Source: Oscillospiraceae bacterium
GTDB taxonomy: Bacteria; Bacillota; Clostridia; TANB77; CAG-508
Assembly: GCA_009778695.1 (NCBI GenBank)
Contig: WRFS01000004.1
Span: 1 to 64,000, forward strand
DNA length: 64,000 nucleotides
Reading direction: 5' to 3'
This document shows positions 1 through 64,000 of the stretch, one piece after another (the first letter of the stretch is position 1; the number at the start of each line of letters is the position of its first letter). The translations under genes and the position numbers were made by a program. The notes under the pieces were generated by a model, which searched no databases, was not told the DNA's origin, and was given only the letters and a program-made list of their open reading frames with translations.

Positions 1-280
1 CCTGATATTGTGCTGTGTGTGTACCTTCAGTTCCTAAATCAAACCATTCTACATTAAAAAAAGCCTGGTCTAATATTCGACACAAGCTTGATAATTGACT
101 TTGATTTAATACTCCTATTTGTAATTCTATTTCTGGAAAAATTCCTATTAATGTTGACCTTTGTGCTCCTTCCATGTTGCATCCTGTGTCCTTCCACTTT
201 TTATTACGACCTACTTTATATGAGACAATTTGTGGAAGTGCACTTCCATTTATTTTTATTAATTCACCCATGTATGTCAT
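1..280 (-). CDS. Phage distal tail-region protein, 3' end beyond window
   Basis: The frame starts at ATG 280-278 and stays open to the window edge (93 codons seen). The start overlaps the stop of the tape measure gene as ATGA, so the two are translationally coupled. The visible protein begins MTYMGELIKINGSALPQ and continues with short beta-rich segments and no signal peptide. A gene directly after the tape measure is normally a distal tail or tail-associated protein; small proteins opening with a 'KINGxxLP' strand are common there in Firmicutes prophages. The exact family (DUF6711-like is my best guess) is inference. Confidence 0.6.
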   Translation of the reverse strand, partial: MTYMGELIKINGSALPQIVSYKVGRNKKWKDTGCNMEGAQRSTLIGIFPEIELQIGVLNQSQLSSLCRILDQAFFNVEWFDLGTEGTHTAQYQ

Positions 281-2172
281 ACACTAAACACCCCCTCATT
301 TCTTTCAAAAGATTTTTGTTTGATTCCTTCTATTATTTTGTTGAATATTGTGTTTTCGCCGAGCTGAACTTTACAATATATATTGGTATCTTTTTGTGCA
401 AGTTCATTTATTTTATCTATTAATCCATCATCCTCGGTATTTACTTTATGTTGTATACTAGACGTTATTGTGCTATTAATGTCTGATAACCCATTTATAT
501 CTGCCAATCTGTATGAACCTCTTTCAGCTGTTTTGACGGTTTCATCTATCATGTTTTGCATACTATCTACAACATTATCTGCATTATCTTCAATTCCTTG
601 CATATATCCTAGTGCCGTATTTTCTCCAATCATAGCAAATACTTTTGAAGGTGAACTTATTCCCAATGCACTTTTTACACTACTTATAGCACTACTGAAA
701 AGACCAGTTGTTTTACTTATGAAACTTTGCCTATTATTGCTAATTCCTTCTGAAGCTCCATCAACAATATTTTTTCCTATTCTAGCGAATACCTTTGAAG
801 GTGATTGTATTTCTAAATCCCTTTCAATTTGCCTAATCGGACCTGTAATAAAAATATTATCAGAAGTTGTTCTGAATGTCCCACTGTGACTATCAATTCC
901 ATCAGATGCACCATCTACCATACTTTGTCCTAGCCTCATGTATTCCCTATACATATCTTCAGCATGTTTTTTTGCTTCGTTTATTTCTTCATCGCTTACC
1001 ATTTTCTTTTTTTTGCTACGAAGTAATTCTTTTTCTTCTAAGATTCTTGCTGCATCTTCATATTGTTGCTTTAATATTCTATTTTGTTCCTCTGAACTTA
1101 ACTGAGCAATATCTTTGCGTGTAACATAACCATCCATATCAGCTTGCAGGATTGTCATTGCTTTTTGGCTATCCCCTTCTAAGTTGGCAACCATAGCTGA
1201 CTCATATCTGGAAATATCCCTTGTTGTCCTTTCGTATGTGTCACTGCGGCTTTGATAAGCTTCCATTGCTGATTCATAAGCTTCTCTAGTAGCCTTATTA
1301 TTATTCTTTTCCAGATTAGCCCTGGCATTGTCAAGATCCATTTCAGCTTGAGTCATTTCTTTTTTTGCTTTAGATTGATTTATAATGGCTTCCCTATATT
1401 CAGCTTCTCTTGCATCAAATAAAATTTGTAATTTTTTCTGTTCTATCTGCTCGTCAATTTTGTCTTTTAATAATTCATAATCTTGTATTTGATTCCCAAT
1501 CATTTTAGATTCAGTGCCTAAAGCATTATTTAACTCACCTAAAATAAATTCAGCTCTAGCCTTATCTTTGTCTGCTACAATACCGTCTTTATCTGCTAAA
1601 GTTTGTAACTCTTCATTAAGTTTTTGTGTATAGGCAACTTCTGCCATACCATTATCAATAGCATCTTGCTGAGATTTTTGCATATTTTTGTAACTTTCAT
1701 TAACCTCATTTGCAACTTTCGCTTTTTCCTTCATTGCTTCTGCCATTGCTTGTTCTTCCTTTGAGCCCTTTCCTAACCAACTTACAAGAGATGTTATGGC
1801 AGTAACTAGTCCAACAACCGCTAAAACAATTGCTCCTATAATTAATCCTGCCTGAATTGCATTTAATGTTACACCAAACAATGTTACTGCTGTTGTGCAC
1901 TCCATTACTGCTTTTTGGACGGTAACAAAGGCTGCCGCCACACTGGCGACACCAGCTACTAATCCTATTGTATCAAACATATCTTTTGCATTAAACTCAT
2001 TCTTTAACTCAGTTATTCCTTTCTTAATTTCTTCTAGAACTATAACCACTGTTTTACTGTTACTTATAGTTCTTACTAATTCACCCATTGCTTTATTTAG
2101 TTCTTTTAGTGAATCTATGATATCACTGCCACTAAACGAAGTTATTAGTTTTCCTATGTCTACACTTTCCAT
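277..2172 (-). CDS. Phage tail tape measure protein (short, probably N-terminally truncated)
   Basis: A 631-residue protein that in siphophages sets tail length and lines the tail lumen. The N-terminal part is amphipathic; residues about 68-130 form two long hydrophobic stretches (GLVAGVASVAAAF and GLIIGAIVLAVVGLV), followed by a Glu/Lys-rich coiled region (about 135-410). The C-terminal part carries two copies of the tape-measure motif SPSKVF (near residues 460 and 505), each followed by 'IG.N...G...GI'. Family members commonly exceed 800 residues and begin with a TP901-type domain that I do not see, so the 5' part may be lost. A good ribosome binding site (AAAGGAGAACAAATA) precedes ATG 2172. 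A promoter-like GTCCTA repeat lies about 70 bases upstream. Confidence 0.85.
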   Translation of the reverse strand: MESVDIGKLITSFSGSDIIDSLKELNKAMGELVRTISNSKTVVIVLEEIKKGITELKNEFNAKDMFDTIGLVAGVASVAAAFVTVQKAVMECTTAVTLFGVTLNAIQAGLIIGAIVLAVVGLVTAITSLVSWLGKGSKEEQAMAEAMKEKAKVANEVNESYKNMQKSQQDAIDNGMAEVAYTQKLNEELQTLADKDGIVADKDKARAEFILGELNNALGTESKMIGNQIQDYELLKDKIDEQIEQKKLQILFDAREAEYREAIINQSKAKKEMTQAEMDLDNARANLEKNNNKATREAYESAMEAYQSRSDTYERTTRDISRYESAMVANLEGDSQKAMTILQADMDGYVTRKDIAQLSSEEQNRILKQQYEDAARILEEKELLRSKKKKMVSDEEINEAKKHAEDMYREYMRLGQSMVDGASDGIDSHSGTFRTTSDNIFITGPIRQIERDLEIQSPSKVFARIGKNIVDGASEGISNNRQSFISKTTGLFSSAISSVKSALGISSPSKVFAMIGENTALGYMQGIEDNADNVVDSMQNMIDETVKTAERGSYRLADINGLSDINSTITSSIQHKVNTEDDGLIDKINELAQKDTNIYCKVQLGENTIFNKIIEGIKQKSFERNEGVFSV

Positions 2173-2214
2173 TTATTTGTTCTCCTTTCAATTTTTTGAT
2201 GATATTATAATTAT

Positions 2215-2270
2215 CTTCATTTTATATATACTATATTTTGTTTAGGACATGCTAGGACATTTTAGGACTT
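2215..2270 (-). promoter_or_regulatory. Triple GTCCTA repeat and -10-like box upstream of tape measure (copy A)
   Basis: On the minus strand GTCCTA occurs three times at exactly 10-base spacing (plus-strand TAGGAC within 2241-2270), followed 10-15 bases later by an A/T box (TATAGTATATATAAAAT). The same arrangement recurs at 2731-2760, 3234-3262 and 6906-6936, always upstream of a leftward phage gene. Helical phasing suggests a protein-binding array that activates a promoter; that role is inference. Confidence 0.55.
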
Positions 2271-2297
2271 CTTTTTAATTTAAAAAACAAAGCAATA

Positions 2298-2340
2298 AAA
2301 AACCTATATAAGCGGAAACATTCCCCGTTTACACAAGATC
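2298..2340 (-). terminator. Hairpin terminator after DUF6440 copy 1
   Basis: Minus-strand stem GTGTAAACGGGGAA / TTTCCGCTTATATA (with G-U pairs), followed by GGTTTTTTATT. Related hairpins follow the other two DUF6440 copies. Confidence 0.6.
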
Positions 2341-2392
2341 TTTTATATTTTGTTAAATTGTAAATTATTTTTAGTTGAAAACCACTGAGAAT

Positions 2393-2587
2393 CTATTGCT
2401 TTTCTTCAGTTCTATAACTATTATCTATTAGTGGTTTCCCGTCTACATTTAATAATACTGTTGCCCATTTATTATTACTAGTTAAATATTGTACTCCTGT
2501 TTCTGTATCTACAAGAATTTGAAATCCAAGCGAAATATTCTCTCTTCTAAACCTGCCTTTTTTAATTTCTATTATTTTCATCTTCAT
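2393..2587 (-). CDS. DUF6440-like small protein, copy 1
   Basis: A 64-residue soluble protein. I chose ATG 2587 because AAAGGGG lies just upstream; an in-frame GTG at 2608 overlaps that site. It contains the DUF6440-type core 'GFQILVDTETGVQYL' followed by 'VLLNVDGKPLIDNSY'. The function of this family is unknown to me; it is common in phage and accessory regions of Firmicutes. It is the first of three tandem paralogues, each with its own promoter-like repeat and terminator. Confidence 0.75.
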   Translation of the reverse strand: MKMKIIEIKKGRFRRENISLGFQILVDTETGVQYLTSNNKWATVLLNVDGKPLIDNSYRTEEKQ

Positions 2588-2704
2588 TATGCCCCTTTCG
2601 TTTATCACCTTTTTATAAATATATCATATCCTCTTTTATCAAGCAATATTTTAATATAAATTTATTTAAAATGGTTAAAATGTGTGATCAATTTTTTAAT
2701 TATC

Positions 2705-2760
2705 GTCATTTTATATATACCATATTTTGTTTAGGACATGCTAGGACCTTTTAGGACTTC
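2705..2760 (-). promoter_or_regulatory. Triple GTCCTA promoter element, copy B (before DUF6440 copy 1)
   Basis: TAGGAC occurs at 10-base spacing in 2731-2760 (GTCCTA on the minus strand), followed by a TATATAAAA box. It is nearly identical to copy A, including the adjacent A/T-rich sequence. It is the probable promoter of the 2393-2587 gene. Confidence 0.55.
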
Positions 2761-2787
2761 TTTATAATTTAAAAAAACAAAGCAATA

Positions 2788-2830
2788 AAAACCTTATATA
2801 AGCGGAAACATTTCCTATTTACACAAGATT
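2788..2830 (-). terminator. Hairpin terminator after DUF6440 copy 2
   Basis: Minus-strand stem formed by TGTAAATAGGAAA and TTTCCGCTTATATA (imperfect, with G-U pairs), followed by AAGGTTTTTATTG. It is homologous in position and sequence to the hairpin at 2298-2340. Confidence 0.55.
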
Positions 2831-2878
2831 TTTATATCTTATATCTACATTAAAGTTTAGTTAAAAATAGTTACAAAG

Positions 2879-3079
2879 TCACTCCTTTTCTTCTATTTTA
2901 TAACTATTATCTATTAATGGTTTCCCGTCCGTATCTAACAATACTGTTAGACAGCCTTGATATCCACATAAATAATGTAAATATTGTACTCCTGTTTTTG
3001 TATCTGTAAGAATTTTCATACTAACACCAATGCCCTTACTTATAAATCTTTCTTCTTCCTTTTTAACTATTGGTTTCAG
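2879..3079 (-). CDS. DUF6440-like small protein, copy 2, apparent CTG start
   Basis: An open frame of 66 residues that aligns end to end with copy 3 (LKPIVKKEEERF against MKTIVEKDKERF; both end in LIDNSYK.EEKE). At the position where copy 3 has its GTG start this copy has CTG (3079-3077), preceded by AAAGGAGTG at normal spacing. There is no ATG, GTG or TTG in frame before an internal ATG near residue 28, so gene callers will miss or shorten it. Either CTG is used as a weak start or the copy has lost its start codon. The core 'TDTKTGVQYL' and 'LLDTDGKPLIDNSYK' is intact. Confidence 0.6.
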   Translation of the reverse strand: MKPIVKKEEERFISKGIGVSMKILTDTKTGVQYLHYLCGYQGCLTVLLDTDGKPLIDNSYKIEEKE

Positions 3080-3204
3080 TTTTACTACACTCCTTTCATT
3101 AAGTTTATTAGCTTCTTATAAATATATCATATCCTCTTTTATCAAGCAATATTTTAATATAAATTTATTTAAAATGGTTAAAATGTGTGATCAATTTTTT
3201 AATT

Positions 3205-3262
3205 ATCGTCATTATATATATACCATATTTTATTTAGGACATGCTAGGACTTTTTAGGACAT
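3205..3262 (-). promoter_or_regulatory. Triple GTCCTA promoter element, copy C (before DUF6440 copy 2)
   Basis: Three TAGGAC units at 10-base spacing in 3234-3260, read leftwards as GTCCTA, followed by a TATATATA box. It lies upstream of the 2879-3079 gene. Confidence 0.55.
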
Positions 3263-3290
3263 TTTTTTGTTTTTTAAAAATAATGTAATA

Positions 3291-3336
3291 AAATCTTATA
3301 TAAACGAAATATTTTTTCGCTTATACAAGATTTTTA
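3291..3336 (-). terminator. Hairpin terminator after DUF6440 copy 3
   Basis: This is the best-paired of the three: minus-strand ATCTTGTATAAGCGAAA pairs with TTTCGTTTATATAAGAT and is followed by TTTTATT. Confidence 0.65.
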
Positions 3337-3373
3337 TATCTACATTAAAGTTTAGTTAAAAACAGTTGAAAAC

Positions 3374-3574
3374 TTACTCCTTTTCTTCTGTTTTATAACT
3401 ATTATCTATTAGTGGTTTCCCATCCACATCTAATAATGCTGTTGCCCAACCTTTGTATATAGTCATACAACTTAAATATTGCACTCCCGTTTTTGTATCT
3501 ATAAGAATTTGCAAATCACCACCAATAAGTTTTTGTATAAACCTTTCTTTGTCCTTTTCAACTATTGTTTTCAC
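3374..3574 (-). CDS. DUF6440-like small protein, copy 3
   Basis: A 66-residue protein with a GTG start behind a strong GGGAGGAAATAAAA ribosome binding site. The core 'LQILIDTKTGVQYL' and 'ALLDVDGKPLIDNSYKTEEKE' matches the two neighbouring copies, with a slightly longer insert (SCMTIYKGWAT) between them. There is no signal peptide or membrane segment. The function is unknown. It is the upstream-most member of the triplicated cassette in the transcription direction. No GTCCTA array is visible upstream, so its promoter may have been lost or replaced. Confidence 0.75.
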   Translation of the reverse strand: MKTIVEKDKERFIQKLIGGDLQILIDTKTGVQYLSCMTIYKGWATALLDVDGKPLIDNSYKTEEKE

Positions 3575-4202
3575 TTTTATTTCCCTCCTATCCCTTTGTT
3601 TAATTTTTTTTAAAATATTGTTAAATATATAATTTAGTTGCTATACCAACTATTTTATCAACTTGTTTTTTGCAGATAATTCCAATTAACTAACCCTATC
3701 ATTTCCTACTGAATCACATTTATTTGTGTCCTTACATTCCTTCGTTCTGTTTATTAGAAAAAGTGGAGTAGCATAAATGCTCATATACTGGGTAGCTTAT
3801 TGTCACCTAATGGAGTCGAACTCCTTATTCCACCTCATCTACAAAATTTATATATCTTCATGTAAAACTTACGCTGCTTTCATTAGTTCTTCTTTTATTT
3901 TTAATGTTATTATTCTTTTTCTATCATAATTTTGATTATTTCTTGCAACAGCAAATATTATTGCTATTATTTTACCTATTACTGCTTGTTTTTTCTTTAA
4001 AAGAATGGTTTTGTTATTATTTGATTGGTATTTGTTATTAGTACAGCACAATGTTTGTACTCATATAATTAAGTTTATTACTTTTCTATAAATATATCAT
4101 ATATTTTTTTATCAAACAATATTAATATTGAAATTTTTTTATATATATGATATTATTTTACAAATACCAATAATTGAATAAAATTGAAAGGAGAAATTTA
4201 AA
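3575..4202. other. Gap with short unsupported frames and a leader relic
   Basis: No convincing gene. A 32-codon minus-strand frame (3686-3784, starting MSIYATPLFLINRTK) and a 60-codon TTG-start frame (3869-4051) are both low in complexity and lack ribosome binding sites. Bases 3763-3834 can pair at their ends (GTGGAGT with ATTCCAC) like a tRNA acceptor, but no proper D-arm is visible. Bases 4068-4130 repeat the A/T-rich leader found in front of the DUF6440 genes. Confidence 0.5.
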
Positions 4203-4694
4203 ATGAAAAAAACATTAACAATAGTTGCAGTAATAATAATTGCAATATTAATGTTATTTACATTAACTGGTTGCGGAAAACAAAGTGAGAAAACCCCTCA
4301 AGACATAAGAAAATATTTAGAGGATAATGGCTATACGTTTGATATTGGTTCTAGCAATTATAGTTATTATAAAGCACAGTATGTTATAATTCAAGATGCT
4401 GATGAAACACTAGAATTTGGGAAAATCAATGATATTTTAAAAAATACTACTGAATATTACTGGGGAGATGAAGGTATTGAAAATGATGTAGATTTACTTA
4501 ATAATACAACATTTTCGACAGCATATAAAGACTGGTTAAATAAAAATAATCTAACTAATGAGCAAATAATTGAACTATTAGATTACTATGATACCAATAG
4601 AACTCAAAATCCGATACAAAGTAATAATCAATCAAATGATCCAATTTTACAAAACGCATTAAATTTTCTGAATGAAAATAATTCGACTAATTAA
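4203..4694 (+). CDS. Small secreted lipoprotein
   Basis: A 163-residue protein with a classic lipoprotein signal: Lys-rich start (MKKTL), hydrophobic core (IVAVIIIAILMLFTLTG) and lipobox LTGC at residues 21-24, so Cys24 should be lipidated and the protein anchored outside the membrane. The mature part is Asn/Asp/Tyr-rich, and I recognise no domain. It has its own ribosome binding site (AAAGGAGAAATTTAAA) and terminator, and runs against the surrounding prophage genes. That is the usual arrangement of a 'moron' (an extra gene expressed from a prophage). A superinfection or surface role is possible but only inferred. Confidence 0.75.
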   Translation: MKKTLTIVAVIIIAILMLFTLTGCGKQSEKTPQDIRKYLEDNGYTFDIGSSNYSYYKAQYVIIQDADETLEFGKINDILKNTTEYYWGDEGIENDVDLLNNTTFSTAYKDWLNKNNLTNEQIIELLDYYDTNRTQNPIQSNNQSNDPILQNALNFLNENNSTN

Positions 4695-4732
4695 AAATTA
4701 ACCAACGATTTTCCTACTTTTGAAACATTTTA

Positions 4733-4780
4733 GGCTAATTTAAGAAATCGTCTTAAATTAGCCTTTGTTTTTTTATTTTT
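4733..4780. terminator. Bidirectional terminator between lipoprotein and tail chaperone genes
   Basis: Perfect 13-base stem GGCTAATTTAAGA / TCTTAAATTAGCC with a 5-base loop, flanked by a T-run on the plus side. It ends the lipoprotein gene and overlaps the 3' end of the leftward chaperone extension. Confidence 0.85.
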
Positions 4781-5128
4781 CTTTACTTTGTTTCATTCTA
4801 GTTCTAAATAAATCAAATACATTTCGCATTTCATCGTCCGTCATGTTTTTTTCTTCTTTAACATCTTCTTCATATGAAAAAGGTCTTTTGGGATATTGTT
4901 TCGGATCATTAAATGCAAAATACATATACTGTCCTAAAATATGATTTAAACTATCTAATTTTTGAGTTTCTTCTTTCTGAATCCTATTAAATGCTTTTAT
5001 ATGTTTTTCAAATTGTTTTGGCGTTAATTTCCAAAAATAAAAAAGATTTAGTCCAATAGTAATTGCCTCTTCTTCTAATTTTCGCCATCTGTCACCAAAA
5101 AATTCTATATTGCTTTCTACATCTTTTT
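4773..5128 (-). CDS. Tail assembly chaperone extension (gpGT-like), read by -1 frameshift
   Basis: An open frame in the -1 phase relative to the upstream chaperone gene. From the frameshift region it encodes about 118 residues (DVESNIEFFGDRW...RMKQSKEK) and ends at TAA 4773-4775. The -1 frame is open upstream to about 5206 but contains no ATG, GTG or TTG near its beginning, so independent initiation is unlikely. Possible slip sites are GAAAAAG (5123-5129, just before the gpG stop) and GAAAAAA (5153-5159). Lambda gpG/gpGT and many siphophages make their chaperone pair this way; applying that here is inference supported by the gene order tail tube, gpG, gpGT. Confidence 0.65.
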
Positions 5129-5458
5129 CATCTGTGCTACTACTTCTTTTGCTTTTTTCGCTTTCAGTTCCCTCATTGCTTGAACATCCAGCGCTCTTGA
5201 TAAAAAACCGTCATTTACTAATTGCTCTGTTATATCTAATAACAAATCATCCTTATCATTTTCTTTTAAATACTCGTCTATCTTACTTAATGCTAGATTT
5301 CTGCTTGTTCCTTGCTTTTCGCCTTCCACCAAACCCTTTGAAATAAACAAGGCTAAATTGTTTATTGTATTATCTGCTATACAGTTTTCAATTGTTAATC
5401 CTTTTGTTTTTTCTATTTCGTCAATTATACTTGCATTATATTTTAAATTCAATTTCAT
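5117..5458 (-). CDS. Tail assembly chaperone (gpG-like)
   Basis: A 113-residue acidic/helical protein (MKLNLKYNASIIDEIEK...) directly downstream of the tail tube gene, where siphophages encode the chaperone that coats the tape measure during tail assembly. Its end overlaps the -1 frame extension at 4773-5128 by a run of A-rich codons (KAKKAKEVVAQMKKM), the expected setting for programmed slippage. A ribosome binding site (GAAAGGAAAATATAATT) precedes ATG 5458. I see no further domain. Confidence 0.7.
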   Translation of the reverse strand: MKLNLKYNASIIDEIEKTKGLTIENCIADNTINNLALFISKGLVEGEKQGTSRNLALSKIDEYLKENDKDDLLLDITEQLVNDGFLSRALDVQAMRELKAKKAKEVVAQMKKM

Positions 5459-5495
5459 AATTATATTTTCCTTTCATTTTCTATAATAAATGCAA

Positions 5496-5603
5496 AAGGT
5501 GTCCTAAAATTATTATTCTTGGGTCGCCGAGGACGTTGACCCCTACATTTTCGTAAGGCTGACGTCCTCGACAGTCCGCAAATTTACATCCTAGAACACC
5601 CTT
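5496..5603. repeat. Inverted-repeat element, AGGTGTCCTA arms
   Basis: Outer arms AAGGTGTCCTAAAAT and ATCCTAGAACACCCTT pair imperfectly; an inner stem CGAGGACG / CGTCCTCG encloses a more GC-rich core. The arms resemble those of the element at 46639-46770, while the cores differ. It lies between the tail tube and chaperone genes and could also act as a transcription attenuator. Confidence 0.6.
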
Positions 5604-5616
5604 ATTATTATTACTA

Positions 5617-6048
5617 TTATTGTACTACTGAATATGCTGGTAAACCAGATATTTTTAAAGTAGCTTCAAACCCAAGTAATCCATCTGTTGTTGCTTCTGT
5701 TAACTTAAATGCTTTTACAAATCCGTCAAATTCTTCTTTTGTACCATTAGAATATGTTATTTTCCACTTTTCAGTATCTCCAGATTGTATTAGAGCCATC
5801 ATTTTTACTACTGTTTGTTGATCTTCTTGTTTCTTTATATAGCCACCTAAAGCAAAATCTCCAGCTGTTATATCTCCAGAAATAAATTCTTTTGCCCCAT
5901 TTGGACTATCCAAAGTAGTTACATCAATTTCTCCTACTTCAATTGATATTTCTCCTATTTTATTTAAGCTACCTATTAACCAGTCAGAAGATTCAGTACC
6001 TTTTTTTACTTTTGTTAAAGTTGTTCCCATTGCTTTTACATCACTCAT
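5617..6048 (-). CDS. Phage major tail tube protein
   Basis: A 143-residue protein with the size and composition of siphophage tail tube subunits (TP901-1/lambda gpV-like). It has an N-terminal 'MGTTLTKV' strand, the conserved 'SLNKIGEISIEVGEIDVTTLDS' region followed by 'F.SGDITAGDFALGG', and a beta-rich C-terminus (FEATLKISGLPAY). Tube subunits stack as hexameric rings around the tape measure. A good ribosome binding site (GAAAGGAATG) precedes ATG 6048. It is the most intact structural gene of the prophage, followed by the chaperone genes in normal order, but its upstream neighbours (head completion genes) are absent. Confidence 0.85.
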   Translation of the reverse strand: MSDVKAMGTTLTKVKKGTESSDWLIGSLNKIGEISIEVGEIDVTTLDSPNGAKEFISGDITAGDFALGGYIKKQEDQQTVVKMMALIQSGDTEKWKITYSNGTKEEFDGFVKAFKLTEATTDGLLGFEATLKISGLPAYSVVQ

Positions 6049-6122
6049 TTTAATTTACATTCCTTTCTTTGAAGGCACAATTCATTATGAAAATATTTCG
6101 TATTTTCACTCTAATTTCCTTC

Positions 6123-6416
6123 TTAATTTTTTTTGATAATGCATACAAAATCATTTACCCCAGTTTTATTTTTATTTCCATCATTTGAAATATATATATA
6201 TGGGGGTTTATTTTGTTCTTTAATAAATCTTGAAATAATTTTTTTATACTTTATTTCAAGGGCTTTATATTTAGCTTTGCTAATATACTTACCGCTCCCT
6301 AAATTTGCAATTTTTACTTTGTTATCTTTATTGCTTTTTTTAGAATTATAAGAACTGATTTTTTTTGCAACTTGTTTGTACAAGTCATCACCTAGAATAT
6401 CTTTTAGAAATTCCAT
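6123..6416 (-). CDS. Truncated phage scaffold protein (GP20-like N-terminus)
   Basis: 97 residues. The N-terminus (MEFLKDILGDDLYKQVAKKI ... KVKIANLGSGKYISKAKYKAL) matches the opening of minor structural/scaffold GP20 proteins, which are normally 170-200 residues with a long coiled region. Here the coiled part is missing and the frame ends in unrelated residues (PPYIYISNDGNKNKTG...). A strong AGGAGG precedes ATG 6416. The next gene in a complete phage should be the major capsid, but it is followed at once by the tail tube, so a deletion probably removed the head genes. The protein is unlikely to work as a scaffold. Confidence 0.6.
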   Translation of the reverse strand: MEFLKDILGDDLYKQVAKKISSYNSKKSNKDNKVKIANLGSGKYISKAKYKALEIKYKKIISRFIKEQNKPPYIYISNDGNKNKTGVNDFVCIIKKN

Positions 6417-6429
6417 TTGACCTCCTAGT

Positions 6430-6547
6430 TTACGTTTTTATCTCTGGTGTCTCCCAGTAATCGTGAAAGTTTATATCCCATTTCACAAGGGTATTTTCCA
6501 GCCAGTTTATATGCCATAACGGTTTTGGGGCAATAGTTATTTCTTTT
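6430..6547 (-). other. Short open frame without a start codon, possible gene relic
   Basis: About 38 codons ending at TAA 6430-6432, directly before the scaffold gene's ribosome binding site. It has protein-like composition (KPLWHINWLENTL, FHDYWETPEIKT) but no start codon. It may be the 3' end of a deleted phage gene. I do not recognise it. Confidence 0.25.
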
Positions 6548-6835
6548 TTATGATTCTTGCTCTATTGAATTTTCGTCTAAATATTTTAAACCCTTTAATG
6601 TGAGTTTTATTTCCGATACATCAATAATCTTATCGCCATCCAATTGTTTCTCAATAATTACGCCCTTTATATATCCTTCATCGACTAATGCTTCAATATA
6701 ATTATTCCAACGAGCCTTTGAAATTTCCAATGTTTCATAACTAATTTGTTCTGTATCAAATTCTTCTTCATCTATAAAGTCATGTATTCTTTTTAATACG
6801 TCATAAATTATTTCAAAATCATTTATTTCTTTCAT
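6548..6835 (-). CDS. YjcQ-family winged-helix protein
   Basis: 95 residues with the layout of the YjcQ family (PF09639): 'DFEIIYDVLKRIHDFID', a recognition-helix-like 'SKARWNNYIEALVDEGYIKGV' and a closing 'ITLKGLKYLDENS' (here KLTLKGLKYLDENS). Such proteins are winged-helix and frequent in Firmicutes prophages; a DNA-binding role is assumed from the fold. Ribosome binding site AAAGGGGAAGAAAT before ATG 6835. It lies downstream of the GTCCTA array at 6906-6936 and so may be expressed from it. Confidence 0.8.
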   Translation of the reverse strand: MKEINDFEIIYDVLKRIHDFIDEEEFDTEQISYETLEISKARWNNYIEALVDEGYIKGVIIEKQLDGDKIIDVSEIKLTLKGLKYLDENSIEQES

Positions 6836-6849
6836 CTATTTCTTCCCCT

Positions 6850-6936
6850 TTCTCATTTTTTTAATCGATTTTTTAATTATCGTTATTTTATTTATAGCAT
6901 ATTTTATTTAGGACATGCTAGGACTTTTTAGGACTT
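6850..6936 (-). promoter_or_regulatory. Triple GTCCTA element, copy D, overlapping end of sigma-like gene
   Basis: TAGGAC units start at 6909, 6919 and 6929 (10-base spacing). Read leftwards they encode the last residues (LKSPSMS) of the sigma-like gene and are followed by an A/T box, exactly as in copies A-C. Copies A-C retain the same coding potential (KCPSMS then stop), so they look like transplanted copies of this 3' end. Confidence 0.55.
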
Positions 6937-7340
6937 CTTTATCTAATTTATCAAATAACCCTAATGCTATTCTATTAATTCTGCCTATATGTTTATATCC
7001 ATAGCCCATTTCCTCAGAAACATCTACTAAACTTTTTCCTCGTATATATGCTTTATCCAATAATAACCTATATGGTTCTTCCAGTTTGTTTAATTGTTCT
7101 AATATCACTTTTTGCTTTTCTTGTTCAGTTAATATAATTTCTAATAATTCCTGTATAAAATCATTTAATTTTGCTATCTCCTCCGCCATTCTATCTGAAA
7201 TTCCACCTTTACCGACTCGGTCCATCTAACAATATATGTGTAACTTTTTCTACTCTAGCTTTGTATTCTTCTATATATTCAAGCCTTTCCTCTATCCATT
7301 TTTGAGTGTTTTTATACTCTTTTAAATCTTCTTTGGTCAT
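6908..7340 (-). pseudogene. Sigma-70-region-4-like phage late regulator, frameshifted
   Basis: Two overlapping frames together make one protein of the phage sigma-like/ArpU-type kind. The first (7209-7340, ATG 7340 behind GGGGGGAAT) encodes MTKEDLKEYKNTQKWIEERL ... VTHILLDGPSR. The second continues in the +1 phase with GKGGISDRMAEEIAKL through the helix-turn-helix 'KSLVDVSEEMGYGYKHIGRINR'. Family members read straight through this junction. The break lies at about 7205-7222. Either the gene is dead, the second frame starts at the internal ATG 7225, or there is a sequencing error. The C-terminus is encoded by the GTCCTA repeats. Confidence 0.65.
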
Positions 7341-7367
7341 GAACATTCCCCCCTTATCTTATTTTTT

Positions 7368-7601
7368 TTAATTAACATTAGATAGTTCTTTTATTTTTCT
7401 TAAAGCCAGTTTTTCATTATTATATGTATTACTTATTGCTATTTCGTTTATTGCAATTAATCTTTTCCCATATTCAAGCTCTTGTTCACATTTAACTGTA
7501 AGTATTGCACTAAGTACTGCGTTTTTTCCAGTTAACACAATGTGTTTTAAGATAAAAACTATGATTATAATTATCAATAATATAAATAATATGGCACTCA
7601 C
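7368..7601 (-). CDS. Small single-span membrane protein, prophage early region
   Basis: 77 residues. Residues 1-18 are a nearly pure Ile/Leu/Val transmembrane helix (LFILLIIIIIVFIL), followed by a helical charged tail (ECEQELEYGKRL-like; LALRKIKELSNVN at the end). Ribosome binding site AAAGGAGGGAAAAATG before the start. It is the first gene leftward of the repressor switch, where temperate phages often carry excisionase, Cro or exclusion genes; I do not recognise the family and assign no function. Confidence 0.55.
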   Translation of the reverse strand: MSAILFILLIIIIIVFILKHIVLTGKNAVLSAILTVKCEQELEYGKRLIAINEIAISNTYNNEKLALRKIKELSNVN

Positions 7602-7639
7602 ATTTTTCCCTCCTTTGTTTTTAAACTAAACTTTTATTA

Positions 7640-7656
7640 GTTGAACATTTTTCAAC
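7640..7656. promoter_or_regulatory. Repressor operator O1 (GTTGAA-N5-TTCAAC)
   Basis: A 17-base palindrome GTTGAACATTTTTCAAC. It is one of four similar sites in 7640-7863, next to the XRE-type repressor gene. Confidence 0.7.
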
Positions 7657-7748
7657 TTTATAATTAAAAAAATTTAATAGTTTCCGTCTTATTTAATCAT
7701 AAGTGTCTTTTAGTTTGTTACTTTTATATTTTGTTAATATAATTTTTT

Positions 7749-7765
7749 GTTGAATTATTTTCAAC
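7749..7765. promoter_or_regulatory. Repressor operator O2
   Basis: GTTGAATTATTTTCAAC. It sits just downstream of the leftward -10 box (7773-7778), where a bound repressor would block transcription. Confidence 0.75.
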
Positions 7766-7772
7766 TATTCTT

Positions 7773-7800
7773 ATTATATACTATAAAAAAATAATGTCAA
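7773..7800 (-). promoter_or_regulatory. Leftward prophage promoter
   Basis: On the minus strand TTGACA (7800-7795), 16 bases, then TATAAT (7778-7773). It is flanked by operators O2 and O3 and drives the prophage genes to the left. Confidence 0.8.
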
Positions 7801-7806
7801 TACTTT

Positions 7807-7823
7807 GTTGAAAATTTTTCAAT
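7807..7823. promoter_or_regulatory. Repressor operator O3
   Basis: GTTGAAAATTTTTCAAT, with one mismatch to the palindrome consensus, immediately upstream of the leftward -35 box. Confidence 0.7.
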
Positions 7824-7846
7824 TTTTTTAAATTTATTTGGTTTTA

Positions 7847-7876
7847 CTTGAAAATAATTCAACTTTGGTATATAAT
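7847..7876 (+). promoter_or_regulatory. Repressor promoter with overlapping operator O4
   Basis: TTGAAA (7848-7853), 17 bases, TATAAT (7871-7876). The operator CTTGAAAATAATTCAAC (7847-7863) covers the -35 box, so the repressor can limit its own synthesis. Confidence 0.8.
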
Positions 7877-7903
7877 ATTTATATCACATTCGGAGGTGAT
7901 TAA

Positions 7904-8263
7904 TTGTTAATAGAAAGTTTTGCTAATAGATTAAAGAAAGCAATGAGTTTAAATAATATAAAACAGACAGACTTAATGGGAAAAACAAAAATAGATAAAA
8001 CACTTATAAATAAATACTTGGCAGGAGTTGCTAAAGCAGGCCAAGATAACTTAACAACATTAGCTGAGGCATTAAATGTTAGCGAACCCTGGTTACTGGG
8101 ATATGATGTTCCTATTAATAAAGAAAACAATAATGATGTTCCTGATGACCTGCTAAAAACAGTCATGTCTAAAGACGCATACCAGAAATTACCAAAAGAA
8201 GCTAAAGAAGAAATAATAGATTTTATTAAATTTGTAGAAAAAAAATTTAATAAACAAATTTGA
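7904..8263 (+). CDS. XRE-family (CI-like) phage repressor
   Basis: 119 residues. Residues 4-62 form a lambda-repressor-type helix-turn-helix (FANRLKKAMSLNNIKQTDLM, then IDKTLINKYLAGVAKAGQDNLTTLAEALNVSEPWLLGYD). The short C-terminal part is helical and has no LexA-type peptidase domain. The start is TTG 7904, supported by CGGAGGTGAT seven bases upstream. It is divergent from the prophage genes, with four GTTGAA-N5-TTCAAC palindromes in between, which is the layout of a lysogeny switch. It probably represses the leftward promoter and itself. How induction would occur is not visible. Confidence 0.9.
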   Translation: MLIESFANRLKKAMSLNNIKQTDLMGKTKIDKTLINKYLAGVAKAGQDNLTTLAEALNVSEPWLLGYDVPINKENNNDVPDDLLKTVMSKDAYQKLPKEAKEEIIDFIKFVEKKFNKQI

Positions 8264-8266
8264 AAT

Positions 8267-8484
8267 AATAGACTTCTTTCGAAACATAAAATGTGATATA
8301 CTTACAAAAAACAAGTAAGTGTCATTCTGAGTGCTGCCACAAAGCTTTGCTCACGAAGAATATTACTAAATGGTCGGTATAAGTTTGAAAATAGATAAAG
8401 TAAGATTCTTCGTAAGTTTGGCTACGAAGTAAGGCTCAGAATGACAATGCCTGAAATCCACATGGATTTCGAAAGAAGTCTAAT
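8267..8484. repeat. Inverted-repeat (MITE-like) element with nested CATTCTGAG repeat
   Basis: Perfect 16-base terminal inverted repeats TAGACTTCTTTCGAAA (8269-8284) and its complement (8467-8482). Nested inside is a second inverted repeat starting TGTCATTCTGAG and ending CTCAGAATGACA. It contains no open frame. The inner unit is related to elements at 11232-11333 and 46655-46757. It fills the gap between the repressor gene and the rplS terminator. Confidence 0.75.
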
Positions 8485-8513
8485 ATTCAAATATTTGTTC
8501 TAAGTCCCAATAA

Positions 8514-8552
8514 AAGAGAGCTTGTGGGTTCCACATGAAGCTCTCTTATTTT
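8514..8552 (-). terminator. Terminator of the ylxM-rplS operon
   Basis: Perfect 10-base stem AAGAGAGCTT / AAGCTCTCTT with a 14-base loop and a T-rich tail (TTATTGGG) on the minus strand, just after the rplS stop. Confidence 0.85.
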
Positions 8553-8563
8553 ATTTGCAAAAC

Positions 8564-9418
8564 TTACTTCTTCTCCTCATCTGCTACTTCCGTTGCTGTC
8601 TCTACTTTTTCTTCACTTACGGTATCTACTACTTCTTGAATTACTTTTTCTCCAGTTGGTGCTCCAGATTCTGGTGCTACTGCTTCATCGTCTTTCTCTG
8701 TTGCTGACTCTTCTTTGACTTCTTCTATGGCTTTTTCAGTTGTTGTATCTTCAGTTTCCTTTTTAACTGCTTCTGCCACTTCTTCAGCTTGTTGTCTTAA
8801 CTCAGCTACTTCTTCAACTGGTGGAATTTCAACAGTTTTTTCAGTTGCCACAGATTCATCTTTCACTTCATCTACTTTTGCTTCTTCAGTTGTCTTTGCT
8901 ACTTTGGTTTCTTCAACCGTTTTAGCACCTTCAGTTACTTCAACTTCTTTTGCTTCCTTTTCCGCCACTGTTTCTGCAACTTCCGCAACTTCTTCAGCGG
9001 TAGCTTCTTCTGCTACACCTTCTTCTGGTACAAATATTTCTTCTTTTAATGTTATTTCCTTAGTTTCAATTCTTGCTCCTGCCTTTTCTTTGGTTTTAGC
9101 AGCCTTGCCTAATCTCTTTCTTAAATAAAGTAGTTTAGCACGTCTTGCCTTACCAACTCTAACTACTTCTACCTTTTCCATTAATGGAGAATGTAGTAAA
9201 AATGTTTTTTCAACACCCACACCATAAGAAATTTTTCTTACTGTAAATGTAGCATTTACTCCTCCACCTTGTTTTTTAATAATAATTCCTTCAAATACTT
9301 GAATTCTTTCTCTGTTACCTTCTTTAATTTTAACAGAAACTTTAACAGTATCACCAATTTTCAAATTTGGTATTTTTGATTTTAACTGTTCATGTTCAAT
9401 AGATTTTATAATATCCAT
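8564..9418 (-). CDS. rplS: Ribosomal protein L19 with a long acidic C-terminal tail
   Basis: Residues 1-112 are a normal L19 ([11 protein letters not shown] ... [58 protein letters not shown]), the large-subunit protein at the 30S-50S interface. I start at ATG 9418, behind AAAGGACAAACA, instead of an ATG ten codons upstream inside a repeat. The frame then runs on for about 170 residues made almost only of Glu, Val, Ala, Thr, Lys and Asp ([20 protein letters not shown] and so on). L19 usually ends near residue 115. The tail should be disordered and highly negative. It is last in the ffh-rpsP-rimM-trmD operon and has its own terminator. Confidence 0.95.
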
Positions 9419-9431
9419 TTGTTTGTCCTTT

Positions 9432-9518
9432 CTGGTGCAATCATGCACCCCTACAACCCATACATTGGGCGGATATGGAATCCGCCCCTACATCGTGGGC
9501 ACAATCATGTGCCCCTAC
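9432..9518. repeat. Three tandem short palindromes (GTAGGGGC type)
   Basis: On the plus strand three palindromes follow each other, each ending in CCCCTAC: GGTGCAATCATGCACC, GGGCGGATATGGAATCCGCCC and GGGCACAATCATGTGCCC. They fill the trmD-rplS spacer. Related units occur in the acetyltransferase gene near 59300 and at 62603-62855. Confidence 0.75.
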
Positions 9519-10180
9519 TTTAATAAATCTGGGCGTTTTAACTTGGTTTGTTCTAAGGCTTTTTCTTGCCTCCATTTTTTTATATTTTCATGGTGACCAG
9601 ATAATAATACATCCGGTACCTTTTTATCTAAAAATACTTCTGGTCTTGTATATTGCGGGTATTCTAATAAGTCATTTGAAAATGATTCCTCTGTAGTTGA
9701 ACTTTCATTTAATACCCCATCTATGTATCTGCTAATTGTATCAATTAATACCATTGCTGGTATTTCTCCTCCAGTTAATACATAATCGCCTATTGAAATT
9801 TCTTCATCTACAATTTCTTCTAATACCCTTTCATCTATACCTTCATAATGTCCACATAACAAAATTAAATGATTTTCTTTACTTAAACTTTTTACCTTGT
9901 TTTGTGTTAAAGTACTTCCTTTTGGCGTTAAGTATATAACCTTTGCTTTTTCCTTATCTTTAATTGACATATATGATTCATATACAACGTCTGGTGCTAT
10001 TACCATTCCAGAACCACCACCATAAGGATAATCGTCTACTTTTTTATGTTTATTTTTAGAAAAATCTCTAATATTTATTAAACTTATTTCTATTTTTCCT
10101 TTTTGTTCAGCTCTTCCTATTATACTTTGTTTAATAGGTTCGAACATTTCTGGAAAAAGTGTTAATACATCAAATTTCAT
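9515..10180 (-). CDS. trmD: tRNA (guanine-N1-)-methyltransferase TrmD
   Basis: 221 residues. It methylates G37 next to the anticodon of tRNAs reading CNN codons and so prevents frameshifting. The SPOUT knot motifs are clear: FDVLTLFPEMF at the start, PYGGGSGMV, LCGHYEGIDERV and the S-adenosylmethionine loop SIGDYVLTGGEIP followed by DTISRYIDGVL. The C-terminal tRNA-binding segment (RPEVF..KVPDVLLSGHHENI..WR) is present, although the protein is slightly shorter than the usual 230-240 residues. It overlaps rimM by four bases (ATGA), indicating coupled translation. Confidence 0.97.
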   Translation of the reverse strand: MKFDVLTLFPEMFEPIKQSIIGRAEQKGKIEISLINIRDFSKNKHKKVDDYPYGGGSGMVIAPDVVYESYMSIKDKEKAKVIYLTPKGSTLTQNKVKSLSKENHLILLCGHYEGIDERVLEEIVDEEISIGDYVLTGGEIPAMVLIDTISRYIDGVLNESSTTEESFSNDLLEYPQYTRPEVFLDKKVPDVLLSGHHENIKKWRQEKALEQTKLKRPDLLK

Positions 10181-10683
10181 ATCAACCCTTCAATTACATT
10201 AATTATAATACGTTTCTTTTCTATGCTAATTTCTTTAATTACTGTTTTTATTGCTGGTATTAGAATTTGTTTTCCAAGTTCATTTTTAATAACGTATACA
10301 TCATTACTTTTTGTTGAAAAAATATCTTCTACTTTGCCAAAATATTCGTTCTGGTTTGTATATACCTCTAACCCTATTAAATCTGCTATAAAGTATGAAT
10401 CTAACGGTAGCTTTACCGCATCTTTTCGATGAATTTTTAAGTAAGCACCTTTAAATTTTTCTGCTTCGTTTATATCATCAATGCCTTTAAACTTTATTTG
10501 TACCAAGTGTTTGTAATACTTTACTTCTTCAATTAGATACTCTTCTGTTTTTTCGTTTCTTACTATTAAAACAGATTTTAAATCGTCAAACCTTTTTACG
10601 TTATCTGTAAAAGGAACAACTTTCACAAATCCTTTTATGCCAATGGTATTAACTATTTGACCAATTTCAAAATATTCTTGCAT
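10177..10683 (-). CDS. rimM: 16S rRNA processing protein RimM
   Basis: 168 residues. RimM binds ribosomal protein S19 and aids maturation of the 30S head. N-terminal RimM domain: FEIGQIVNTIGIKGFVKVVPFTD and 'LIEEVKYYKHLVQIKFKGIDDINEAEKFKG'. C-terminal PRC-barrel: 'YFIADLIGLEVYTNQNEYFGKVEDIF', ending with the typical 'LIPAIKTVIKEISIEKKRIIINVIEGLI'. It is translationally coupled to trmD and sits ten bases after khpA, in the order usual for Firmicutes. Confidence 0.96.
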   Translation of the reverse strand: MQEYFEIGQIVNTIGIKGFVKVVPFTDNVKRFDDLKSVLIVRNEKTEEYLIEEVKYYKHLVQIKFKGIDDINEAEKFKGAYLKIHRKDAVKLPLDSYFIADLIGLEVYTNQNEYFGKVEDIFSTKSNDVYVIKNELGKQILIPAIKTVIKEISIEKKRIIINVIEGLI

Positions 10684-10692
10684 ATATTCACC

Positions 10693-10923
10693 TTAATCAA
10701 CAAATTCTACAGAAATTCTTGTTTTTTGTTTAGTAGCAACTGATTTCATTAATGTTCTTATTGATCTAGCAATTTGCCCTTCTCTTCCTATAACTCTTCC
10801 CATGTCTTCTGACGCTACTCTTACTTCAAAAACGGTAATCTGATTTTCGTTTTTTTCAGTTATTGTAACTTTATCTGGAAACTCTACTAAATACTTTATT
10901 ATTGTTTCTAAAAGTTCTTTCAT
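10693..10923 (-). CDS. khpA: KH-domain RNA-binding protein KhpA
   Basis: 76 residues from ATG 10923, which follows a strong AAGGAGGATAATT; a longer frame with an upstream ATG at 10944 lacks such a site. A single type II KH domain with the GxxG loop VIGREGQIARSIRTLM. KhpA (YlqC) forms a dimer or pairs with KhpB/Jag to bind many RNAs and affect cell division in Gram-positive bacteria; that role is family knowledge. It lies between rpsP and rimM, the conserved location. Confidence 0.93.
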   Translation of the reverse strand: MKELLETIIKYLVEFPDKVTITEKNENQITVFEVRVASEDMGRVIGREGQIARSIRTLMKSVATKQKTRISVEFVD

Positions 10924-10960
10924 AATTATCCTCCTTGGGTTCAATCATGAACCTTTACTT

Positions 10961-11212
10961 TTACGCCTTCTGCTCTCCAACTTTTGACTTGTCTATCAAA
11001 TACCTTACTGTGTCTGTTGGTTTTGCTCCATTCTTAATCCATTTTTCTACCTTTTCTAAATCTATTTTAATTTCAGCTGGATTTGTCATTGGATTATAGT
11101 ATCCAATTTCTTCTATTATTTTCCCATTTCTAGCTGTTCTAGAATCTGCTATTACTATGTTGTAGAATGGTGCTTTTTTTGCGCCAACTCTTTTTAATCT
11201 TATTTTTACCAT
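10961..11212 (-). CDS. rpsP: Ribosomal protein S16
   Basis: 83 residues, typical length. Conserved opening [20 protein letters not shown], then [20 protein letters not shown] and the closing '[21 protein letters not shown]'. S16 binds 16S rRNA early in 30S assembly. Ribosome binding site AAAGGGGTGAAAGT before ATG 11212. It is separated from ffh by a repeat element (11232-11333). Confidence 0.98.
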
Positions 11213-11231
11213 ACTTTCACCCCTTTGTAAT

Positions 11232-11333
11232 TGTCATTCTGAGCCTATCTACAAAGACTTTACTTGCGAAGAATCCCATATTCTTTAGGAAATCCTTCAT
11301 AGAAAGGCTTTGTAAGAAGGGTTCAGGATGACA
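11232..11333. repeat. CATTCTGAG-type intergenic repeat
   Basis: Begins TGTCATTCTGAGCC and ends GGTTCAGGATGACA, with internal arms (CTTGCGAAGAATC; CTTTGTAAGAAG). It lies inside the operon, between ffh and rpsP. The same family occurs in 8267-8484 and 46655-46757. Confidence 0.75.
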
Positions 11334-11341
11334 TTTATTTT

Positions 11342-12691
11342 TTACATTTTCATATTTTTCAATGCATCCATATCTAGTCCTTTAAATGCATTCTTCATAG
11401 ATTTTTCATTTTTCATTTTTTTCATCATTTTTTGTGTTTCTTCAAAAGAGTTCATAAATTTATTTATATCTTGAATTTTAGTCCCACTGCCACTCGCTAT
11501 TCTACTTCTTCTTTTACCATTTAAAATATGTGGTTTCTTTCGCTCTTCCTTCGTCATTGAACAGATAATTGCTTCTATTTTTTCGAATTCTTTTTCATCA
11601 ATTTTTACATCTTTCAACTGACTTAAACCTGGTATCATTTTTAAAATTGATGAAAACGAACCCATTTTTTTCATTTGTCTAAGTTGTACTAAATAATCAT
11701 CTAAATCATATGTTTCTTTCTTTAGTTGTGCTTCAAGCTTTTCCGCTTCTTCTAAGTCAAATGATTCTTCTGCCTTTTCTATAATTGAAAGTACATCGCC
11801 CATTCCTAGTATTCTAGATACCATTCTATCTGGATAAAATACTTCCAAGTCACTTAATTTTTCACCAGTTCCAACAAATTTTATAGGTCTACCTGTAATT
11901 TGTTTTACCGATAATGCTGCTCCACCTCTTGTATCTCCATCTAGCTTTGTTAGTATTATGCCATCTATCCCTAAATTTTGATTAAAACTTTCTGCTACAT
12001 TTACTGCATCTTGCCCTGTCATAGCATCTACTACAAGCAATATTTCGTGTGGTTTCACATTTGTTTTAATGTTTTTTAACTCTTGCATTAGTTCTTCGTC
12101 AATGTGTAAACGTCCTGCTGTATCTAGTATTATACAGTCGTATAATTTTGAAATTGCCATACTCAAAGCTTGTTTAGCTATTAATGGAACATCTTTTGTA
12201 TTTTCGTTACTATAAACTGGTATATTCAATTGTGAGCCAACTACTTGTAATTGCTTAATTGCTGCAGGTCTATATACATCGCATGCGACAAGTAGTGGCT
12301 TTTTGCCTTGTTTTCTTAATAGGTTTGCAAGTTTTCCAGCTGTTGTTGTTTTTCCTGAACCTTGTAAGCCTATGAGCATTATTATTGTTGGCGGATTTGG
12401 TGTAAAGTTAATTTTGCTTGTTTCTCCACCTAGAAGTATTTCTAACTCATCTTTAACTATTTTTACTACTTGTTGTCCCGGAGTTAATGATTTCAAAACA
12501 TCTTCTCCTAGTGCTTTTTCTTCAACTTTGCTTACAAATTCTTTAACTATTTTGTAATTAACATCTGCTTCTAAAAGGGCAAGCTTAACTTCTCGTAAAA
12601 CTTCTTTTAAATCTGATTCTGAAATTCTCGCCTTGCCTCTTAACTTTCGTGTTATACTTTGGAGTTTATCACTTAAACCTTCAAATGCCAT
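11342..12691 (-). CDS. ffh: Signal recognition particle protein Ffh
   Basis: 449 residues. SRP GTPase that binds signal peptides on the ribosome and delivers them to FtsY. Four-helix N domain (residues 1-90), G domain with GLQGSGKTTTAGKL (G1, about 107-120), DTAGR (G3) and TKLDGD (G4), then the Met-rich M domain (LEAQLKKETYDLDDYLVQLRQMKKMGSFSSILKMIPG, IICSMTKEERKKP, RRSRIASGSGT). The end (MKNAFKGLDMDALKNMKM) is a normal short variant. It follows ylxM, the usual partner, with a palindromic element in the spacer. Confidence 0.98.
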   Translation of the reverse strand: MAFEGLSDKLQSITRKLRGKARISESDLKEVLREVKLALLEADVNYKIVKEFVSKVEEKALGEDVLKSLTPGQQVVKIVKDELEILLGGETSKINFTPNPPTIIMLIGLQGSGKTTTAGKLANLLRKQGKKPLLVACDVYRPAAIKQLQVVGSQLNIPVYSNENTKDVPLIAKQALSMAISKLYDCIILDTAGRLHIDEELMQELKNIKTNVKPHEILLVVDAMTGQDAVNVAESFNQNLGIDGIILTKLDGDTRGGAALSVKQITGRPIKFVGTGEKLSDLEVFYPDRMVSRILGMGDVLSIIEKAEESFDLEEAEKLEAQLKKETYDLDDYLVQLRQMKKMGSFSSILKMIPGLSQLKDVKIDEKEFEKIEAIICSMTKEERKKPHILNGKRRSRIASGSGTKIQDINKFMNSFEETQKMMKKMKNEKSMKNAFKGLDMDALKNMKM

Positions 12692-12742
12692 GCTTTGTTT
12701 ATACCTCCAATTCTTCCTTATTTGTATCGAATAAGACGTCCT

Positions 12743-12858
12743 CCTTCAGAGGTTAGGGTATGTATTTTTAAAATAAACCCTCCAAGCCTCTGCGGGATTC
12801 CATGGCCAGCAGGGGTGTCGGGCTTCATTTTAAAAATACATACCCTAACCTCTGAAGG
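12743..12858. repeat. Perfect-arm palindromic element, copy 1
   Basis: Two 32-base arms (12743-12774 and 12827-12858) are perfect inverted repeats (arm begins CCTTCAGAGGTTAGGGTATG). The 52-base core contains CTCCAAGCCTC, TTCCATGGCC and GTGTCGGGC. Related copies are at 14307, 23245 and 26022. It lies between ylxM and ffh. Confidence 0.85.
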
Positions 12859-12891
12859 CTACTTTATTCTATACTGTTAGATTTTAGTCTA

Positions 12892-13239
12892 TTACACCAA
12901 ACAATTTAGTTCATGTTTTACTTCATTTAAAATATGAGCCACTTGTTTGTCTGAAGATTTTTCTTTTATTTTAGTTATTTTATATAATATTTCTGCTATC
13001 TTTTGTTCTTGTTGTAATGTCTTTTTCATAATATTTAGCTTTTCTTCAAATTCAAAAAGCTTATGTTCTCCTTTCTTTAGATTGTCTCTTGCTGCTTGTC
13101 TTGTAATGTTGTTGTTTTCTGCAATTTCAGATAGAGATAGGTCATTGTTGTAGTAGTCGTTTATATATTCAAATTGCTTTTTAGTTAGTAGTTTACCATA
13201 TATTTGGCAAAGCATACTTATTTCTACATTTTTATCCAT
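12892..13239 (-). CDS. ylxM: YlxM-family putative DNA-binding protein
   Basis: 115 residues, the usual length for the UPF0122/YlxM family. A sigma-70-region-4-like helix-turn-helix is visible (LTKKQFEYINDYYNNDLSLSEIAENNNITRQAARDNLKKGEHKLFEFE). In streptococci YlxM binds Ffh and tunes SRP activity; elsewhere it is only known as the gene preceding ffh. It is the first gene of the translation/SRP operon, with a promoter at 13263-13296. Confidence 0.92.
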   Translation of the reverse strand: MDKNVEISMLCQIYGKLLTKKQFEYINDYYNNDLSLSEIAENNNITRQAARDNLKKGEHKLFEFEEKLNIMKKTLQQEQKIAEILYKITKIKEKSSDKQVAHILNEVKHELNCLV

Positions 13240-13262
13240 GGTTACCTCTCTTCTGTAATGCT

Positions 13263-13296
13263 ATTATACTTTACACTATTTTTTTGAGTTTGTCAA
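13263..13296 (-). promoter_or_regulatory. Promoter of the ylxM-ffh-rplS operon
   Basis: Minus-strand TTGACA (13296-13291), then a -10 of either TAAAGT after 17 bases or TATAAT after 22 bases (13268-13263). The two overlap, so the exact -10 is uncertain. Confidence 0.6.
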
Positions 13297-13304
13297 GTAT
13301 TTTA

Positions 13305-13333
13305 TTGATTTATTGTAATAAATATGATATTAT
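13305..13333 (+). promoter_or_regulatory. Promoter of the zinc-ribbon gene
   Basis: TTGATT (13305-13310), 17 bases, TATTAT (13328-13333). It is divergent from the ylxM promoter. Confidence 0.65.
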
Positions 13334-13395
13334 GTATGCATATTTGATTATCTGTAGTATGCAGAATTCTCTGCAAAAAAAACGGAGGCTACCCT

Positions 13396-13656
13396 ATGAA
13401 TTGTCCAAAATGCGGTTCTTTTGAAGTCGATACAACAGAGTTGTTTAATGAAGTAGATGGAGCAATTCGTTCTAGTGTCTATAGCTATCATTGTTCAAAA
13501 TGTAAATATGAATGGTATGGGAATTGCCTTGTCTTTGTTGATAAGGAATTCGTTGAATTAACAAGGAAGTTCGCTAATTCCCCTGATGATTTACCTAGAA
13601 TATCTACTGAAGAAGCCACTCTTCTCGAAAAATACAGAAAGAATAAAGATATCTAA
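13396..13656 (+). CDS. Small zinc-ribbon protein, unknown function
   Basis: 86 residues. Two knuckles, CPKC near the start (residues 3-6) and CSKC at about 33-36, form a likely zinc ribbon in the first half; the second half is helical and charged (LTRKFANSPDDLPRISTEEATLLEKYRKNKDI). Good ribosome binding site (AACGGAGGCTACCCT). Single-gene unit with its own promoter and terminator. Zinc ribbons bind nucleic acid or protein; no partner is visible and I do not name a family. Confidence 0.75.
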   Translation: MNCPKCGSFEVDTTELFNEVDGAIRSSVYSYHCSKCKYEWYGNCLVFVDKEFVELTRKFANSPDDLPRISTEEATLLEKYRKNKDI

Positions 13657-13663
13657 TTTCCAA

Positions 13664-13698
13664 CGAGGGTGTTTTATAATAAAACCCCTCGCTTTTAT
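13664..13698 (+). terminator. Terminator after zinc-ribbon gene
   Basis: Stem CGAGGGTGTTTTA / TAAAACCCCTCG (one mismatch), then CTTTTAT. It may also serve the convergent rnhA gene. Confidence 0.8.
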
Positions 13699-13750
13699 AT
13701 TCTAATTTTTGTATTTGTTAACCTTTTTTATTTCCGATTAAAACTTTAAA

Positions 13751-14179
13751 TTACCCAATCGCTCCTCTTGCTAATTCATCACAACGATTGTTTAACTCAT
13801 TATCTGCATGTCCTTTTACTTTAATAAAGCTCACTTTGTGAATTTGGCATAAAGAATCTAATTTCTCCCATAACTCCTTATTTTTCACATCTTCTTTCTT
13901 TGAATTCTTCCAGCCATTTTTTTTCCATTTTTCTAGCCAGTTTTTTTCAAATGTGTTTACCACATATGCACTATCACTATAAACTTCGACTTCACACGGG
14001 TATTTTAACAATTTCAAAGATTCAACTACTGCAGTAATTTCCATTATATTATTTGTGGTTTCCTTACTTCCTCCAGAAACCTCTTTTTTTGCATTTTCAT
14101 ACATTAAAACTGCACCCCAACCTCCAGGACCAGGATTCCCCGAACAAGCTCCATCTGTGTATATTACTACTTTTTTCAT
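13751..14179 (-). CDS. rnhA: Ribonuclease HI
   Basis: 142 residues; cuts the RNA strand of RNA-DNA hybrids. The four acidic catalytic positions are readable: Asp in [17 protein letters not shown], Glu in [16 protein letters not shown], Asp in [10 protein letters not shown] and Asp in [15 protein letters not shown]. It includes the basic handle ([28 protein letters not shown]) of the E. coli-type enzyme. Ribosome binding site AGGAGTGAGAAGAT before ATG 14179. Monocistronic. Confidence 0.97.
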
Positions 14180-14210
14180 ATCTTCTCACTCCTATTGTTT
14201 TTTTTATATG

Positions 14211-14231
14211 TTTGTGATATTATATCACAAA
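14211..14231. promoter_or_regulatory. 21-base palindrome upstream of rnhA
   Basis: TTTGTGATAT-T-ATATCACAAA, perfect apart from the central base. It has the spacing of a dimeric regulator site and some resemblance to CRP/FNR-type sites (TGTGA...TCACA). The regulator is unknown. Confidence 0.4.
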
Positions 14232-14306
14232 TATATAAAAAATGAAATTAGAATAAGAATAAGTAGCTCTTAGAGGTATTACAAGTTAACACTTTTCAGC
14301 AAAGTA

Positions 14307-14421
14307 GCTTGAGGTGGTTAGTATATGCTTTTTAAAAAGCGTACGACAGCCCTTTGAGGCATACGGATTACCCCTTGACTTGGAGTAGCTTTTTAAAAAG
14401 CATATACTAACCACCTCAAGC
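14307..14421. repeat. Perfect-arm palindromic element, copy 2 (inverted)
   Basis: Perfect 34-base arms (14307-14340 and 14388-14421, starting GCTTGAGGTGGTTAGTATAT) around a 47-base core. The core is the reverse complement of the copy 3 core (GTCAAGGGGTAATCCGTATG). It occupies most of the rnhA-tmcAL spacer. Confidence 0.85.
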
Positions 14422-14496
14422 GGATGTTTTATAAAAAAAATAATACTATTCTTTAAGAACGAATGTCTTTTTCTATAATAATTTTTGGGAGGAACC

Positions 14497-15732
14497 ATGA
14501 AACGTAATGTATTAGGAATAATTGCTGAATATAGCCCATTCCATAATGGACACTTACAACACTTAATAAAATCAAAAGAACTTACTAACTCTGATTTTAC
14601 AATATGCGTTATGGGTGGAAACTTTGGACAAAGAGGTACCACCTCTTTAATAGATAAATGGACTAAAGCAGAAATGGCAATTAAAAGTGGAATAGATTTA
14701 GTTATTGAATTACCAGTACTATATAATTTATCTAGTGCTGAAAACTTTGCAAGCGGTGCTATAAAAATTTTAGATAATTTAAAAATTGTTGACTTTTTAT
14801 CTTTTGGTAGTGAATCTGGCGACATCCATATCCTAAATAATATCGCTCAAGTTTTAATTGATCAACCCACAGAATACGTTACTATGTTAAATAGAGAACT
14901 AAACCAAGGAAACTCTTTCCCAAAAGCCCGTGAAAAAGCCTTATTGCTGTATTTAAATAATATCAGAAAATATGCCAACGTTATATCTTCTCCAAATAAT
15001 ATTTTGGGAATAGAATACATAAAGGCATTGGTTCAACAAAAAAGCAATATAAAACCAATTACAATAAAAAGAACCGCTGTAAATCACAACGAAATTCACG
15101 TAAAAGATAATATAACAAGTGCTACTTCTATCCGTGAATATGTCAGAAACGGCAGGCTAAATGAAGTTATTAATACTATGCCTGCTGAAGTAGTGAAAAT
15201 TTTAAAATTTAAATTAGAACATGGTGAATGTGTCTACGAAATTAATTCACTTGAAAAAGAAATTTTGTTTACTTTAAGAAAAATGCCCATAGCCGATATA
15301 GCTAATTTACCAGATGTAAATGAAGGACTTGAATTTAGTATTAAAAATGCAGCAAATTCATGCAATAATGTAAAGGATTTAATATTTGCTGTAAAATCTA
15401 AAAGATATACTCATACTAGAATAGCTAGAATATTATTATATTCTATATTAGGCATTACAAAAAAAGATATGGAAATCTCTTTTAAAAGTAAACCATACAT
15501 TAGAGTTTTAGGCTTTAATAAAAATGGTGAATTTTTATTGTCTCAAATTGCTAAAGAAAATAAGCAGTTACGTATTATTACTTCGCCTAAAAAGTTTTTA
15601 GACAAGAACACAAATAAAAGTTTAAAAAGAATGCTAGATATTGACATCTGGGCTACAAATGTGTACACTCTAGCATATGAATTTAATTCTTCCGCAAATT
15701 TAGATTTCACGAAAAATTTGATAAAATTATAA
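14497..15732 (+). CDS. tmcAL: tRNA(Met) cytidine acetate ligase TmcAL
   Basis: 411 residues. TmcAL (YlbM) uses ATP and acetate to make N4-acetylcytidine at position 34 of elongator tRNA-Met. The nucleotidyltransferase opening is clear: GIIAEYSPFHNGHLQHL with the HxGH-type motif HNGH, then VMGGNFGQRGTTSLIDKWTKAEMAI and DLVIELP. Later motifs: SPNNILGIEYIKAL, SATSIREYVRNG. I start at ATG 14497 because GGGAGGAACC directly precedes it. It converges with the prepilin-like gene, with only two bases between stops. Confidence 0.93.
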   Translation: MKRNVLGIIAEYSPFHNGHLQHLIKSKELTNSDFTICVMGGNFGQRGTTSLIDKWTKAEMAIKSGIDLVIELPVLYNLSSAENFASGAIKILDNLKIVDFLSFGSESGDIHILNNIAQVLIDQPTEYVTMLNRELNQGNSFPKAREKALLLYLNNIRKYANVISSPNNILGIEYIKALVQQKSNIKPITIKRTAVNHNEIHVKDNITSATSIREYVRNGRLNEVINTMPAEVVKILKFKLEHGECVYEINSLEKEILFTLRKMPIADIANLPDVNEGLEFSIKNAANSCNNVKDLIFAVKSKRYTHTRIARILLYSILGITKKDMEISFKSKPYIRVLGFNKNGEFLLSQIAKENKQLRIITSPKKFLDKNTNKSLKRMLDIDIWATNVYTLAYEFNSSANLDFTKNLIKL

Positions 15733-15734
15733 TT

Positions 15735-17831
15735 TTACGGTACAAATGTAGGTAATGCTCCATTTGTAAGATTCCAAATAGTTGTATCCCATGCTGCCGT
15801 CCAGTTTGTAGCAGTTGTATAGAAACTTGCTAAAAGCATTGCAGTAAGGTTATAAGTTGTTATATCTAATTGTGTTGCCACTGTTATTTGTGTAGCTGTT
15901 CCATTTGTTGTCATTGCTGAATTAGCATAATTTCTATTAAACACTGGTGATGCTCCCAAACGATATCCAATAAATTTTCCTGTTTTCCCATACTGTGCAC
16001 TAGCACTTACTTTGTTATTCATTGCTAAACAATTTTGAATTGTTACTGTTGCTACATTAGGTACCGCTCCAACAAATCCTCCTATACCACTGTTAGCATT
16101 GCTTATATTAGTATTTGCACTAGTTACATCCCCTGATGCATAACAATAACTGATACTTGCCGAAGTACTTGCTGTTGTGTCTCCAATCCAGCCACCAAAT
16201 CCTCCAGTCCTCTCAAGACCAGTTGTATTTGTGACAGATGTGCTTGATACATTCCCTCTCGCATAACAATTTGTTATTTTTACACTATTCCCTTGTACTT
16301 TTCCTATAAACCCACCTAACTGATAGCCTGAACTTAGAGTTGTATCGCCAGTTGCATAACATCTTTCAATATTTATAAAACTAGTTGCAACAGTTGGCGA
16401 TGTAATATCTCCAACAAATCCTCCAACGTCCTGTGTTCCTGAAACACTGCCAGAAGCATATGATTTGCTAATCATAACTGGCACACTAGATGTTCCGCCA
16501 GAAAGACTTCCTATTAATCCTCCTGTTCCTGCTCCACCATCCGTTCCTGTTGCATTACTTACAGTTGCATTAGAGTATGAGTTTATTATACTTCCTCCTT
16601 CTACATACCCTACCAAACCTCCTACTTTAGTTCCTGTTGAATTTGTAGATTTTACATTTCCACTATCTATTCCAACATTTTCTATAACTCCTTTTGATGC
16701 TCCGAATAAGCCAACTTCCGTTGCTGTACTATTATTTATTGTTAAATTTGTAATTGCAAATCCAGAACCATCAAAAGTTCCACTAAATTGAGTATCGGTA
16801 CCAGTAGCATTTCCAATTGGCGTCCAACCTTCTCCTGTATTATATTGAGATAAATCTATATTGTTTTGTAACTTATAATATAAATTAGCATTCGCCATAT
16901 ATACTGAATAATTCATATGAGATAATGTAATACCGCTCTTAATAATATATGGATTTCCACTTGTTCCAAATCCTCCATCAAACCCTTGTGCTAATTGAGG
17001 ATACCCCAAATCTGTCATGTCGCTTATATTATTATTGCTATCTTCTGTCACAATATAAATATTATACGCTACACCACCTACTAATCCAGCATCACCTGCT
17101 ATCCCAAGACCCGTTAAAGTATATGTACTTTTGCCACTATCAACATCAATACTTCCTCTTGCAATATGAGCTCCACTATAATTTGCATTTTGTAAATTAA
17201 CATTCGTTCCATTTTTTACAAAATTTATTAAATCCGTATTGTTTGTTGGCGTATAACCTCCTTCAGCATCTACTGCTACATAATATAGCGTATATTTACG
17301 TTTTAAATTAGATAATATTAAATTTATCGTATTTATTGTAGATCCTTCTTGTGCGTTTATTGCTATAGTATCAGTTCCTATTGCATTGCCAACTGTAGGT
17401 ACATTACGAAAAATATATTTACTTTGTTCAGTTTTTCCATCTATTTGCATATTTATGGTTAACACAGTTTTTCCATTTTCCTGATCCACTTCAAAAAACT
17501 TATTGTTTGCTACACTTCCTATCCCCTCTGCTATTTTATATTTGTCCTTATATAAAATATTATCTTGAAAAACGTAGTTACTACCTTGTGAAAAGGAAAT
17601 ATATGTTCCATCTGCATTTACCATTTCTACTTTATTATTAGGAATGTTCATTTCGGTTAACATGTACATGTTAATCTTATTCATTTCAACTGTTTTTGTG
17701 TCATTATCATTTGCTACTTTAAAACTTTTTATTACACTTGCTGATATTGCAACTATAAGACTTATAACTATAGTTGCAATTAATAAGTACATAATCGCCG
17801 AAATTAAAGTAAAGCCTTTTTCGTTTTTCAT
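15735..17831 (-). CDS. Prepilin-like surface protein with GLUG repeats
   Basis: 698 residues. The N-terminus is a type III (prepilin) signal, KNEKG^FTLISAIMYLLIATIVISLIVAI, but position +5 after the cleavage site is Ser, not the usual Glu, as in some minor pilins that cap the fibre. Residues about 300-650 hold a series of GLUG-type repeats (VGGLVGYVEGGSIINSYS; GGFVGDI...; GGFIGKVQGNSVKITNCYARG) that form beta-helix-like surface regions. The middle is Ig-like (TYTLTGLGIAGDAGL..). The protein is probably exposed on the cell surface; adhesion is inference. Its start overlaps the mnmA stop by four bases. No pilus assembly genes lie nearby. Confidence 0.8.
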   Translation of the reverse strand: MKNEKGFTLISAIMYLLIATIVISLIVAISASVIKSFKVANDNDTKTVEMNKINMYMLTEMNIPNNKVEMVNADGTYISFSQGSNYVFQDNILYKDKYKIAEGIGSVANNKFFEVDQENGKTVLTINMQIDGKTEQSKYIFRNVPTVGNAIGTDTIAINAQEGSTINTINLILSNLKRKYTLYYVAVDAEGGYTPTNNTDLINFVKNGTNVNLQNANYSGAHIARGSIDVDSGKSTYTLTGLGIAGDAGLVGGVAYNIYIVTEDSNNNISDMTDLGYPQLAQGFDGGFGTSGNPYIIKSGITLSHMNYSVYMANANLYYKLQNNIDLSQYNTGEGWTPIGNATGTDTQFSGTFDGSGFAITNLTINNSTATEVGLFGASKGVIENVGIDSGNVKSTNSTGTKVGGLVGYVEGGSIINSYSNATVSNATGTDGGAGTGGLIGSLSGGTSSVPVMISKSYASGSVSGTQDVGGFVGDITSPTVATSFINIERCYATGDTTLSSGYQLGGFIGKVQGNSVKITNCYARGNVSSTSVTNTTGLERTGGFGGWIGDTTASTSASISYCYASGDVTSANTNISNANSGIGGFVGAVPNVATVTIQNCLAMNNKVSASAQYGKTGKFIGYRLGASPVFNRNYANSAMTTNGTATQITVATQLDITTYNLTAMLLASFYTTATNWTAAWDTTIWNLTNGALPTFVP

Positions 17832-18886
17832 GCTATTATTCCTCCTCCAACAAGGATATCATTGTTATAAAACACTACCGCTTGTCCACTTGTAATTGCT
17901 CTTTGTGGTTTAATAAATTTTACTTTTACTGTGTTTTTATCCATTTTACATATTTCTACTTCTGCATCTTTTGCAGAATATCTTACTTTTGCAGTTAATT
18001 TTTCTTGTAAATTTATATCAATTAAAAAATTACAGTCTTTGGCAATTAATTCATCATTGTACAAATCATTTTCTTCACCAACAATAATTTCATTTTTTTC
18101 ATTATTTAATTTAACAACGTATAACGGCGTCTTGTTTGAAATTCCTAAGCCTTTTCTTTGACCAATAGTATAAAACATAAGTCCATTATGTTTTCCTAAA
18201 ATATTTCCTTGTTTATCTACAATATTGCCTGCTTTTGGCTTTATTCTTAAGTCTTCGGTTAAAAATTTCCCATAATCATTATCCTGTATAAAACAAATTT
18301 CTTGACTATCTTTCTTTTTGCTTAATACTTCCAATCCTTCATTTTCTAATATTTGTCTAATTTGATTTTTATTTTCAAATTCTCCTAATGGAAACATTAG
18401 TTTAGAAACTTTTTCTTTATTTATTCCATATAAAACATAGGTTTGATCTTTTAATCTGTTCTTTGCTTTTTTTATTACGTATGTATTATATTTATTATCA
18501 AACTCTGTTCTAGCATAATGTCCTGTAGCCATGTAGTCACAGTTTAATTCTTCAGCAAACTTAAAAAGCTCACCAAATTTAAGAAAAGTATTACATTGTA
18601 TACATGGATTTGGAGTTTGTCCCTTTTTGTATGTTTCTTTAAAATAATTTATAACATAATAGATGAAGGCGTTTCTACACTCTAATACATGATGTGGAAT
18701 GTTTAGTTTTTCACATACATTTTTTGCGTCGTCGATTGCAATTAAGTTGTCGTTGTTCCCGATTTCTTCATCTAATATTCGCATTGTAACACCTATTACT
18801 GTAAATCCGCGTTGTTTAAGTAATATTGCGGTTGCACTACTATCAACTCCACCACTCATTGCTACTAAAACTTTATTATTCTTCAT
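17828..18886 (-). CDS. mnmA: tRNA 2-thiouridylase MnmA
   Basis: 352 residues. It transfers sulfur to U34 of tRNAs for Lys, Glu and Gln. PP-loop VLVAMSGGVDSSATAILL at the start, the first catalytic Cys in TPNPCIQCNTFLKF, the second in KKDSQEICFIQDNDYG, and the central 'GNIVDKQGNILGKHNGLMFYTIGQRKGLGI'. The C-terminal barrel ends 'QPQRAITSGQAVVFYNNDILVGGGII'-like. I start at ATG 18886, preceded by GGAGTAAAATA, seven codons after the first ATG in frame. It is coupled to the downstream prepilin-like gene (ATGA). Confidence 0.96.
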   Translation of the reverse strand: MKNNKVLVAMSGGVDSSATAILLKQRGFTVIGVTMRILDEEIGNNDNLIAIDDAKNVCEKLNIPHHVLECRNAFIYYVINYFKETYKKGQTPNPCIQCNTFLKFGELFKFAEELNCDYMATGHYARTEFDNKYNTYVIKKAKNRLKDQTYVLYGINKEKVSKLMFPLGEFENKNQIRQILENEGLEVLSKKKDSQEICFIQDNDYGKFLTEDLRIKPKAGNIVDKQGNILGKHNGLMFYTIGQRKGLGISNKTPLYVVKLNNEKNEIIVGEENDLYNDELIAKDCNFLIDINLQEKLTAKVRYSAKDAEVEICKMDKNTVKVKFIKPQRAITSGQAVVFYNNDILVGGGIIA

Positions 18887-18964
18887 TATTTTACTCCACT
18901 CATACAAAAAAAGGCGAGACCATCCCCCACCATTTTTTAATCACATTTTAATTAAAATAAATTT

Positions 18965-19222
18965 TTATTTAAATTTAATTGGTTTAAACATAAAATTATA
19001 CATATCATCTATCGTTACTTTTTGTGTCCAGAAATCAACAAATTTTTGCTCTCCTGGCGTCATTACCAATTGCATTTCTTCTACATCTTGTAATAAAAAG
19101 TTTTTAAACTTTGACCATATGCTTATCTTTGCTGGCAAAGCTGAACTTTCTTCTTGAATTTTTCCAAAACTTGATTCTGGCATTCCACTCTCTTCCATAC
19201 CAATTATATTAAATTCATCCAT
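18965..19222 (-). CDS. Small conserved-looking protein, unknown
   Basis: 85 residues from ATG 19222, which has an excellent ribosome binding site (AAGGAGGAAACACAA); an upstream in-frame ATG at 19264 does not. No signal peptide or membrane helix. Acidic first half (MDEFNIIGMEESGMPESSFGK), then an aromatic/hydrophobic region (WSKFKNFLLQDVEEMQLVMTPGEQKFVDFWTQKV). I do not recognise it. It is flanked by mnmA and mtaB, which are tRNA sulfur-modification genes, but a link is not shown. Confidence 0.7.
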   Translation of the reverse strand: MDEFNIIGMEESGMPESSFGKIQEESSALPAKISIWSKFKNFLLQDVEEMQLVMTPGEQKFVDFWTQKVTIDDMYNFMFKPIKFK

Positions 19223-19337
19223 TTGTGTTTCCTCCTTATTCCTTTTACATTTGTATAGGAACATTTATATTCTTCTTATACTTTATACTATAAATGTAAT
19301 TTTTTCAAGCTTTTTTGTCAAATTTTATATTATTTTT

Positions 19338-19370
19338 TTGTTACAGTTATGTTACAGTTATGTTACAGAA
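19338..19370. repeat. GTTACA tandem repeat at the truncated end of mtaB
   Basis: GTTACAGTTAT is repeated 2.5 times at 11-base spacing. The first unit supplies the mtaB stop codon. A similar 21-22 base duplication (TTGTTACAATTATATTACAA) lies upstream of mreB at 22551-22593. Confidence 0.6.
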
Positions 19371-20577
19371 TAAACATCAGCATTTTGCTTCGTTGTTTTT
19401 TTATTTCGTTTTCTACTTGATTTTTCATGTTTGCAGCAATTGTTCCTTTCCTTTTTGAATAAGGAAATACGTGTAGTTTATTGAATTTAATCTTTTTCAA
19501 AAATTCGTACGTTTGTGTGAATTCCTCATCTGTTTCTCCTGGGAATCCCACTATAATGTCTGTTGCTAAATATGAATTTGGAAAAGCTTGTTTTAGGTTA
19601 TTAATATTTTTTTCTAATAATGTTACATTGTATTTTCTGTTCATTCTTTTTAGAGTTTCATCACATGCACTTTGTAAAGATAGATGAAAATGTGGAGATA
19701 TTTTATCTAATTTTGCTAGTCTTAAAATAAATTCTTCCGTTAATATTGTTGGAGATAAGGAACTTAATCTAATTGATTTCAAGCCTTCTATTTTATTAAT
19801 TTCTTCAAGTAGTTCTATTAATCCATTTTCATTGTTTATTTCTTTTTCGTAGTTTGAAATGTTTATTCCTGTTATTACTATTTCTCTTTTTTCTTTTTTC
19901 GTTAGTTCTTTTATTTCGTCTATTATGTTTTTCCTTAGTCTACTCCTTATTCTTCCACGTACGTAAGGGATTATGCAATATGTGCAAAAGTTGTCGCATC
20001 CGTCTTGGATTTTTATGTTGGTTCTAGTATTTGGATTGTATGTAATTGAGCCGAAATCTTGGTAAGCAATAGGAGATTTTGTGTACTTTAGTGCTCTATC
20101 ATAAGAATTCGCTCCCACTGTGAGATATGTTTCCTCCTCGCTGCTCGGACAACATATCTCTCCATCACCTGTCATCCCTGAGAGCGAGCTATTTGGTAGA
20201 GTTGCCATATACTCTTCTACTAACTGAACAATGTTTGCCTTATCATTATTACCTATAACCAAATCTATCTCAGAAATATTCTCAATTTCAGCTTTAGCAC
20301 TTTCTACATAGCAACCTACAGCTACAACTATTGCGTTTTTGTTGTTTTGTTTTGCTTTTCTTAAGTACTGCCTTGATTTTCTATCTGCTATACTTGTTAC
20401 TGTGCAAGTGTTTACAATGTAAATAGAAGATTTATTATCAAAATCTTCTATTGTGTACCCCGCTTCTATAAATTTTTGAATCATTGCATTTGTTTCGTAT
20501 GTATTTACTTTACAACCGAGTGTATGAAATGCGAGCGTCTTTTTACGTTTGTTCACCATTCCATTCGTTGACATCAC
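19363..20577 (-). CDS. mtaB: tRNA t6A37 methylthiotransferase MtaB, C-terminally truncated
   Basis: 404 residues. It converts t6A37 to ms2t6A37 in tRNAs. UPF0004 N-domain (AFHTLGCKVNTYETNAM, NTCTVT, AVGCYVESAK) supplies three cluster Cys; the radical-SAM centre is CDNFCTYC in IQDGCDNFCTYCIIPYVRGRIRSR. The usual C-terminal TRAM domain (about 55 residues) is missing: the frame ends QRSKMLMFIL at a GTTACA repeat. About 36 residues between the two domains (MATLPNSSLSGMTGDG ... VGANSYD) look like an in-frame insertion of repeat DNA. The start (GTG 20577 or the adjacent ATG) follows GGAGGAAC. Activity cannot be assumed. Confidence 0.88.
   Translation of the reverse strand: MMSTNGMVNKRKKTLAFHTLGCKVNTYETNAMIQKFIEAGYTIEDFDNKSSIYIVNTCTVTSIADRKSRQYLRKAKQNNKNAIVVAVGCYVESAKAEIENISEIDLVIGNNDKANIVQLVEEYMATLPNSSLSGMTGDGEICCPSSEEETYLTVGANSYDRALKYTKSPIAYQDFGSITYNPNTRTNIKIQDGCDNFCTYCIIPYVRGRIRSRLRKNIIDEIKELTKKEKREIVITGINISNYEKEINNENGLIELLEEINKIEGLKSIRLSSLSPTILTEEFILRLAKLDKISPHFHLSLQSACDETLKRMNRKYNVTLLEKNINNLKQAFPNSYLATDIIVGFPGETDEEFTQTYEFLKKIKFNKLHVFPYSKRKGTIAANMKNQVENEIKKQRSKMLMFIL
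20104..20215. repeat. In-frame repeat insertion inside mtaB
   Basis: A GC-richer stretch containing the inverted repeat GAGATATGTT / AACATATCTC and TTCGCTCCC. A related fragment (TTCGCTCCC...GAGAGGTATT) lies between gltX and pyrF near 24841. It adds about 36 codons to mtaB without breaking the frame. Confidence 0.55.
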
Positions 20578-20667
20578 TCATGTTCCTCCGTTTCTGTCGT
20601 TTCATAATCCTTTTTATTTTTCTAAGTATACTTATAATTATTTTTTGACAAAGTAAAAATGAAACTT

Positions 20668-21486
20668 CTATTTTGGCAATTTCTTGTTTCTTGCTATCCT
20701 TTTTTCTTCTGACTTAACTCTTCTTTCTAATTTCTTTAAATCTTCTGCCGGTTTTAAATTTTCTGGCTTTATACCTCTTTTGCCTAACATGCTTCTTACA
20801 CTTAAATTATTCTGAATATGTTCACCTGATATACTTTCTTCTCCATATAAGTTTTCTTCTGTTACATTATGATTAGTCATTTCTGTTGCTAGGTTTTTAG
20901 CAACAATTGTTAATGTTGGCAAAAAATCTGCTAATGGCCTATTATCTTTTACTCCGTATTTCGTTTTCATTTGAGAAGTATTTAGCCCTCCAAATAATGC
21001 TGAATCTCCTTTTGAGCGAATAATAGCAAATCCTTTATCATCTACTCCTCTTTCATATATATTTTTAGATAATTGTTTTTCTGATTCTCTTAATCTATCT
21101 CTTGCTTCTAATCTATTCATTAATTTTATTCTATCTTCAATAACTTCTTGTTTTCTAGTTTGAACTGCAAAATATGTTTGAGCAAATGCAATTTGTGGTT
21201 TTTGGGAGTCACCATTTTGTGCTATTAAATAACATGCATAACGTGTTAATTTATAGTCTTCTATTTTTCTTTTTGCTTCTGAGCCTATTTCTACCATTTT
21301 GTTGACCTTAACAAAATGGTCAGTCACTTGAAATCCCGAGTTTTTGCATGCTATCATAGCTTTGTTTATTACATCTTCAAAATTTCTCCATTCAGTATAT
21401 CCTAATTTCCCTTGTAAATCTCTTGCATACCAAAATTCCACATTTTCTTCTACATTTATAATTAAATCAAACTGCTCTTTTAACAT
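20668..21486 (-). CDS. dinD: DinD-like DNA-damage-inducible protein
   Basis: 272 residues, full length for the DinD family. N-terminal BRO-like domain (FWYARDLQGKLGYTEWRNFEDVINKA) and the conserved 'DYKLTRYACYLIAQNGDSQKPQIAFAQTYFAVQTRKQE'. The C-terminus contains IYERGVDDKGFAIIRSKGDSALFGG and ends in a basic tail (KKLERRVKSEEKRIARNKKLPK). In E. coli DinD is LexA-controlled and inhibits RecA filaments; I see no LexA-type box upstream here. There is no strong ribosome binding site directly before ATG 21486. Monocistronic between mtaB and mreB. Confidence 0.88.
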   Translation of the reverse strand: MLKEQFDLIINVEENVEFWYARDLQGKLGYTEWRNFEDVINKAMIACKNSGFQVTDHFVKVNKMVEIGSEAKRKIEDYKLTRYACYLIAQNGDSQKPQIAFAQTYFAVQTRKQEVIEDRIKLMNRLEARDRLRESEKQLSKNIYERGVDDKGFAIIRSKGDSALFGGLNTSQMKTKYGVKDNRPLADFLPTLTIVAKNLATEMTNHNVTEENLYGEESISGEHIQNNLSVRSMLGKRGIKPENLKPAEDLKKLERRVKSEEKRIARNKKLPK

Positions 21487-21534
21487 TTTTATTGTATCAC
21501 TTTTAAATTCCAGCTACAACATCTCCTTTTTTAT

Positions 21535-22533
21535 CTACTTTCTATACTTTTTATCCAATACATCCAAATTATCCAATGCTTTGCCTGTTCCAACGGCAAC
21601 ACAAGAAATTGCATCTTCTGCTACCATTACATTTACCCCTATATGTTCTTGTAAAAGTTTATCTAATCCATCAACTAAACTTCCTCCGCCCGTCATGTAT
21701 ACGCCTTTATCACTTATATCTGAAAGTAATTCTGGTGATGTTTTTTCTAAAATTGAATGTACTGCTTCCACAATTTCTAATGCTGGTTCACTTAGTGCTT
21801 CCATCATTTCACTAGAATACACTGTAATTGTTTTTGGTAATCCAGTCCCTAAATCTCTTCCTCTAACTTCCATTTCTACATCTTGAATTTTTGGATATAC
21901 ACATCCTATATTCATTTTTAAATCTTCAGCTGTTCTCTCTCCTATAATTACATTGTGTTTTCTTTTTATATATTTTACAATTGCTTCATCAAATTTATCT
22001 CCTGCTACTTTTATTGAAGTGCTTACTACTGAGCCACCTAACGAAATAACCGCTATATCTGTAGTTCCTCCGCCAATATCTATTATCATATTTCCACGTG
22101 CCTTAGATATGTCTATGCCTGCACCAATTGCAGCTGCAATTGGTTCTTCAATTAAATATACTTTTCTGGCTCCAGCTTGTGTTGCTGCATCTATTACAGC
22201 TTTTTTTTCAACTTCTGTAACAAGTGACGGTATACAAATCATTATCCTTGGTGAAAAAATAGTACGTCCGCCTATTTTTTTTATGAAATTTTTTAGCATT
22301 TTTTCTGTTACCGTATAATTAGATATAACACCCTCCTTCAAAGGTCTTGTTGCAACTATATTCCCTGGTGTTCTTCCTAGCATTCTTCTTGCTTCATTAC
22401 CAACTGCTAAGACTTCGTTTGTTTTGCTGTCAACTGCAACTACTGAGGGTTCTCTTAATACTATTCCTTTTCCTTTTATATACGCTATTACACTAGCTGT
22501 TCCTAAATCTATTGCTATATCTTGTCCCCACAT
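21535..22533 (-). CDS. mreB: Rod-shape-determining protein MreB/Mbl
   Basis: 332 residues. Bacterial actin that forms membrane filaments guiding cell-wall synthesis. Actin-fold nucleotide motifs are present: phosphate 1 IDLGTASVIAYIKGKGIVLREPSVVAVD, connect 1 'AAAIGAGIDISKARGNMIIDIGGGTTDIAVISLGG', phosphate 2 in the same stretch, and adenosine loop GVYMTGGGSLVDGLDKLL. mreC and mreD are not next to it, so it may be an Mbl/MreB paralogue; the sequence alone does not decide. Ribosome binding site GGAGAGATATAATTC. Confidence 0.95.
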   Translation of the reverse strand: MWGQDIAIDLGTASVIAYIKGKGIVLREPSVVAVDSKTNEVLAVGNEARRMLGRTPGNIVATRPLKEGVISNYTVTEKMLKNFIKKIGGRTIFSPRIMICIPSLVTEVEKKAVIDAATQAGARKVYLIEEPIAAAIGAGIDISKARGNMIIDIGGGTTDIAVISLGGSVVSTSIKVAGDKFDEAIVKYIKRKHNVIIGERTAEDLKMNIGCVYPKIQDVEMEVRGRDLGTGLPKTITVYSSEMMEALSEPALEIVEAVHSILEKTSPELLSDISDKGVYMTGGGSLVDGLDKLLQEHIGVNVMVAEDAISCVAVGTGKALDNLDVLDKKYRK

Positions 22534-22550
22534 GAATTATATCTCTCCTT

Positions 22551-22593
22551 TTGTTACAATTATATTACAAGTTTGTTACAATTATATTACAAA
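22551..22593. repeat. Direct repeat upstream of mreB
   Basis: TTGTTACAATTATATTACAA occurs twice back to back (22551-22570 and about 22573-22592), ending 18 bases from the mreB start. It may carry promoter or operator function or be a simple duplication. Confidence 0.5.
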
Positions 22594-22648
22594 GTTATAT
22601 GTATTGCAAGTACTTTTTTAAAAAAATAATTGTAAAAAAATTAAAGAA

Positions 22649-22684
22649 TCCTAAGATATATAAAAACTTGAATATATCTTAGGA
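22649..22684 (-). terminator. Hairpin terminator after the FxLYD-like membrane gene
   Basis: Perfect 13-base stem TCCTAAGATATAT / ATATATCTTAGGA with a 10-base loop; on the minus strand it is followed by an A/T-rich tract. Confidence 0.65.
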
Positions 22685-22713
22685 TACCCATTTTTTTCAA
22701 AATTATTTAGTTA

Positions 22714-23193
22714 TTATAACACATAATATAAGAATAATACTACTCCTGTAATCGCACCAAACCAGTACCATGTGGTATAATCTGAATCATTTTCAGATAG
22801 TATTGTAGGTGTATCTTCAAAGCTTACTTTATAACTTGCTATATTTTCATATTTAAAATTAGCTTTAAACTCTAATGTTTCTCCAGTTTTAAAATTGCTT
22901 AATTTAACATCTTTCGTTCCCATATAATGTTCACTTTTATTATAAAAATCAATTTTAATATATTTTTGAGTAATGTCACTACCTGTATTATTTTTTACTG
23001 TACCTAAAACATACCCATTAATATATGTTCCTTTGCTTTCAAGAATGGTTATTTCTGGCGAATTTGCAAGTATTTCATAATTGGTTATATTTTTATATGT
23101 ATTTGCTATATATAGGCATGCTAAAAAACTAGTTACAACATATAGTGCTATGATTAATATTATATATATTCCAAATTGTTTTAGTCTTTTCAT
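22714..23193 (-). CDS. Membrane protein with extracellular FxLYD-like domain
   Basis: 159 residues. N-terminal transmembrane helix (IYIILIIALYVVTSFLACLYIA), a beta-rich domain (YINGYVLGTVKNNTGSDITQKYIKIDFYNKS ... TLEFKANFKYENIASYKVSFED) that resembles the FxLYD fold, and a second helix at the end (WYWFGAITGVVLFLYYVL). FxLYD-type modules are extracellular and of unknown function. Ribosome binding site AAAGGGATG. Monocistronic, with a hairpin terminator. Confidence 0.7.
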   Translation of the reverse strand: MKRLKQFGIYIILIIALYVVTSFLACLYIANTYKNITNYEILANSPEITILESKGTYINGYVLGTVKNNTGSDITQKYIKIDFYNKSEHYMGTKDVKLSNFKTGETLEFKANFKYENIASYKVSFEDTPTILSENDSDYTTWYWFGAITGVVLFLYYVL

Positions 23194-23244
23194 ATTAATT
23201 TAACATCCCTTTCACACAAAAATCAACTCGAATAATCCGCTTCC

Positions 23245-23345
23245 GTGGTTGGTGTATCTTTTAAAAAAACTCCCTCCAGGTCAAGGGGTAATCCGTATGC
23301 CTCAATGGGCTGTCGGGCAGTTTTTTTAAAAGATACACCAACCAC
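23245..23345. repeat. Perfect-arm palindromic element, copy 3
   Basis: Perfect 27-base arms (23245-23271 and 23319-23345, starting GTGGTTGGTGTATCTTTTAA) around a 47-base core (CTCCAGGTCAAGGGGTAATC ... GGGCTGTCGGG). It begins 10 bases after the gltX stop codon. Confidence 0.85.
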
Positions 23346-23355
23346 TCACGCTATT

Positions 23356-24792
23356 CTACATACTTAACTTTTCTATTCCTACATTTATCCTCCTAAGTGT
23401 TTCTTCTTTACCCAATATATAGCTCCACTCAACTGCTCCGCCTGGTGTAAATGCCTTGCCTGATATTGCGGTTCTTAATGGCCACAATACTTGACCATTT
23501 TTCATATTCATTTGTTCTGGAAGTTTCATTAATTCGTCATGTATGTTTTGTTCTGTCCAATCGTTGAGTCCTTCTATAACCTCTTTTATTTTTTCTAAAA
23601 CTATTTTTGATATTTGTTCGTCTGTTTTCATTTTTTTATGAATATACAATTCTGTGCTATATTCTGGCAATTCATTAACAAAGTCAATCATTTCTGGTAT
23701 GTCTGCTAATAACTCTACTCTTTGCTGTAATGTTTTGCTTACTGCTTTTTCGTCTATGTTCTTAGTAAAATTATAGTATTTTTTTGCTTTATTATGAAAC
23801 TCTTCTAATGATAAATTTCTAATATATACACCATTTAACCATTTTAACTTTTCAATATCAAATATTGCTGGTGCTTTGTTTAGTCTTTCTATTGAAAATA
23901 CTTCTGTTAATTCTTTTAATGAAAATACTTCCTGCTCTGAGCCTGGACTCCAGCCAAGTAAAGCAATGTAATTTATTATTGCTTCTGGTAAATATCCTTT
24001 TTCAATCAAATCTTGAAACGATGCATCTCCATTTCTTTTACTTAATTTATGTTGTTCATCCTTCATTACAGTTGGTAAATGCAAATATTTTGGTGTTTCC
24101 CAACCAAAACTTTTGTATATAAGATTATATTTTGGTGTTGAAGATAGGTATTCGTTGCCTCTAATTACATGTGTTATTTCCATAAGATGATCATCTATTA
24201 CATTGGCAAAATTATATGTTGGATAACCATCTGATTTTAATAATACGCTTTCATCTAAAATTGCGTTTTCGACTTCTATTTTCCCATACACTTCATCATG
24301 GTATGCTGAAACTCCTCTTGGGTCAATTGTTTGACGAATTACATATTTTTCACCCAAAGCTATTCTTTTTCTTGCATCTTCTAGTCTCATATTTTTACAT
24401 GGATCGTTATACTTAAATGTAATTCCTTGTTTTTCTGCATTTTCTCTTGAAGTTTCAATTTCTTCTTCTGTGCAGAAACAATAACGTGCTCCACCTAGTT
24501 CAATTAATTTTTCAGCATATTCTTTATATATTGGTAGTCTTTCTGATTGAATGTATGGTCCATAGTTTCCACCTACATTTGGGCCTTCATCATATATTAA
24601 GTTTACACTTTTTAATGTGTCGTATATTACTTCTAATGCTCCTTCAACTTGTCTATCTTTGTCAGTGTCTTCTATTCTTAATAAAAATTTCCCATTATCT
24701 TTTTTCGCTATCAAATAAGCATATAGTGCTGTTCTTAAATTTCCTATATGCATGTATCCTGTTGGACTTGGTGCAAAACGTGTTCGTATCAT
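23356..24792 (-). CDS. gltX: Glutamyl-tRNA synthetase
   Basis: 478 residues. Charges tRNA-Glu (and tRNA-Gln where GatCAB is used). Class I motifs: HIGH-type 'FAPSPTGYMHIGNLRTALY' and KMSKS-type KLSKRNGDASFQDL, with LRIEDTDKDRQ and 'DDHLMEITHVIRGNEYLSSTPKYNLIY' in between. The C-terminal anticodon domain includes 'VLWPLRTAISGKAFTPGGAVEWSYILGKEETLRRI'. I start at ATG 24792, preceded by AAAGGGGATAAACAT, six codons into the longest frame. Confidence 0.98.
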   Translation of the reverse strand: MIRTRFAPSPTGYMHIGNLRTALYAYLIAKKDNGKFLLRIEDTDKDRQVEGALEVIYDTLKSVNLIYDEGPNVGGNYGPYIQSERLPIYKEYAEKLIELGGARYCFCTEEEIETSRENAEKQGITFKYNDPCKNMRLEDARKRIALGEKYVIRQTIDPRGVSAYHDEVYGKIEVENAILDESVLLKSDGYPTYNFANVIDDHLMEITHVIRGNEYLSSTPKYNLIYKSFGWETPKYLHLPTVMKDEQHKLSKRNGDASFQDLIEKGYLPEAIINYIALLGWSPGSEQEVFSLKELTEVFSIERLNKAPAIFDIEKLKWLNGVYIRNLSLEEFHNKAKKYYNFTKNIDEKAVSKTLQQRVELLADIPEMIDFVNELPEYSTELYIHKKMKTDEQISKIVLEKIKEVIEGLNDWTEQNIHDELMKLPEQMNMKNGQVLWPLRTAISGKAFTPGGAVEWSYILGKEETLRRINVGIEKLSM

Positions 24793-24863
24793 ATGTTTAT
24801 CCCCTTTCATAATTTACAATGCAGAAATCGCTTACAATAAGTTCGCTCCCGTTTCGAGAGGTA

Positions 24864-25874
24864 TTATCTGTCTCTATCTAATTTATTGTATCCTTTATCT
24901 TCCTTTTCTAATGCTTGTGTAATGTCTTTTTTCATATCTTCTGTAGCTTTTCTTACTTCTTCTTTATACTGTTCTCTCGTACAATCTCCATTAGGGTATC
25001 TTTTCTTATGGGCATAAATTATTCCTCTCGATGAATTAACTATTGCTCCTAATCCATCTTTATCAAATGAATTAGTAACATCTTTTGCAGTTGCTCCTTG
25101 TGCACCATAACCAGGTACTAAGATTATATTGTTTGGCATTATATTTCTTAATTTTAATGCTTGTTCAGGATATGTTGCGCCTACTACTGCACCAATTGGT
25201 GAATATCCAGTTTTAATTTTAAGTCTTTCAGCTTGCTGAGCCACATATTCTGCAACAGTTTCATATATTGTCTTTCCTTCTTGATCTACTTTATCCTGTA
25301 TATATCCGCTACCGAAATTAGAAGTTTTTGCTAATACAAATATACCCTTATTATTCTTTATGCACTCATCAATAAATGGTTGCAGAGTATCATCACCTAA
25401 ATAAGGTGAAACTGTTAAAAAGTCTACATCAAATATTGGTGCTTCTTCACCATTTCCTATATCTACTTTTCCTAAATGTCCTTTTGCATATGCTTGAGCT
25501 GTATTTCCTATGTCTCCTCTTTTTGCATCTCCTATTACGAGCATCTCTTTAGATTTAGCATATTCTACTGTTTTCTGATATGCAAGTACACCTGCCCAAC
25601 CATACATTTCATAAAAAGCCATTTGTGGCTTTACTGCTGGTGCTATATCTTTCACACTATCAATAATATCCTTATTAAAGTTAAAAAAACAATTTGCTAT
25701 TTGTTGAATCCTAGTTGTTAAATTTCCGTCTTGCTGATAAGTCACCTTTTATTTCACGTTCAAGTAAATACTTATAACAATTTGGAATTTCTTTCAATAC
25801 AGGGTCTAATCCTACTACGATTGGACTTTCCATTGTTTTTATCTTTTGATTAAGTCTGTCTGCAATATTTTCCA
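24864..25874 (-). pseudogene. pyrF: Orotidine 5'-phosphate decarboxylase, split by a frameshift
   Basis: The gene begins at ATG 25874 (behind GGAATAAAAAGGA) with MENIADRLNQKIKTMESPIVVGLDP, the expected N-terminal substrate-binding strand. This frame stops at about 25707. The rest (24864-25745) continues in the +1 phase: TTRIQQIANCFFNFNKDIID, AVKPQMAFYE, the catalytic 'GDAKRGDIGNTAQAYAKG' and 'LVPGYGAQGATAKDV'. Overlap of the frames is about 38 bases. Type 2 OMP decarboxylases read straight through, so one base is missing or extra near 25710-25745. It is either a real lesion causing uracil dependence, a salvage-only lifestyle, or a sequence error. No other pyrimidine genes lie nearby. Confidence 0.8.
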
Positions 25875-26021
25875 TTCCTTTTTATTCCTTAATCTTTATA
25901 TTTTAGAAATATATTTTTTCATTGTTTGACCGAGTATATCATAAATATGATAATTTTTCAATATATTTGGCAAATATTTTATGTTAAGTGTTGCTGTTTA
26001 ATGGTTTTCTCTAAAATTTCC

Positions 26022-26134
26022 GCTTTCGGAGGTTAGTATATGTTTTTAAAAAGCTCCTCCAAGCCTCCGAAGACTCCATGGGCCTCAAAGAGCTGTCGTT
26101 CACTTTTTAAAAACATATACTAACCTCCGAAAGC
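26022..26134. repeat. Perfect-arm palindromic element, copy 4
   Basis: Perfect 32-base arms (26022-26053 and 26103-26134, starting GCTTTCGGAGGTTAGTATAT) with a 49-base core (CTCCAAGCCTCCGAAG ... GAGCTGTCGT). A further outer inverted pair TTAATGGTTTTC (25998-26009) / GAAAACCATTAA (26144-26155) surrounds it. It starts about 30 bases after the uvrB stop. Confidence 0.85.
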
Positions 26135-26165
26135 TATTTTGCTGAAAACCATTAACCAATAACTG

Positions 26166-28121
26166 TTAAGTAGTTAAGTTTTCTAATTCTTTTATTTTAT
26201 CTCTTAATTCAGCTGCTCGTTCGAATTCCATGGCACTTGCTGCGACAAGCATTTCTTCAGTTAGCTTGTCTATTAATTCTTCTACACTTTCATTTTCCTT
26301 TATTTCATATTCAGTTTTTATATCTTCGACAATTGTTGCCTTAATTGTGTCTCTAACTGATTTTTGTATTGTTTGCGGTGTTATCCCATTTTCTATGTTG
26401 TATTGCATTTGAATTTTTCTTCTTCTATTTGTTTCGCTTATAGCCTTTTCCATTGATTCTGTAAGTTCATCTGCATACATTATTACTTTTCCTTCCGTAT
26501 TTCTTGCTGCACGCCCTACTGTTTGAATTAAGGACCTTTCTGAACGCAAAAATCCTTCTTTATCTGCATCCAATATTGCAACAAGTGAAACCTCTGGCAA
26601 ATCTAATCCTTCCCTTAAAAGGTTTATTCCAACTAATACATCAAATTTACCAATTCGCAAATCACGTATTATTTCCATTCTTTCTAAGGCAGCAATATCT
26701 GAATGCATATATCGTACCTTTATTCCTACTTCTTTTAAATAGGTCGTTAAGTCTTCTGCCATTTTCTTAGTCAATGTAGTTACAAGAACTCTTTCATTTT
26801 TATCTGTTCTTTTATTAATTTGTGTGATTAGGTCATCTATTTGGTTTTCAACAGGTTTTACTTCTATTTCTGGATCTAACAATCCTGTTGGTCTAATGAT
26901 TTGTTCAACAACATTTTGAGAGTGTTCTGCCTCATAGTCTGCAGGTGTTGCACTTGTAAAAATACAGTTGTTTATTTTTGATTCAAATTCGTTGAATTTA
27001 AGTGGTCTATTATCGTAGGCTGAAGGTAGCCTAAAGCCATAGTTTACCAACGAATCCTTTCTTGCTCTGTCACCATTGTACATTCCTCTAACTTGTGGTA
27101 TTGTAACATGCGATTCGTCTATTATAAGCAGAAAATCTTTTGGGAAATAGTCGAACAATGTAAATGGCGGACTTCCTTCCTCTCTTCCACTTATATATCT
27201 AGAATAGTTTTCTATCCCTTGGCAAAAACCAGTTTCTCTTAGCATCTCCATATCGAAATTGGTTCGTTCTTCTATTCTTTGTGCTTCTATAAATTTATTT
27301 TGATTTTTGAAAAATTCTACTCTTCCTTCTAATTCCTTTTCTACTTTTTCAATTGCAGATTGCATCTTTTCTTTTTCTGTTACGTAGTGTGAATTTGGGA
27401 AAATTACTACGTGATTCCTTACTGCTATTGGTTTTCCTGTTAATGGACTTATTTCTGAAATTTTATCTATTTCGTCACCAAAAAATTCTATTCTAATTGC
27501 ACTTTCTCCTAGGTTTGAAGGATATATTTCTACTATATCTCCTTTTGCCCTAAATGTACCCCTTTTGAAGTCTATCTCGTTTCTTGTATATTGCATATTT
27601 ATAAGTCTTTTTAGTATGGCATTGCGAGATGCCTCTATTCCTGGTCTTAGCGAAATCACCATGTTTTTGTAATCAATCGGGTCACCCAGCCCATATATGC
27701 ATGATACCGATGCAATTATTACTACATCTTTTCTTTCATATAATGAAGCCGTTGCAGAGTGTCTTAGTTTGTCTATTTCATCATTAATTGAAGCATCTTT
27801 TTCTATGTATGTATCTGATGAGGCTATGTATGCCTCTGGTTGGTAGTAATCGTAGTAGGATACAAAGTATTCAACTGCGTTTTCTGGGAAGAACTCTTTG
27901 AATTCGGAATAAAGTTGTCCAGCGAGAGTTTTATTGTGTGCGAGAACAAGGGTAGGCTTTTGCACCTGCTCTATTACGTTTGCCATTGTGAAGGTTTTTC
28001 CTGAACCTGTAACTCCCAGGAGTGTCTGAAATTTCTCGCCTTTGTTGATGCCTTCAACTAGTTTTTCTATTGCCTGTGGTTGGTCGCCAGCAGGCTTGTA
28101 TTCGCTATGAATTTTAAACAT
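26166..28121 (-). CDS. uvrB: Excinuclease ABC subunit B
   Basis: 651 residues, normal length. UvrB verifies DNA damage handed over by UvrA and recruits UvrC. Walker A GVTGSGKT (residues 36-43), beta-hairpin region [25 protein letters not shown] (DEAD-box position) in [21 protein letters not shown], motif V '[27 protein letters not shown]', motif [11 protein letters not shown] and a C-terminal UVR motif ([16 protein letters not shown]). The start is ATG 28121 behind AAAGGAGCCAAA; the longer frame has no support. A piece of its Walker A region is duplicated near 31815. Confidence 0.98.
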
Positions 28122-28278
28122 TTTGGCTCCTTTTTTCATTTTTATTATGATTACTATCAACCATTTTTTGATCGCAAAATAAATAACACAAAATGTGATA
28201 AATCTTATTTTACGGAAATAATAACACAAAATAACAATAAAGTGAAACTTTTTTAATTTTTATCAATAATTTCTTTGC

Positions 28279-29145
28279 TTAAGTAACCGATAATATTAAA
28301 ACACATATAAAAACAGCTGATATTATCAAATATTTTTTCCAACTAATTTTTTCTTTTAACATAAATCTTGAAGCAAGAATTGTAATAATTATTGAACTTG
28401 TGCCAATTACAGACACTGTTGAAACGTTACCATCAACTAAGGCCAAACTTAAAAATATCACTGAAGATACATCTAGTACAGATTGTAATATAAAGTATTT
28501 TTTTGAATTTATTTTTCTTATATCTATTAAATCCCATTTCTTTGTAAACAAGCAATACATTAATATTCCAAAAAACATTATCACTGCATAATTAAATAAA
28601 ACATACATTGGATCTTTATAATAATCAATATATAATTTATTTACAAATCCTGAAACACCAAAGAATAGTACAAATCCAAATGAGTATAGTATTGCCTTTA
28701 TCTCTGATTTCTTATCAACATTATCTCCGTTTTCTCTATTACTTGCCAAAATAATTGTCAAGACAATCAATATTATAGAAATAAATAATTGCAAAACTGT
28801 AGAATTTTCTCTTAATAAAATTACTCCTAACAAAAATGTTATTACTACGCTTGCTTTTTGAATCGACGATGTTATAGCTACTTTTCCATATTTTAAAGAA
28901 GCAATCCAACAATAGAATCCTAATGATTGTAATGCAATCCCTGGCACAAGTTTCCCAATATCTATTATATTTAGTTTAGTAATAAAACTCGGATTTATAA
29001 TTAATGCAATTAGGATCATAAAAAAATGATAAAATAACATTCCGAGGAGAGCAACTCTCTTTGGCTCATTATTAGAACATTTCTTAATTGCAATTGCTAT
29101 GAATCCACTTACAAATGTTGATAGTAAACACCAAAAAAGCCACAT
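28279..29145 (-). CDS. EamA/DMT-family transporter
   Basis: 288 residues with about ten hydrophobic helices in two repeats of five, the EamA layout (WLFWCLLSTFVSGFIAIAIKK at the start; YCWIASLKYGKVAITSSIQKASVVITFLLGVILLRE in the first repeat; SVIGTSSIIITILASRFMLKEKISWKKYLIISAVFICVLIL at the end). Members export metabolites or amino acids; the substrate cannot be read from sequence. Ribosome binding site AAAAGGAGACTAAC. Downstream of the DUF3791-like gene with a 21-base gap. Confidence 0.85.
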   Translation of the reverse strand: MWLFWCLLSTFVSGFIAIAIKKCSNNEPKRVALLGMLFYHFFMILIALIINPSFITKLNIIDIGKLVPGIALQSLGFYCWIASLKYGKVAITSSIQKASVVITFLLGVILLRENSTVLQLFISIILIVLTIILASNRENGDNVDKKSEIKAILYSFGFVLFFGVSGFVNKLYIDYYKDPMYVLFNYAVIMFFGILMYCLFTKKWDLIDIRKINSKKYFILQSVLDVSSVIFLSLALVDGNVSTVSVIGTSSIIITILASRFMLKEKISWKKYLIISAVFICVLILSVT

Positions 29146-29166
29146 GTTAGTCTCCTTTTATATTAT

Positions 29167-29379
29167 TCATATATTTTCCTTCTTCCATACTTCATATATA
29201 TAACTTGGACTTTCTAAATAATACCCTGTTTCTAAATCTTCAATTTTTTTTGAAATTTCTGTTGAAAAAAATACCTTTAGTGCTTCTTCCGGAGATATAT
29301 TTCTATCTTCTGCTATATAACTTACTACTTGCGAAATTATATTTTGTATTAAAAAGTCTTGTTCTTTACTTCTATTCAT
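29167..29379 (-). CDS. DUF3791-like small protein
   Basis: 70 residues from ATG 29379 (MNRSKEQDFLIQNIISQVVSYIAEDRNISPEEALKVFFSTEISKKI). The pattern of an N-terminal helix, 'ia....is..eAl..f..s.....l....tgyY.es..Yi.e....' fits DUF3791, often found beside DUF3990 in toxin-antitoxin-like pairs. No DUF3990 partner is visible here. Its start overlaps the stop of a 19-codon upstream frame. Confidence 0.65.
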   Translation of the reverse strand: MNRSKEQDFLIQNIISQVVSYIAEDRNISPEEALKVFFSTEISKKIEDLETGYYLESPSYIYEVWKKENI

Positions 29380-29431
29380 ATTCTTTAACACCAACCTTTT
29401 TTAGTAACGATATTTCTTTTTTTATCTCCAT
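29372..29431 (-). CDS. 19-residue upstream frame (leader or gene remnant)
   Basis: MEIKKEISLLKKVGVKEYE, preceded by GAAGGTGAGATT and ending within ATGAATAG, so that its stop overlaps the DUF3791 start. It looks like either a coupling leader peptide or what remains of a longer first gene. No family is recognisable. Confidence 0.4.
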   Translation of the reverse strand: MEIKKEISLLKKVGVKEYE

Positions 29432-29587
29432 AATCTCACCTTCGTTTTAAATCTTAAAATAAATTATAACATATATTCTACAATTATTCTATGTGTCAAT
29501 TAAAAAATTTCATTACACGAACTTTACACGAATAAGGTCACAAAGTTTTTTGGTCTGTTTAGTATTACTTAGTTTTTATAAAAAAAT

Positions 29588-30778
29588 TTATTTTTTTCGT
29601 TTCAACTCTCCTGCTCTAGTTATCATTCCGTAGCCAAATTTATCCTTGATTTTATCTACTGCATTGTCTAGCCTTTTTTGCTTATCTCTATTTTTAATAT
29701 CAAAAAAACTGAACTGAACTTCGCTATTATCTACTAAACCATCTACCCTTATCCCAATTAATCTTATATCCTTATTTTTCAATACTTCCTGTAATAGCTC
29801 CTTTGCTGTGTCGAAAACTTCTTTTGTACTATCTGTTGCTACTTGTAGTTTTCTTTGTTTTGAGAAAATTTGAAAATCTTTTGTTTTTATTTTTACCGAT
29901 ATTACTGTTGCAGACATATTTTCTTTTCTTAATCTATACATTGTTTGTTCGGCAAGTGGTAGTAAATGTTCGCAGATTCTATCATAATCAGATATATCTT
30001 CAGCAAGGGTTGTCTCATTGCTTACGCCTTTGGGTTTTTGCTTTGTATAAATGACTTCAGAATTATCTATCCCATTTGCATAATTATGAACCTGTAATCC
30101 AAATTTTCCGAATTTCTTAACTATCAAGTTTTTGTCAGACTTTGCTAAGTCTCCTATTGTATTTATGTGCATTGCTCTTAATTTATCAACACTTTTTTTG
30201 CCTACCATAAAAAGTTCATTTACTGGTAATCCCCATATCTTTGTTTCTATCTCATTTTCATATAAAGTATGTATCTTATTTGGTTTTTCTAAATCAGACG
30301 CCATTTTTGCTAACAATTTGTTATGTGCTATTCCGATGTTTACTGTAAATCCTAATTCAGCAAATACCCTTGCAGATACTTCTTTTGCTATATCCATTAT
30401 ACTGTTATAGTTCATCGTACAGCCAGTCATATCCATAAAGCATTCGTCTATTGAAAATCGCTCTATTCTGTCTGTATAGTTGGTTAAGATTTCATATAAA
30501 GCATTTGAATATTTTTTATATACTTCAAAATTAGCAGGAAATATAAGTAAGTCCTTGCATTTTTGCTTTGCAAAGTATATTGGGTCTGCTGTTTTTATTC
30601 CAAGTTTTTTAGCAGGCGTTGATTTTGCTAAAACTATTCCGTGCCTTTGTGCCTCATCTCCACCAATAATACTAGGAACAGTCCTAATATCAAAAGTTCC
30701 GCCTTTTGATAATTTATCAACTGCCGTCCACGATAAAAACGCATTATTCACATCAACATGTAAAATTAACCTTTCCAT
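29588..30778 (-). CDS. dinB: Y-family DNA polymerase (Pol IV type)
   Basis: 396 residues. Low-fidelity translesion polymerase. Palm motif 1 LHVDVNNAFLSWTAVDKL (with the 'VNNAFLSW' form common in Clostridia), fingers 'GIVLAKSTPAKKLGIKTADPIYFAKQKC', active-site SIDECFMDMTG with adjacent Asp/Glu, thumb helix-hairpin-helix (ELFMVGKKSVDKLRAMHINTIGDLAK) and little-finger region to the end. The start is ATG 30778 behind GGTGGGAAT. A perfect sigma-70-type promoter containing a LexA-like box lies just upstream, so it should be SOS-inducible. Confidence 0.93.
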   Translation of the reverse strand: MERLILHVDVNNAFLSWTAVDKLSKGGTFDIRTVPSIIGGDEAQRHGIVLAKSTPAKKLGIKTADPIYFAKQKCKDLLIFPANFEVYKKYSNALYEILTNYTDRIERFSIDECFMDMTGCTMNYNSIMDIAKEVSARVFAELGFTVNIGIAHNKLLAKMASDLEKPNKIHTLYENEIETKIWGLPVNELFMVGKKSVDKLRAMHINTIGDLAKSDKNLIVKKFGKFGLQVHNYANGIDNSEVIYTKQKPKGVSNETTLAEDISDYDRICEHLLPLAEQTMYRLRKENMSATVISVKIKTKDFQIFSKQRKLQVATDSTKEVFDTAKELLQEVLKNKDIRLIGIRVDGLVDNSEVQFSFFDIKNRDKQKRLDNAVDKIKDKFGYGMITRAGELKRKK

Positions 30779-30794
30779 ATTCCCACCTAGAAAT

Positions 30795-30823
30795 ATTATA
30801 GAATATACGTTCGTATTTGTCAA
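30795..30823 (-). promoter_or_regulatory. dinB promoter with LexA-type SOS box in the spacer
   Basis: Minus-strand TTGACA (30823-30818), exactly 17 bases, TATAAT (30800-30795). The spacer holds CGAACGTATATTCT (30813-30800), 12 of 14 matches to the Gram-positive LexA box CGAACRNRYGTTCG. Repressor binding there would block the promoter. Confidence 0.85.
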
Positions 30824-30836
30824 TTATTTTTTATGA

Positions 30837-31772
30837 TTATAAAAACTCAATCAATAATTTGTCATTCTCTATTTTTGCACTTCTTTTTCCATCCCTATTT
30901 ACTGATACAATCATACCTACTAAATTTGCTTTTGCATCCAATTTAGCACTACTAGGCTGAGTTATTGGATATTCTAGATTTTTTGTTAAATCTAAACTCA
31001 TACCCATATCAGTATTTTTATCAGATAATATTATAATGGCAAAATATCTCTGAAAGTCAGCTTCTGTCAAATCTCTAATTTCAGGCATAATTTCTTTATA
31101 TTTTATATACTCTTGATATGTATTTAATACTTGATAATAATATGTTGTTGTTTTATTCATATCCTTTAAGAAATCTGTGTTAATATTTCTTGTTATATTA
31201 AATGATTTATATAACATCCCATCAGTATGACCATCTAAATATCCAAATCCTTTAGAATATTGAACATCTATCAAAAACAAAGAATTTACAATACTTCCAT
31301 CATTAAAATATACTGTTAATATAAGTTTATAAATTCCCTTTTCACTCGGTGTTAAGAAACGCTCTTCTGGGCTTGTTACTGACTTCGAACTAATTTCATT
31401 ATTATTAACATCATAATATTTGATTTCATACTTTGAAAAATATGATGCCCTTACAATTACATTAGTTTCTGGAATAACTTGTACTTTATCAGAAATGTTA
31501 GAAATATCTGCTTTTAATAACTCATTTAAATCAGGATTTTCATAAATTGCGTATGCATCTTTTCCATTGCCATATTCATCATTATATTCAATGTATACGT
31601 TGTTTTTTGTAACATTATTTATTGATTCTCCCGCAATAATTTCTTGATTATTATTAGCATGCTTATTCCCCGAAAAATTCAAAACATTTGAATAAACAAG
31701 TAATAATGTAATAGCTATTATTATAACTATTATTATAACTATTATAATCCAGTATTTTTTTAAAAAACTCAT
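30837..31772 (-). CDS. Membrane-anchored extracellular protein, unknown
   Basis: 311 residues from ATG 31772 behind TATGGAGGTCGATT. A single N-terminal transmembrane helix (WIIIVIIIVIIIAITLLLVY) leaves an outside domain of about 280 residues with beta-rich, Ig-like stretches (NVIVRASYFSKYEIKYYDVNNNEI; FLTPSEKGIYKLILTVYFNDGSIVNSLFLIDVQYSKG). The last third is helical (EIRDLTEADFQRYFAIIILSD). No family recognised. It is just upstream (in transcription) of dinB but the spacer contains dinB's own promoter, so co-regulation is unlikely. Confidence 0.65.
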   Translation of the reverse strand: MSFLKKYWIIIVIIIVIIIAITLLLVYSNVLNFSGNKHANNNQEIIAGESINNVTKNNVYIEYNDEYGNGKDAYAIYENPDLNELLKADISNISDKVQVIPETNVIVRASYFSKYEIKYYDVNNNEISSKSVTSPEERFLTPSEKGIYKLILTVYFNDGSIVNSLFLIDVQYSKGFGYLDGHTDGMLYKSFNITRNINTDFLKDMNKTTTYYYQVLNTYQEYIKYKEIMPEIRDLTEADFQRYFAIIILSDKNTDMGMSLDLTKNLEYPITQPSSAKLDAKANLVGMIVSVNRDGKRSAKIENDKLLIEFL

Positions 31773-31814
31773 AATCGACCTCCATATATTCTTTTTTATC
31801 AATTATAGTATAGT

Positions 31815-31874
31815 ACCTGCTCTATTACGTTTGCCATTGTGAAGGTTTTTCCACGAACCTGTAACCCCCAGTAG
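31815..31874. repeat. Duplicated fragment of the uvrB Walker A region
   Basis: About 60 bases match uvrB 27963-28023; the first 38 (ACCTGCTCTATTACGTTTGC and onward) are identical, after which a small insertion and substitutions break the frame. It lies between the alkD-like stop and the membrane-protein start. There is no promoter or frame; it is a stray copy. Confidence 0.85.
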
Positions 31875-31875
31875 T

Positions 31876-32529
31876 TTATAAATACTTCGAACCTTCAGTT
31901 ATACTTAACTTAGTCATTTTATCTTTGTATTTATCCATAAAATCTTGCACCCATTTTTTGTTATATTTTGAATATTCTCTTAAACTCCAGCCAATAGCTT
32001 TATTAATAAAAAACTCATCGCTACCAAAATTATTAATTATTATTTGTTCTAATAATTTTGTATTTGTCTTTTCTTTTCTTGACAATTGGTGGTCAATTGC
32101 TATTCTTCTAATCCAAAAATCATCATCTTTAGACCACTCTAGCATTAAGCCATTAACTCTATCATCAGTAAGACTTATTTTACCAATTATTGCATCAATT
32201 CCGTCAATAGTATCCCACCATTGTTTAGCTTTTATATAGTTCTTAATTTGGGGAATGTCTTCATATTTCACATATTCTTGCATGTTAGATAAATAATCAA
32301 TAACTAAATATTGGAACTCTCTATAATCGCTTTTATAACATTTATCTAAAAACTCCCAATTAATAGCTTTTTTTGATTTTTCAGTTTTTAGGAAGTCCTT
32401 ATAAATACTTCTTCTTTTGGGCGTTGGGATACCATAAAATTTAAATTTGTCTCGCATGTAATTGGCCATTTTGATGGCATTTTCGTTATCTCTATTTATT
32501 TCGAATTGTTTTTCTATTTCATAGTACAT
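31876..32529 (-). CDS. DNA alkylation repair protein (AlkD-like HEAT repeat)
   Basis: 217 residues, standard for the AlkD family of alkylpurine DNA glycosylases. Conserved features: MADYMRDKFKFYGIPTPKRRSIYKDFLK-like opening (here MANYMRDKFKFYGIPTPKRR), the helical repeats with 'REFQYLVIDYL', the catalytic-region 'WWDTIDGIDAIIGKI' (Trp and Asp), 'DDDFWIRRIAIDHQLS', and 'NFGSDEFFINKAIGWSLREYSK' with the conserved Arg. It removes N3- and N7-alkylated bases. Its start overlaps the end of the truncated YigZ-like gene by 11 bases. Confidence 0.92.
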   Translation of the reverse strand: MYYEIEKQFEINRDNENAIKMANYMRDKFKFYGIPTPKRRSIYKDFLKTEKSKKAINWEFLDKCYKSDYREFQYLVIDYLSNMQEYVKYEDIPQIKNYIKAKQWWDTIDGIDAIIGKISLTDDRVNGLMLEWSKDDDFWIRRIAIDHQLSRKEKTNTKLLEQIIINNFGSDEFFINKAIGWSLREYSKYNKKWVQDFMDKYKDKMTKLSITEGSKYL

Positions 32530-32947
32530 GGTTAGCCCTCCTTGTATGATTTGTTTTGTTGAAAATGATTGTTTTTTCTTGTGCTAGTTTAACTGATTTC
32601 GTATATGCTCGTATTAGCCCGCCTTTGCCTAATTTTGTGCCACCAAAGTATCTTGTAACGATAGCTAGCGTGTTACATAGGTTGTTTTGATTTAGCAAAA
32701 ATAAGATTGGTCGACCAGCAGTGCCACGTGGCTCTTTGTCGTCGCTGTATTTGCTTATTATTTGCCCGTCTTGGTCTTGAATTATGTATGCGTATACATT
32801 GTGTGTTGCTTTTTTGTGCTCTTTTTTGGTCGAATTTATAATATTTACCGCTTCTTGTGGTGAGGTTACTTTGTATATACTTGCAATAAATTTGGATTTC
32901 TTTTCAATTAGTGTGGCTGTGGCGTTGGTGGCGATTGTGTTTGGCAT
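32519..32947 (-). CDS. YigZ/IMPACT-family protein, C-terminally truncated
   Basis: 142 residues. The UPF0029/IMPACT domain is intact (EKKSKFIASIYKVTSPQEAVNIINSTKKEHKKATHNVYAYII, SDDKEPRGTAGRPIL, AIVTRYFGGTKLGKGGLIRAYTKSVKLA). Full-length YigZ proteins are about 200-215 residues and carry a second ferredoxin-like domain (DUF1949) that is missing here; after KSVKLA the sequence turns unrelated and stops inside the alkD-like start. A deletion or fusion of the two genes is the simplest explanation. Function of the family: suspected translation-related regulator. Confidence 0.8.
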   Translation of the reverse strand: MPNTIATNATATLIEKKSKFIASIYKVTSPQEAVNIINSTKKEHKKATHNVYAYIIQDQDGQIISKYSDDKEPRGTAGRPILFLLNQNNLCNTLAIVTRYFGGTKLGKGGLIRAYTKSVKLAQEKTIIFNKTNHTRRANHVL

Positions 32948-32966
32948 GGTGGCGAGGCACCTCCTT

Positions 32967-33161
32967 TTACTCTAATATTTGCTGTACTCTACCTACTATG
33001 CCAGATTCTAGTCTTACTTTAATTCCTCTAGGATGAGTACTACTATTAGTTAAAATATCTTTAACAATTCCTTCAGTTAATTGCCCTGTTTTTTGATGTG
33101 CTTTTTGTACAATCATAACTCTTGTCCCTCTTGGAACATTTTTTCTAATTGTTGGTTCCAT
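32967..33161 (-). CDS. YwbE-family small protein
   Basis: 64 residues, complete for the YwbE/DUF2196 family: 'RKNVPRGTRVMIVQKAHQKTGQLTEGIVKDILTNSSTHPRGIKVRLESGIVGRVQ'. A small beta-barrel protein of unknown function, found widely in Firmicutes and other bacteria. Ribosome binding site GTAGGGAGACAAGTAAT. Confidence 0.9.
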   Translation of the reverse strand: MEPTIRKNVPRGTRVMIVQKAHQKTGQLTEGIVKDILTNSSTHPRGIKVRLESGIVGRVQQILE

Positions 33162-33199
33162 ATTACTTGTCTCCCTACATTAATTTATTATTGAATACT

Positions 33200-33406
33200 T
33201 TATACTTCTTTAAAAATAACTGTTTTTTCTTTTAATGAAATTTTTCCTACTTCATATCCATATTCTTTTAATTCTTTTTTGTATGTCAAAAATGAATGGT
33301 CTATTTCAAAGCCCAGAATATTCTTTACTTCTTCAAAAGTTAATTTGAAGCTCTCTTCTTTTTTATTTTTTTGTATGTACTCCCATAATGGATTGTATTT
33401 ACTCAT
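33200..33406 (-). CDS. Small conserved-looking protein
   Basis: 68 residues: MSKYNPLWEYIQKNKKEESF, 'LTFEEVKNILGFEIDHSFLTYKKELKEYGYEVGKISLKEKTVIF'. The arrangement of helices and the closing beta-hairpin recall small winged-helix-like proteins (DUF7662-like) common in Firmicutes. A good AAGGAGGCACAAAC precedes the start. No functional assignment. Confidence 0.7.
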   Translation of the reverse strand: MSKYNPLWEYIQKNKKEESFKLTFEEVKNILGFEIDHSFLTYKKELKEYGYEVGKISLKEKTVIFKEV

Positions 33407-33436
33407 ATGTTTGTGCCTCCTTAGGACTTATTTATT

Positions 33437-35566
33437 TTACTTACCATTTTCCTCAATTGATTGTTCTATTAACGGAATAATTTCATCAATATCTTGTTCT
33501 TTACTAACAAATACCTTATAATCCCCATTGCATCTATGTCCTACTTTACTTATATCTTTTGTTATATTCTGCTCATCGTTTAATGTTCCTACCTTCATAT
33601 TTATAGTTATTACAATATATTTTTTATATAACTCTATATCAATGATGTTAGTTCTTCCTTTAAACGCAATATAATATTTCTTATAATCAATATCTATATC
33701 TCCTAATTTTAAAACTTCATCCTTTATTTTTAAATATAGTTCTCTAATATTTTCTCCAAAATTATTTAAATGATATTCTTCTGTATATTCTTCTTTTTCA
33801 AGAATAGGAATATATGATCGATCATCTTTGTCCGTTTCACAAATATCTAACATTTTTTCTATCTGTGATATTAAAAATTCTTTTCTTTCTTTTATCTTAT
33901 TTATATCCCATTTTTCACCAGTAACACTATAGTCTGAAACTATCTTTATTGTTGTCTCAAAAGTAGTAAATCCACTCTTTATTTCTCCATTTTTATCTAA
34001 CCCTTTATATGTTTTTATTTTTTCACTAAATCCTTTATTTAAAGCTTCTTTATTTTTTACATCCGATAATAATGCCATATTCCCTAATGTATCCAATACT
34101 TCCTTCCCTTCAGCTTCATTAATATAATCCCAATCCTTTTCTGATTTAAATGCTTTGGGTAATATATGATCCATATGCAATTTATTATCAATATTAATAA
34201 AAGTGGTATTCATATTTTCTCTTAACTCATAATCTAACGATAACATCAATGGCTTTAACCATTTTTCCCAATAAACATATTCCCCATTTAAAGCTTCATA
34301 CACTGCATTTATCATTCTTTTTTCTTGTATCATCCTTTCTAACATTTGCTCTATATCGTTTAGGTCCTTTTTATTAACTATATCTGCAATAACATTAAAT
34401 GACATTTGCTTTATCTGGTTTAATGTTTTTCCAGAAATAAAAGCTATATAGAAAAATCTTCTCAAAATTTCAAATAGTTTTTCTTTATTTTCATAATTTA
34501 TATGGTATACAGATGTTAATGCCGTAGTTATATATGCTCTCCATGGTAAATATAATAAACTATAAATTACATTATTTTCTGATTTTAACACTTCTCTCAT
34601 TGATTCCGCAAAAGTTTTCATGTCAGAAATGATATCTTTTACTTTACCCTTATTAATTATAGCTCGTAATTCATCTGTCATTTGTTTAGTTGGATTAGAT
34701 TTTAATTTATAATACTCATAATTAACCATAAATTCATCTAGTTTAAAATCATATTCATTGGCTATATTTTCAATAGCCATCCAATCTGATTCAAAAGCTT
34801 CTTTCCCATCAACATCTTTTTCATCATATTCCCCTAACATATATGCTTTTATTATATCAGAAGGTGATAAATTCAATCCCCTATCATTCATTACTTGAAA
34901 TAGTTTTATCGCAAACGATTCTTTGTTGCATACTATTTTTATAATATTTACATTATAAAATATGTAATTAACAAATTCTCCTCTTTCATCTTCAGATAAA
35001 CTTAATAATTTATCATAAAAAAATTTAGCAGTATTTTTATATTTATATTCCGGTTCATCCTTTTTTAATTCTTTATCTGTTGGCTTTTCTAAATTGTTAA
35101 AATTGTCGACATTTATAATACAATTTTTAAATGTTGTATTATAATTTTTATATGATTGCAACTGAAGCCTTTCAAAACCATTTTCATTGTTTATTCTACT
35201 TTCTATTGTAGCTTTTCTAACAATTTTCTTCTCGGTTGTCAATTCTACGCTTGCATTTATATTAGGAAAAGATTTAGAAAGAACATTTAACAAAATCATT
35301 AACGTTGTTATTCTTTGTTGCCCATCTATTAAATCGTGATACATTTCTCCGTTATTAACAACTACTATAGAACCTAAAAAATAACAATCATTTCCTTCAC
35401 TTCTTTTATAAAATTCATTATATAAATCTTCCCATAATTCTTCTAAATGTTCATCAATCCAACTATACTGCCTTTGATAGTTTGGTATTCTATAAATTCT
35501 ATCACAACTAAAAATTTCACTTATCGTTAAATTTTGTGGATCAAATGTATCTGAATTGCTTGCCAT
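33437..35566 (-). CDS. GmrSD-like DUF262/HNH protein with DUF5655-like C-terminus
   Basis: 709 residues. N-terminal DUF262 (ParB-like) domain: RIYRIPNYQRQYSWIDEHLEELWEDL, FLGSIVVVNN, HDLIDGQQRITTLMILL with the catalytic-type DGQQR. DUF1524-type HNH near residues 450-510: 'LHMDHILPKAF', then LGNMALLSDVKN and NKGFSEK. The C-terminus (IRELYLKIKDEVLKLGDIDIDYKKYYIAFKG) resembles DUF5655. GmrSD enzymes are type IV restriction nucleases that cut modified (glucosylated) phage DNA. The gene follows hsdR by about 20 bases on the same strand, so it is part of the restriction locus. Confidence 0.88.
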   Translation of the reverse strand: MASNSDTFDPQNLTISEIFSCDRIYRIPNYQRQYSWIDEHLEELWEDLYNEFYKRSEGNDCYFLGSIVVVNNGEMYHDLIDGQQRITTLMILLNVLSKSFPNINASVELTTEKKIVRKATIESRINNENGFERLQLQSYKNYNTTFKNCIINVDNFNNLEKPTDKELKKDEPEYKYKNTAKFFYDKLLSLSEDERGEFVNYIFYNVNIIKIVCNKESFAIKLFQVMNDRGLNLSPSDIIKAYMLGEYDEKDVDGKEAFESDWMAIENIANEYDFKLDEFMVNYEYYKLKSNPTKQMTDELRAIINKGKVKDIISDMKTFAESMREVLKSENNVIYSLLYLPWRAYITTALTSVYHINYENKEKLFEILRRFFYIAFISGKTLNQIKQMSFNVIADIVNKKDLNDIEQMLERMIQEKRMINAVYEALNGEYVYWEKWLKPLMLSLDYELRENMNTTFINIDNKLHMDHILPKAFKSEKDWDYINEAEGKEVLDTLGNMALLSDVKNKEALNKGFSEKIKTYKGLDKNGEIKSGFTTFETTIKIVSDYSVTGEKWDINKIKERKEFLISQIEKMLDICETDKDDRSYIPILEKEEYTEEYHLNNFGENIRELYLKIKDEVLKLGDIDIDYKKYYIAFKGRTNIIDIELYKKYIVITINMKVGTLNDEQNITKDISKVGHRCNGDYKVFVSKEQDIDEIIPLIEQSIEENGK

Positions 35567-35587
35567 AAATATTCCTCCTAATTTATT

Positions 35588-38500
35588 CTACCCTACACAT
35601 TTTCTTGCATTTTCATTTATTTCTTCAATATCTTTTTTTATTGCCATAAATGTATTTATGTCATCTTCAAACACATCTGCTGGCGATCCTAACACATTAA
35701 ATGGCTGCTCCATCAACTCTTCCATAGATATAATACCATTTTTACTCACATATTCTATAAGCAATTTTACAAACTCAATTTGCTTTGTATTTAATCTATT
35801 ATCATTTATATATTTCGCAAATATTGAATTTGCAGTTTGTTTATCAAGTCCAACAATCTGCCTAACTACTTCTATAACACTTGTACTGCCAAAGGTGTTA
35901 TTAAAATCTTCTTTACTACCTAATTCTTCAAATAATATTCTTTCTATATCTCGTTTTTCTGATTTTGTTAGTTTTTTATTTTCTCTTATTTTAGTAATTG
36001 TTAGATTTTCCATATTACTTTCAAAATATTTTCTTACCTTTTTTCTATAATCAGAAAAATCATAAGATTTTGGCTTATATTCTTCTTTCTCGTCCATTAC
36101 AGTTACTGCTATCGTATCTGTAAAGTCTGTGTACATAGCCTTTCTGCCTTCATCTTCTATAAACTGTATTAGACTTCTAAGTTCTAAACGTGCTTTTTCT
36201 ATTTCAAAGAAACTTGATTCTATCCAATACCCCACTTCACAAGCTTTCATAATTAATTCAGATTTTTCTTTTATTTGTGGTACTGTTCCAATTTTTTTAA
36301 GTTGTTCTACAAGAGATGCTATTCCTCTTGCCTGCATATTTATTGTGAATCTTTTAATTTTTCTCGTCTGTAATGAAAATACTAAACTATCAAATCTTTT
36401 AGCAAACTCATCCGGTTCATTTGAGATAAATAATGGTGTTAAGTTTTCTTTAATTTCAGATTTTGATATTTCTGTTATAGTGTTCCAATTATCTGAAATT
36501 TTATATTTTTCTATATATTCTTTTTTAGCTTTAACAGCAAAACTTTCTGTGTTCAATTCATTAACTGCATCTATGAATTCTTGAATTAACTTTTTTCTAT
36601 ATTCTAAAAATTGTTCATTTGATTGATATTCCAGACTTTGTAATTCTATAATCAAATCTAATTTATAATTATATATTTTCTCCGTTAAACTTTCTAATAA
36701 TCCTGTTTCAATTCCTTTTTCATTTTCCGCAAAAAATTCAAAGTTTTTACAGCAATCAAAAATATAGAAACCCGTTTTGTCTTTTCCTAATCCATATAAA
36801 TCTGGACATAATCTTGTTCCTCTGCCTATCATTTGCCAAAACTTTATTTTAGATTTTATCGGTTTAAAAAACACTAAGTTTACAACCTCTGGCACATCAA
36901 TTCCTGTATCGAGCATATCTACTGAAATTGCTATCTGTGGAAATTTAGAAGTAATTTGAAAGTCTTCTATTAAGCTACTGGCATATTTAACTTTATTATC
37001 TATTAACCCTGCAAATCCGCCCTTATAATGCGGATATAGTTCATCAAATACTCTTACAATTTCTTCTGCATGTTTGTGATTTTTTGCAAATATTATTGTT
37101 TTGCCTAGCTTGTCTCCGCCTTCTACCTTTAACCCTTTTTCCATAACTGATTCTAATATTTTTGCAATAGTATCTCTATTAAACAGCCATGAGTTTATAC
37201 TGTTAGAGCTTAAATTATCTGGCATTTCATCTTCATCTTCAAATAAGTTTTCATATTCTTCTTTTTCTTCATCTGGTAGTTCGCTATAGGTAATTCCTCT
37301 ATCTAAAAAGTCTGTGTTTAGTTTGATAGTATTGTAATCTACTAAATAACCTTCTTTTACCGCTTCATCATATTCGTAGACAAATGTAGGAACGTCATTC
37401 TCTATCTCAAAAAATCTATATGTATTTTTATCTACATCGTTTCTAGGTGTTGCGGTTAGGCCAACTAATAGTCCGTCAAAATATTCAAATATTGCTTGAT
37501 ATTTTTTATAGATGCTTCTATGTGCTTCATCTATTATGATTAAGTCAAAATGTCCTGCACTAAATAATTTATTGCCATCTTTAGCCATTCTGCCATCAAT
37601 TTCACTCATCATTGTTTGGTAAGTAGAAAATACTATTCTGCTCTCTTCAGGATTATCTTTAGAATTTAATAAATTACAACAAGACATGTCTAGTAATAGT
37701 TTAACAAAATTCTTTTTAGCTTGCTTTACAAGTTCAATTCTATCTGCTAAAAATAATACGTTTTTTATCCAATTATTGTTTGTTAATACATCTACTAAGG
37801 AAATAGCTGTTCTTGTTTTTCCTGTTCCTGTTGCCATAACAAGTAAAGCCTTTCTATGTCCACTTTCAAATGCTTCACATACACTTTTTATCGCCTGTTG
37901 CTGATATGGTCTATTTGTAATATTTTCATTAATATATATTGATTTTAAGCTTCCCAGTGTATTTCTTCTATTTATTAAAGTTTGTAATTCAGATTGTGAA
38001 TAAAAACCTGATACAGTTCGTGGCGGATATTTTGTATCATCCCACATGTGTACGGTTCTTCCATTTGTATAATAAATTATAGGTCTTTGTGCAAATTGTT
38101 TTTCTAAACAATCTGCATATAGTTTTACTTGTTGCTTTCCAATTTTAGGGTCTACACTTGTTCTTTTGGCTTCCACAACCGCAAGTGGTTTTCCATCGTT
38201 GCCAAATAACACATAGTCTGCAAATCCTTTTTCTTCATTGTTTGGCATGCCTTGCAATTCTAATTCTTCTGTGATGTTTTTATCAAAATCCCAGCCTGCA
38301 AGTTTTAAGTCTAAGTCTATATACTGCTTTCTCGTTTGTTGTTCTGATATTGGTAATTCTTTATATAGCTCTTCTACATAGTTTTTATCGTAACGCTGAG
38401 CAAGCCATTTCATAAAGTCATGTAAGTATTTTAATGTGAGTATTGCTTCTTCTTTGCTGACTTTTTTATTATTATGTACTGCAAAGTTACCAAGTTTTAT

Positions 38501-38764
38501 GATATATGTAATTTCTGTAAATATGTCTTTGTCTATTATGTTTTTAAATGAAATATCATGAACTAAACTAGATAGTGCATTTTGGTATGGCATGCTTAAC
38601 TTATTATCATTTTCGTATATCCATTTAACTGCTATTTCTAATGCTCTTCTAGACAGAATAGCACATGATACAGGGCTTGTCTGCATACTTTTTTCCGCTT
38701 CAATTGTTGGCTCAGTGAAACTTTCAAATATATTATTATTTTTTAAAAATTCAAAATTTGACAT
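35588..38764 (-). CDS. hsdR: Type I restriction enzyme R subunit
   Basis: 1058 residues. ATP-driven translocase and nuclease of a type I system. DUF4145 at residues about 20-120 (SCAILSRRALEIAVKWIYE), PD-(D/E)XK nuclease (KGFADYVLFGNDGKPLAVVEAKRTS), helicase motif I ATGTGKTRTAISLVD, motif II DEAHRS (DLIIIDEAHRSIYKKY), LVGLTATPRND, motif VI region WQMIGRGTRLCPDL. The C-terminal region includes the EcoEI-R-like domain. It lies between hsdS (upstream, 10-base gap) and the DUF262 gene. Confidence 0.97.
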   Translation of the reverse strand: MSNFEFLKNNNIFESFTEPTIEAEKSMQTSPVSCAILSRRALEIAVKWIYENDNKLSMPYQNALSSLVHDISFKNIIDKDIFTEITYIIKLGNFAVHNNKKVSKEEAILTLKYLHDFMKWLAQRYDKNYVEELYKELPISEQQTRKQYIDLDLKLAGWDFDKNITEELELQGMPNNEEKGFADYVLFGNDGKPLAVVEAKRTSVDPKIGKQQVKLYADCLEKQFAQRPIIYYTNGRTVHMWDDTKYPPRTVSGFYSQSELQTLINRRNTLGSLKSIYINENITNRPYQQQAIKSVCEAFESGHRKALLVMATGTGKTRTAISLVDVLTNNNWIKNVLFLADRIELVKQAKKNFVKLLLDMSCCNLLNSKDNPEESRIVFSTYQTMMSEIDGRMAKDGNKLFSAGHFDLIIIDEAHRSIYKKYQAIFEYFDGLLVGLTATPRNDVDKNTYRFFEIENDVPTFVYEYDEAVKEGYLVDYNTIKLNTDFLDRGITYSELPDEEKEEYENLFEDEDEMPDNLSSNSINSWLFNRDTIAKILESVMEKGLKVEGGDKLGKTIIFAKNHKHAEEIVRVFDELYPHYKGGFAGLIDNKVKYASSLIEDFQITSKFPQIAISVDMLDTGIDVPEVVNLVFFKPIKSKIKFWQMIGRGTRLCPDLYGLGKDKTGFYIFDCCKNFEFFAENEKGIETGLLESLTEKIYNYKLDLIIELQSLEYQSNEQFLEYRKKLIQEFIDAVNELNTESFAVKAKKEYIEKYKISDNWNTITEISKSEIKENLTPLFISNEPDEFAKRFDSLVFSLQTRKIKRFTINMQARGIASLVEQLKKIGTVPQIKEKSELIMKACEVGYWIESSFFEIEKARLELRSLIQFIEDEGRKAMYTDFTDTIAVTVMDEKEEYKPKSYDFSDYRKKVRKYFESNMENLTITKIRENKKLTKSEKRDIERILFEELGSKEDFNNTFGSTSVIEVVRQIVGLDKQTANSIFAKYINDNRLNTKQIEFVKLLIEYVSKNGIISMEELMEQPFNVLGSPADVFEDDINTFMAIKKDIEEINENARKCVG

Positions 38765-38774
38765 CTATTTTCCC

Positions 38775-40367
38775 CTATATTGTTTCGTTTTTGTGATATT
38801 TTATTATATCTTCATCTTTTATCTTAGAAAAATTTTTCTTCCTAGGTGAAACGTACCATGGCGTATTTTTATTATGTGTTAAATCAACTAATTGGCTTGC
38901 TGTCATATCTCCATATTTTTCTATGGTTTTATCTATTATATTAATTTTATTTGAACCATCTTCTGTCGCCATTATTCGTTTTTTTATTGATGATGCTAAC
39001 TTTTGCGATACTGAAAGTTCTTTTTTATCATCTGATTTTTCTTTACCTCTACTTTTATATCTTTCATTTACAGTCTGTACTACTGGCCCATATCTAAAAG
39101 CATATATATCGTCTGAAAATAGTTTCGCATTATGCTTTACCAAGTACTCCGCATAACAAAAATATGCTAATTTTTCCAGCTTTAAATGTGTGCATATAAC
39201 TTTGCTTAGAATATATTTAGCTATATCTATACCTTCTAATCCTATAAATATTACTTCTTCTTGTGTCTCTTTTTCTATACCAAAGTATTTATTCATTAAT
39301 GCACCTTGGCATTTTTTTAGTTTTTCCAGCGATGATTTCAGGTTGGTTTTTAGCTTGTCGATGTGTTGTACAAACGAAGCAAATTCATTTTGTAATTTTA
39401 TTGGTGGAATAATAATATTAATATCCTGTAACTCTTGTGCATTTATATTAGCTTGTCCTATAATTGATTTGCACATATTTTGTAATGTAGTTTTTCCATA
39501 TTTAGAATTTAAAACTGCTGATAAGTATTCTGGAATAGCTTTATTATTAACTCTAACTCTAATTAAATACCCTGCCATAATCATTTCTGTTTTTTCTTTG
39601 AATACACATGTTTTCCCAACCAATTCTTTACTATTAGTTCTATTAAATAATATGTCTCCTTCTCTTACTACATATTTTTCAAATTCATTATCCGCTATAT
39701 TTATATATTTTATATCTGTTAAATCTAATTTTCCATCATAAGTTATGTTATTCATTCTCAAGTAAATATACTTCCCATGTTCTGTTGACTTTGCACTCGT
39801 TCCGTATTTCACATCTCTTACCACATCTCTAATAGTACCAGCTTCAAACCCTCTACTATTTTTGGCAATATCACCGAACATCTCAACAAATCGAGCTTTA
39901 ACTAGCTCGTCTAAGTTATTTAATTGTTTTTGTTTGATTTCTATAATATTTTGCATTTTATCTAATATATTTACAACTTTTATCTGTTCTTTTATATTTA
40001 TATTTGGAATCTTAATATCTGTTAAATTATTTAATTTAATATATTTTATCACTCCACCAATAGCCTGTTGTCTTAATTTATCTATTTTATTTTCTAAAAA
40101 GTAAAATAAATATTTGTTGGAAAGTTTATCTGTGTTATTACTTTCAATTATATAAGTCCTTTGATATGCATCAAATCTTCCATTATAATATTTTACATTT
40201 AAATCTCCATTCCCTGCTACTAATACACATTCACAATCATATGAATATGCGTCTATTTTCAATGGTTCTTTTGAACATGTAAAAAATAAATACTTTCCAT
40301 TTTCGCTTGAAGCATTTGCATCTAATTTTCCTGTTTTTATTGTTACTAATTTGCCTAGTTTACTCAT
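38775..40367 (-). CDS. hsdS: Type I specificity subunit HsdS fused to a Panacea (SocA-like) domain
   Basis: 530 residues. Two target-recognition domains (about 1-150 and 175-350) each end in the conserved helix (KLNNLTDIKIPNINIKEQIKVVNILDKMQNIIEIKQKQL; INAQELQDINIIIPPIKLQNEFASFVQHIDKLKTNLKSSLEKL) that sets methylation specificity. After residue about 380 the protein continues with a Panacea/DUF4065-like domain: 'HLKLEKLAYFCYAEYLVKHNAKLFSDDIYAFRYGPVVQTVNERYKS' and TASQLVDLTHNKNTPWY. Panacea domains act as antitoxins that neutralise diverse toxins. Such a fusion to HsdS is unusual. It overlaps the hsdM stop (TAATG). Confidence 0.88.
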   Translation of the reverse strand: MSKLGKLVTIKTGKLDANASSENGKYLFFTCSKEPLKIDAYSYDCECVLVAGNGDLNVKYYNGRFDAYQRTYIIESNNTDKLSNKYLFYFLENKIDKLRQQAIGGVIKYIKLNNLTDIKIPNINIKEQIKVVNILDKMQNIIEIKQKQLNNLDELVKARFVEMFGDIAKNSRGFEAGTIRDVVRDVKYGTSAKSTEHGKYIYLRMNNITYDGKLDLTDIKYINIADNEFEKYVVREGDILFNRTNSKELVGKTCVFKEKTEMIMAGYLIRVRVNNKAIPEYLSAVLNSKYGKTTLQNMCKSIIGQANINAQELQDINIIIPPIKLQNEFASFVQHIDKLKTNLKSSLEKLKKCQGALMNKYFGIEKETQEEVIFIGLEGIDIAKYILSKVICTHLKLEKLAYFCYAEYLVKHNAKLFSDDIYAFRYGPVVQTVNERYKSRGKEKSDDKKELSVSQKLASSIKKRIMATEDGSNKINIIDKTIEKYGDMTASQLVDLTHNKNTPWYVSPRKKNFSKIKDEDIIKYHKNETI

Positions 40368-41816
40368 TACAAAATCCCATCCAATTCTTTTAATTTTTGT
40401 TGAAGTTCGCTTTCTAAATCTATAATTTCTTTGTAAATTTCCTTTGTATCTCTGTATTCTACTACTTCATGCTTAATTTCTTTATACTTATTTATAGACA
40501 AATCGTAATCGTTTTTTACAATCTCATCCTTATTTACAAAAAATGACTTGTCCGTTCTCTTTCTTTTTAATTCTTTTCCTAAATCGTTATATCTTTTTAT
40601 AATATTTGGTATATCATTTTCCTTAATTGGATTTCTTTGATCGTCCAAACTAAATCCATCAGCTGTCATGTCATAAAACCACACTTTATCCGTTGCTCCA
40701 ACTGTGGTTTTAGTAAATATTATTATAGCCGTAGAAACACCTGCATATGGCTTGAATACACCGCTTGGCATGCTTATTATCGCCTTCTAATTTATTATTT
40801 TCTATAATCTCTTTTTTAATAGCTTTATGTGCATTAGAACTGCCAAATAATACTCCGTCCGGCACTATTGAAGCACATCTTCCACCTGTTATTAATATTC
40901 TTAAAAATAGAGCTAAAAATAATAATTCTGTCTTTTTAGTTTTCGTAATTGCTAATAAATCTTTTGAAATTCTCTCATCATCTATTGAACCCTTAAATGG
41001 TGGGTTTGCCAATACCAATGTATATTTACTTCTTTCTTCGTTATCTTCTGAAAGTGAATCTTTATATAATATATTTGGATTTTCTATACCATGTTGCATT
41101 AAGTTCATTGCACCGATTCTAAGCATAGTTCTGTCCATGTCAAAACCATAAAACATTGTATTGTTAAAATGCTCTCTTTTATTTATATCATTAAATAAAG
41201 ATTTGTTATTATCTCTTAAGTATTCCCCTGCTCCTACCAAAAATCCTGAACTTCCACAGGCAGGGTCCACTATAACATCATTCGACGTTGGTTTCATTAA
41301 TTCTACCATCATTTTTATTATGTGCCTTGGTGTTCTAAATTGACCATTTTTACCTGCCGTACTTAATTTAGAAAGCAAGTATTCGTATACATCTCCCTTT
41401 GTGTCTCTATCTCTCATCTTTATGTTATCCATTGCGGTAACAATTCTTTGCAATATAATTGGTGTAGGAATAATGAATATTGCATCCTCCATATATTTTG
41501 CATATGTAGAATTCTTATCTGTATGTAAGTTCTTTATAAACGGAAATACTTCTGACTGTACTGTTTTATACATTTTCGAAGCTTCAAAATCTTTGAAAAT
41601 TCCCCATCTGCAATTTTGATGCTTTTTATCAAATATTCTTTTAGTTTTTATTCCTAAAAGTAAGTCATTCTTTTCCCTTGCATTTTCTATTTCATCTAAA
41701 TCTTTTATAAATAATAAATATGTTATTTGCTCAATAACAGTTAAAGGATTTGTTACTCCTCCAGTCCAAAATGTTTCCCATATTCTATCTATTTTAGCTT
41801 TAGTATCCGTATCCAC
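40367..41816 (-). pseudogene. hsdM: Type I methyltransferase subunit HsdM, one-base frameshift
   Basis: N-terminal frame 40710-41816 (368 residues): helical HsdM_N domain, then the N6-adenine methyltransferase with AdoMet motif DPACGSSGFLVGAGEYL and catalytic NPPF (LVLANPPFKGS). It runs to IIENNKLEG and then into a wrong frame. The remainder (40367-40771) starts with MPSGVFKPYAGVSTAIIIFTK and carries the C-terminal part. At 40781-40784 the minus strand reads GAAGGCGATAATAAGC; removal of one G gives E-A-I-I-S-M-P-S-G-V, the family sequence. So one inserted base at 40783/40784 splits the gene. If real, the locus cannot methylate unless suppressed, which would make an active HsdR dangerous; error or phase change are alternatives. 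Confidence 0.85.
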
Positions 41817-41861
41817 TTATTATTACCTCTTCTTTTTTATATTTATATCACAAATTCGACG

Positions 41862-41900
41862 TTTTTCATAGTATTTTTACAAAAAAATACTATGAAAAAA
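41862..41900 (-). terminator. Hairpin terminator between HEPN-like gene and hsdM
   Basis: CATAGTATTTTT / AAAAAAATACTATG stem with flanking T- and A-runs, functional in both directions in principle. It separates the upstream membrane/HEPN operon from the restriction locus. Confidence 0.8.
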
Positions 41901-41952
41901 GATAAAGCAATATTATCAATTTATCTTACAATCATACAAAATTATAATTTAT

Positions 41953-43119
41953 TTAATCCAGCTGATTCCAATATTTAATATATAAATCTTCATAATTTTC
42001 CTGTATTTCATCTGTTGTCATTCCAATATTTCTATACTCTTCTAATACTTTATTCATAACTAAAAATTCTTTATCTAGAACAATATTTAAACATTGTCCA
42101 AATTCTTCTGATACGATATCTAAATATTTATTTTGGTATTCATCTAATATTTTTTTATCCTCATCTGTTATAATACTATAATTAGATTTATAATGAATGT
42201 TATTTCTAACTTTACGATTTACAGAATAAAAATTTTCAGGAATAACTGAATTAATCTTTTTGAGAACTCCTTTAGAAAAATTTGTATTTAGTTCCATTAA
42301 ATCATTACCTACAATATCAATAACAAGAGATTTAAGTTTTCTTAAATAATCTTTAAAACTAAAATTTAATTCTGGGTGATCTGAGTATATCATTACCAAA
42401 TCTCCAAAATTAAAAAAAATTATACATACAAGAATAATAGACTCTATAAGTCTATATCTATATAATATTAAATTTTTATCTTCATTATCCAAATTACTTT
42501 TTTTATTAAATAATTTATATGTAGAATATGCATAGCATTTACTTGATATATTTTTCTCCAATAAATTAGTAATTACGTCAAAGTTCTTTGTAGGTTCTTC
42601 AAATATTTCATCTAAGTCTTTTTTTAATATTATTTGCAACACCATTTCTGGCACTACAAATAATGTATCCCAAAACAAAAAATCTTCGTCTTCAGCAAAC
42701 TCTTCAAAATTAAAATATAATAATTTATTACTACTATTTAAAAATATATTTATATCATATGTTAATGTATTAAAGTCGATTCCCATATTATTAGTTTTAT
42801 TTTTAATTGTATCAGAATCTTTAATCTTTAATTTAATCTTATTGCGTTCATTTTTCAATTTTTGATTATATTTATCAAATTTTTTAAATATATCTTTTAT
42901 ATTAACACCCTCAAATTCTTGTAATACTCTCATCAGTTCCAATAAAAACAAACTGCTTAACTGTTTCATAAAAAGAGATAAATATGATTTAGCAGAAATA
43001 TCTTTCATTTCTCTTTTCATTCTTAAAAATAAACTGAAAAATAATGCATCCTGTGTTATTTCTTTTATATTGTCCAAAGGCATATTTTTATTCATAAATA
43101 TTTTCTCCAAATCATTCAC
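41953..43119 (-). CDS. HEPN-like protein, third gene of a membrane-protein operon
   Basis: 388 residues, mostly helical, Asn/Lys-rich and without signal peptide. In the C-terminal third 'VNRKVRNNIHYKS' gives the R-x4-6-H pattern of HEPN ribonuclease active sites (R...RNNIHY), inside a helical pair (ENFYSVNRKVRNNIHYKSNYSII...). Assignment to HEPN is by motif and helix content only and needs structure comparison. It overlaps the preceding 74-residue membrane gene by four bases (ATGA), so they are co-translated. Location beside a restriction locus fits a defence role, which remains inference. Confidence 0.5.
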   Translation of the reverse strand: MNDLEKIFMNKNMPLDNIKEITQDALFFSLFLRMKREMKDISAKSYLSLFMKQLSSLFLLELMRVLQEFEGVNIKDIFKKFDKYNQKLKNERNKIKLKIKDSDTIKNKTNNMGIDFNTLTYDINIFLNSSNKLLYFNFEEFAEDEDFLFWDTLFVVPEMVLQIILKKDLDEIFEEPTKNFDVITNLLEKNISSKCYAYSTYKLFNKKSNLDNEDKNLILYRYRLIESIILVCIIFFNFGDLVMIYSDHPELNFSFKDYLRKLKSLVIDIVGNDLMELNTNFSKGVLKKINSVIPENFYSVNRKVRNNIHYKSNYSIITDEDKKILDEYQNKYLDIVSEEFGQCLNIVLDKEFLVMNKVLEEYRNIGMTTDEIQENYEDLYIKYWNQLD

Positions 43120-43340
43120 TCCACTCCTTCATTCCCCACTGCTCCACTCTCATTTATTTGCTCAACTATCGTTTCCGTGCTACCCTCTACACGTCCCTCT
43201 TTTCGCACGGCTGAAAAAACAATAACAGAAATTATCGCCAAGACTATGCTCGCAATTATCACCGCTCCTAGTATTTTCAATATCACAATTAATATACCTG
43301 CTAGCTTTTGCGTATTAGCATTATTCGGTACAACTAACAT
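43116..43340 (-). CDS. Small two-part membrane protein
   Basis: 74 residues with one long hydrophobic region (LAGILIVILKILGAVIIASIVLAIISVIVFSAV, residues about 13-45) and an acidic tail (GSTETIVEQINESGAVGNEGVE). Starts in TAATG with the stop of the upstream 337-residue gene and overlaps the HEPN-like gene by ATGA. Unknown family. The tight packing suggests a complex of the three products. Confidence 0.6.
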   Translation of the reverse strand: MLVVPNNANTQKLAGILIVILKILGAVIIASIVLAIISVIVFSAVRKEGRVEGSTETIVEQINESGAVGNEGVE

Positions 43341-44353
43341 TATATATCCGTCTCGCTACCTTTGCTTCTCTTATACTCTTTTTTAGCCTCTTTCATTGTT
43401 TCAACATTTTCTTTAGTATACCCAACAAGAATATTTGAATTTTTGCCAGCAATTATATCCATAATCTCTAAATGAACATTTCTACTTTTCCCATAAGGTA
43501 CAATTGGAATTGAACGGTCTTTAAACTCATTGGTAATTATATTAATATAGCGATTAGATAAAACCCCGCTTTGTCTAAGGTCAGTGTGATACACCCAAAC
43601 AATGTCGCTATATTTCGTAATGTCTATGCTTTTTCCTAACGAAATAACATAATTTTCTGTTAAAAATACATTCACCTTTTCATAAATAATTGTTCCTTCG
43701 TTTTCAACTTCAACTGAAATTAAATCTGCTTCTTCAGGGGATAAGTTTTTTAATGTACGTTTTATTTTGTTTTCAATAAATATAATTGCAATAGCAAAAG
43801 GTATCGCAAAAGCAATAAATATGCCGGCAATAAAATAGAATACCATTTCATTCGTTAATTTTTCTTTGGTATATATATATACATTACCAACATTATCGCT
43901 AAAATTATTTACTGTGAGTGCTTCCATATCCAAATTTTTATATGAATTATATATCTTAATTGCCTCGTCTCTATCCTCGTTTGTTATTTTTTTCGTTGTC
44001 CCTATAATCCTTATAGGATTATCGACAGTTGCACTTTCTAGCTTTTTAGCTAAACTTGGAAGCAAGTCCACTAAATACAGTTTTCCATTTTTATCCCAAA
44101 CAAAATACAAACTGATATAATCACCTTCTATAAATTTGAATTGCTTCTTAACAACGTCAATATATACATGCTCATTAGCCCCTATTTCTTGAGTATTGCT
44201 TATATCTTCCAAAAGTATAACTCTTTTACTTTCAATAAACCCTATAATGCCCAAAATAATGGCAATAACTACAAATATTGCAGTACATATGTATCTTGTT
44301 TTTCTTGCTTTTTTAATGCCCTTCCAAAACTTGTTTGAATTAATCTTTTCCAT
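43340..44353 (-). CDS. Membrane protein with two helical hairpin regions, unknown
   Basis: 337 residues. Transmembrane helices at about 20-43 (YICTAIFVVIAIILGIIGFI) and about 165-195 (EMVFYFIAGIFIAFAIPFAIAIIFI) with an outside beta-rich domain between them ('HVYIDVVKKQFKFIEGDYISLYFVWDKNGKLYLVDLLPSL'). The cytoplasmic C-terminus (ENKIKRTLKNLSPEEADLISVEVENEGTIIYEKVNVFLTENYVISLGKSIDITKYSDIVWVYHTDLRQSG) resembles PH-like folds of DUF6709-type proteins; this family name is a guess. First gene of the three-gene operon with the HEPN-like protein. Confidence 0.6.
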   Translation of the reverse strand: MEKINSNKFWKGIKKARKTRYICTAIFVVIAIILGIIGFIESKRVILLEDISNTQEIGANEHVYIDVVKKQFKFIEGDYISLYFVWDKNGKLYLVDLLPSLAKKLESATVDNPIRIIGTTKKITNEDRDEAIKIYNSYKNLDMEALTVNNFSDNVGNVYIYTKEKLTNEMVFYFIAGIFIAFAIPFAIAIIFIENKIKRTLKNLSPEEADLISVEVENEGTIIYEKVNVFLTENYVISLGKSIDITKYSDIVWVYHTDLRQSGVLSNRYINIITNEFKDRSIPIVPYGKSRNVHLEIMDIIAGKNSNILVGYTKENVETMKEAKKEYKRSKGSETDI

Positions 44354-44467
44354 TTATTCTACTCCTTTTTTTACCTCAATTTTACAGTTATTATTATTTT
44401 ATATCACAAAGCGTCCTTTTTTCCTATACTTTCCCTTCAAATTTCCTTAAAAACTTACAAATAATCC

Positions 44468-44496
44468 TTGATTTTCAAGAAACATTTTTATATAAT
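44468..44496 (+). promoter_or_regulatory. Promoter of the DUF3800 gene
   Basis: TTGATT (44468-44473), 17 bases, TATAAT (44491-44496), about 30 bases before the start codon. Confidence 0.75.
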
Positions 44497-44528
44497 ATAT
44501 TCATGTTTTAAAAATGAAAAGAGGAACT

Positions 44529-45248
44529 ATGAACTTATACATTGATGAGTCAGGAAGTATTGATATTAAAAAAAATAATTTTAATAAATATTTCATTATA
44601 TCGGTATTAATGACAAATGATAAAGATAAACTTAAAACTATATATAAAAGATTTGTTAGTAAAAATATGAACAAATTAAAGCAATTAGATGAAGATTTTA
44701 AAATGTTTTCAAAAGATGGATCTTTTACAGAATTAAAAGGTTCTTGTTTTGATAGAGAATTAAAAAACGAATTTTTAGATTATTTTTGTAGAAATAATCT
44801 ATTACAAGTAAGATATATTATATTAAATAATGATAATTTAGAAGAAAAGTTTACTAAAAATAAAGCTCGTACATTTAATTATTCGATGAAAATATTTTTG
44901 CTTAATTCTATACATATGAAAATGATTACCAACACACAATTATATCTACAAATAGATGAACGAAATATTAAAACAGATTCTAAATTTTCCCTTGAAGATT
45001 ATTTAAATCAAGAATTAGTTCTTGATTTAAATTTAATAGAAGATATAAAAGTCGATTATTTTAATTCTGAAAATAATGCTCTAATACAGATTTCTGATGT
45101 TTTTGCCAATATTAAATATTCTAATTTAAAAACTAAGGGAAAATATAGTGCCAAGTTACATCAATTAGAAAAAGAAGGATACATTTTAAAAGATTTTAAA
45201 TTCCCTAAAGCTTTTATCCCACCCAAAGTATTAAAAAATAAAATATAG
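44529..45248 (+). CDS. DUF3800-domain protein
   Basis: 239 residues. Opens with the family signature MNLYIDESGSIDI and has the later conserved acidic region 'LYLQIDERNIKTDSKFSLEDYLNQEL' and 'VDYFNSENNALIQISDVFANIKYSNL' (the IQ..D..A motif). The fold is RNase H-like with conserved Asp residues, so a nuclease or structured-RNA role is suspected; the family is frequent in mobile and defence regions. Start at ATG 44529 behind AAAAGAGGAACT. It is followed directly by two related structured RNAs (45283-45377 and 45484-45574); RNA motifs near DUF3800 genes have been catalogued as DUF3800-I to -XI. Confidence 0.88.
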   Translation: MNLYIDESGSIDIKKNNFNKYFIISVLMTNDKDKLKTIYKRFVSKNMNKLKQLDEDFKMFSKDGSFTELKGSCFDRELKNEFLDYFCRNNLLQVRYIILNNDNLEEKFTKNKARTFNYSMKIFLLNSIHMKMITNTQLYLQIDERNIKTDSKFSLEDYLNQELVLDLNLIEDIKVDYFNSENNALIQISDVFANIKYSNLKTKGKYSAKLHQLEKEGYILKDFKFPKAFIPPKVLKNKI

Positions 45249-45282
45249 CATATATTTTTATCAATTAACTCATATTATTAAT

Positions 45283-45377
45283 AAGTTAGCATAACAGTAA
45301 ATCTAAAAAAAGATCTATAATATTAGTAAGTACTATGTAATTAGTATATCTTTTTTAGTAATTATGCTAACTTTTAT
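45283..45377 (+). ncRNA. Structured RNA E1 downstream of DUF3800 gene
   Basis: Nested stems: AAGTTAGCATAA / TTATGCTAACTT (outer, 45283-45294 with 45362-45373), CTAAAAAAGAT-type middle stem, a one-sided internal loop ending TTAGTAAG, and hairpin TACTA-TGTAAT-TAGTA (45331-45346). A TTTTATTTT tail follows. Architecture and loop bases match E2, with compensatory changes in stems. No clear promoter of its own; it may come from read-through of the DUF3800 transcript. Confidence 0.7.
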
Positions 45378-45452
45378 TTTACAAAATTAGTTATTTTTCG
45401 ATAAGAATTTTTTCATTTATTTTTACAAAAATATTACAATTTTTAAAAACTG

Positions 45453-45481
45453 TTGACAAATTCATAAAAATAGTTTAAAAT
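45453..45481 (+). promoter_or_regulatory. Promoter of small RNA E2
   Basis: TTGACA (45453-45458), exactly 17 bases, TAAAAT (45476-45481). Predicted transcription start at about 45488, at the beginning of the outer stem of E2. Confidence 0.8.
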
Positions 45482-45483
45482 GT

Positions 45484-45574
45484 AAATAGCTAACAATAAG
45501 TCCTTTGAATATGCCGTTATCTAGGTAAGTGCTATGTGTTAGCATCATATTAAAGGCAATTAGCTATTTTTTTT
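45484..45574 (+). ncRNA. Small structured RNA E2 with own promoter and terminator
   Basis: About 87 bases with no reading frame. Outer stem AAATAGCTAA / TTAGCTATTT continues into TTTTTTT and doubles as terminator; middle stem CCTTTGAATATG / CATATTAAAGG; bulge with TAGGTAAG; hairpin TGCTA-TGTGT-TAGCA. Relative to E1 the hairpin changes on both sides (TGCTA/TAGCA against TACTA/TAGTA), as expected for selected base pairing. The nearby DUF3800 gene suggests one of the DUF3800-associated RNA motifs. Confidence 0.75.
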
Positions 45575-45656
45575 GTAATTATAAGTAATTTTAAATTGCT
45601 TATTTTTTTGTATCAACACGGTTTTATTCCACCCCAAATTACATTTTTATTAAATA

Positions 45657-45851
45657 TCAATCTTTATTTTTCCTATTAAGAACATTCCAAGCTATCGTTA
45701 ATACAATACCTATAATTATTAATACAATATATACAGGTACGGCATAAGAACGATGGGTTGGAGTAATTATAAAATGTACTGTAACAATTATAATTGTTAC
45801 TACATCAATAATAACTAATCTAAGAAAATTAAGCTTTGTATTTTTAGACAT
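45657..45851 (-). CDS. Small two-helix membrane protein
   Basis: 64 residues from ATG 45851 behind AAAGAGGTGTTTTT; the longer frame overlaps the ferredoxin gene. Two hydrophobic helices (LVIIDVVTIIIVTVHFII and YIVLIIIGIVLTIAWNVL) with a short loop (THRSYAVPV) and a basic end (NRKNKD). No family recognised. Twenty bases downstream of the ferredoxin gene, probably co-transcribed. Confidence 0.65.
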   Translation of the reverse strand: MSKNTKLNFLRLVIIDVVTIIIVTVHFIITPTHRSYAVPVYIVLIIIGIVLTIAWNVLNRKNKD

Positions 45852-45871
45852 AAAAACACCTCTTTCCCATA

Positions 45872-46567
45872 TCAATCTTCTCTTCCATCTATTGATATTG
45901 TATGAACCTGCCATGGTATTATTTTATCACTTCTTCTTAATGCCTCTTTTGTGGCTGCTAAAATCCCATTGCAACATGGCACTTCCATTTTTAATACAGT
46001 AATGCTATTTATGTTGTTATTTTTTAGTATTTCTGTGAGTTTTTCTGAATAATCCACTTCATCTAATTTAGGGCAACCAATTATCGTTATTTTATTCTTC
46101 ATAAATTTACTATGAAAATTTGCATATGCATATGCTGTACAATCTGCTGCAATTAATAAATCTGCGTTTTCAAAATAAGGTGCGTTTATTGGTACCAACT
46201 TTATTTGAACTGGCCATTGATTTAGTTCAGATATCGTATTTTCAACCTTTGGCTCCTCTTCTTTAACAATTTCATTTTTATTAATCATTCTTGCATGTGT
46301 ACCAGGACATCCACAAGGTAAATTGTCTTTTGCCTTTTTATTTTCTTCTACTAATTTTTCATTATATTCCAATGCTTCTCTTTCTTCAAAAGAGATTGCC
46401 CCAGTAGGGCATGCAGGAAGGCAATTACCTAATCCATCACAATAATCATCTCTAATCAGTTTTGCTTTCCCGTTTACTATTTCTATGGCTCCTTCATGAC
46501 ATGCATTTGCACATAGTCCGCAACCATTGCACTTTTCTTCTTCAATTTTTATTATTTGTCTAATCAT
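45872..46567 (-). CDS. 2[4Fe-4S] ferredoxin-domain protein
   Basis: 231 residues from ATG 46567 behind GAAGGAGGAAAAT. N-terminal dicluster ferredoxin: CNGCGLCANACHEGAIEI and CDGLGNCLPACPTGAISF. Further Cys at CGCPG (residues about 92-96) and in 'VPCCNGIL' near the end; the last 130 residues ('LVPINAPYFENADLLIAADCTAYAYANFHSKFM.NKITIIGCPKLDEVDYSEKL') form a conserved domain found in clostridial ferredoxin proteins and could hold another metal site. Probable soluble electron carrier or sensor; partner unknown. Confidence 0.88.
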   Translation of the reverse strand: MIRQIIKIEEEKCNGCGLCANACHEGAIEIVNGKAKLIRDDYCDGLGNCLPACPTGAISFEEREALEYNEKLVEENKKAKDNLPCGCPGTHARMINKNEIVKEEEPKVENTISELNQWPVQIKLVPINAPYFENADLLIAADCTAYAYANFHSKFMKNKITIIGCPKLDEVDYSEKLTEILKNNNINSITVLKMEVPCCNGILAATKEALRRSDKIIPWQVHTISIDGRED

Positions 46568-46638
46568 ATTTTCCTCCTTCTTTTTCAATCAATTATAGTA
46601 TAGTATAAAAATAATGTCAAATAAACGTGAAAAAAAAT

Positions 46639-46770
46639 GAGGGTGTCCTGCAATATCATTCTGAGCCTTTCTACGAAGATTTTACTTGCGAAGAATCTCG
46701 TGAAATATAAGATCCTTCATAGCAAGGATTTGTAAGAAGTGGTTCAGGATGACAATTCTAGGACGCCCTC
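46639..46770. repeat. Composite inverted repeat with CATTCTGAG core; likely terminator
   Basis: Outer arms GAGGGTGTCCTGCAAT (46639 on) and ATTCTAGGACGCCCTC (to 46770) followed by ATTTTT. The core (CATTCTGAGCC ... TTCAGGATGACA) belongs to the same family as 11232-11333, while the arms resemble the element at 5496-5603. It follows the stop of the 46804-47937 gene. Confidence 0.75.
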
Positions 46771-46803
46771 ATTTTTATTCAATTAATTTTTATCGTTATC
46801 ATT

Positions 46804-47937
46804 CTATACTGGTGATGCTGTTAATACTAAATCAAGTCTTATGCTTGAACCTGATGCTGAGTCAGCACAGTCATAATCTTGTCCTTCAATCCAGAAGTAA
46901 ATTCTCATTTTTGTAACACCAGCTTTTAAAGTAATTCCTGTAGATGTTGGTGAACTATTTTCTCTTTTTGTAGTAAGCATATTTAGCACACCAGGGCTTG
47001 ATGTCATAGGACTAAAAAATGATGCATTTGCTGCTGCAGTTGTATTCGTTAATAAAATAGGGTCTGTAATGACTGTAGCAGGGCTTGTAGAATTATCTAG
47101 AGTTGCTGCTTTAACTCCATCATAAGTTACTGTCTGATAATTAATTTGACCTATTCCAGTTCCTGTCCAATTATCACTAGCAGCTGTAGGAACTGTTGCT
47201 CCTGGATCCGTACTAAAATCTTTTCCATACAAGTTACGTGCAGAGGCTACAGCAGCCGCTGTATGTGCATCCGCATTTGGTTCCCAAATTGTAACTAACC
47301 CTGTAGAATCTACTAATTGTTCAATATTTTTTGTTGAATCCTCTGCTGTGGTATTTCCTTGATCTACAAAAGCTATACGAGCTGCATCTTCCATTCCTTT
47401 TAATGGCTTATTCGGTGTTCCATCTTGACCAATATCCTTTACACCTGCACTTGAATCTAATTGTAGATATATGTCACTATTTGTTTTAAAATATAAATCA
47501 AATGCTGCATAAGAAACTGTATCGGTATCATCTGTTGCTGCTGTTGTTGTTAATACATATTCACCATCAGAGTTTACGTCAACTGCTCCATCAAACATGT
47601 CTAAATACCCTGTATCCGAATCTCTATCCCCTGCTGTTGAAACAGGTGTCATTAGTGATGGTAAGTGATTATTATATAAATCTAGATTACCAGCATCCGA
47701 ATAAGCACCGCTTGTCACGCTACCAGTTATATCCGCTGCATTAATTAATGATTTCCAGTTAATTCCATCTAACGATATTTGGAATCCTGCTGATGCTTGT
47801 ACATTGATGTCCATTGAACTCACCATAACTAATTTGTTTGATGTAAACCATGCATATGTTGACATGATTAAAAATACTGCTAATAATAATAAAATGATTA
47901 ATGATCTTTTTGCATTAAATTTTTTTGTTTTTTTCAT
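46804..47937 (-). CDS. Exported TasA/CalY-like protein (large)
   Basis: 377 residues. SipW-type signal: KKTKKFNAKRSLIILLLLAVFLIMSTYAWFTS, with the 'AWFT' signature of this export class. The mature part is Asp/Thr/Ala-rich, starting MDINVQASAGFQISLDGINW and ending 'MRIYFWIEGQDYDCADSASGSSIRLDLVLTASPV', resembling CalY/TasA-type fibre proteins. Secreted, probably processed by a SipW peptidase from the cluster at 50139-57478. Polymerisation is inferred from the family. Ribosome binding site AAGGAAGAGGGAAGGCAA. Confidence 0.75.
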   Translation of the reverse strand: MKKTKKFNAKRSLIILLLLAVFLIMSTYAWFTSNKLVMVSSMDINVQASAGFQISLDGINWKSLINAADITGSVTSGAYSDAGNLDLYNNHLPSLMTPVSTAGDRDSDTGYLDMFDGAVDVNSDGEYVLTTTAATDDTDTVSYAAFDLYFKTNSDIYLQLDSSAGVKDIGQDGTPNKPLKGMEDAARIAFVDQGNTTAEDSTKNIEQLVDSTGLVTIWEPNADAHTAAAVASARNLYGKDFSTDPGATVPTAASDNWTGTGIGQINYQTVTYDGVKAATLDNSTSPATVITDPILLTNTTAAANASFFSPMTSSPGVLNMLTTKRENSSPTSTGITLKAGVTKMRIYFWIEGQDYDCADSASGSSIRLDLVLTASPV

Positions 47938-48084
47938 TTGCCTTCCCTCTTCCTTTTTTTAAATTTATCCTCATTCTATCATTCGATTTTTTGATAGTCA
48001 ACATTTGTACAGAAATGTCACATAAATGTAAAATTCTATATCTTTAAATGTAATATTAAGTCGTTTTCTGTAATATTTGTAATA

Positions 48085-48786
48085 TTACTGCAATATTTTT
48101 TCTTCCTGAATTTCCATATGCATCTTCATCTCTCCACCTATAATATTATCAAGGCATTGCGGGTCATCTCCTTCAACCCAAATAACAACTGTAAATTTAT
48201 CAATATCTCCAGTTTTCATTCCTGCTCTTTCTTGCATGCATACATATTTGTCTGAATAAAAAGGTGTTGTTCCTGGCTCTGGTTGTCCATTTACTCCCAT
48301 TTTTGCATACACCGTACTCTTTCCGTTTAGGAAAATCTCTACCCTTGCTGCATCATCCACGTTTTTTATTACATCATCTATTACAATACTATACCAATAA
48401 TTCGTGTCCAATCCTAAGTTTTCTATATAAAATGTATATGCTATGTAATTTTGTCCGTTATGGCTTCCATCCGCTTCGTCATTTATGTTTTTAGGTAACC
48501 AATTTATTGAAATATTATCCATAGTATCTGGTCTTGCTGCTTCCAAAATCATTCTATTTACTTTGTCTTTTGAATTTTCGTACATAATAATACCTTTATC
48601 TCTAGCAAAATTTTGATCTAATATTATTGTAAAATCACCATTGTTATAAAATAATTTCAATAGAAAATATATAATTATAAGAAACAAAGTCGTGGTTAAT
48701 AAGCCTATTTTTAGGACTTTAATTCTCATTTCTCTCTTTTTTAACTTATCTGCATGTGTTTCTATTTCCTTTTTATTCTTTGCCAT
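48085..48786 (-). CDS. Exported protein of the TasA/SipW cluster
   Basis: 233 residues. Charged N-terminus (MAKNKKEIETHADKLKKREMRIKVLK) before a single hydrophobic helix (IGLLTTTLFLIIIYFLLKLF), then an outside beta-rich domain (TIILDQNFARDKGIIMYENSKDKVNRMI..., 'YIAYTFYIENLGLDTNYWYSIVIDDVIKNVDDAARVEIFLNGKS', 'FTVVIWVEGDDPQCLDNIIGGEMKMHMEI'). The phrase WVEGDDP..C parallels WIEGQDY.C in the neighbouring 46804 gene, so the two probably share a fold. No TasA cleavage signature. Confidence 0.65.
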   Translation of the reverse strand: MAKNKKEIETHADKLKKREMRIKVLKIGLLTTTLFLIIIYFLLKLFYNNGDFTIILDQNFARDKGIIMYENSKDKVNRMILEAARPDTMDNISINWLPKNINDEADGSHNGQNYIAYTFYIENLGLDTNYWYSIVIDDVIKNVDDAARVEIFLNGKSTVYAKMGVNGQPEPGTTPFYSDKYVCMQERAGMKTGDIDKFTVVIWVEGDDPQCLDNIIGGEMKMHMEIQEEKILQ

Positions 48787-48797
48787 TGTTTTCCCCC

Positions 48798-48826
48798 TTG
48801 ATTTTTGTAAACTAATGTGATAATAT
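48798..48826 (+). promoter_or_regulatory. Promoter of the rightward CalY-like gene
   Basis: TTGATT (48798-48803), 17 bases, TAATAT (48821-48826), 25 bases before ATG 48852; the ribosome binding site AACGAGG lies between. Confidence 0.7.
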
Positions 48827-48851
48827 CTATTTCAAACGAGGTATATTATAT

Positions 48852-49457
48852 ATGAAAAATTTTAAAAAAGTTGTTTTTATTTTAAGTTGTATTTCTTTGT
48901 TGTTTTCTATCACATTTATAGTTCAAACTTATGCAAAATATGCAACATCTATTAGTGGTTCATCTGATATTAATATTGCCAAATGGGATATTATTGTAAA
49001 TGATGAAAATATAAAAACCAACTCTAATTTAACTAATGTAATATCTCCTGTATTCCCTGGCAATTCAAATATCGCAAGTAATGTAATTGCACCTACCGCT
49101 GAAGGATATTTCGACCTAGCCTTTGATTTTTCTCAAGTTGACGTTTCTTTTGATTATAATATATCTATTTCTGTTAATAGTAACAGTAGCGTAACTGATT
49201 TGGTTGCCACTGGATATAGTGTTGATGATGGATTAACACAACCTTTTGACTCTAGCCAAACTATTTCTAATCATGTTAATTATTCAGATGACCATTCAGC
49301 TCCTGTAAATATTAGAGTATATATTAAATGGGAAGATGGAACTGGTGCCATGATGAATAATACAGATGATACACTAGCTACACTTCCTGATGCATCTTCA
49401 CAAGCAAGACCTGCTATATTTGATGTAACTGTTTCTTTCACTCAAACACCAGTTTAA
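48852..49457 (+). CDS. TasA/CalY-like exported protein
   Basis: 201 residues. Signal peptide KNFKKVVFILSCISLLFSITFIVQTYAKYATS (SipW-type, 'YAKY'), then the family opening 'SGSSDINIAKWDIIVND' and the 'VFPGNSNIASNVIAPTAEGYFDLAFDFSQVDVSFDYNISISV' core; the C-terminus reads 'VNIRVYIKWEDGTGAMMNNTDDTLATLP'. The same pattern (W.I.VN, APG/AEGYF.L....S.V...Y.I) recurs in the 56359 gene. Probable fibre or matrix subunit on the cell surface. It is the only gene of the cluster on the plus strand, with its own promoter. Confidence 0.8.
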   Translation: MKNFKKVVFILSCISLLFSITFIVQTYAKYATSISGSSDINIAKWDIIVNDENIKTNSNLTNVISPVFPGNSNIASNVIAPTAEGYFDLAFDFSQVDVSFDYNISISVNSNSSVTDLVATGYSVDDGLTQPFDSSQTISNHVNYSDDHSAPVNIRVYIKWEDGTGAMMNNTDDTLATLPDASSQARPAIFDVTVSFTQTPV

Positions 49458-49490
49458 ATTTTATTGAGTAGCTGTGGGCAAGCTACCCTA

Positions 49491-50094
49491 CTACTCAACT
49501 TGTGTTGCCTTTAGTTCTAATTGCATACTTATGCTTGGTGTGTTTGGATTAGCTTGGTAATAATTTGCTGCCAACTCACCCCAATATGTATCTAATGCAT
49601 CTTTTTGTTGTATATCTGTTTCATTATCTCCCTGTTCAAAAGGCCACGTTATTGCAATAACAATATTTGATGAGCCATTAGTTGCCGCCATAGTAGCGTT
49701 GTCAATCGATACGGAAATATGAAATGGATATGTTTCACTTGCAATTAACGCTGATAAGTCAGTTCCATCATCATCTGTATAAGTTTGACCCAATATAGTT
49801 ATTGATTTTATCGTATATGTTACATTCGCTTCTTTTTCTCCATCGTTATATGCTGTTATTTGTTGCGTATAGTCTTCCATTCCGTGGGAAAATTTTGTCT
49901 ACATCAAATTCAATATTTGAAACAGTTTCTTGATTGCCCGCTCTAAATACGACACTCCACGCTTCTATATGTGCAGTTATTTGTCCTGATACTCTTGTTT
50001 GAAAAACGAACCATGCATAAGTATTAAACATAAGTAACAAAATTAATATAATTAAAGTTCTCAATTTTACTCTTTTAAAAATCTTTTTTAACAC
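49491..50094 (-). pseudogene. TasA/CalY-like exported protein, frameshifted
   Basis: Frame 1 (49846-50094): signal RTLIILILLLMFNTYAWFVFQTRVSG and WSVVFRAGNQETVSNIEFDVDKIFPR. Frame 2 (49491-49880): MEDYTQQITAYNDGEKEANVTYTIKSITI and onward to QLELKATQVE. Homologues run '..IFPGMEDY...' through the junction. At about 49884 the minus strand has CCCACGGAATGG; dropping one C gives P-G-M-E-D-Y, so one extra base separates the frames. Either inactive, or a sequence error in an intact 210-residue gene. It is the last gene of the SipW operon. Confidence 0.75.
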
Positions 50095-50138
50095 AATCCT
50101 TACTCTCCTCCTCCCCCTAAGAGGCTACCATTATTCAT

Positions 50139-50675
50139 CTATTCATCATTCTTTTTGAAGCCTATTACCATTTTTCTTATTTCAATGAATATAAGTATTA
50201 CAAGTGGTATAAATACTACAAAGTAGAATGCGTATACATTACTAAGTATTTTTGATATTTGGCTAAGAACTGGTACCTTACACACTACTACTCCAAATAT
50301 TTGACTGCCCGATATTGGTGGATCTTCTGTATCATTTGCAATTCCTTTTGTGTGAAATATTTTCTGCCCATTTACATCTTCAATTGCTACTAACTCATGT
50401 GTTACTATCTTATCTTTAAAATCGCCATCCACTCCCATATATGTTACGTCATCGCCTACTTTTATTTGGTCGGTATCCATCGATTTTGATAATAATACAT
50501 CACCTACATTGTATTTGGGCACCATGCTTTCTGTAACTACATTAAATATTCTAAATCCTGCTAAACTAAGTGAATTATTAGAAAACCTTTGTATTATTAC
50601 AACCAATAGTATTAGTATTGTAAGAACAAATAATATCCAATATAATATATTTCCTACTATTTTTAATGTTTTCAT
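50139..50675 (-). CDS. SipW-type signal peptidase I (1)
   Basis: 178 residues. S26B-type (ER-type) peptidase that cleaves signal peptides of TasA/CalY-like proteins. Transmembrane helices at both ends (LYWILFVLTILILLVVIIQRF; YAFYFVVFIPLVILIFIEI). Catalytic Ser50 in VVTESMVPKYNVGDVLL and His93 in DKIVTHELVAI; 'FHTKGIANDTEDPPI' is the usual third box. Archaeal/ER-type enzymes use this Ser-His pair in place of Ser-Lys. It belongs to the operon that starts at 57478. Confidence 0.9.
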   Translation of the reverse strand: MKTLKIVGNILYWILFVLTILILLVVIIQRFSNNSLSLAGFRIFNVVTESMVPKYNVGDVLLSKSMDTDQIKVGDDVTYMGVDGDFKDKIVTHELVAIEDVNGQKIFHTKGIANDTEDPPISGSQIFGVVVCKVPVLSQISKILSNVYAFYFVVFIPLVILIFIEIRKMVIGFKKNDE

Positions 50676-50692
50676 ATTATTTACCTATTCTC

Positions 50693-51823
50693 CTATCCGT
50701 TAATTTTTTCAATATATTTGTTTATATGTTTTTTAAATATTTCTTGAATTCCCGCAATTGTTGCCATGTTTTTATATTTTATTGCGGTATACTTTTCTCC
50801 TACCATATCTTGTAAATTTTCTTTACTTAAATTTGGATTTAAGTTTACAAGCTGATCAAGTAATTGTTCTGTTAATTTATCTTTAGCTTTTTGACGATCT
50901 TCTGCTTCTTGTTCGCTTAAATTATCTTCATAGTCTTTATCCAAAGTATTTACAACTAAATAATTAAGTAAAAAGTTTTCGTCTACAAATTTTTTTAATT
51001 CACCTTGATCTATGTAATCTTTATTATCCTTAATATCTTGAGTTTGATCTTCAAGAAAATCATTTAAATAATTCCATAATTGCATCGCATATTGGAAATT
51101 TACATTTTTCAATATCATATTTGTTTTCTTTATCGGTGACGTAATTAGTGCAATATGTAGCTTGTCGATTACTTTATAAACTTCTGAACCTGTTAATGCT
51201 AATATTTTTCTCTCTAATTCTTTAATTCTTTCCATTATTTCTTCTATGTCTTCTTTATTTTGGTATTCATCATTTAAAGAGGTGTTTAACATTATACTTA
51301 TATTTACATTTTCTTTCAACATTTTGCAATTGCCTGTGTATTCTATTTTTTTATCATTTTTATTTTCTCCAAGATTTTGCTGTTGTAATATTTGCTTTTT
51401 CTTAATAATAAAATATTTCATATTTTGAATTAATGTATAAATAACACGGTTTTCATAGGTATTATAACTTTCTTCTTTATTAATGTTTAATATTTTTGAA
51501 GGCGTTACATCACCTGTTTTCTTATCAATATCTTGTATTAAGTTTGTATTTCTAGATAGATGTTTTATGCTTTCTACTGTAATTTTTTTTGCTTGTTCTA
51601 TTTTCACAATATCTTCTTCGTTTACAATGAATCTGTTTGGATTTCTTAAAATGTTATCTATGTATGGTATGGCTTCATCTATCATATCAATCCAATCAAT
51701 ATCTCTTACAACTTTTTCATAATTTGTTTTTACCCTTAATGAAGAATCTACCGTGTTAGAAAATTCTTCAACTGTTTTATTGTTCTTTTCGTATAAGTCT
51801 ACTACTCCTAAATCAGTTTCCAT
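50693..51823 (-). CDS. DUF2357-like partner of the AAA+ ATPase
   Basis: 376 residues, soluble and helical. The central 'KEESYNTYENRVIYTLIQNMKYFI' matches the DUF2357 pattern ('E.ydt.ENRfvk.ll') that is found N-terminal to the nuclease in McrC-like proteins. I see no PD-(D/E)XK nuclease motif after it; the C-terminal 120 residues are acidic and coiled (DNLSEQEAEDRQKAKDKLTEQL). Directly downstream of the McrB-like ATPase (30-base gap), mirroring the mcrB-mcrC order. Without a nuclease it is unlikely to be a plain restriction enzyme. Confidence 0.7.
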   Translation of the reverse strand: METDLGVVDLYEKNNKTVEEFSNTVDSSLRVKTNYEKVVRDIDWIDMIDEAIPYIDNILRNPNRFIVNEEDIVKIEQAKKITVESIKHLSRNTNLIQDIDKKTGDVTPSKILNINKEESYNTYENRVIYTLIQNMKYFIIKKKQILQQQNLGENKNDKKIEYTGNCKMLKENVNISIMLNTSLNDEYQNKEDIEEIMERIKELERKILALTGSEVYKVIDKLHIALITSPIKKTNMILKNVNFQYAMQLWNYLNDFLEDQTQDIKDNKDYIDQGELKKFVDENFLLNYLVVNTLDKDYEDNLSEQEAEDRQKAKDKLTEQLLDQLVNLNPNLSKENLQDMVGEKYTAIKYKNMATIAGIQEIFKKHINKYIEKING

Positions 51824-51853
51824 GCCACTCGCAAGCTCCTTTCCCTCGCATTT

Positions 51854-53383
51854 TTATGTTAATTTTTTCAATCTCAACATATATTCAATACATTCTTTCA
51901 TTGCACCTCGTCCAAATGTTTTATTTAAGAATTCTACGAATGGATCTATTTCGTCTCTAATATATGCTACATTTAATTGTTCAAATTTTCTTAAAACTTT
52001 TTTTGCCATGAAATAGTCAACCCCTGAAACTTCCGTACCACCACAATCAACATATACTGGTACAAATTTTCTCATATGTGCAACAATACGATTACCAAAA
52101 GCAATTCTAAAATGTTGAATAACGTAGTTGTCCATTTCTTCTACTTTATCTAATATTTGCTGTGATAGCTGATTTTTTGTCATTGCGGATGTAAATAATC
52201 CTTTTAAATATGTATAATTAACATCCATAGGTTCAATATCTTTAGCTTTAAATACTTTTCCCTTTTCGTTAATGTCAATTGGCATTGCTCTATCATAAAC
52301 TTTATCCGTAACAATAAATGTAGAGTCATCATTATTAATTGTTCCTATATACCATAAATTAGCTGGTACTTTCAATTTTCCATGATTTAATCTAACAGGG
52401 TCGCTTTTCCAATGACTTGGTACTAACTCAATTATCCACTCATCTTCATTTGGCATTTCAAGAATAGATAACATTTCTGCAAAATAGTATTCCACACGAG
52501 CTATGTTCATTTCGTCCAATATTATAGTGTAAATATCGTTTGTGTAATTTGCTCGATATAATTCTCTTAATACTTCTGTTTCGTTAAACTTTTTGGTAAA
52601 CTCGTTGAAATACCCAAAAATTTCTGTTCTATCTCTCCATGACGGTTGAACCGATGCAACACAAGAATCATTCTTCAAAAATTTTCCCCAAGCATATGCT
52701 AAAGAGGTTTTACCTGTACCAGAAATACCTTGTAAAATTACTAATTTTGTTGAAGACATTGCTGAAACAAATAATCTTATCATTTCTTCTGAGTAATATA
52801 ATTTTAATTTTCCAGCTGAAAAGTTCCTAAAACTATCACAAAATTCTACCAAACTGAAATTGTTTCCGTAATCTTTAACTTTATAGTTTTTATATTCTTC
52901 GTCAATTTCATTTAATTTTGCAAATCTAATACCTTGTCCTCCAACATCTTCCTCTTTCTCTTCTTCATGTGCTGTTTCTTCAACTGGAGATTCACCAGGT
53001 TTTAATCCTAATTGCGAAACCTTCATTGCCATAATTTCATCTTTTTGTTTCATTAATGTAACTACTTGATTGTTTAAACTAGCAACTTCATCTAACAATT
53101 CCTCCTGGTTTATTGATTTTTTCCTAAATTTTACGTATTTTCTTATAAGAAACAAAATGATTAAAGCAGCCATACCTACAACCATAACAGTCATAAATAT
53201 AGATAGTCCGACTAAAAGCCATTCTGGCATAGATAAATCGCCTTTATATTTTTCAATTATATCTTTGTAGGCATTTATATTAAATATTTGAATAAATCCT
53301 GTTCCTATGCCTTTAAACATTTCTAATATTCCGCCAACAAATTGTGATAAAAATTCATACAAAAACTTTGTAAAAGTTTGCAT
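51854..53383 (-). CDS. Membrane-anchored McrB-like AAA+ ATPase
   Basis: 509 residues. N-terminal amphipathic region, one transmembrane helix at about 54-80 (PEWLLVGLSIFMTVMVVGMA and onward), a coiled-coil (90-120), an acidic linker (EETAHEEEKEEDVGGQG) and then an AAA+ domain of the McrB/dynein-like group: Walker A GISGTGKTS (219-227), Walker B TIILDEMNIARVEYYF, sensor 1 'WYIGTINNDDST', 'VYDRAMPIDI'. A restriction McrB has a DNA-binding N-domain; this one has a membrane anchor instead. It sits inside a SipW operon, between an unknown protein and the DUF2357 protein. Confidence 0.85.
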   Translation of the reverse strand: MQTFTKFLYEFLSQFVGGILEMFKGIGTGFIQIFNINAYKDIIEKYKGDLSMPEWLLVGLSIFMTVMVVGMAALIILFLIRKYVKFRKKSINQEELLDEVASLNNQVVTLMKQKDEIMAMKVSQLGLKPGESPVEETAHEEEKEEDVGGQGIRFAKLNEIDEEYKNYKVKDYGNNFSLVEFCDSFRNFSAGKLKLYYSEEMIRLFVSAMSSTKLVILQGISGTGKTSLAYAWGKFLKNDSCVASVQPSWRDRTEIFGYFNEFTKKFNETEVLRELYRANYTNDIYTIILDEMNIARVEYYFAEMLSILEMPNEDEWIIELVPSHWKSDPVRLNHGKLKVPANLWYIGTINNDDSTFIVTDKVYDRAMPIDINEKGKVFKAKDIEPMDVNYTYLKGLFTSAMTKNQLSQQILDKVEEMDNYVIQHFRIAFGNRIVAHMRKFVPVYVDCGGTEVSGVDYFMAKKVLRKFEQLNVAYIRDEIDPFVEFLNKTFGRGAMKECIEYMLRLKKLT

Positions 53384-53394
53384 ATTCCCTCCCT

Positions 53395-54387
53395 TTAAAT
53401 AACAATCACATTATTCAGGTTTGTATTTCCTATAATTTGATAACTCCATTTTGCTTCTTCATTTACTAAAATATACTTAAACATTTTTAATTTTTCTAAT
53501 GTTTCAAGTGAACTTTCAAATGTATTATCAACTATAATTGCAAATTTAAAGCCTCGTTTCATAAGTTCATAAATTTTTTCCTTATTTTTTAAAAACACTT
53601 TATATGTTAGTTTTAAACTGATTTTGTCTTGCACAATTGAATTATCTATTAAACTTAATAGTCTTTCTAATTTTTGATTTTTTTCAAATAAACTTTCAGC
53701 AAATTCTATAATGTAGCTCTTCTTTAAATTTCCTTTTATTACATCTTGTACAATTTGCAGCGATACCAAATTATATTCTATGAATAACTTATCCTCGTTC
53801 ACTGTTCCCGTACTAAATGCCTTCTCTGTTGCCATATTACTATATATCATAGGTATTTTAAAATTATATTTTAAAGTTACTTTATATGTATTGCTTAATT
53901 TGTAATTAGATATTTTAATATAAAATCCTGTACTATCATATTTTTTATAAAATTCTTCTAATTCTATGTCATTTTCATTTAAGATGTTTTTTAAATTTTC
54001 TTTGAATTTGCTGTCCGTCTTATTAAGTATAGTTTTTCTTAATTCATCTATATCTTCTATATTTCTATCTAAATCTTTATTTGGTACGATTTTATCAAAA
54101 TAAATTATTTTAGTGAAAAACAAATACATATTTTCTACAAGTTTTGTTTCTTTTAAATCTTCTTCTAGAAGTTTATTTTTCCCTTTTTCTAATTCAAATA
54201 GCGTACTTCGTTTTAATGTGCTTTCATTTCTGTCTTCGCTAAAATCATAATATCTACTGTTTGCATATATTTCCCAAAACTTTTCAAAAATATTTTTTTT
54301 AAAGTCATTATCAAAGATAAGTTTAGTAATTTCGTGCATATGTTTTTTTGTAATGTTTAAGTATTCATTCATTATATTAGTTGCCAT
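53395..54387 (-). CDS. Unknown protein, first member of the AAA+/DUF2357 triad
   Basis: 330 residues, no signal peptide or membrane helix. Helical N-terminal half (MNEYLNITKKHMHEITKLIFDNDFKKNIFEKFWEIYANSRYYDF) and a beta-rich second half ('TGFYIKISNYKLSNTYKVTLKYNFKIPMIYSNMATEKAFSTGTVNEDKLFIEYNLVSLQIVQDVIKGN'). Family not recognised. It is 11 bases upstream of the ATPase gene and so almost certainly translated with it. A substrate- or adaptor-binding role would fit the position but is speculation. Confidence 0.65.
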   Translation of the reverse strand: MATNIMNEYLNITKKHMHEITKLIFDNDFKKNIFEKFWEIYANSRYYDFSEDRNESTLKRSTLFELEKGKNKLLEEDLKETKLVENMYLFFTKIIYFDKIVPNKDLDRNIEDIDELRKTILNKTDSKFKENLKNILNENDIELEEFYKKYDSTGFYIKISNYKLSNTYKVTLKYNFKIPMIYSNMATEKAFSTGTVNEDKLFIEYNLVSLQIVQDVIKGNLKKSYIIEFAESLFEKNQKLERLLSLIDNSIVQDKISLKLTYKVFLKNKEKIYELMKRGFKFAIIVDNTFESSLETLEKLKMFKYILVNEEAKWSYQIIGNTNLNNVIVI

Positions 54388-54409
54388 GACTCCTCGTTAC
54401 GCTCCTTCC

Positions 54410-55219
54410 TTATTGACTGGATATTCCTATTATTGAAGTATTTGTATAATTCTTACTTGAGTCTACTTTATAAAATCTTATTTTTGTACTTGTCATGCTT
54501 TTTAAATTAAATGTGAACCCATTAACATAGTTATACGTTCCTATTACTGTATTTGTTGCATTTGTTGCATTCAAATATGTATCATTTGTCATATCCAATA
54601 ATACTGTGTTTGGATCAAAACTTAAGGATACCTGTGCATTTACTGATAATGTATTGCTTATTTCTAATTCCAAATATGGACTATTTGCTGAATCTGTAAT
54701 TTGATATGAAACTTTTTGCGAGCTTATAGTCAAATAAAATTTGGCACCAAGGGTCTTTTGGTATGGATCCGTTGATGTCGCAGTTACTTGAAAAGAAACT
54801 ACATCCCCTACATTTAATGGGGTATTCGGTCGTACTGTTATAGTAAAATCATCTGTCCCAATACTAGAATCAATTGTGCCAGATGTTTTACTTAAACTGC
54901 AAAGTATTTCATCAGATACATTAGAAAGTGAAATGCTGTAATTTATATTATATGGTGTATGTAACAATTCATTTGCCCAGCTACTCATATTTACATTTAT
55001 TGTGTACATATTTATACCGCTTTCCCAATCTTCTATTTTATAAGTCGGCATGTTTGTCGATAATTTATCACTGGAAAAATAAAATTCCTTTGATTTACTG
55101 AAGAAATCATTATATTTATCTAATACATATCTTGCAAAGACAGAGGCAAAAGACAACGCAATAACTAAAACACATACTAATATAATTTTCTTTTTAATTG
55201 ACATGCGTTTTTTCATCAT
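54410..55219 (-). CDS. Exported protein of the SipW operon
   Basis: 269 residues. SipW-like signal KKKIILVCVLVIALSFASVFARYV, then Ser/Thr/Asn-rich beta domains (INYSISLSNVSDEILCSLSKTSGTIDSS; FTITVRPNTPLNVGDVVSFQVTATSTDPYQKTLGAKFYLTISSQKVSY). Likely secreted and built of Ig-like sandwiches. No family identified. Within the operon, three bases downstream of the 55223 gene and 22 bases upstream of the triad. Confidence 0.7.
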   Translation of the reverse strand: MMKKRMSIKKKIILVCVLVIALSFASVFARYVLDKYNDFFSKSKEFYFSSDKLSTNMPTYKIEDWESGINMYTINVNMSSWANELLHTPYNINYSISLSNVSDEILCSLSKTSGTIDSSIGTDDFTITVRPNTPLNVGDVVSFQVTATSTDPYQKTLGAKFYLTISSQKVSYQITDSANSPYLELEISNTLSVNAQVSLSFDPNTVLLDMTNDTYLNATNATNTVIGTYNYVNGFTFNLKSMTSTKIRFYKVDSSKNYTNTSIIGISSQ

Positions 55220-55222
55220 ACG

Positions 55223-55807
55223 TTACTCCCCATCTACAATCTGACTAGAATTTATGATAATTTCTAAGCTTTCAATTATATTTTGATAATCTGGCGAATT
55301 ATTAGCTGCTGGAAAATAAATCGCTAGTTGATAATAATTTGTTTGGTTTTCTACATAACCAAAATCCTCAGGAGCAGCTGTAATAGTTCTAAAGTATGTG
55401 CCATCACTATCTGCAGAAATTGTATTATTGCCTAAAGCAATATCTATTGCACCTTGAGCATCATAAGTTTGATTTTCATATAATTTATATATTAACGGTA
55501 AATTCGTTGTTGTTTTTATACTTAACGTGTACTCTATATTTAAATCTGTTCTGTTAGTTTCATTAAAATTTGAAATAGAAAAATTATATATGTATGGATC
55601 CTCTCTTGGTGTTAGCTGGTCTAAACATAGATTCATTGTTTGAGTATCTTCATTTAATACATACAAAGCAACATCTATTTTCCCTATAGAAGATGTTTGA
55701 CTTTCGTACCTTGATGTAGTATTAAGTACTAACTTTATCACTACAACAACCAACACTAGAAAAGCTATCAACTTAATAATATTACTAATTCTTCTTTTCT
55801 TTTTCAT
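55223..55807 (-). CDS. Exported protein of the SipW operon
   Basis: 194 residues. Signal anchor IIKLIAFLVLVVVVIKLVLNTTSRYESQTS ('RYES' at the cleavage region), then a beta-rich mature part ('KIDVALYVLNEDTQTMNLCLDQLTPREDPYIYNFSISNFNETNRTDLNIEYTLSIKTTTNLPLIYKLYENQTYD'), which resembles the CalY/TasA core (opening 'IDVALYVLN', 'Y.FSISNFN....TDLNIEYTLSI'). Probable minor fibre component; follows the second SipW peptidase by 35 bases. Confidence 0.7.
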   Translation of the reverse strand: MKKKRRISNIIKLIAFLVLVVVVIKLVLNTTSRYESQTSSIGKIDVALYVLNEDTQTMNLCLDQLTPREDPYIYNFSISNFNETNRTDLNIEYTLSIKTTTNLPLIYKLYENQTYDAQGAIDIALGNNTISADSDGTYFRTITAAPEDFGYVENQTNYYQLAIYFPAANNSPDYQNIIESLEIIINSSQIVDGE

Positions 55808-55842
55808 CTGTTCCCCATTCTCTAGTCTCTAGTCTCTAGTTT

Positions 55843-56349
55843 CTAGTCTCTAGTACGATATGAAAGCGTAATTCCCCACAACAATACTGTTATTAAAACG
55901 GATATATATACTTGTGGAGTCATTATAACACTCTCCCATATACCAACTTGAGGAATCGTTTTTATTACCTTCCCAATAATATCTTGTTTTTGTATAGGAT
56001 TATCTTCTACATTATTTGCATCTCCCTTTGTAATAAATCCATTTTCTAATATTTGTGTAATACGGTGTGTAATAATGCCTCCATCTTGATTAAACACTAT
56101 AATATCGCCTACTTTTAAGTCTCCTTTTTGTTCATCGGTTAAAATATGAGCAATAATAATATCCTTTTCTTCCATAGTTGGAGACATACTGCCAGTTGCC
56201 ACCTGAAACACTGAGTACCCAAAATAGTTTGAATATTTATTTTTCAGTATTTTTGTTTGAACTGTACCCACCAATGCAATTAGTACAATAGCCACTACAA
56301 TTACAATTAAAACATTTAATATTATTCCAAATATATTTTTTATTTTCAT
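55843..56349 (-). CDS. SipW-type signal peptidase I (2)
   Basis: 168 residues. Membrane helices at the start (GIILNVLIVIVVAIVLIALVG) and end (VYISVLITVLLWGITLSY). Catalytic Ser54 in QVATGSMSPTM, His95 in GGIITHRITQI, and the third box 'GFITKGDANNVEDNPI'. All features of an active ER-type peptidase. Flanked by two CalY/TasA-like genes (56359 upstream, 55223 downstream), which are its probable substrates. Confidence 0.93.
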   Translation of the reverse strand: MKIKNIFGIILNVLIVIVVAIVLIALVGTVQTKILKNKYSNYFGYSVFQVATGSMSPTMEEKDIIIAHILTDEQKGDLKVGDIIVFNQDGGIITHRITQILENGFITKGDANNVEDNPIQKQDIIGKVIKTIPQVGIWESVIMTPQVYISVLITVLLWGITLSYRTRD

Positions 56350-56358
56350 AAAAAACTC

Positions 56359-56967
56359 CTAAATTCCTGTAATTGCTTCTCCCAAATATTGTGTTACCTT
56401 AACTTTAATTGGTATTTCTACAATTGGGGTATTTACAGCATCTTTATCACCAGTATCATCCCATTTAAATGTAATTTTTATTGTATTAACGTAATCGTCT
56501 TTAATGTCAGACACTGGTATAATACCTGTATATGTATCTTCTGCTGTTTGAATAAGAGTATTGTTTGCCATTATCTCTTCTACAGAAATCAAATGTATAT
56601 TTTGAAGTATAGCTGAAGATTGGTCAATTGTTATATCATATCTAACAGAAACCTGTGTATCTTGTGGTTCAATAGTTAACTCAAAATATCCTTCCAAACC
56701 AGGTGCAAATTTCCCTCCCATTACGCTTGCATTAGGTACAACAAAATCTCCCATATCAAAGCTTTGCTCTGTTCCAGATACGATATCCTGATTATTAACC
56801 AAGATTTTCCACCTTGCTAAACTTTCACTAACATTAGCTGTAGCTTGACTATGAAAAAGTGCATAAACACTGGTTATTTCATATATAGCAACAAGTGTTA
56901 ATATAAAAGTTACTAGTACTAAATATTTTTTTATTATTTTTTTACTATTTCTTTTGTTTACTTCCAT
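56359..56967 (-). CDS. TasA/CalY-like exported protein
   Basis: 202 residues. Signal KYLVLVTFILTLVAIYEITSVYALFHSQAT, then 'ANVSESLARWKILVNNQDIVSG', 'GKFAPGLEGYFELTIEPQDTQVSVRYDITIDQSS' and 'YVNTIKITFKWDD'. This is the same pattern as the 48852 gene (W.I.VN..., APG.EGYF.L), so both belong to one family. Probable fibre subunit. Its 5' end overlaps the degenerate S26 gene by 23 bases, nine bases before the second peptidase. Confidence 0.8.
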   Translation of the reverse strand: MEVNKRNSKKIIKKYLVLVTFILTLVAIYEITSVYALFHSQATANVSESLARWKILVNNQDIVSGTEQSFDMGDFVVPNASVMGGKFAPGLEGYFELTIEPQDTQVSVRYDITIDQSSAILQNIHLISVEEIMANNTLIQTAEDTYTGIIPVSDIKDDYVNTIKITFKWDDTGDKDAVNTPIVEIPIKVKVTQYLGEAITGI

Positions 56968-57478
56968 TCGTTTCTCTCTTATTTCCTCTCATTTCAGAGA
57001 TCATTTCAAATACTTCATGTAGAAACGCTAATAATGCTGGTAATACTACTAATATTAAAAATCCCCATTTAGATTCCAATACGCTTAATACGGTACCAAC
57101 CACTGGAATAACTTTTGCATCTGTTGAATTTCCTATAACATAGTCACTAGATATTTTGTTATCTCCTTCTAAAGTGTAAGTAATTTGTGTATCCGTTACG
57201 TTTTCTTGTTTAGTTACTCCCGCTAAACTAATAGCCATTTTGTTAGGGACATTATAAAAGAAAACTTTGTCTCCTACTTTTATTTCCTTGCTTCTATCAA
57301 CAATTACAAGTTCACCTCTGTTAAAATTTGGTTGCAGTTTATCACTGTCAATAATTACTAATGAATAATTCCCAAACTCTGTAACTTTATATTCATTAAA
57401 CGATAATAAACATACTGTAACAATTATGGCGACTATTGCATAAAGAATTATGATTATATTTCGAATAGTCTTTTTCAT
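56945..57478 (-). CDS. S26-like membrane protein lacking catalytic residues
   Basis: 177 residues with the layout of the SipW peptidases (N-terminal helix IIIILYAIVAIIVTVCLL, C-terminal helix FLILVVLPALLAFLHEV). At the Ser position (S-M-x-P) it has 47-KLQP in IIDSDKLQPNFNRGELVIVD, and the His box (I-x-T-H) reads MAISLAGVT; the third box is 'YTLEGDNKISSDYVIGNS'. So the catalytic Ser and His are both absent. It may be a pseudo-enzyme that binds or presents substrates. First gene of the operon. Confidence 0.75.
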   Translation of the reverse strand: MKKTIRNIIIILYAIVAIIVTVCLLSFNEYKVTEFGNYSLVIIDSDKLQPNFNRGELVIVDRSKEIKVGDKVFFYNVPNKMAISLAGVTKQENVTDTQITYTLEGDNKISSDYVIGNSTDAKVIPVVGTVLSVLESKWGFLILVVLPALLAFLHEVFEMISEMRGNKRETNGSKQKK

Positions 57479-57500
57479 ATATACCTCCTGATTTTTCTAT

Positions 57501-57529
57501 AATATATCATAAGATTTTTTTTTAATCAA
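57501..57529 (-). promoter_or_regulatory. Promoter of the SipW operon
   Basis: Minus-strand TTGATT (57529-57524), 17 bases, TATATT (57506-57501), followed by AGGAGG before ATG 57478. It appears to serve ten genes down to 49491, since the internal gaps are 3-44 bases or overlaps. Confidence 0.7.
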
Positions 57530-57622
57530 CAGAATTAGACATTTTTTTTATTAATTTTTTATTAATTTTATATTGATTTTTTTTTAATAATGTAATAAAA
57601 TTAAAACGAGGTGTACAAAAGA

Positions 57623-58906
57623 ATGATAAATTTAGATAATGAAGTTATAAAAACATGTTTTAAATCCATAATTGAATCCGAAATAGACAAAATAAATTTT
57701 TCAGTAGAAGAGCAGCAATCATTAAATGCAAAGGTCTTTGGTTATTTAAGCGACCTTTCTTCTAATACGCCTCCTAATGCTGACGATTTAATTATTTCAG
57801 ATGTTTCTGCTAAAATAGTTTCTGCTTCTGAATTGTTAAAAATAATATCTGGCAATATAAAAACTCTTACAGACCTTTTAGAGAATTTAAGAAAAATAAA
57901 AGAAACTTTATCTATAGCTGATAATAAAACTATTAAAAAAATTTTACAATATAACGAAACTTATACCTCTGCTATGGATCAAATTTCTATCAATACTTTA
58001 AAAATAGAAAAATTTATTAAGGAATCTAATTCCACTTATACTCAACCTATAGTTTCTACTCCAGAACCTTCAACTTCAATAGATGAACAACTTGAAGAAA
58101 CTTTGTTAAAAATGAATAATTATATTGAACAAATTAAGCAGGTATCACCTGCATCAAAGATTAAACAGCCACAACCAGTTATAGGAGAACAACCAAAAGA
58201 AGAAGTAATAGCACAACAACCTACTATTCAAGAAAAGGTTATAATACAACAGCCTATTATTCAAGAAGAAGCAATAGTGCAGCAGCCTGTTGTACAAGAA
58301 AAAGAAACAATACAACAGCCTGTTGTTCAATCTATTATGCAAGAAATTCCAGTACCAAGTGCTGAAAATATTATTGAAATTGTAAAAGAAAATCAAGAGG
58401 AAGTTTTAGATGAAATTATTGAAGAAAAGTCTGCTGATTTGCTAGCCGACCTAACCAAAGACTTACAGGAAAACACTTTAATTATTTCAGAAGTAGATAA
58501 AAAAGTAATTTTACCATACAAAATAGACGATATAATACAAATTTTTAAAGACAACCTTGAAAAATTCGTATCATTACAACAAATTATTGATAAATTTTAT
58601 ACTATACCACTAAAAGATTATAAACATTCGTCAAATGCTCGCTTTAAAGAAGCTTTTAATTTAGTTAGAAAAAAAGAAAAAGGCTCTGTTTTTAAAGCCT
58701 TAGACTTAGCTCTTGAATTATTTTCAAACTATAACTTACATCCAGCAATTATCACCGCCTGTAAAGACATGCATGAATTAGATGTTTATTTGTCTTGTTT
58801 AGAATATAATGAACTTGATGATTTTAACTTCTTTAATATTAAATTTATTACTCCCCCAGCAAAAGTGAAAAAATCAAAACGAGCTCTTGCATCAAGCCCA
58901 GCGTAA
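57623..58906 (+). CDS. Repeat-containing coiled protein, unknown
   Basis: 427 residues from ATG 57623, 10 bases after GAGGT; an in-frame GTG at 57611 overlaps the ribosome binding site. Helical N-terminal 150 residues, then a Gln/Pro/Ile/Val-rich tandem repeat (residues about 195-240: 'EEVIAQQPTIQEKVII', QQPIIQEEAIV, QQPVVQEKETI, QQPVVQ), and a helical C-terminal domain (DDIIQIFKDNLEKFVSLQQIIDKF ... 'GSVFKALDLALELFSNYNLHPAII'). No signal peptide. Divergent from the SipW operon with 145 bases between starts. Family unknown. Confidence 0.7.
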   Translation: MINLDNEVIKTCFKSIIESEIDKINFSVEEQQSLNAKVFGYLSDLSSNTPPNADDLIISDVSAKIVSASELLKIISGNIKTLTDLLENLRKIKETLSIADNKTIKKILQYNETYTSAMDQISINTLKIEKFIKESNSTYTQPIVSTPEPSTSIDEQLEETLLKMNNYIEQIKQVSPASKIKQPQPVIGEQPKEEVIAQQPTIQEKVIIQQPIIQEEAIVQQPVVQEKETIQQPVVQSIMQEIPVPSAENIIEIVKENQEEVLDEIIEEKSADLLADLTKDLQENTLIISEVDKKVILPYKIDDIIQIFKDNLEKFVSLQQIIDKFYTIPLKDYKHSSNARFKEAFNLVRKKEKGSVFKALDLALELFSNYNLHPAIITACKDMHELDVYLSCLEYNELDDFNFFNIKFITPPAKVKKSKRALASSPA

Positions 58907-59005
58907 AATCAATTTTTAATGTTATATAAAAATTTTCAAAATAACGCTTATTTTTCTAAAAATACTGAATAAACTAATATTAGCGTTAGAAAAGGATGCA
59001 ATACT

Positions 59006-59482
59006 TTGAAAAATCTAAAATTCAATAAAATGACACTTGAACATTTAGAAAAGATTTCAGAAAATTTAGCCAAAGATTTTGATGATTTTTGGAATTATCT
59101 TACGCTTAAAGGCGAATTATTAAACGAAAACTCACATTACATTGTATTGGAAAAAGAGGAAGATATAATAGGCTTCGGTGGCATTTGGCGAAACATTGAT
59201 GAAGCTCATATTACAAATATTGTTGTTCGAAAAGATTTACGAAAACAAGGTTATGCAACGATGATTTTACAAAATCTATTACAAATGGCAAGTACGGGTT
59301 GCATGGCATTAGACGAGTACGGGTTGCATGGCATGCAACCCCAACAGGTAACCATTACATTAGAAGTAAATGAACACAACCTTGCAGCAATAAATCTATA
59401 TAAAAAATTTGGCTTTCAAATAGTTGGTGAAAGAAAAAAATATTACCACAACACAGATTCTGCATTAATAATGACAATATAA
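59006..59482 (+). CDS. RimI-like N-acetyltransferase with an in-frame repeat insertion
   Basis: 158 residues, TTG start behind AAAGGATG. GNAT motifs: 'IIGFGGIWRNIDEAHITNIVVRKDLRKQGYATMIL' with the acetyl-CoA loop RKQGYA, and 'TITLEVNEHNLAAINLYKKFGFQIVGERKKYY'. RimI-type enzymes acetylate the N-terminus of ribosomal protein S18. Between these blocks about 18 residues (STGCMALDEYGLHGMQPQ) are encoded by two copies of a 19-base repeat (AGTACGGGTTGCATGGCAT) and a palindrome, an in-frame insertion at the spot where homologues have a short helix (see 59291-59342). Confidence 0.88.
   Translation: MKNLKFNKMTLEHLEKISENLAKDFDDFWNYLTLKGELLNENSHYIVLEKEEDIIGFGGIWRNIDEAHITNIVVRKDLRKQGYATMILQNLLQMASTGCMALDEYGLHGMQPQQVTITLEVNEHNLAAINLYKKFGFQIVGERKKYYHNTDSALIMTI
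59291..59342. repeat. Palindromic repeat inserted in the acetyltransferase gene
   Basis: AGTACGGGTTGCATGGCAT at 59291-59309 and again at 59316-59334; the second copy runs into GGGTTGCATG-G-CATGCAACCC (59321-59341). Same general kind as the GTAGGGGC palindromes at 9432-9518. Length is a multiple of three within the gene, so the frame survives. Confidence 0.7.
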
Positions 59483-59504
59483 AAAATTAGGAGGATTATT
59501 ACAA

Positions 59505-61901
59505 ATGAGGAATAATTACGAATTAACTTACAAGGATTTAAAATTAGAATGTAATCCAAAAATGTTTAATTTTGAAACAACTGCAGATTTAAAATCACTT
59601 AATGCAGGTATTTTAGGGCAAGAACGTGGAATAAGAGCACTACAATTTGGATTAAGTGTAGATATAAAAGGATATAATCTGTACTTAGAAGGTCCATCTG
59701 GCACAGGCAAAACAATGTATACAAAAGAATATTTAGATACTATTGCAAAAAAGAAAAAGGCTCCAAGCGATTGGTGTTATATATACAATTTTGTTGACCC
59801 AAATGAGCCAATTGCTGTACCTTTTCCTGCAGGAAAAGGGAAAAAATTTAAAGAACAAATGGAACATCTTGTAAATGACATAAAAAACGGTTTGAAAAAT
59901 ACTTTTAATAATAAAGATTTTGAGAAAGAAAAATCTTTAATTCAACAACAATTTGAAGAAAAGCGTAATGAAATATTGGATAAGCTAAACCAAAAAACAA
60001 ATAAACAAGGGTTTCAAATTAAGGCTTCTCAAACTGGAATATTCATGCTCCCTATTTTAAATGGGAAAGCCATTGAAGAAAAGGAGTTTGACCAATTAGA
60101 CGAGAAAATCAAGAAAAATTTTGAAGAAAAATCTCAGGCAGTACAAGAGCAAGTATTTGAAGTAATAAAACAAATCAAAACTATCGAAAAAGAGAATACT
60201 AAACGAATAGATGATTGGCAATCTAATATTGCACTTTTAACAATTAATATGCATGTTAATGCATTAAAATCCCAATATGCTCGAAACAAAAAGATTTCAA
60301 CATTTTTAGAAGATATTAAAAAAGATATTTTAAAAAATGTACAATTGTTTATTCATGATGAAACACCCCAAGTACAGGCTCCAATACAGCCAATTCCTAG
60401 GCCAGAAGCAACTGCTCCTTGGTTAAATTATAGAGTCAACTTGTTTATTGATAATAGTGAATTAAACGGTGCCCCTGTAATTATGGATTCAAATTATGCT
60501 TACCATAATTTATTTGGAAAACTTGAATATGAAAACCAGTTTGGCATGTTAAAAACAGATTATACAATGTTAAAACCAGGATTGCTCCATAAAGCAAACG
60601 GAGGATATATTGTTTTACAAGCGAAAGATTTAATTTCAAACCCAATAGCATATGAAAGTTTGAAAAAAGCTTTACTTATACATGAACTTAATATTGAAAA
60701 CGCTGTAGATCAACGTTCTTCAATGGTATTAATTTCTTTGAAACCAGAACCTATTCCATTAGATGTAAAAGTTTTATTAGTTGGCAGCGGGCAATTATAT
60801 TATACATTACTATCAGCAGATGAGGATTTTAGAAAGCTGTTCAAAATCAAGGTAGAGTTCGAAGAAGAAGCCATACGAAATGACGAAAATATATTTAAAT
60901 TAGCCAAATTTGTTCATGAATATTGTGAAAAGCAAGGCTTATTAGAACTTGACCCTTCTGCAATGGCAAGGTTAGTTGAAATGGCTTCTAAAATGGCTAA
61001 TGATAAATTAAAGATTTCTACGAAATTTAGCAATATTGTTGATATTGTTATAGAAGCTTCAACTTGGGCAACACTCGATAAATCACATATAATTACTAGG
61101 CAGTATATTGATAAAGCTCTTACTGAAAGAATTGAAAGAATAAAGAAATTCGATAAAAAATATTTACAAATGATTCAAGAAGATACACTGTTAATTTCAA
61201 CTTCAGGCTCTGTTGTTGGTCAAATCAACGGTTTAACTGTTATGACTTTCGGAGATTATAGTTTTGGCAAACCTGCAAAAATAACAGCAACCACATATAT
61301 GGGAAAATCTGGAATTATAAACATTGAAAGAGAAATTGAAATGTCTGGCTCTACCCACTCAAAAGGTATGCTAATACTAACTGGATACATCGGACAAACA
61401 TTTGCTCAAGATTTTCCGTTAGCTTTAACTGGCAGCATCTGTTTTGAACAATTATACAATGGTGTTGATGGAGACAGTGCCTCAAGCACTGAAGCATATG
61501 CTTTGCTTTCTAGCTTGTCCGAAGTACCGATTAAGCAATCAATCGCAGTAACTGGTTCAGTTAATCAAAAAGGCGAAATTCAGCCGATTGGCGGAGTTAA
61601 TGAGAAAATAGAAGGTTTTTACCAAATATGCAAATTACGTGGATTTAACGGTGAACATGGTGTAATAATTCCTGTGCAAAATGTAAGGCATTTGCATTTA
61701 TCTGATGAAATTATAGAAGATGTTAAAAAGGGTAATTTCCATATATACGCTATAAGTAACATAGAGCAAGGTATTGAAATTTTAACTGGCGTACCTGCTG
61801 GAAAAAGAGATAAATTTGGAAACTTCCCAGCTGGAACTATAAATTATTTGGCTTATGAAAAATTAAAGAAGTTTGCTAAAAAAGCTATGGTGGAAAAATA
61901 A
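59505..61901 (+). CDS. Lon-family ATP-dependent protease (AAA_32 type)
   Basis: 798 residues. N-terminal DNA-binding-like/AAA_32 region starting 'NYELTYKDLKLECNP', Walker A EGPSGTGKTMYTKEYL, a long insert with coiled-coil (LVNDIKNGLKNTFNNKDFEKEKSLIQQQF...), the AAA core ('NGGYIVLQAKDLISNPIAYESLKKAL') and a C-terminal S16 Lon protease domain: 'MSGSTHSKGMLILTGYI', catalytic Ser in DGDSASSTEAYALLSSLS and Lys in QPIGGVNEKIEGFY. This LonB-like group degrades damaged or regulatory proteins; membrane helices are absent, so it is cytosolic. Ribosome binding site TTAGGAGGATTATTACAA. It follows rimI-like gene by 22 bases. Confidence 0.95.
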   Translation: MRNNYELTYKDLKLECNPKMFNFETTADLKSLNAGILGQERGIRALQFGLSVDIKGYNLYLEGPSGTGKTMYTKEYLDTIAKKKKAPSDWCYIYNFVDPNEPIAVPFPAGKGKKFKEQMEHLVNDIKNGLKNTFNNKDFEKEKSLIQQQFEEKRNEILDKLNQKTNKQGFQIKASQTGIFMLPILNGKAIEEKEFDQLDEKIKKNFEEKSQAVQEQVFEVIKQIKTIEKENTKRIDDWQSNIALLTINMHVNALKSQYARNKKISTFLEDIKKDILKNVQLFIHDETPQVQAPIQPIPRPEATAPWLNYRVNLFIDNSELNGAPVIMDSNYAYHNLFGKLEYENQFGMLKTDYTMLKPGLLHKANGGYIVLQAKDLISNPIAYESLKKALLIHELNIENAVDQRSSMVLISLKPEPIPLDVKVLLVGSGQLYYTLLSADEDFRKLFKIKVEFEEEAIRNDENIFKLAKFVHEYCEKQGLLELDPSAMARLVEMASKMANDKLKISTKFSNIVDIVIEASTWATLDKSHIITRQYIDKALTERIERIKKFDKKYLQMIQEDTLLISTSGSVVGQINGLTVMTFGDYSFGKPAKITATTYMGKSGIINIEREIEMSGSTHSKGMLILTGYIGQTFAQDFPLALTGSICFEQLYNGVDGDSASSTEAYALLSSLSEVPIKQSIAVTGSVNQKGEIQPIGGVNEKIEGFYQICKLRGFNGEHGVIIPVQNVRHLHLSDEIIEDVKKGNFHIYAISNIEQGIEILTGVPAGKRDKFGNFPAGTINYLAYEKLKKFAKKAMVEK

Positions 61902-61966
61902 CTGTTCCAAGGAAAATTTCCAATGAACGAGAAAATTTCTTAGTTTGACCACCATCAGTAAAGAAA

Positions 61967-62000
61967 CCCCAAAAAAGCAAGTGCCTTTTTGGGGTAGATT
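61967..62000 (+). terminator. Terminator after the Lon-like gene
   Basis: CCCCAAAAA / TTTTTGGGG stem with a 10-base loop (61967-61994), followed by TAGATTGTTTTTC. It may also limit the convergent membrane-protein gene. Confidence 0.75.
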
Positions 62001-62018
62001 GTTTTTCTTCAATTTTGC

Positions 62019-62426
62019 TCACAGATGTTCGTCTCTGTATGATATTAAAGCATTCCACATACATTTTATATCCTCGAACATATCTCGAACAACATTATCC
62101 TCCATAAACAACAAAATGAGAAAACACCCTGTAGCTATAATGAATAGAATTGTATTCAGTGGCGAATTATTGTATGACTGAATAATCAGCCAAACAACAA
62201 AAAACCAAAAAGAAATTAATAATGCTACTAAAGTTACACAAATTTCAACAATTGTTGTATCGTCTGTTTTTCTTTCCGCCTTCATTGTTTGCCACCACAA
62301 AATAGTTCCACAAACTACCGCTAACAGCAATGAGCCCATTCCTATTGGATAGCTCATAAATAGCCGCCAAGCAAGCCAACATGCGCTTGCAACTGCCACT
62401 ACAAACATTGCTTTTATGGTTTTCAT
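62019..62426 (-). CDS. Four-helix membrane protein, unknown
   Basis: 135 residues with four hydrophobic helices (AMFVVAVASACWLAWRLFM; IGMGSLLLAVVCGTILWW; TIVEICVTLVALLISFWFFVVWLII; LNTILFIIATGCFLILLF) and a short charged loop (MKAERKTDDT). It ends in a soluble helix (MFEDIKCMWNALISYRDEHL). No family recognised. Weak ribosome binding site (TAAGAGGAAACC). Monocistronic, close to repeat DNA. Confidence 0.65.
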   Translation of the reverse strand: MKTIKAMFVVAVASACWLAWRLFMSYPIGMGSLLLAVVCGTILWWQTMKAERKTDDTTIVEICVTLVALLISFWFFVVWLIIQSYNNSPLNTILFIIATGCFLILLFMEDNVVRDMFEDIKCMWNALISYRDEHL

Positions 62427-63042
62427 GGTTTCCTCTTAGAATGAAGGTTTGTTTTTTGGCAAAAGACATTCGTCAAATTGCCCCATACAGATTTTTTATA
62501 ATTTTATCATATTTACATAAAAATGTAAATACAAAATAAAAAAATAATAGTGTCATTTCATCGAATATTACAATTTTGTAACAATCGATGAAATGACAGA
62601 ACTGTAGGGGCGAGCATTGCTCGTCCGATTATATATAATATCAATCTTGTTCCCAATTAATAACATTGTCAATTATATATTGCTTTATAAGATATTTTTT
62701 TCATTCCTTACTATGTGCTCATAAAATAATTTTTGATTCTGAGATAACTCCCAATAAAGATATTCTATTTTTTATACATATCGTAATAAAGTAATATCCT
62801 GTACATATTGCATATTAAATTTGATTAATCTCGGACGAGCAATGCTCGCCCCTACTGTTCTGTTATTTTATGAAATATTTCATTTGCCACAAACAACAAC
62901 TCCTTTGTTTTTTCTTTATCATATTACAAATTTTTACAAATTGTAATACTTTTACCAATATTTGTTCTTCTTTTATGCAAAAATCAAGGGACCTTCGTAA
63001 TGTCCTTACGAAAATCCCCCCAAACTGAATTTTATTTTCTAT
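62427..63042. other. 616-base gap with repeats and terminator
   Basis: No gene seen. It holds a 62551-62895 inverted-repeat element (next entry), A/T-rich unique sequence in its loop, and the rny terminator hairpin at 62986-63021 (minus-strand GGGGGGATTTTCGTAA / TTACGAAGGTCCC with TTTTT). Confidence 0.7.
62551..62895. repeat. Composite inverted-repeat element with GTAGGGGC palindromes
   Basis: Starts with hairpin TGTCATTTCATCGA / TCGATGAAATGACA, then GTAGGGGCGAGCATTGCTCG (62604-62623). After about 200 bases the reverse complement follows (CGAGCAATGCTCGCCCCTAC, 62836-62855), then a degenerate mirror of the first hairpin. The arms are thus about 60 bases with palindromes nested in them. Confidence 0.7.
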
Positions 63043-64000
63043 TTATTTTGCATACTCGACTACCCTTATTTCTCTAATCACATTCACTTTAATTTGTCCA
63101 GGGTATTCCATTTCAGTTTCTACTCTCTTTGCTACATCCCTTGCCATTATTACCATTTGTGCATCTGAAACTCTTTCTGGCTTAACAATAAGTCTTACTT
63201 CTCTTCCCGCTTGTATAGCAAAAGATTTTTCTACACCTTCAAACGAATTTGCTATTCCTTCTAGCTTTTCTAGTCTCTTTATGTATGCCTCTAATGTCTC
63301 TCTTCTAGCTCCTGGTCTTGATGCAGAAATAGCATCCGCTGCTTGCACTAATATAGCTTCAACCGTTTTTGCTTCTACATCACCATGATGTGCTTGCACA
63401 GCATGAATAACTTGTTCGTTCTCCTTATACTTCTTTAAAACCTCAATACCTATTTCTATGTGTGTTCCTTCAACATCATGGTCTAGTGCCTTTCCTATAT
63501 CGTGCAATAAACCTGCTCTTCTTACTATTTTAGAATCAACTCCCATTTCTTCAGCCATAATTCTAGCTAAGTTCGAAACTTCAATTGAGTGATTTAATAC
63601 GTTTTGACCGTAACTTGTTCTATATCTTAATTTACCAATCAATTTTACTATATCTGGATGCAATGCATTTACTCCTGTTTCAAGCATTGCCCTTTCTCCT
63701 TCTGCTTTGATTGAAGCTTCAACTTCTGCTTTTGCCTTCTCAACCATTTCTTCAATCTTTGCAGGATGAATTCTTCCATCATCAATAAGTTTTTCCAAAG
63801 CTATTTTTGCAACTTCTCTTCTTAGCGGGTCAAACCCAGAAATGATAACAGCTTCTGGAGTATCATCAATAATTAAGTCTATGCCTGTTAATGTCTCAAG
63901 TGTCTTAATATTTCTACCTTCCCTACCAATAATTCTTCCTTTCATATCGTCATTTGGTAATGCTACAACTGAAACTGTCGTTTCTGATGTATGATCAGCC
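63043..64000 (-). CDS. rny: Ribonuclease Y, 5' part beyond window
   Basis: The last 319 codons are seen; the frame continues past 64000. The KH domain is '[38 protein letters not shown]' and the HD domain carries the metal ligands in '[25 protein letters not shown]' plus His in '[11 protein letters not shown]'. The C-terminus ([52 protein letters not shown]) is complete. RNase Y is a membrane-bound endonuclease that starts mRNA decay in Gram-positive bacteria; the missing N-terminus would hold the membrane helix and coiled-coil. Confidence 0.97.

Follow-up and report, generated by a model that had tools for sequence, protein, structure and literature searches.

Tandem structured RNAs beside a DUF3800 gene of an Oscillospiraceae bacterium: an RNA family of bacteria and phages which may restrain an RNase HII-like protein

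The window, i.e., the whole stretch of 64,000 nucleotides from an Oscillospiraceae bacterium which was analysed here, contains a DUF3800 gene, followed on the same strand by two tandem structured RNA elements, designated E1 and E2 (Table 1). Both RNAs had been noticed in a preliminary description of this DNA and were borne out, with boundaries corrected according to the RNA model. They are the only two copies of the RNA in the genome, and they fold moderately better than dinucleotide shuffles (z of -3.2 for E1 and -2.4 for E2). E1 is probably located in the 3' UTR of the DUF3800 mRNA. E2 had been proposed as a complete small RNA gene; this was judged to be right. Its promoter was found as described and is the top promoter-like site of the region. 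As to the T-run terminator ascribed to E2, a run of eight T (45567–45574) follows the outer stem, but a terminator scan of the region called neither this run nor the hairpin listed in Table 1. Since homologues usually possess a separate terminator-like hairpin downstream of the RNA (72/85 loci in a crude test), the listed hairpin was rated an equally good candidate.

Table 1. Features of the DUF3800 module in the window
Feature	Position	Strand	Evidence
Promoter-like site of DUF3800 gene, TTGATT-17-TATAAT	44468..44496	+	10/12, consensus match only
DUF3800 gene	44529..45248	+	start MNLYIDESG after AGAGGA; longest ORF from 44514; Pfam PF12686, E 5.5e-11
E1, proximal RNA copy, lacking a promoter	45285..45371	+	model R1 61.7 bits (not independent, E1 being part of the R1 training set); promoter score 7/12; copy-1 position conserved in nine tandem loci
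E2 promoter, TTGACA-17-TAAAAT	45453..45481	+	11/12; placement relative to RNA conserved among homologues
E2, distal copy of the RNA (independent small RNA gene, folded as a three-way junction)	45484..45569	+	model R1 91.2 bits (not independent, E2 being part of the R1 training set); covariation
Candidate E2 terminator, AT-rich hairpin + 7 T	45581..45609	+	read by eye from the sequence

A defence island adjoins the module (33437–41816, minus strand) and encodes a GmrSD-like protein, HsdR, HsdS and HsdM; the last is split into two overlapping ORFs (40367–40771 and 40710–41816) and is therefore either broken or misassembled.

Both RNAs belong to a conserved family. A scan with the core pattern AACARTAAGTC...GCCNTTNTCNNGGTAAG yielded 81 loci besides the window, 16 of them viral and 65 from genomes; the pattern itself selects the core, which is thus conserved partly by construction, while the stems lie outside of it. 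The hosts were mostly Lachnospiraceae, Peptoniphilaceae and other Clostridia; Treponema/Sphaerochaeta accounted for some, and Aerococcus and Alistipes were each represented by a single MAG contig so labelled. Many carriers are gut bacteria and phages. A first viral pattern had matched four near-identical phage contigs with neither stems nor DUF3800 genes, which were dismissed as chance matches. The RNA unit is about 85 nt long, occurs in one or two copies per locus and has nested pairing. Unsupervised folding of 72 aligned sequences (alignment A1) gave P1 as the outer stem, then an asymmetric internal loop (CARUAAGU/YAA), P2, P2b, P3 (a 2-bp hairpin with the loop NUUNUCNN), a UAAG linker and a hairpin P4. 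Compensatory changes were present in 20 of the 25 base pairs, which was not reached in any of 500 shuffles, and comprised 305 cells of the alignment versus 93.5 in shuffles. Paired cells amounted to 95.4%, dropping to 24–40% when the pairing was slid by 1–3 columns. The preservation of pairing despite changes on both sides of the stems, as seen originally between E1 and E2, holds for the 72 homologous RNAs and goes beyond chance.

A divergent version of the RNA was recognized by eye in Streptococcus satellite phages, Listeria phages and a Listeria plasmid. Model R1 missed the RNAs of the Streptococcus satellite phages, the Listeria phages and locus L014; these were read by eye before they entered a joint alignment (A4) and the model R2 derived from it, so that R2 gives no independent evidence for them. 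In A4, 78% of the cells were paired (0/500 shuffles). In folding, RNA candidates in L169 and L168 surpassed shuffles little or not at all, and R2 gave no match to a candidate read by eye in L258 (Fusobacterium). Downstream (3') of a divergent DUF3800 gene in L267, at about 1918–2060, two similar tandem hairpins (CGCACACRCACAGGGTGACTATTCGC) were seen by eye, possibly another type of DUF3800 RNA.

Weinberg et al. reportedly described in 2017 RNA motifs DUF3800-I to -XI near DUF3800 genes, and the Rfam entries RF02969 and RF02968 are DUF3800-I and DUF3800-IX, respectively. E1 and E2 had been thought to be members or a new variant of these motifs. Searches with the Rfam models, including DUF3800-I, produced no match at the gathering threshold for the RNAs of the window or their homologues, and a scan of the window region with E values up to 10 showed no DUF3800 family; sub-threshold matches to other families were weak and unrelated and were discarded. 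Of the two possibilities, the new variant is thus retained. The RNA resembles the known motifs as a structured RNA adjoining a DUF3800 gene (in the window and at 59 of the 81 loci), but it differs in its outer half with the CARUAAGU/YAA internal loop, in its two-arm junction and in being tied to another DUF3800 subfamily. R2 gave no more than a weak partial match in one Rfam DUF3800-I copy, that of L175 (E 0.006), which occupies the same terminase-portal site as many phage copies (see below) and shares, by eye, a UAAGC-hairpin core. The RNA is a variant of the known association of DUF3800 genes with RNAs, outside the DUF3800 families as represented by the Rfam models.

At the 59 loci a DUF3800 ORF or a remnant is always on the same strand as the RNA, usually ending 38–320 nt before it; in about eight loci DUF3800 starts just after the RNA. 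The RNA of L014, as read by eye, is on the strand opposite to DUF3800. Searches from the protein side gave a similar picture. Seven relatives of the DUF3800 gene were found among 391 class-level genomes, six of which were flanked by one or two RNA copies. In viruses, a single DUF3800 protein as query found nothing, and loci were recovered with a protein alignment as query: RNA matches were present at 13/13 loci of 39% identity or more and at 9/13 more distant ones, with two more recognized by eye and two stopping at the contig edge. Each of the 24 viral DUF3800 loci which could be tested thus has the RNA beside it (22 by model, two by eye). When RNA model R2 and protein profile A2 were both applied to the same 398 phylum-level genomes, RNA was detected in six, protein in six, both in five, and in 5/5 they were adjacent (Fisher 4e-10), although only three of the shared genomes (G507, G524 and G705) are independent, since G000 and G040 supplied training sequences. 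The almost constant presence of an adjacent RNA in protein-side searches indicates that RNA and DUF3800 are functionally tied.

PF12686 was the sole Pfam family above its cut-off in the DUF3800 protein of the window (43.8 bits; gathering cut-off 21). Homologues begin with MNIYIDESG, and in 36 aligned proteins D11, E12, D148, R150, N151 and D195, among others, were invariant. Strong purifying selection is evident from dN/dS values of 0.04–0.13 in four unsaturated pairs. An AlphaFold2 model (pLDDT 89) had RNase HII/H2 proteins as closest structures (Foldseek E 1.4e-5), with Z scores, determined with VIA, of 11.8 for 8yjz_H and 11.2 for 1eke, and a lower value of 8.6 for PIWI. A type-2 RNase H (RNase HII) fold is thus predicted with high confidence, in agreement with the RNase H fold already reported for DUF3800 (PMC10910872). 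Apart from the fold, with Z of about 11, the conserved acidic residues on strands one and four and in the final core helix appear to follow the order known from RNase HII/RNase H2, D11, E12, D148 and D195 being candidates for the catalytic tetrad; the DUF3800 protein differs by its low identity (7–15%), extra helices, a putative RNA partner and an accessory and mobile distribution. PADLOC contained no model matching the protein, and a literature search found no function of DUF3800; the papers found list the protein and RNAs only as associated.

Among 84 RNA copies the mean score of the best promoter was 9.7/12, compared to 7.3 in shuffles; the spacer was 17 in 70/84, and in most copies 9 or 11 nt separate the end of the -10 box from AACA. 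In nine tandem pairs, copy 2 had a promoter in 9/9, and copy 1, which lies tens of bases 3' of the stop codon, had none or a much weaker one. On the protein tree, the dual-copy layout, including that of the window, makes up one group, supported at 93/95. Six loci of an upstream type (L024, L060, L071, L073, L090, L093) showed the order promoter, RNA, hairpin with T-run, Shine-Dalgarno sequence and DUF3800, with no space for a second promoter before DUF3800; the window differs from these in having the RNA downstream.

Many phage copies are flanked by the genes for the terminase large subunit and the portal, to which they run antisense. Comparison of similar phages with 86–89% identity, one with an empty gap (L182) and one with an occupied gap (L052), revealed a 959-bp insert, which extends from 9 bp past the terminase stop to the start of portal; from this clean insertion it follows that gene and RNA move jointly as a cassette. 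In related phages this gap either contains nothing or is taken up by different cargo, which marks the site as a general accessory one; homing to a fixed target was rejected for the same reason. Matches named DUF in this gap were antisense portal frames, an artefact of stop-to-stop queries. Beside one phage DUF3800 module a tmRNA-like Rfam match of 60.7 bits was noted (L157, 4383–4768).

The RNA also occurs alone. In 16 of 20 genomes checked for apparently solitary RNAs, DUF3800 was not detectable, and incompleteness of MAGs may account for a few of these. In Lachnoanaerobaculum the RNA persists in L038 and L072, while the relative L096 has a truncated DUF3800; the RNA of L058 and L084 likewise persists when compared to L086. 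In both comparisons promoter and RNA are 85–98% identical, whereas the 100 bp upstream are about 50% identical and unalignable. In G395 a single DUF3800 and a single RNA were detected, each on a contig of its own. Two phage contigs (L016, 8538–8621; L019, 1381–1464) contain RNAs lacking a promoter, with no DUF3800 in the available sequence; the RNAs are 94% identical and their flanks 53–79%. They may be decoys, for which phage pseudo-ToxI is a precedent (PMC3475682). Another solitary RNA of the superfamily (L261, 1501–1591) has, by eye, a -10-like site and a terminator, with no DUF3800 within 3 kb.

The suggestion of the preliminary description that the DUF3800 protein may bind or process the RNAs is now much better supported, by co-occurrence, cassette transfer, the nuclease fold and the RNA-first layout. 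We would go further and propose, at what we regard as an even chance, that a trans-acting RNA binds and restrains a DUF3800 nuclease, the two forming a module comparable to, but outside, the known type III toxin-antitoxin systems. DUF3800 would be an RNase HII-like nuclease, held inactive at rest by the bound structured RNA; E2, transcribed from its own strong promoter, would provide RNA in excess over protein. Lying at the end of the DUF3800 mRNA, E1 would probably serve for recognition or trimming of the protein's own message, or for supplying RNA in step with the protein. If the RNA supply failed, e.g., by loss of the element or takeover by a phage, the free nuclease would attack nucleic acid of the cell or the phage, and the module would act as a type III toxin-antitoxin or abortive-infection system with an unrelated protein. 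A promoter-RNA-terminator-toxin order has been described for type III systems (PMC5086642) and is matched by the six upstream-type loci; the tandem copies, the expected RNA excess, the orphan RNAs and the mobility among phages, plasmids and chromosomes are likewise reminiscent of ToxIN, CptIN and TenpIN/AbiQ. Unlike these, the DUF3800 protein is predicted to be RNase HII-like and does not belong to the ToxN/AbiQ, CptN or TenpN families, and the RNA consists of a junction of about 85 nt in place of an array of short pseudoknot repeats; at most loci it lies downstream and has a promoter of its own.

The RNA family, its linkage to DUF3800 and the prediction of a nuclease fold rest on good support. 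Covariation, linkage, RNA-first loci, the promoters of copy 2, RNAs outliving the protein, the unlinked pair of G395, insertion of the cassette as a unit, the RNase HII fold, purifying selection and the defence neighbourhood all count for a nuclease restrained by RNA; the downstream position at most loci, unlike ToxIN, and the lack of a short-repeat array count against it. Inhibition of the nuclease by the RNA is preferred here to activation, with about balanced confidence. An activating cofactor or scaffold of the nuclease, guide-like as in HEARO/OMEGA or CRISPR effectors and part of an RNA-directed defence or homing element, appears rather unlikely. It would accord with the RNase H fold, with the presence of DUF3800 proteins at some Cas12a2 (V-A2) (PMC10910872) and VI-F CRISPR loci (PMC12669027), and with the terminase-portal site common to phage copies, including one with a Rfam DUF3800-I RNA, and a cofactor RNA would be co-inherited as well; but the conserved RNA has no variable, unpaired guide segment, its loops being near-invariant and the promoter abutting the outer stem, no Rfam HEARO match was found in the window, and the portal gap takes varied cargo. 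RNAs without any DUF3800 are common, and loss of the protein with retention of the RNA would fit an antidote better than a cofactor, although orphan RNAs could serve another role.

A role of the RNA chiefly in cis, as a 3' UTR or leader which controls or stabilises the DUF3800 mRNA, perhaps by autoregulation through the nuclease, would suit the promoterless first copies just past the stop codon; we consider it improbable in view of the consensus promoters at fixed distance from single and distal copies, the opposite-strand RNA of L014 (by eye) and the orphan and unlinked RNAs. Hardly probable, too, is an RNA with its own function in host or phage, e.g., as decoy or regulatory sRNA, with DUF3800 as a separate partner cleaving it: the conserved orphans, including the phage pair, speak for this, and the adjacent RNA found almost always in protein-side searches speaks against it.

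For the restrained nuclease, a wider reading may be offered tentatively, with somewhat more doubt than belief, namely that the DUF3800 proteins of Bacillota, Fusobacteriota and Spirochaetota are RNase HII-like toxins under the control of RNAs and make up a large class, disseminated by phages and satellites, in which orphan RNAs would be retained as antidotes and the phage copies would act as decoys. If true, this would be an undescribed RNA-antitoxin system with a new toxin fold. The single RNA architecture at nearly every tested protein of the clade, the predicted fold, the RNA-first layout and the orphans provide a concrete and testable hypothesis on the function of DUF3800, which bears on phage defence as well as on the DUF3800 proteins accessory to CRISPR V-A2 and VI-F loci.

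Some minor observations concern the surroundings. At the C-terminus of the HsdS-like type I specificity protein of the window (38775–40367, minus strand) Pfam identified an antitoxin domain, SocA/Panacea (E 1.6e-17), and a stand-alone Panacea protein flanks the orphan RNA in L105. At 46628–46781 of the window a palindromic MITE-like repeat of about 150 bp with inverted ends of 27 nt was found, of which the genome has about 15 copies at 91–95% identity and 46 matches overall.

Follow-up and report, generated by a model that had tools for sequence, protein, structure and literature searches.

We analysed a window of 64,000 nucleotides (positions 1-64,000 of contig WRFS01000004.1) from an Oscillospiraceae bacterium (GCA_009778695.1), the assembly of which is 93% complete with 7% contamination. 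Three adjacent genes of its minus strand encode a 330-residue protein, here called U330, a 509-residue AAA+ protein and a 376-residue DUF2357 protein. A preliminary description of this DNA had given these sizes and a spacing of 11-30 bases, and the coordinates of the open reading frames agree exactly, with 30 bases between the DUF2357 and AAA+ genes and 11 between the AAA+ and U330 genes. The triad was also said to be embedded in an operon of S26 peptidase and exported-protein genes, which is supported by eleven co-directional ORFs that run from 57478 to 49491, some overlapping and none more than 44 bases from the next, and by a gene order kept across the family. The core order of the window type is S26a, X202, S26b, X194, X269, U330, AAA+, DUF2357, S26c, X129, Tas2, X233, Tas1. 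The features, in the direction of the run, are as follows.

57611-58906, plus strand: P431, divergent neighbour and possible accessory, with a C-terminal domain of about 140 aa
56945-57478, minus strand: S26a, conserved S26 protein read as a pseudopeptidase
56359-56967, minus strand: X202, exported subunit with an N-terminal hydrophobic segment
55843-56349, minus strand: S26b, SipW-type signal peptidase with the catalytic Ser and His in 24/24 aligned members
55223-55807, minus strand: X194, exported subunit with an N-terminal hydrophobic segment
54410-55219, minus strand: X269, exported subunit with an N-terminal hydrophobic segment
53395-54387, minus strand: U330, degenerate EAL-like protein (EAL fold at residues 151-330, helical N-terminal half), presumed regulator or scaffold
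51854-53383, minus strand: McrB-like AAA+/GTPase of the NxD clade, presumed motor
50693-51823, minus strand: DUF2357 protein (McrC N-domain-like, PF09823) without a nuclease, presumed activator or stator of the motor
50139-50675, minus strand: S26c, SipW-type signal peptidase with the catalytic Ser and His in 29/29 aligned members
49491-50094, minus strand: subunit gene split here into overlapping frames (49846-50094 and 49491-49880), a single gene of about 200 aa in relatives
48852-49457, plus strand: Tas2, exported subunit, whose opposite orientation recurs in many orthologous clusters
48085-48786, minus strand: X233, membrane-anchored ectodomain protein without the YAWF motif, co-inherited with AAA+
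46804-47937, minus strand: Tas1, subunit with a YAWF-type SipW signal, presumed major fibre protein

Besides the AAA+ and DUF2357 genes, the operon thus holds genes for about seven exported subunits and for three SipW-type S26 proteins, two of them intact peptidases and one dead. Promoter and terminator scans of the locus gave no enrichment over shuffled sequences; a putative promoter site at 57529 is present, but scores only 9/12.

The AAA+ protein and its DUF2357 partner

The NTPase motifs of the AAA+ protein, namely Walker A (GISGTGKTS), Walker B (ILDEMN), sensor-1 (GTINNDDST) and the arginine in DKVYDRA, are near-invariant among orthologs, the intact Walker A and B reported earlier included. 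Pfam sees this protein only weakly, and the PDB relatives of its ortholog profile are McrB only (E 2e-6). The sensor-1 stretch aligns column-wise with GTVNMDETT of other NxD-type McrB proteins, E. coli McrB having NTAD, and NNDD occurs in 47/47 members where the motif is covered. Hydropathy places a transmembrane segment at about residues 56-80, ahead of a heptad-like linker, in accordance with the membrane anchor proposed for this McrB-like protein. The single transmembrane helix of the preliminary description holds as a minimum, but not as a count for the whole group, several orthologs having an additional hydrophobic stretch nearer the N-terminus. There is no Pfam match to FtsB/DivIC, though a transmembrane segment and a heptad-like stretch are present, and none to a McrB-type DNA-binding specificity domain, the N-terminus being the membrane anchor.

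McrC is known to activate McrB. The DUF2357 protein of the window matches PF09823 at residues 55-155 (E 1.4e-11), and it has no Pfam match to a nuclease family; past residue 160 no position with D or E is conserved among 43 sequences. It had been proposed that the pair lost its nuclease, and a clear nuclease domain in this protein had been named as a sign of an ordinary restriction system; neither Pfam nor conservation gives one, which agrees with the proposed loss. This absence is drawn from Pfam and conservation and not from the AF2 model (5 sequences), which is poor (pLDDT 64), also in the C-terminal part, and from which fold searches returned noise only. The profile of the protein, built from few sequences, has no match to the E. 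coli McrC profile. In Blautia the DUF2357 form is longer (635 aa) and has a long coiled-coil-like tail. Among the scanned operon proteins no nuclease or HEPN was found.

Signal peptidases, exported proteins and the distribution of the cluster

All three S26 proteins are TIGR02228-like (E 3e-24, 7e-24 and 1e-10), as was suggested by the preliminary description, but S26a has no catalytic Ser-His pair in the window and cannot be counted with the other two. Because across its aligned members the His is present in 0/20 and the Ser in only 2/20, S26a is, judging from these residues, a conserved pseudopeptidase, perhaps a scaffold or a chaperone.

The label CalY/TasA-like, given earlier to the exported proteins, has support only in their export signals: the YAWF motif is seen in subunit sequences and the SipW-type signal TIGR04088 comes near its threshold in an ortholog (L030, E 0.0044, 17.1 bits under a cutoff of 19). 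As a family assignment it is not confirmed: Pfam gives no match of the subunits to Peptidase_M73 (TasA/CalY), the subunit profiles A5 and A6 have no PDB match and TasA is absent from the PDB matches of the subunit profiles. Another subunit profile, A4, matched only designed helical-repeat proteins, over residues 17-68, and was set aside as compositional chance.

According to our analysis the AAA+ protein occurs in 21/195 genomes of the window family, in relatives 61-72% identical, and also elsewhere in the window order. It was found in Blautia sp. MSJ-19 (41% identity) and in 18 further genomes among 250 of the family of this strain. We inspected the DNA around most of these loci for neighbours, and the window gene order, kept across the family, is still recognisable in the order and in Lachnospiraceae. 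In Lachnospiraceae and another family of the order the cluster runs X233, YAWF-type subunits, usually an S26 gene, AAA+, DUF2357, S26 and further subunits, and a giant surface protein often comes after it.

The preliminary description held that a triad lying mostly outside SipW operons would favour a restriction system inserted by chance. With purpose-built HMMs, and counting loci with adequate flanks, an S26 gene lies within 6 kb at 42/44 loci of the AAA+ clade (41-72% identical) versus 0/20 control loci, which carry other NxD McrB proteins of the same phylum (Fisher 1e-14). In our tree the AAA+ members group as a single clade, separate from the remaining McrBs (support 0.94). The two loci without S26, L124 and L125, belong to a sister lineage; both adjoin membrane-anchored surface proteins with MBG-like repeats, L125 also a transglutaminase domain, and L124 has two AAA+ copies. 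The grouping of the AAA+ gene with SipW-type genes is not chance, and its link to export is solid.

The tie to exported proteins, also claimed before, is seen again in X233, whose profile and the AAA+ protein match the identical 21/195 family genomes (chance 1e-28, a figure that ignores phylogeny). X233 is likewise doubled in the genome that has two AAA+ copies, and in one genome (G065) a decayed X233 lies about 37 kb away from AAA+. Both genes are patchy over 10 genera, and therefore repeated joint gain or loss is implied.

These observations bear on two other functions that might be suggested for the pair. One of them is defence of the McrBC or CoCoNuT kind, with the surface proteins as effectors or as sensors of infection. 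It would be in line with the McrB and McrC-domain homology, with the patchy distribution and with a PADLOC match to PDC-M26A (117 bits), and the preliminary description went so far as to suggest that fibre production is coupled to defence. That match is limited to the AAA core, however, the scanned operon genes include neither a nuclease nor HEPN, co-inheritance with exported proteins is strict and other McrB loci never have such a context; the suggested coupling is not supported, and we consider a defence role the least likely of the readings, and a quite improbable one.

The other function is membrane quality control, in which the AAA+ protein would extract or unfold failed fibre precursors by an Msp1-like or FtsH-like logic. 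A membrane anchor joined to an AAA+ core and the tight link to many signal-anchored precursors would suit it, and extraction alone would need no protease gene. No McrB-clade AAA+ protein, however, is known to be an unfoldase, the DUF2357 protein is a McrC-type activator and the operon holds no protease other than S26, and this leaves quality control an unlikely explanation, though one of the two main rivals to the reading that we prefer, a machine for building surface fibres.

U330 and cyclic di-GMP modules in related clusters

In Pfam U330 has no significant family, EAL (PF00563) included, and the preliminary description had left the protein as unknown, without mention of EAL. The EAL-like nature of its C-terminal half was proposed by us from sequence ahead of any fold result. 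The structure prediction recommended for this protein did find an EAL fold: with the AF2 model (6 sequences, pLDDT 78, pTM 0.71) the best 50 Foldseek matches contain EAL in all or nearly all cases (best E 5e-4), and VIA-align superposes residues 151-330 on EAL with Z up to 14.0 over 172 residues at an rmsd of 3.2. By sequence the resemblance to EAL is weak, though co-linear (hhalign P 0.003, versus 0.82 for a P-type ATPase profile as negative control). Bridging relatives are found in the same order (L126 and L127), where the L127 protein matches both Pfam EAL (E 2.6e-4, under the curated cut-off) and the U330 profile (E 1e-20). U330 appears to be a catalytically dead EAL-like domain, and phosphodiesterase activity is very unlikely because it does not retain the catalytic residues of EAL (ExL, N, E, DDFG) and lacks the last strands of the barrel.

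Clusters without U330 usually carry other domains instead. The gene directly upstream of X233 encodes PilZ with the motifs RxxxR and DxSxxG (L028, L108), HD-GYP with both its HD and its GYP motif (L115, L116, L118-L121, L123) or a degenerate form of EAL (L109, L110), that is, three different c-di-GMP domain families at one position of the cluster. L117 has an HD-GYP/EAL fusion ahead of the subunits, L122 an upstream HD-GYP ORF and L111, next to S26c, an EAL protein that also matches GGDEF weakly; in the loci L112 and L114 no c-di-GMP gene was detected. Altogether PilZ, HD-GYP or EAL is present in 14/16 non-U330 clusters of Lachnospiraceae versus 1/20 control loci, a comparison in which most HD-GYP cases come from one subclade and do not count as independent, and in which c-di-GMP genes may be commoner in Lachnospiraceae than in the control genomes (Blautia has 12 GGDEF matches). 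Since PilZ, HD-GYP or EAL stands in place of U330 in related clusters, the ancestral system was probably controlled by cyclic di-GMP. We found no paper that links c-di-GMP modules to such clusters.

In the window genome itself the single GGDEF match has a degenerate signature (YMGPKF), and Pfam finds no EAL protein in this 93% complete assembly; upstream of the operon there is no c-di-GMP riboswitch at gathering thresholds. The c-di-GMP enzymes look lost in this organism, in which neither an intact GGDEF nor an intact EAL protein was detected, and the module may be vestigial here.

The regulatory partners invite the second main rival, a checkpoint NTPase, whose ring would sense export or c-di-GMP and switch peptidases or transcription with no mechanical role. 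The EAL, PilZ or HD-GYP partners are what it would call for, and the dead S26a might be a regulatory partner too. Pfam, on the other hand, matches no DNA-binding domain in U330, AAA+ or DUF2357, and every catalytic NTPase motif is kept, and we rate the checkpoint as still somewhat less probable than quality control.

Relation to known systems and the proposed function

The preliminary description knew of no described system of this composition, which has to be corrected: the window system fits by description the CoCoPALM type (Bell et al. 2024, PMC11090510), and its composition is not new. CoCoPALM systems are described as NxD McrB-like GTPases fused to an FtsB-like transmembrane and coiled-coil part and encoded near signal peptidase genes, thought to assist pilus assembly, with a McrC/DUF2357 homolog that usually has a coiled coil, in a single paragraph of that paper that reports no experiments (PMC11090510). 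Here, likewise, are a McrB-like NxD GTPase with the signature followed by E/D (NNDD), an N-terminal transmembrane segment, a heptad-like stretch, a DUF2357 partner and the association with signal peptidase genes seen at 42 of the 44 loci. Beyond the CoCoPALM paragraph go the set of subunits, the co-inheritance of X233, the EAL/PilZ/HD-GYP component, the dead S26a and the lack of a nuclease site; the third component, EAL-like U330, appears new against that text. No follow-up study of CoCoPALM was found in the literature searched.

Other known systems invite comparison too. CoCoNuTs share the NxD McrB clade, and their McrC homologs often lack an active nuclease, but the locus has a membrane anchor and export genes instead of HEPN or another associated nuclease (PD-(D/E)XK) among the scanned operon proteins. 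E. coli McrBC has the same AAA+ core with Walker and sensor residues and a DUF2357-type partner, whereas the window proteins have no NTAD (NxxD) motif, no Pfam match to a DNA-binding domain and, by Pfam and conservation, the fold search being noise, none of the PD-(D/E)XK nuclease that McrC carries. FimX-PilZ is known to control the type IV pilus, and the FimX-PilZ-PilB system likewise encodes a degenerate EAL or PilZ receptor with a fibre-assembly NTPase; it is a likeness of working only, and its NTPase and subunits are unrelated to those here.

SipW/TasA-type fibres are thought to need only the signal peptidase. SipW-TasA and SipW-BsaA loci resemble the window in having a SipW-type S26 peptidase beside YAWF-type exported proteins, the window subunits being candidate members of the TasA family at most. 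TasA and BsaA fibres have SipW and form without an AAA+ partner (PMC9674648, PMC7395162), an observation against the need for a motor in the known cases.

We propose, as somewhat the better-founded reading, that the locus encodes a CoCoPALM-type machine for surface fibres, in which a membrane-anchored McrB-type motor drives or licenses the export and assembly of SipW-processed subunits under gating of the c-di-GMP type. The AAA+ protein would sit as a ring on the membrane, facing the cytosol, with DUF2357 activating it as McrC does McrB, and by hydrolysing NTP it would drive, order or license how subunits matured by the S26 enzymes are exported or assembled. Tas1 may be the main fibre subunit, and X233, lacking a SipW motif, a membrane-held base or initiator. 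U330 would be the regulatory input, much as FimX-PilZ for the type IV pilus, or possibly only a structural adaptor in the window organism. A wider generalisation, that a restriction-type NTPase was repurposed in Gram-positive gut bacteria as a c-di-GMP-gated motor for SipW-processed filaments, with a biogenesis unrelated to type IV pili, sortase pili and chaperone-usher systems, is in our view more doubtful than the proposal for the locus.

If this is true, some SipW/TasA-type fibres are actively built and gated, through a co-inherited McrB-type motor and a second-messenger module, c-di-GMP control is placed on surface filaments of Gram-positive gut bacteria, and CoCoPALM, named but unstudied, gains a testable function outside defence. 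It would also be a warning that matches to McrB and DUF2357 need not be restriction systems. The divergent neighbour P431, in which Pfam gives no significant domain, may belong to the same set, its C-terminal domain of about 140 aa being found in 21/21 AAA-bearing family genomes and in 24/174 others.

S26 proteins of the cluster

The catalytic His is absent from the first S26 protein of the window (56945-57478) in all 20 of the 20 aligned members, and it is therefore a conserved pseudopeptidase. At another locus (L026, 3-1976) a single ORF of 657 aa fuses an S26b-like peptidase, S26b being one of the SipW-type enzymes of the window, to a protein like the 330-residue EAL-like one encoded beside the AAA+ gene.

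Neighbours, copies and a sister cassette

Pfam returned no significant domain for the divergent neighbour (window 57611-58906), which has several paralogs in some genomes; its C-terminal domain of ~140 aa occurs in each of the AAA-bearing family genomes (21/21) and in 24 of the 174 others. Directly outside the cluster, 44514-45248 encodes a DUF3800 protein (PF12686, E 5.5e-11). One genome, G041, holds two diverged cluster copies, on contigs C24 and C56 (L037, L048). At two loci a sister AAA+ cassette, likewise anchored in the membrane, has no S26 genes; beside it lie anchored surface proteins with MBG-like repeats and, in L125, a transglutaminase domain:

L124, 5397-9785: sister cassette
L125, 3760-12811: sister cassette

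Split subunit gene and c-di-GMP synthesis

Two overlapping frames occupy window 49491-50094, where relatives have a single exported subunit of ~200 aa; the frame breaks near 49870-49885, and this break may be either real or an assembly error. The sole GGDEF match of the window's genome (L179, contig C3) has a signature degenerated to YMGPKF, which suggests that c-di-GMP synthesis has been lost there.
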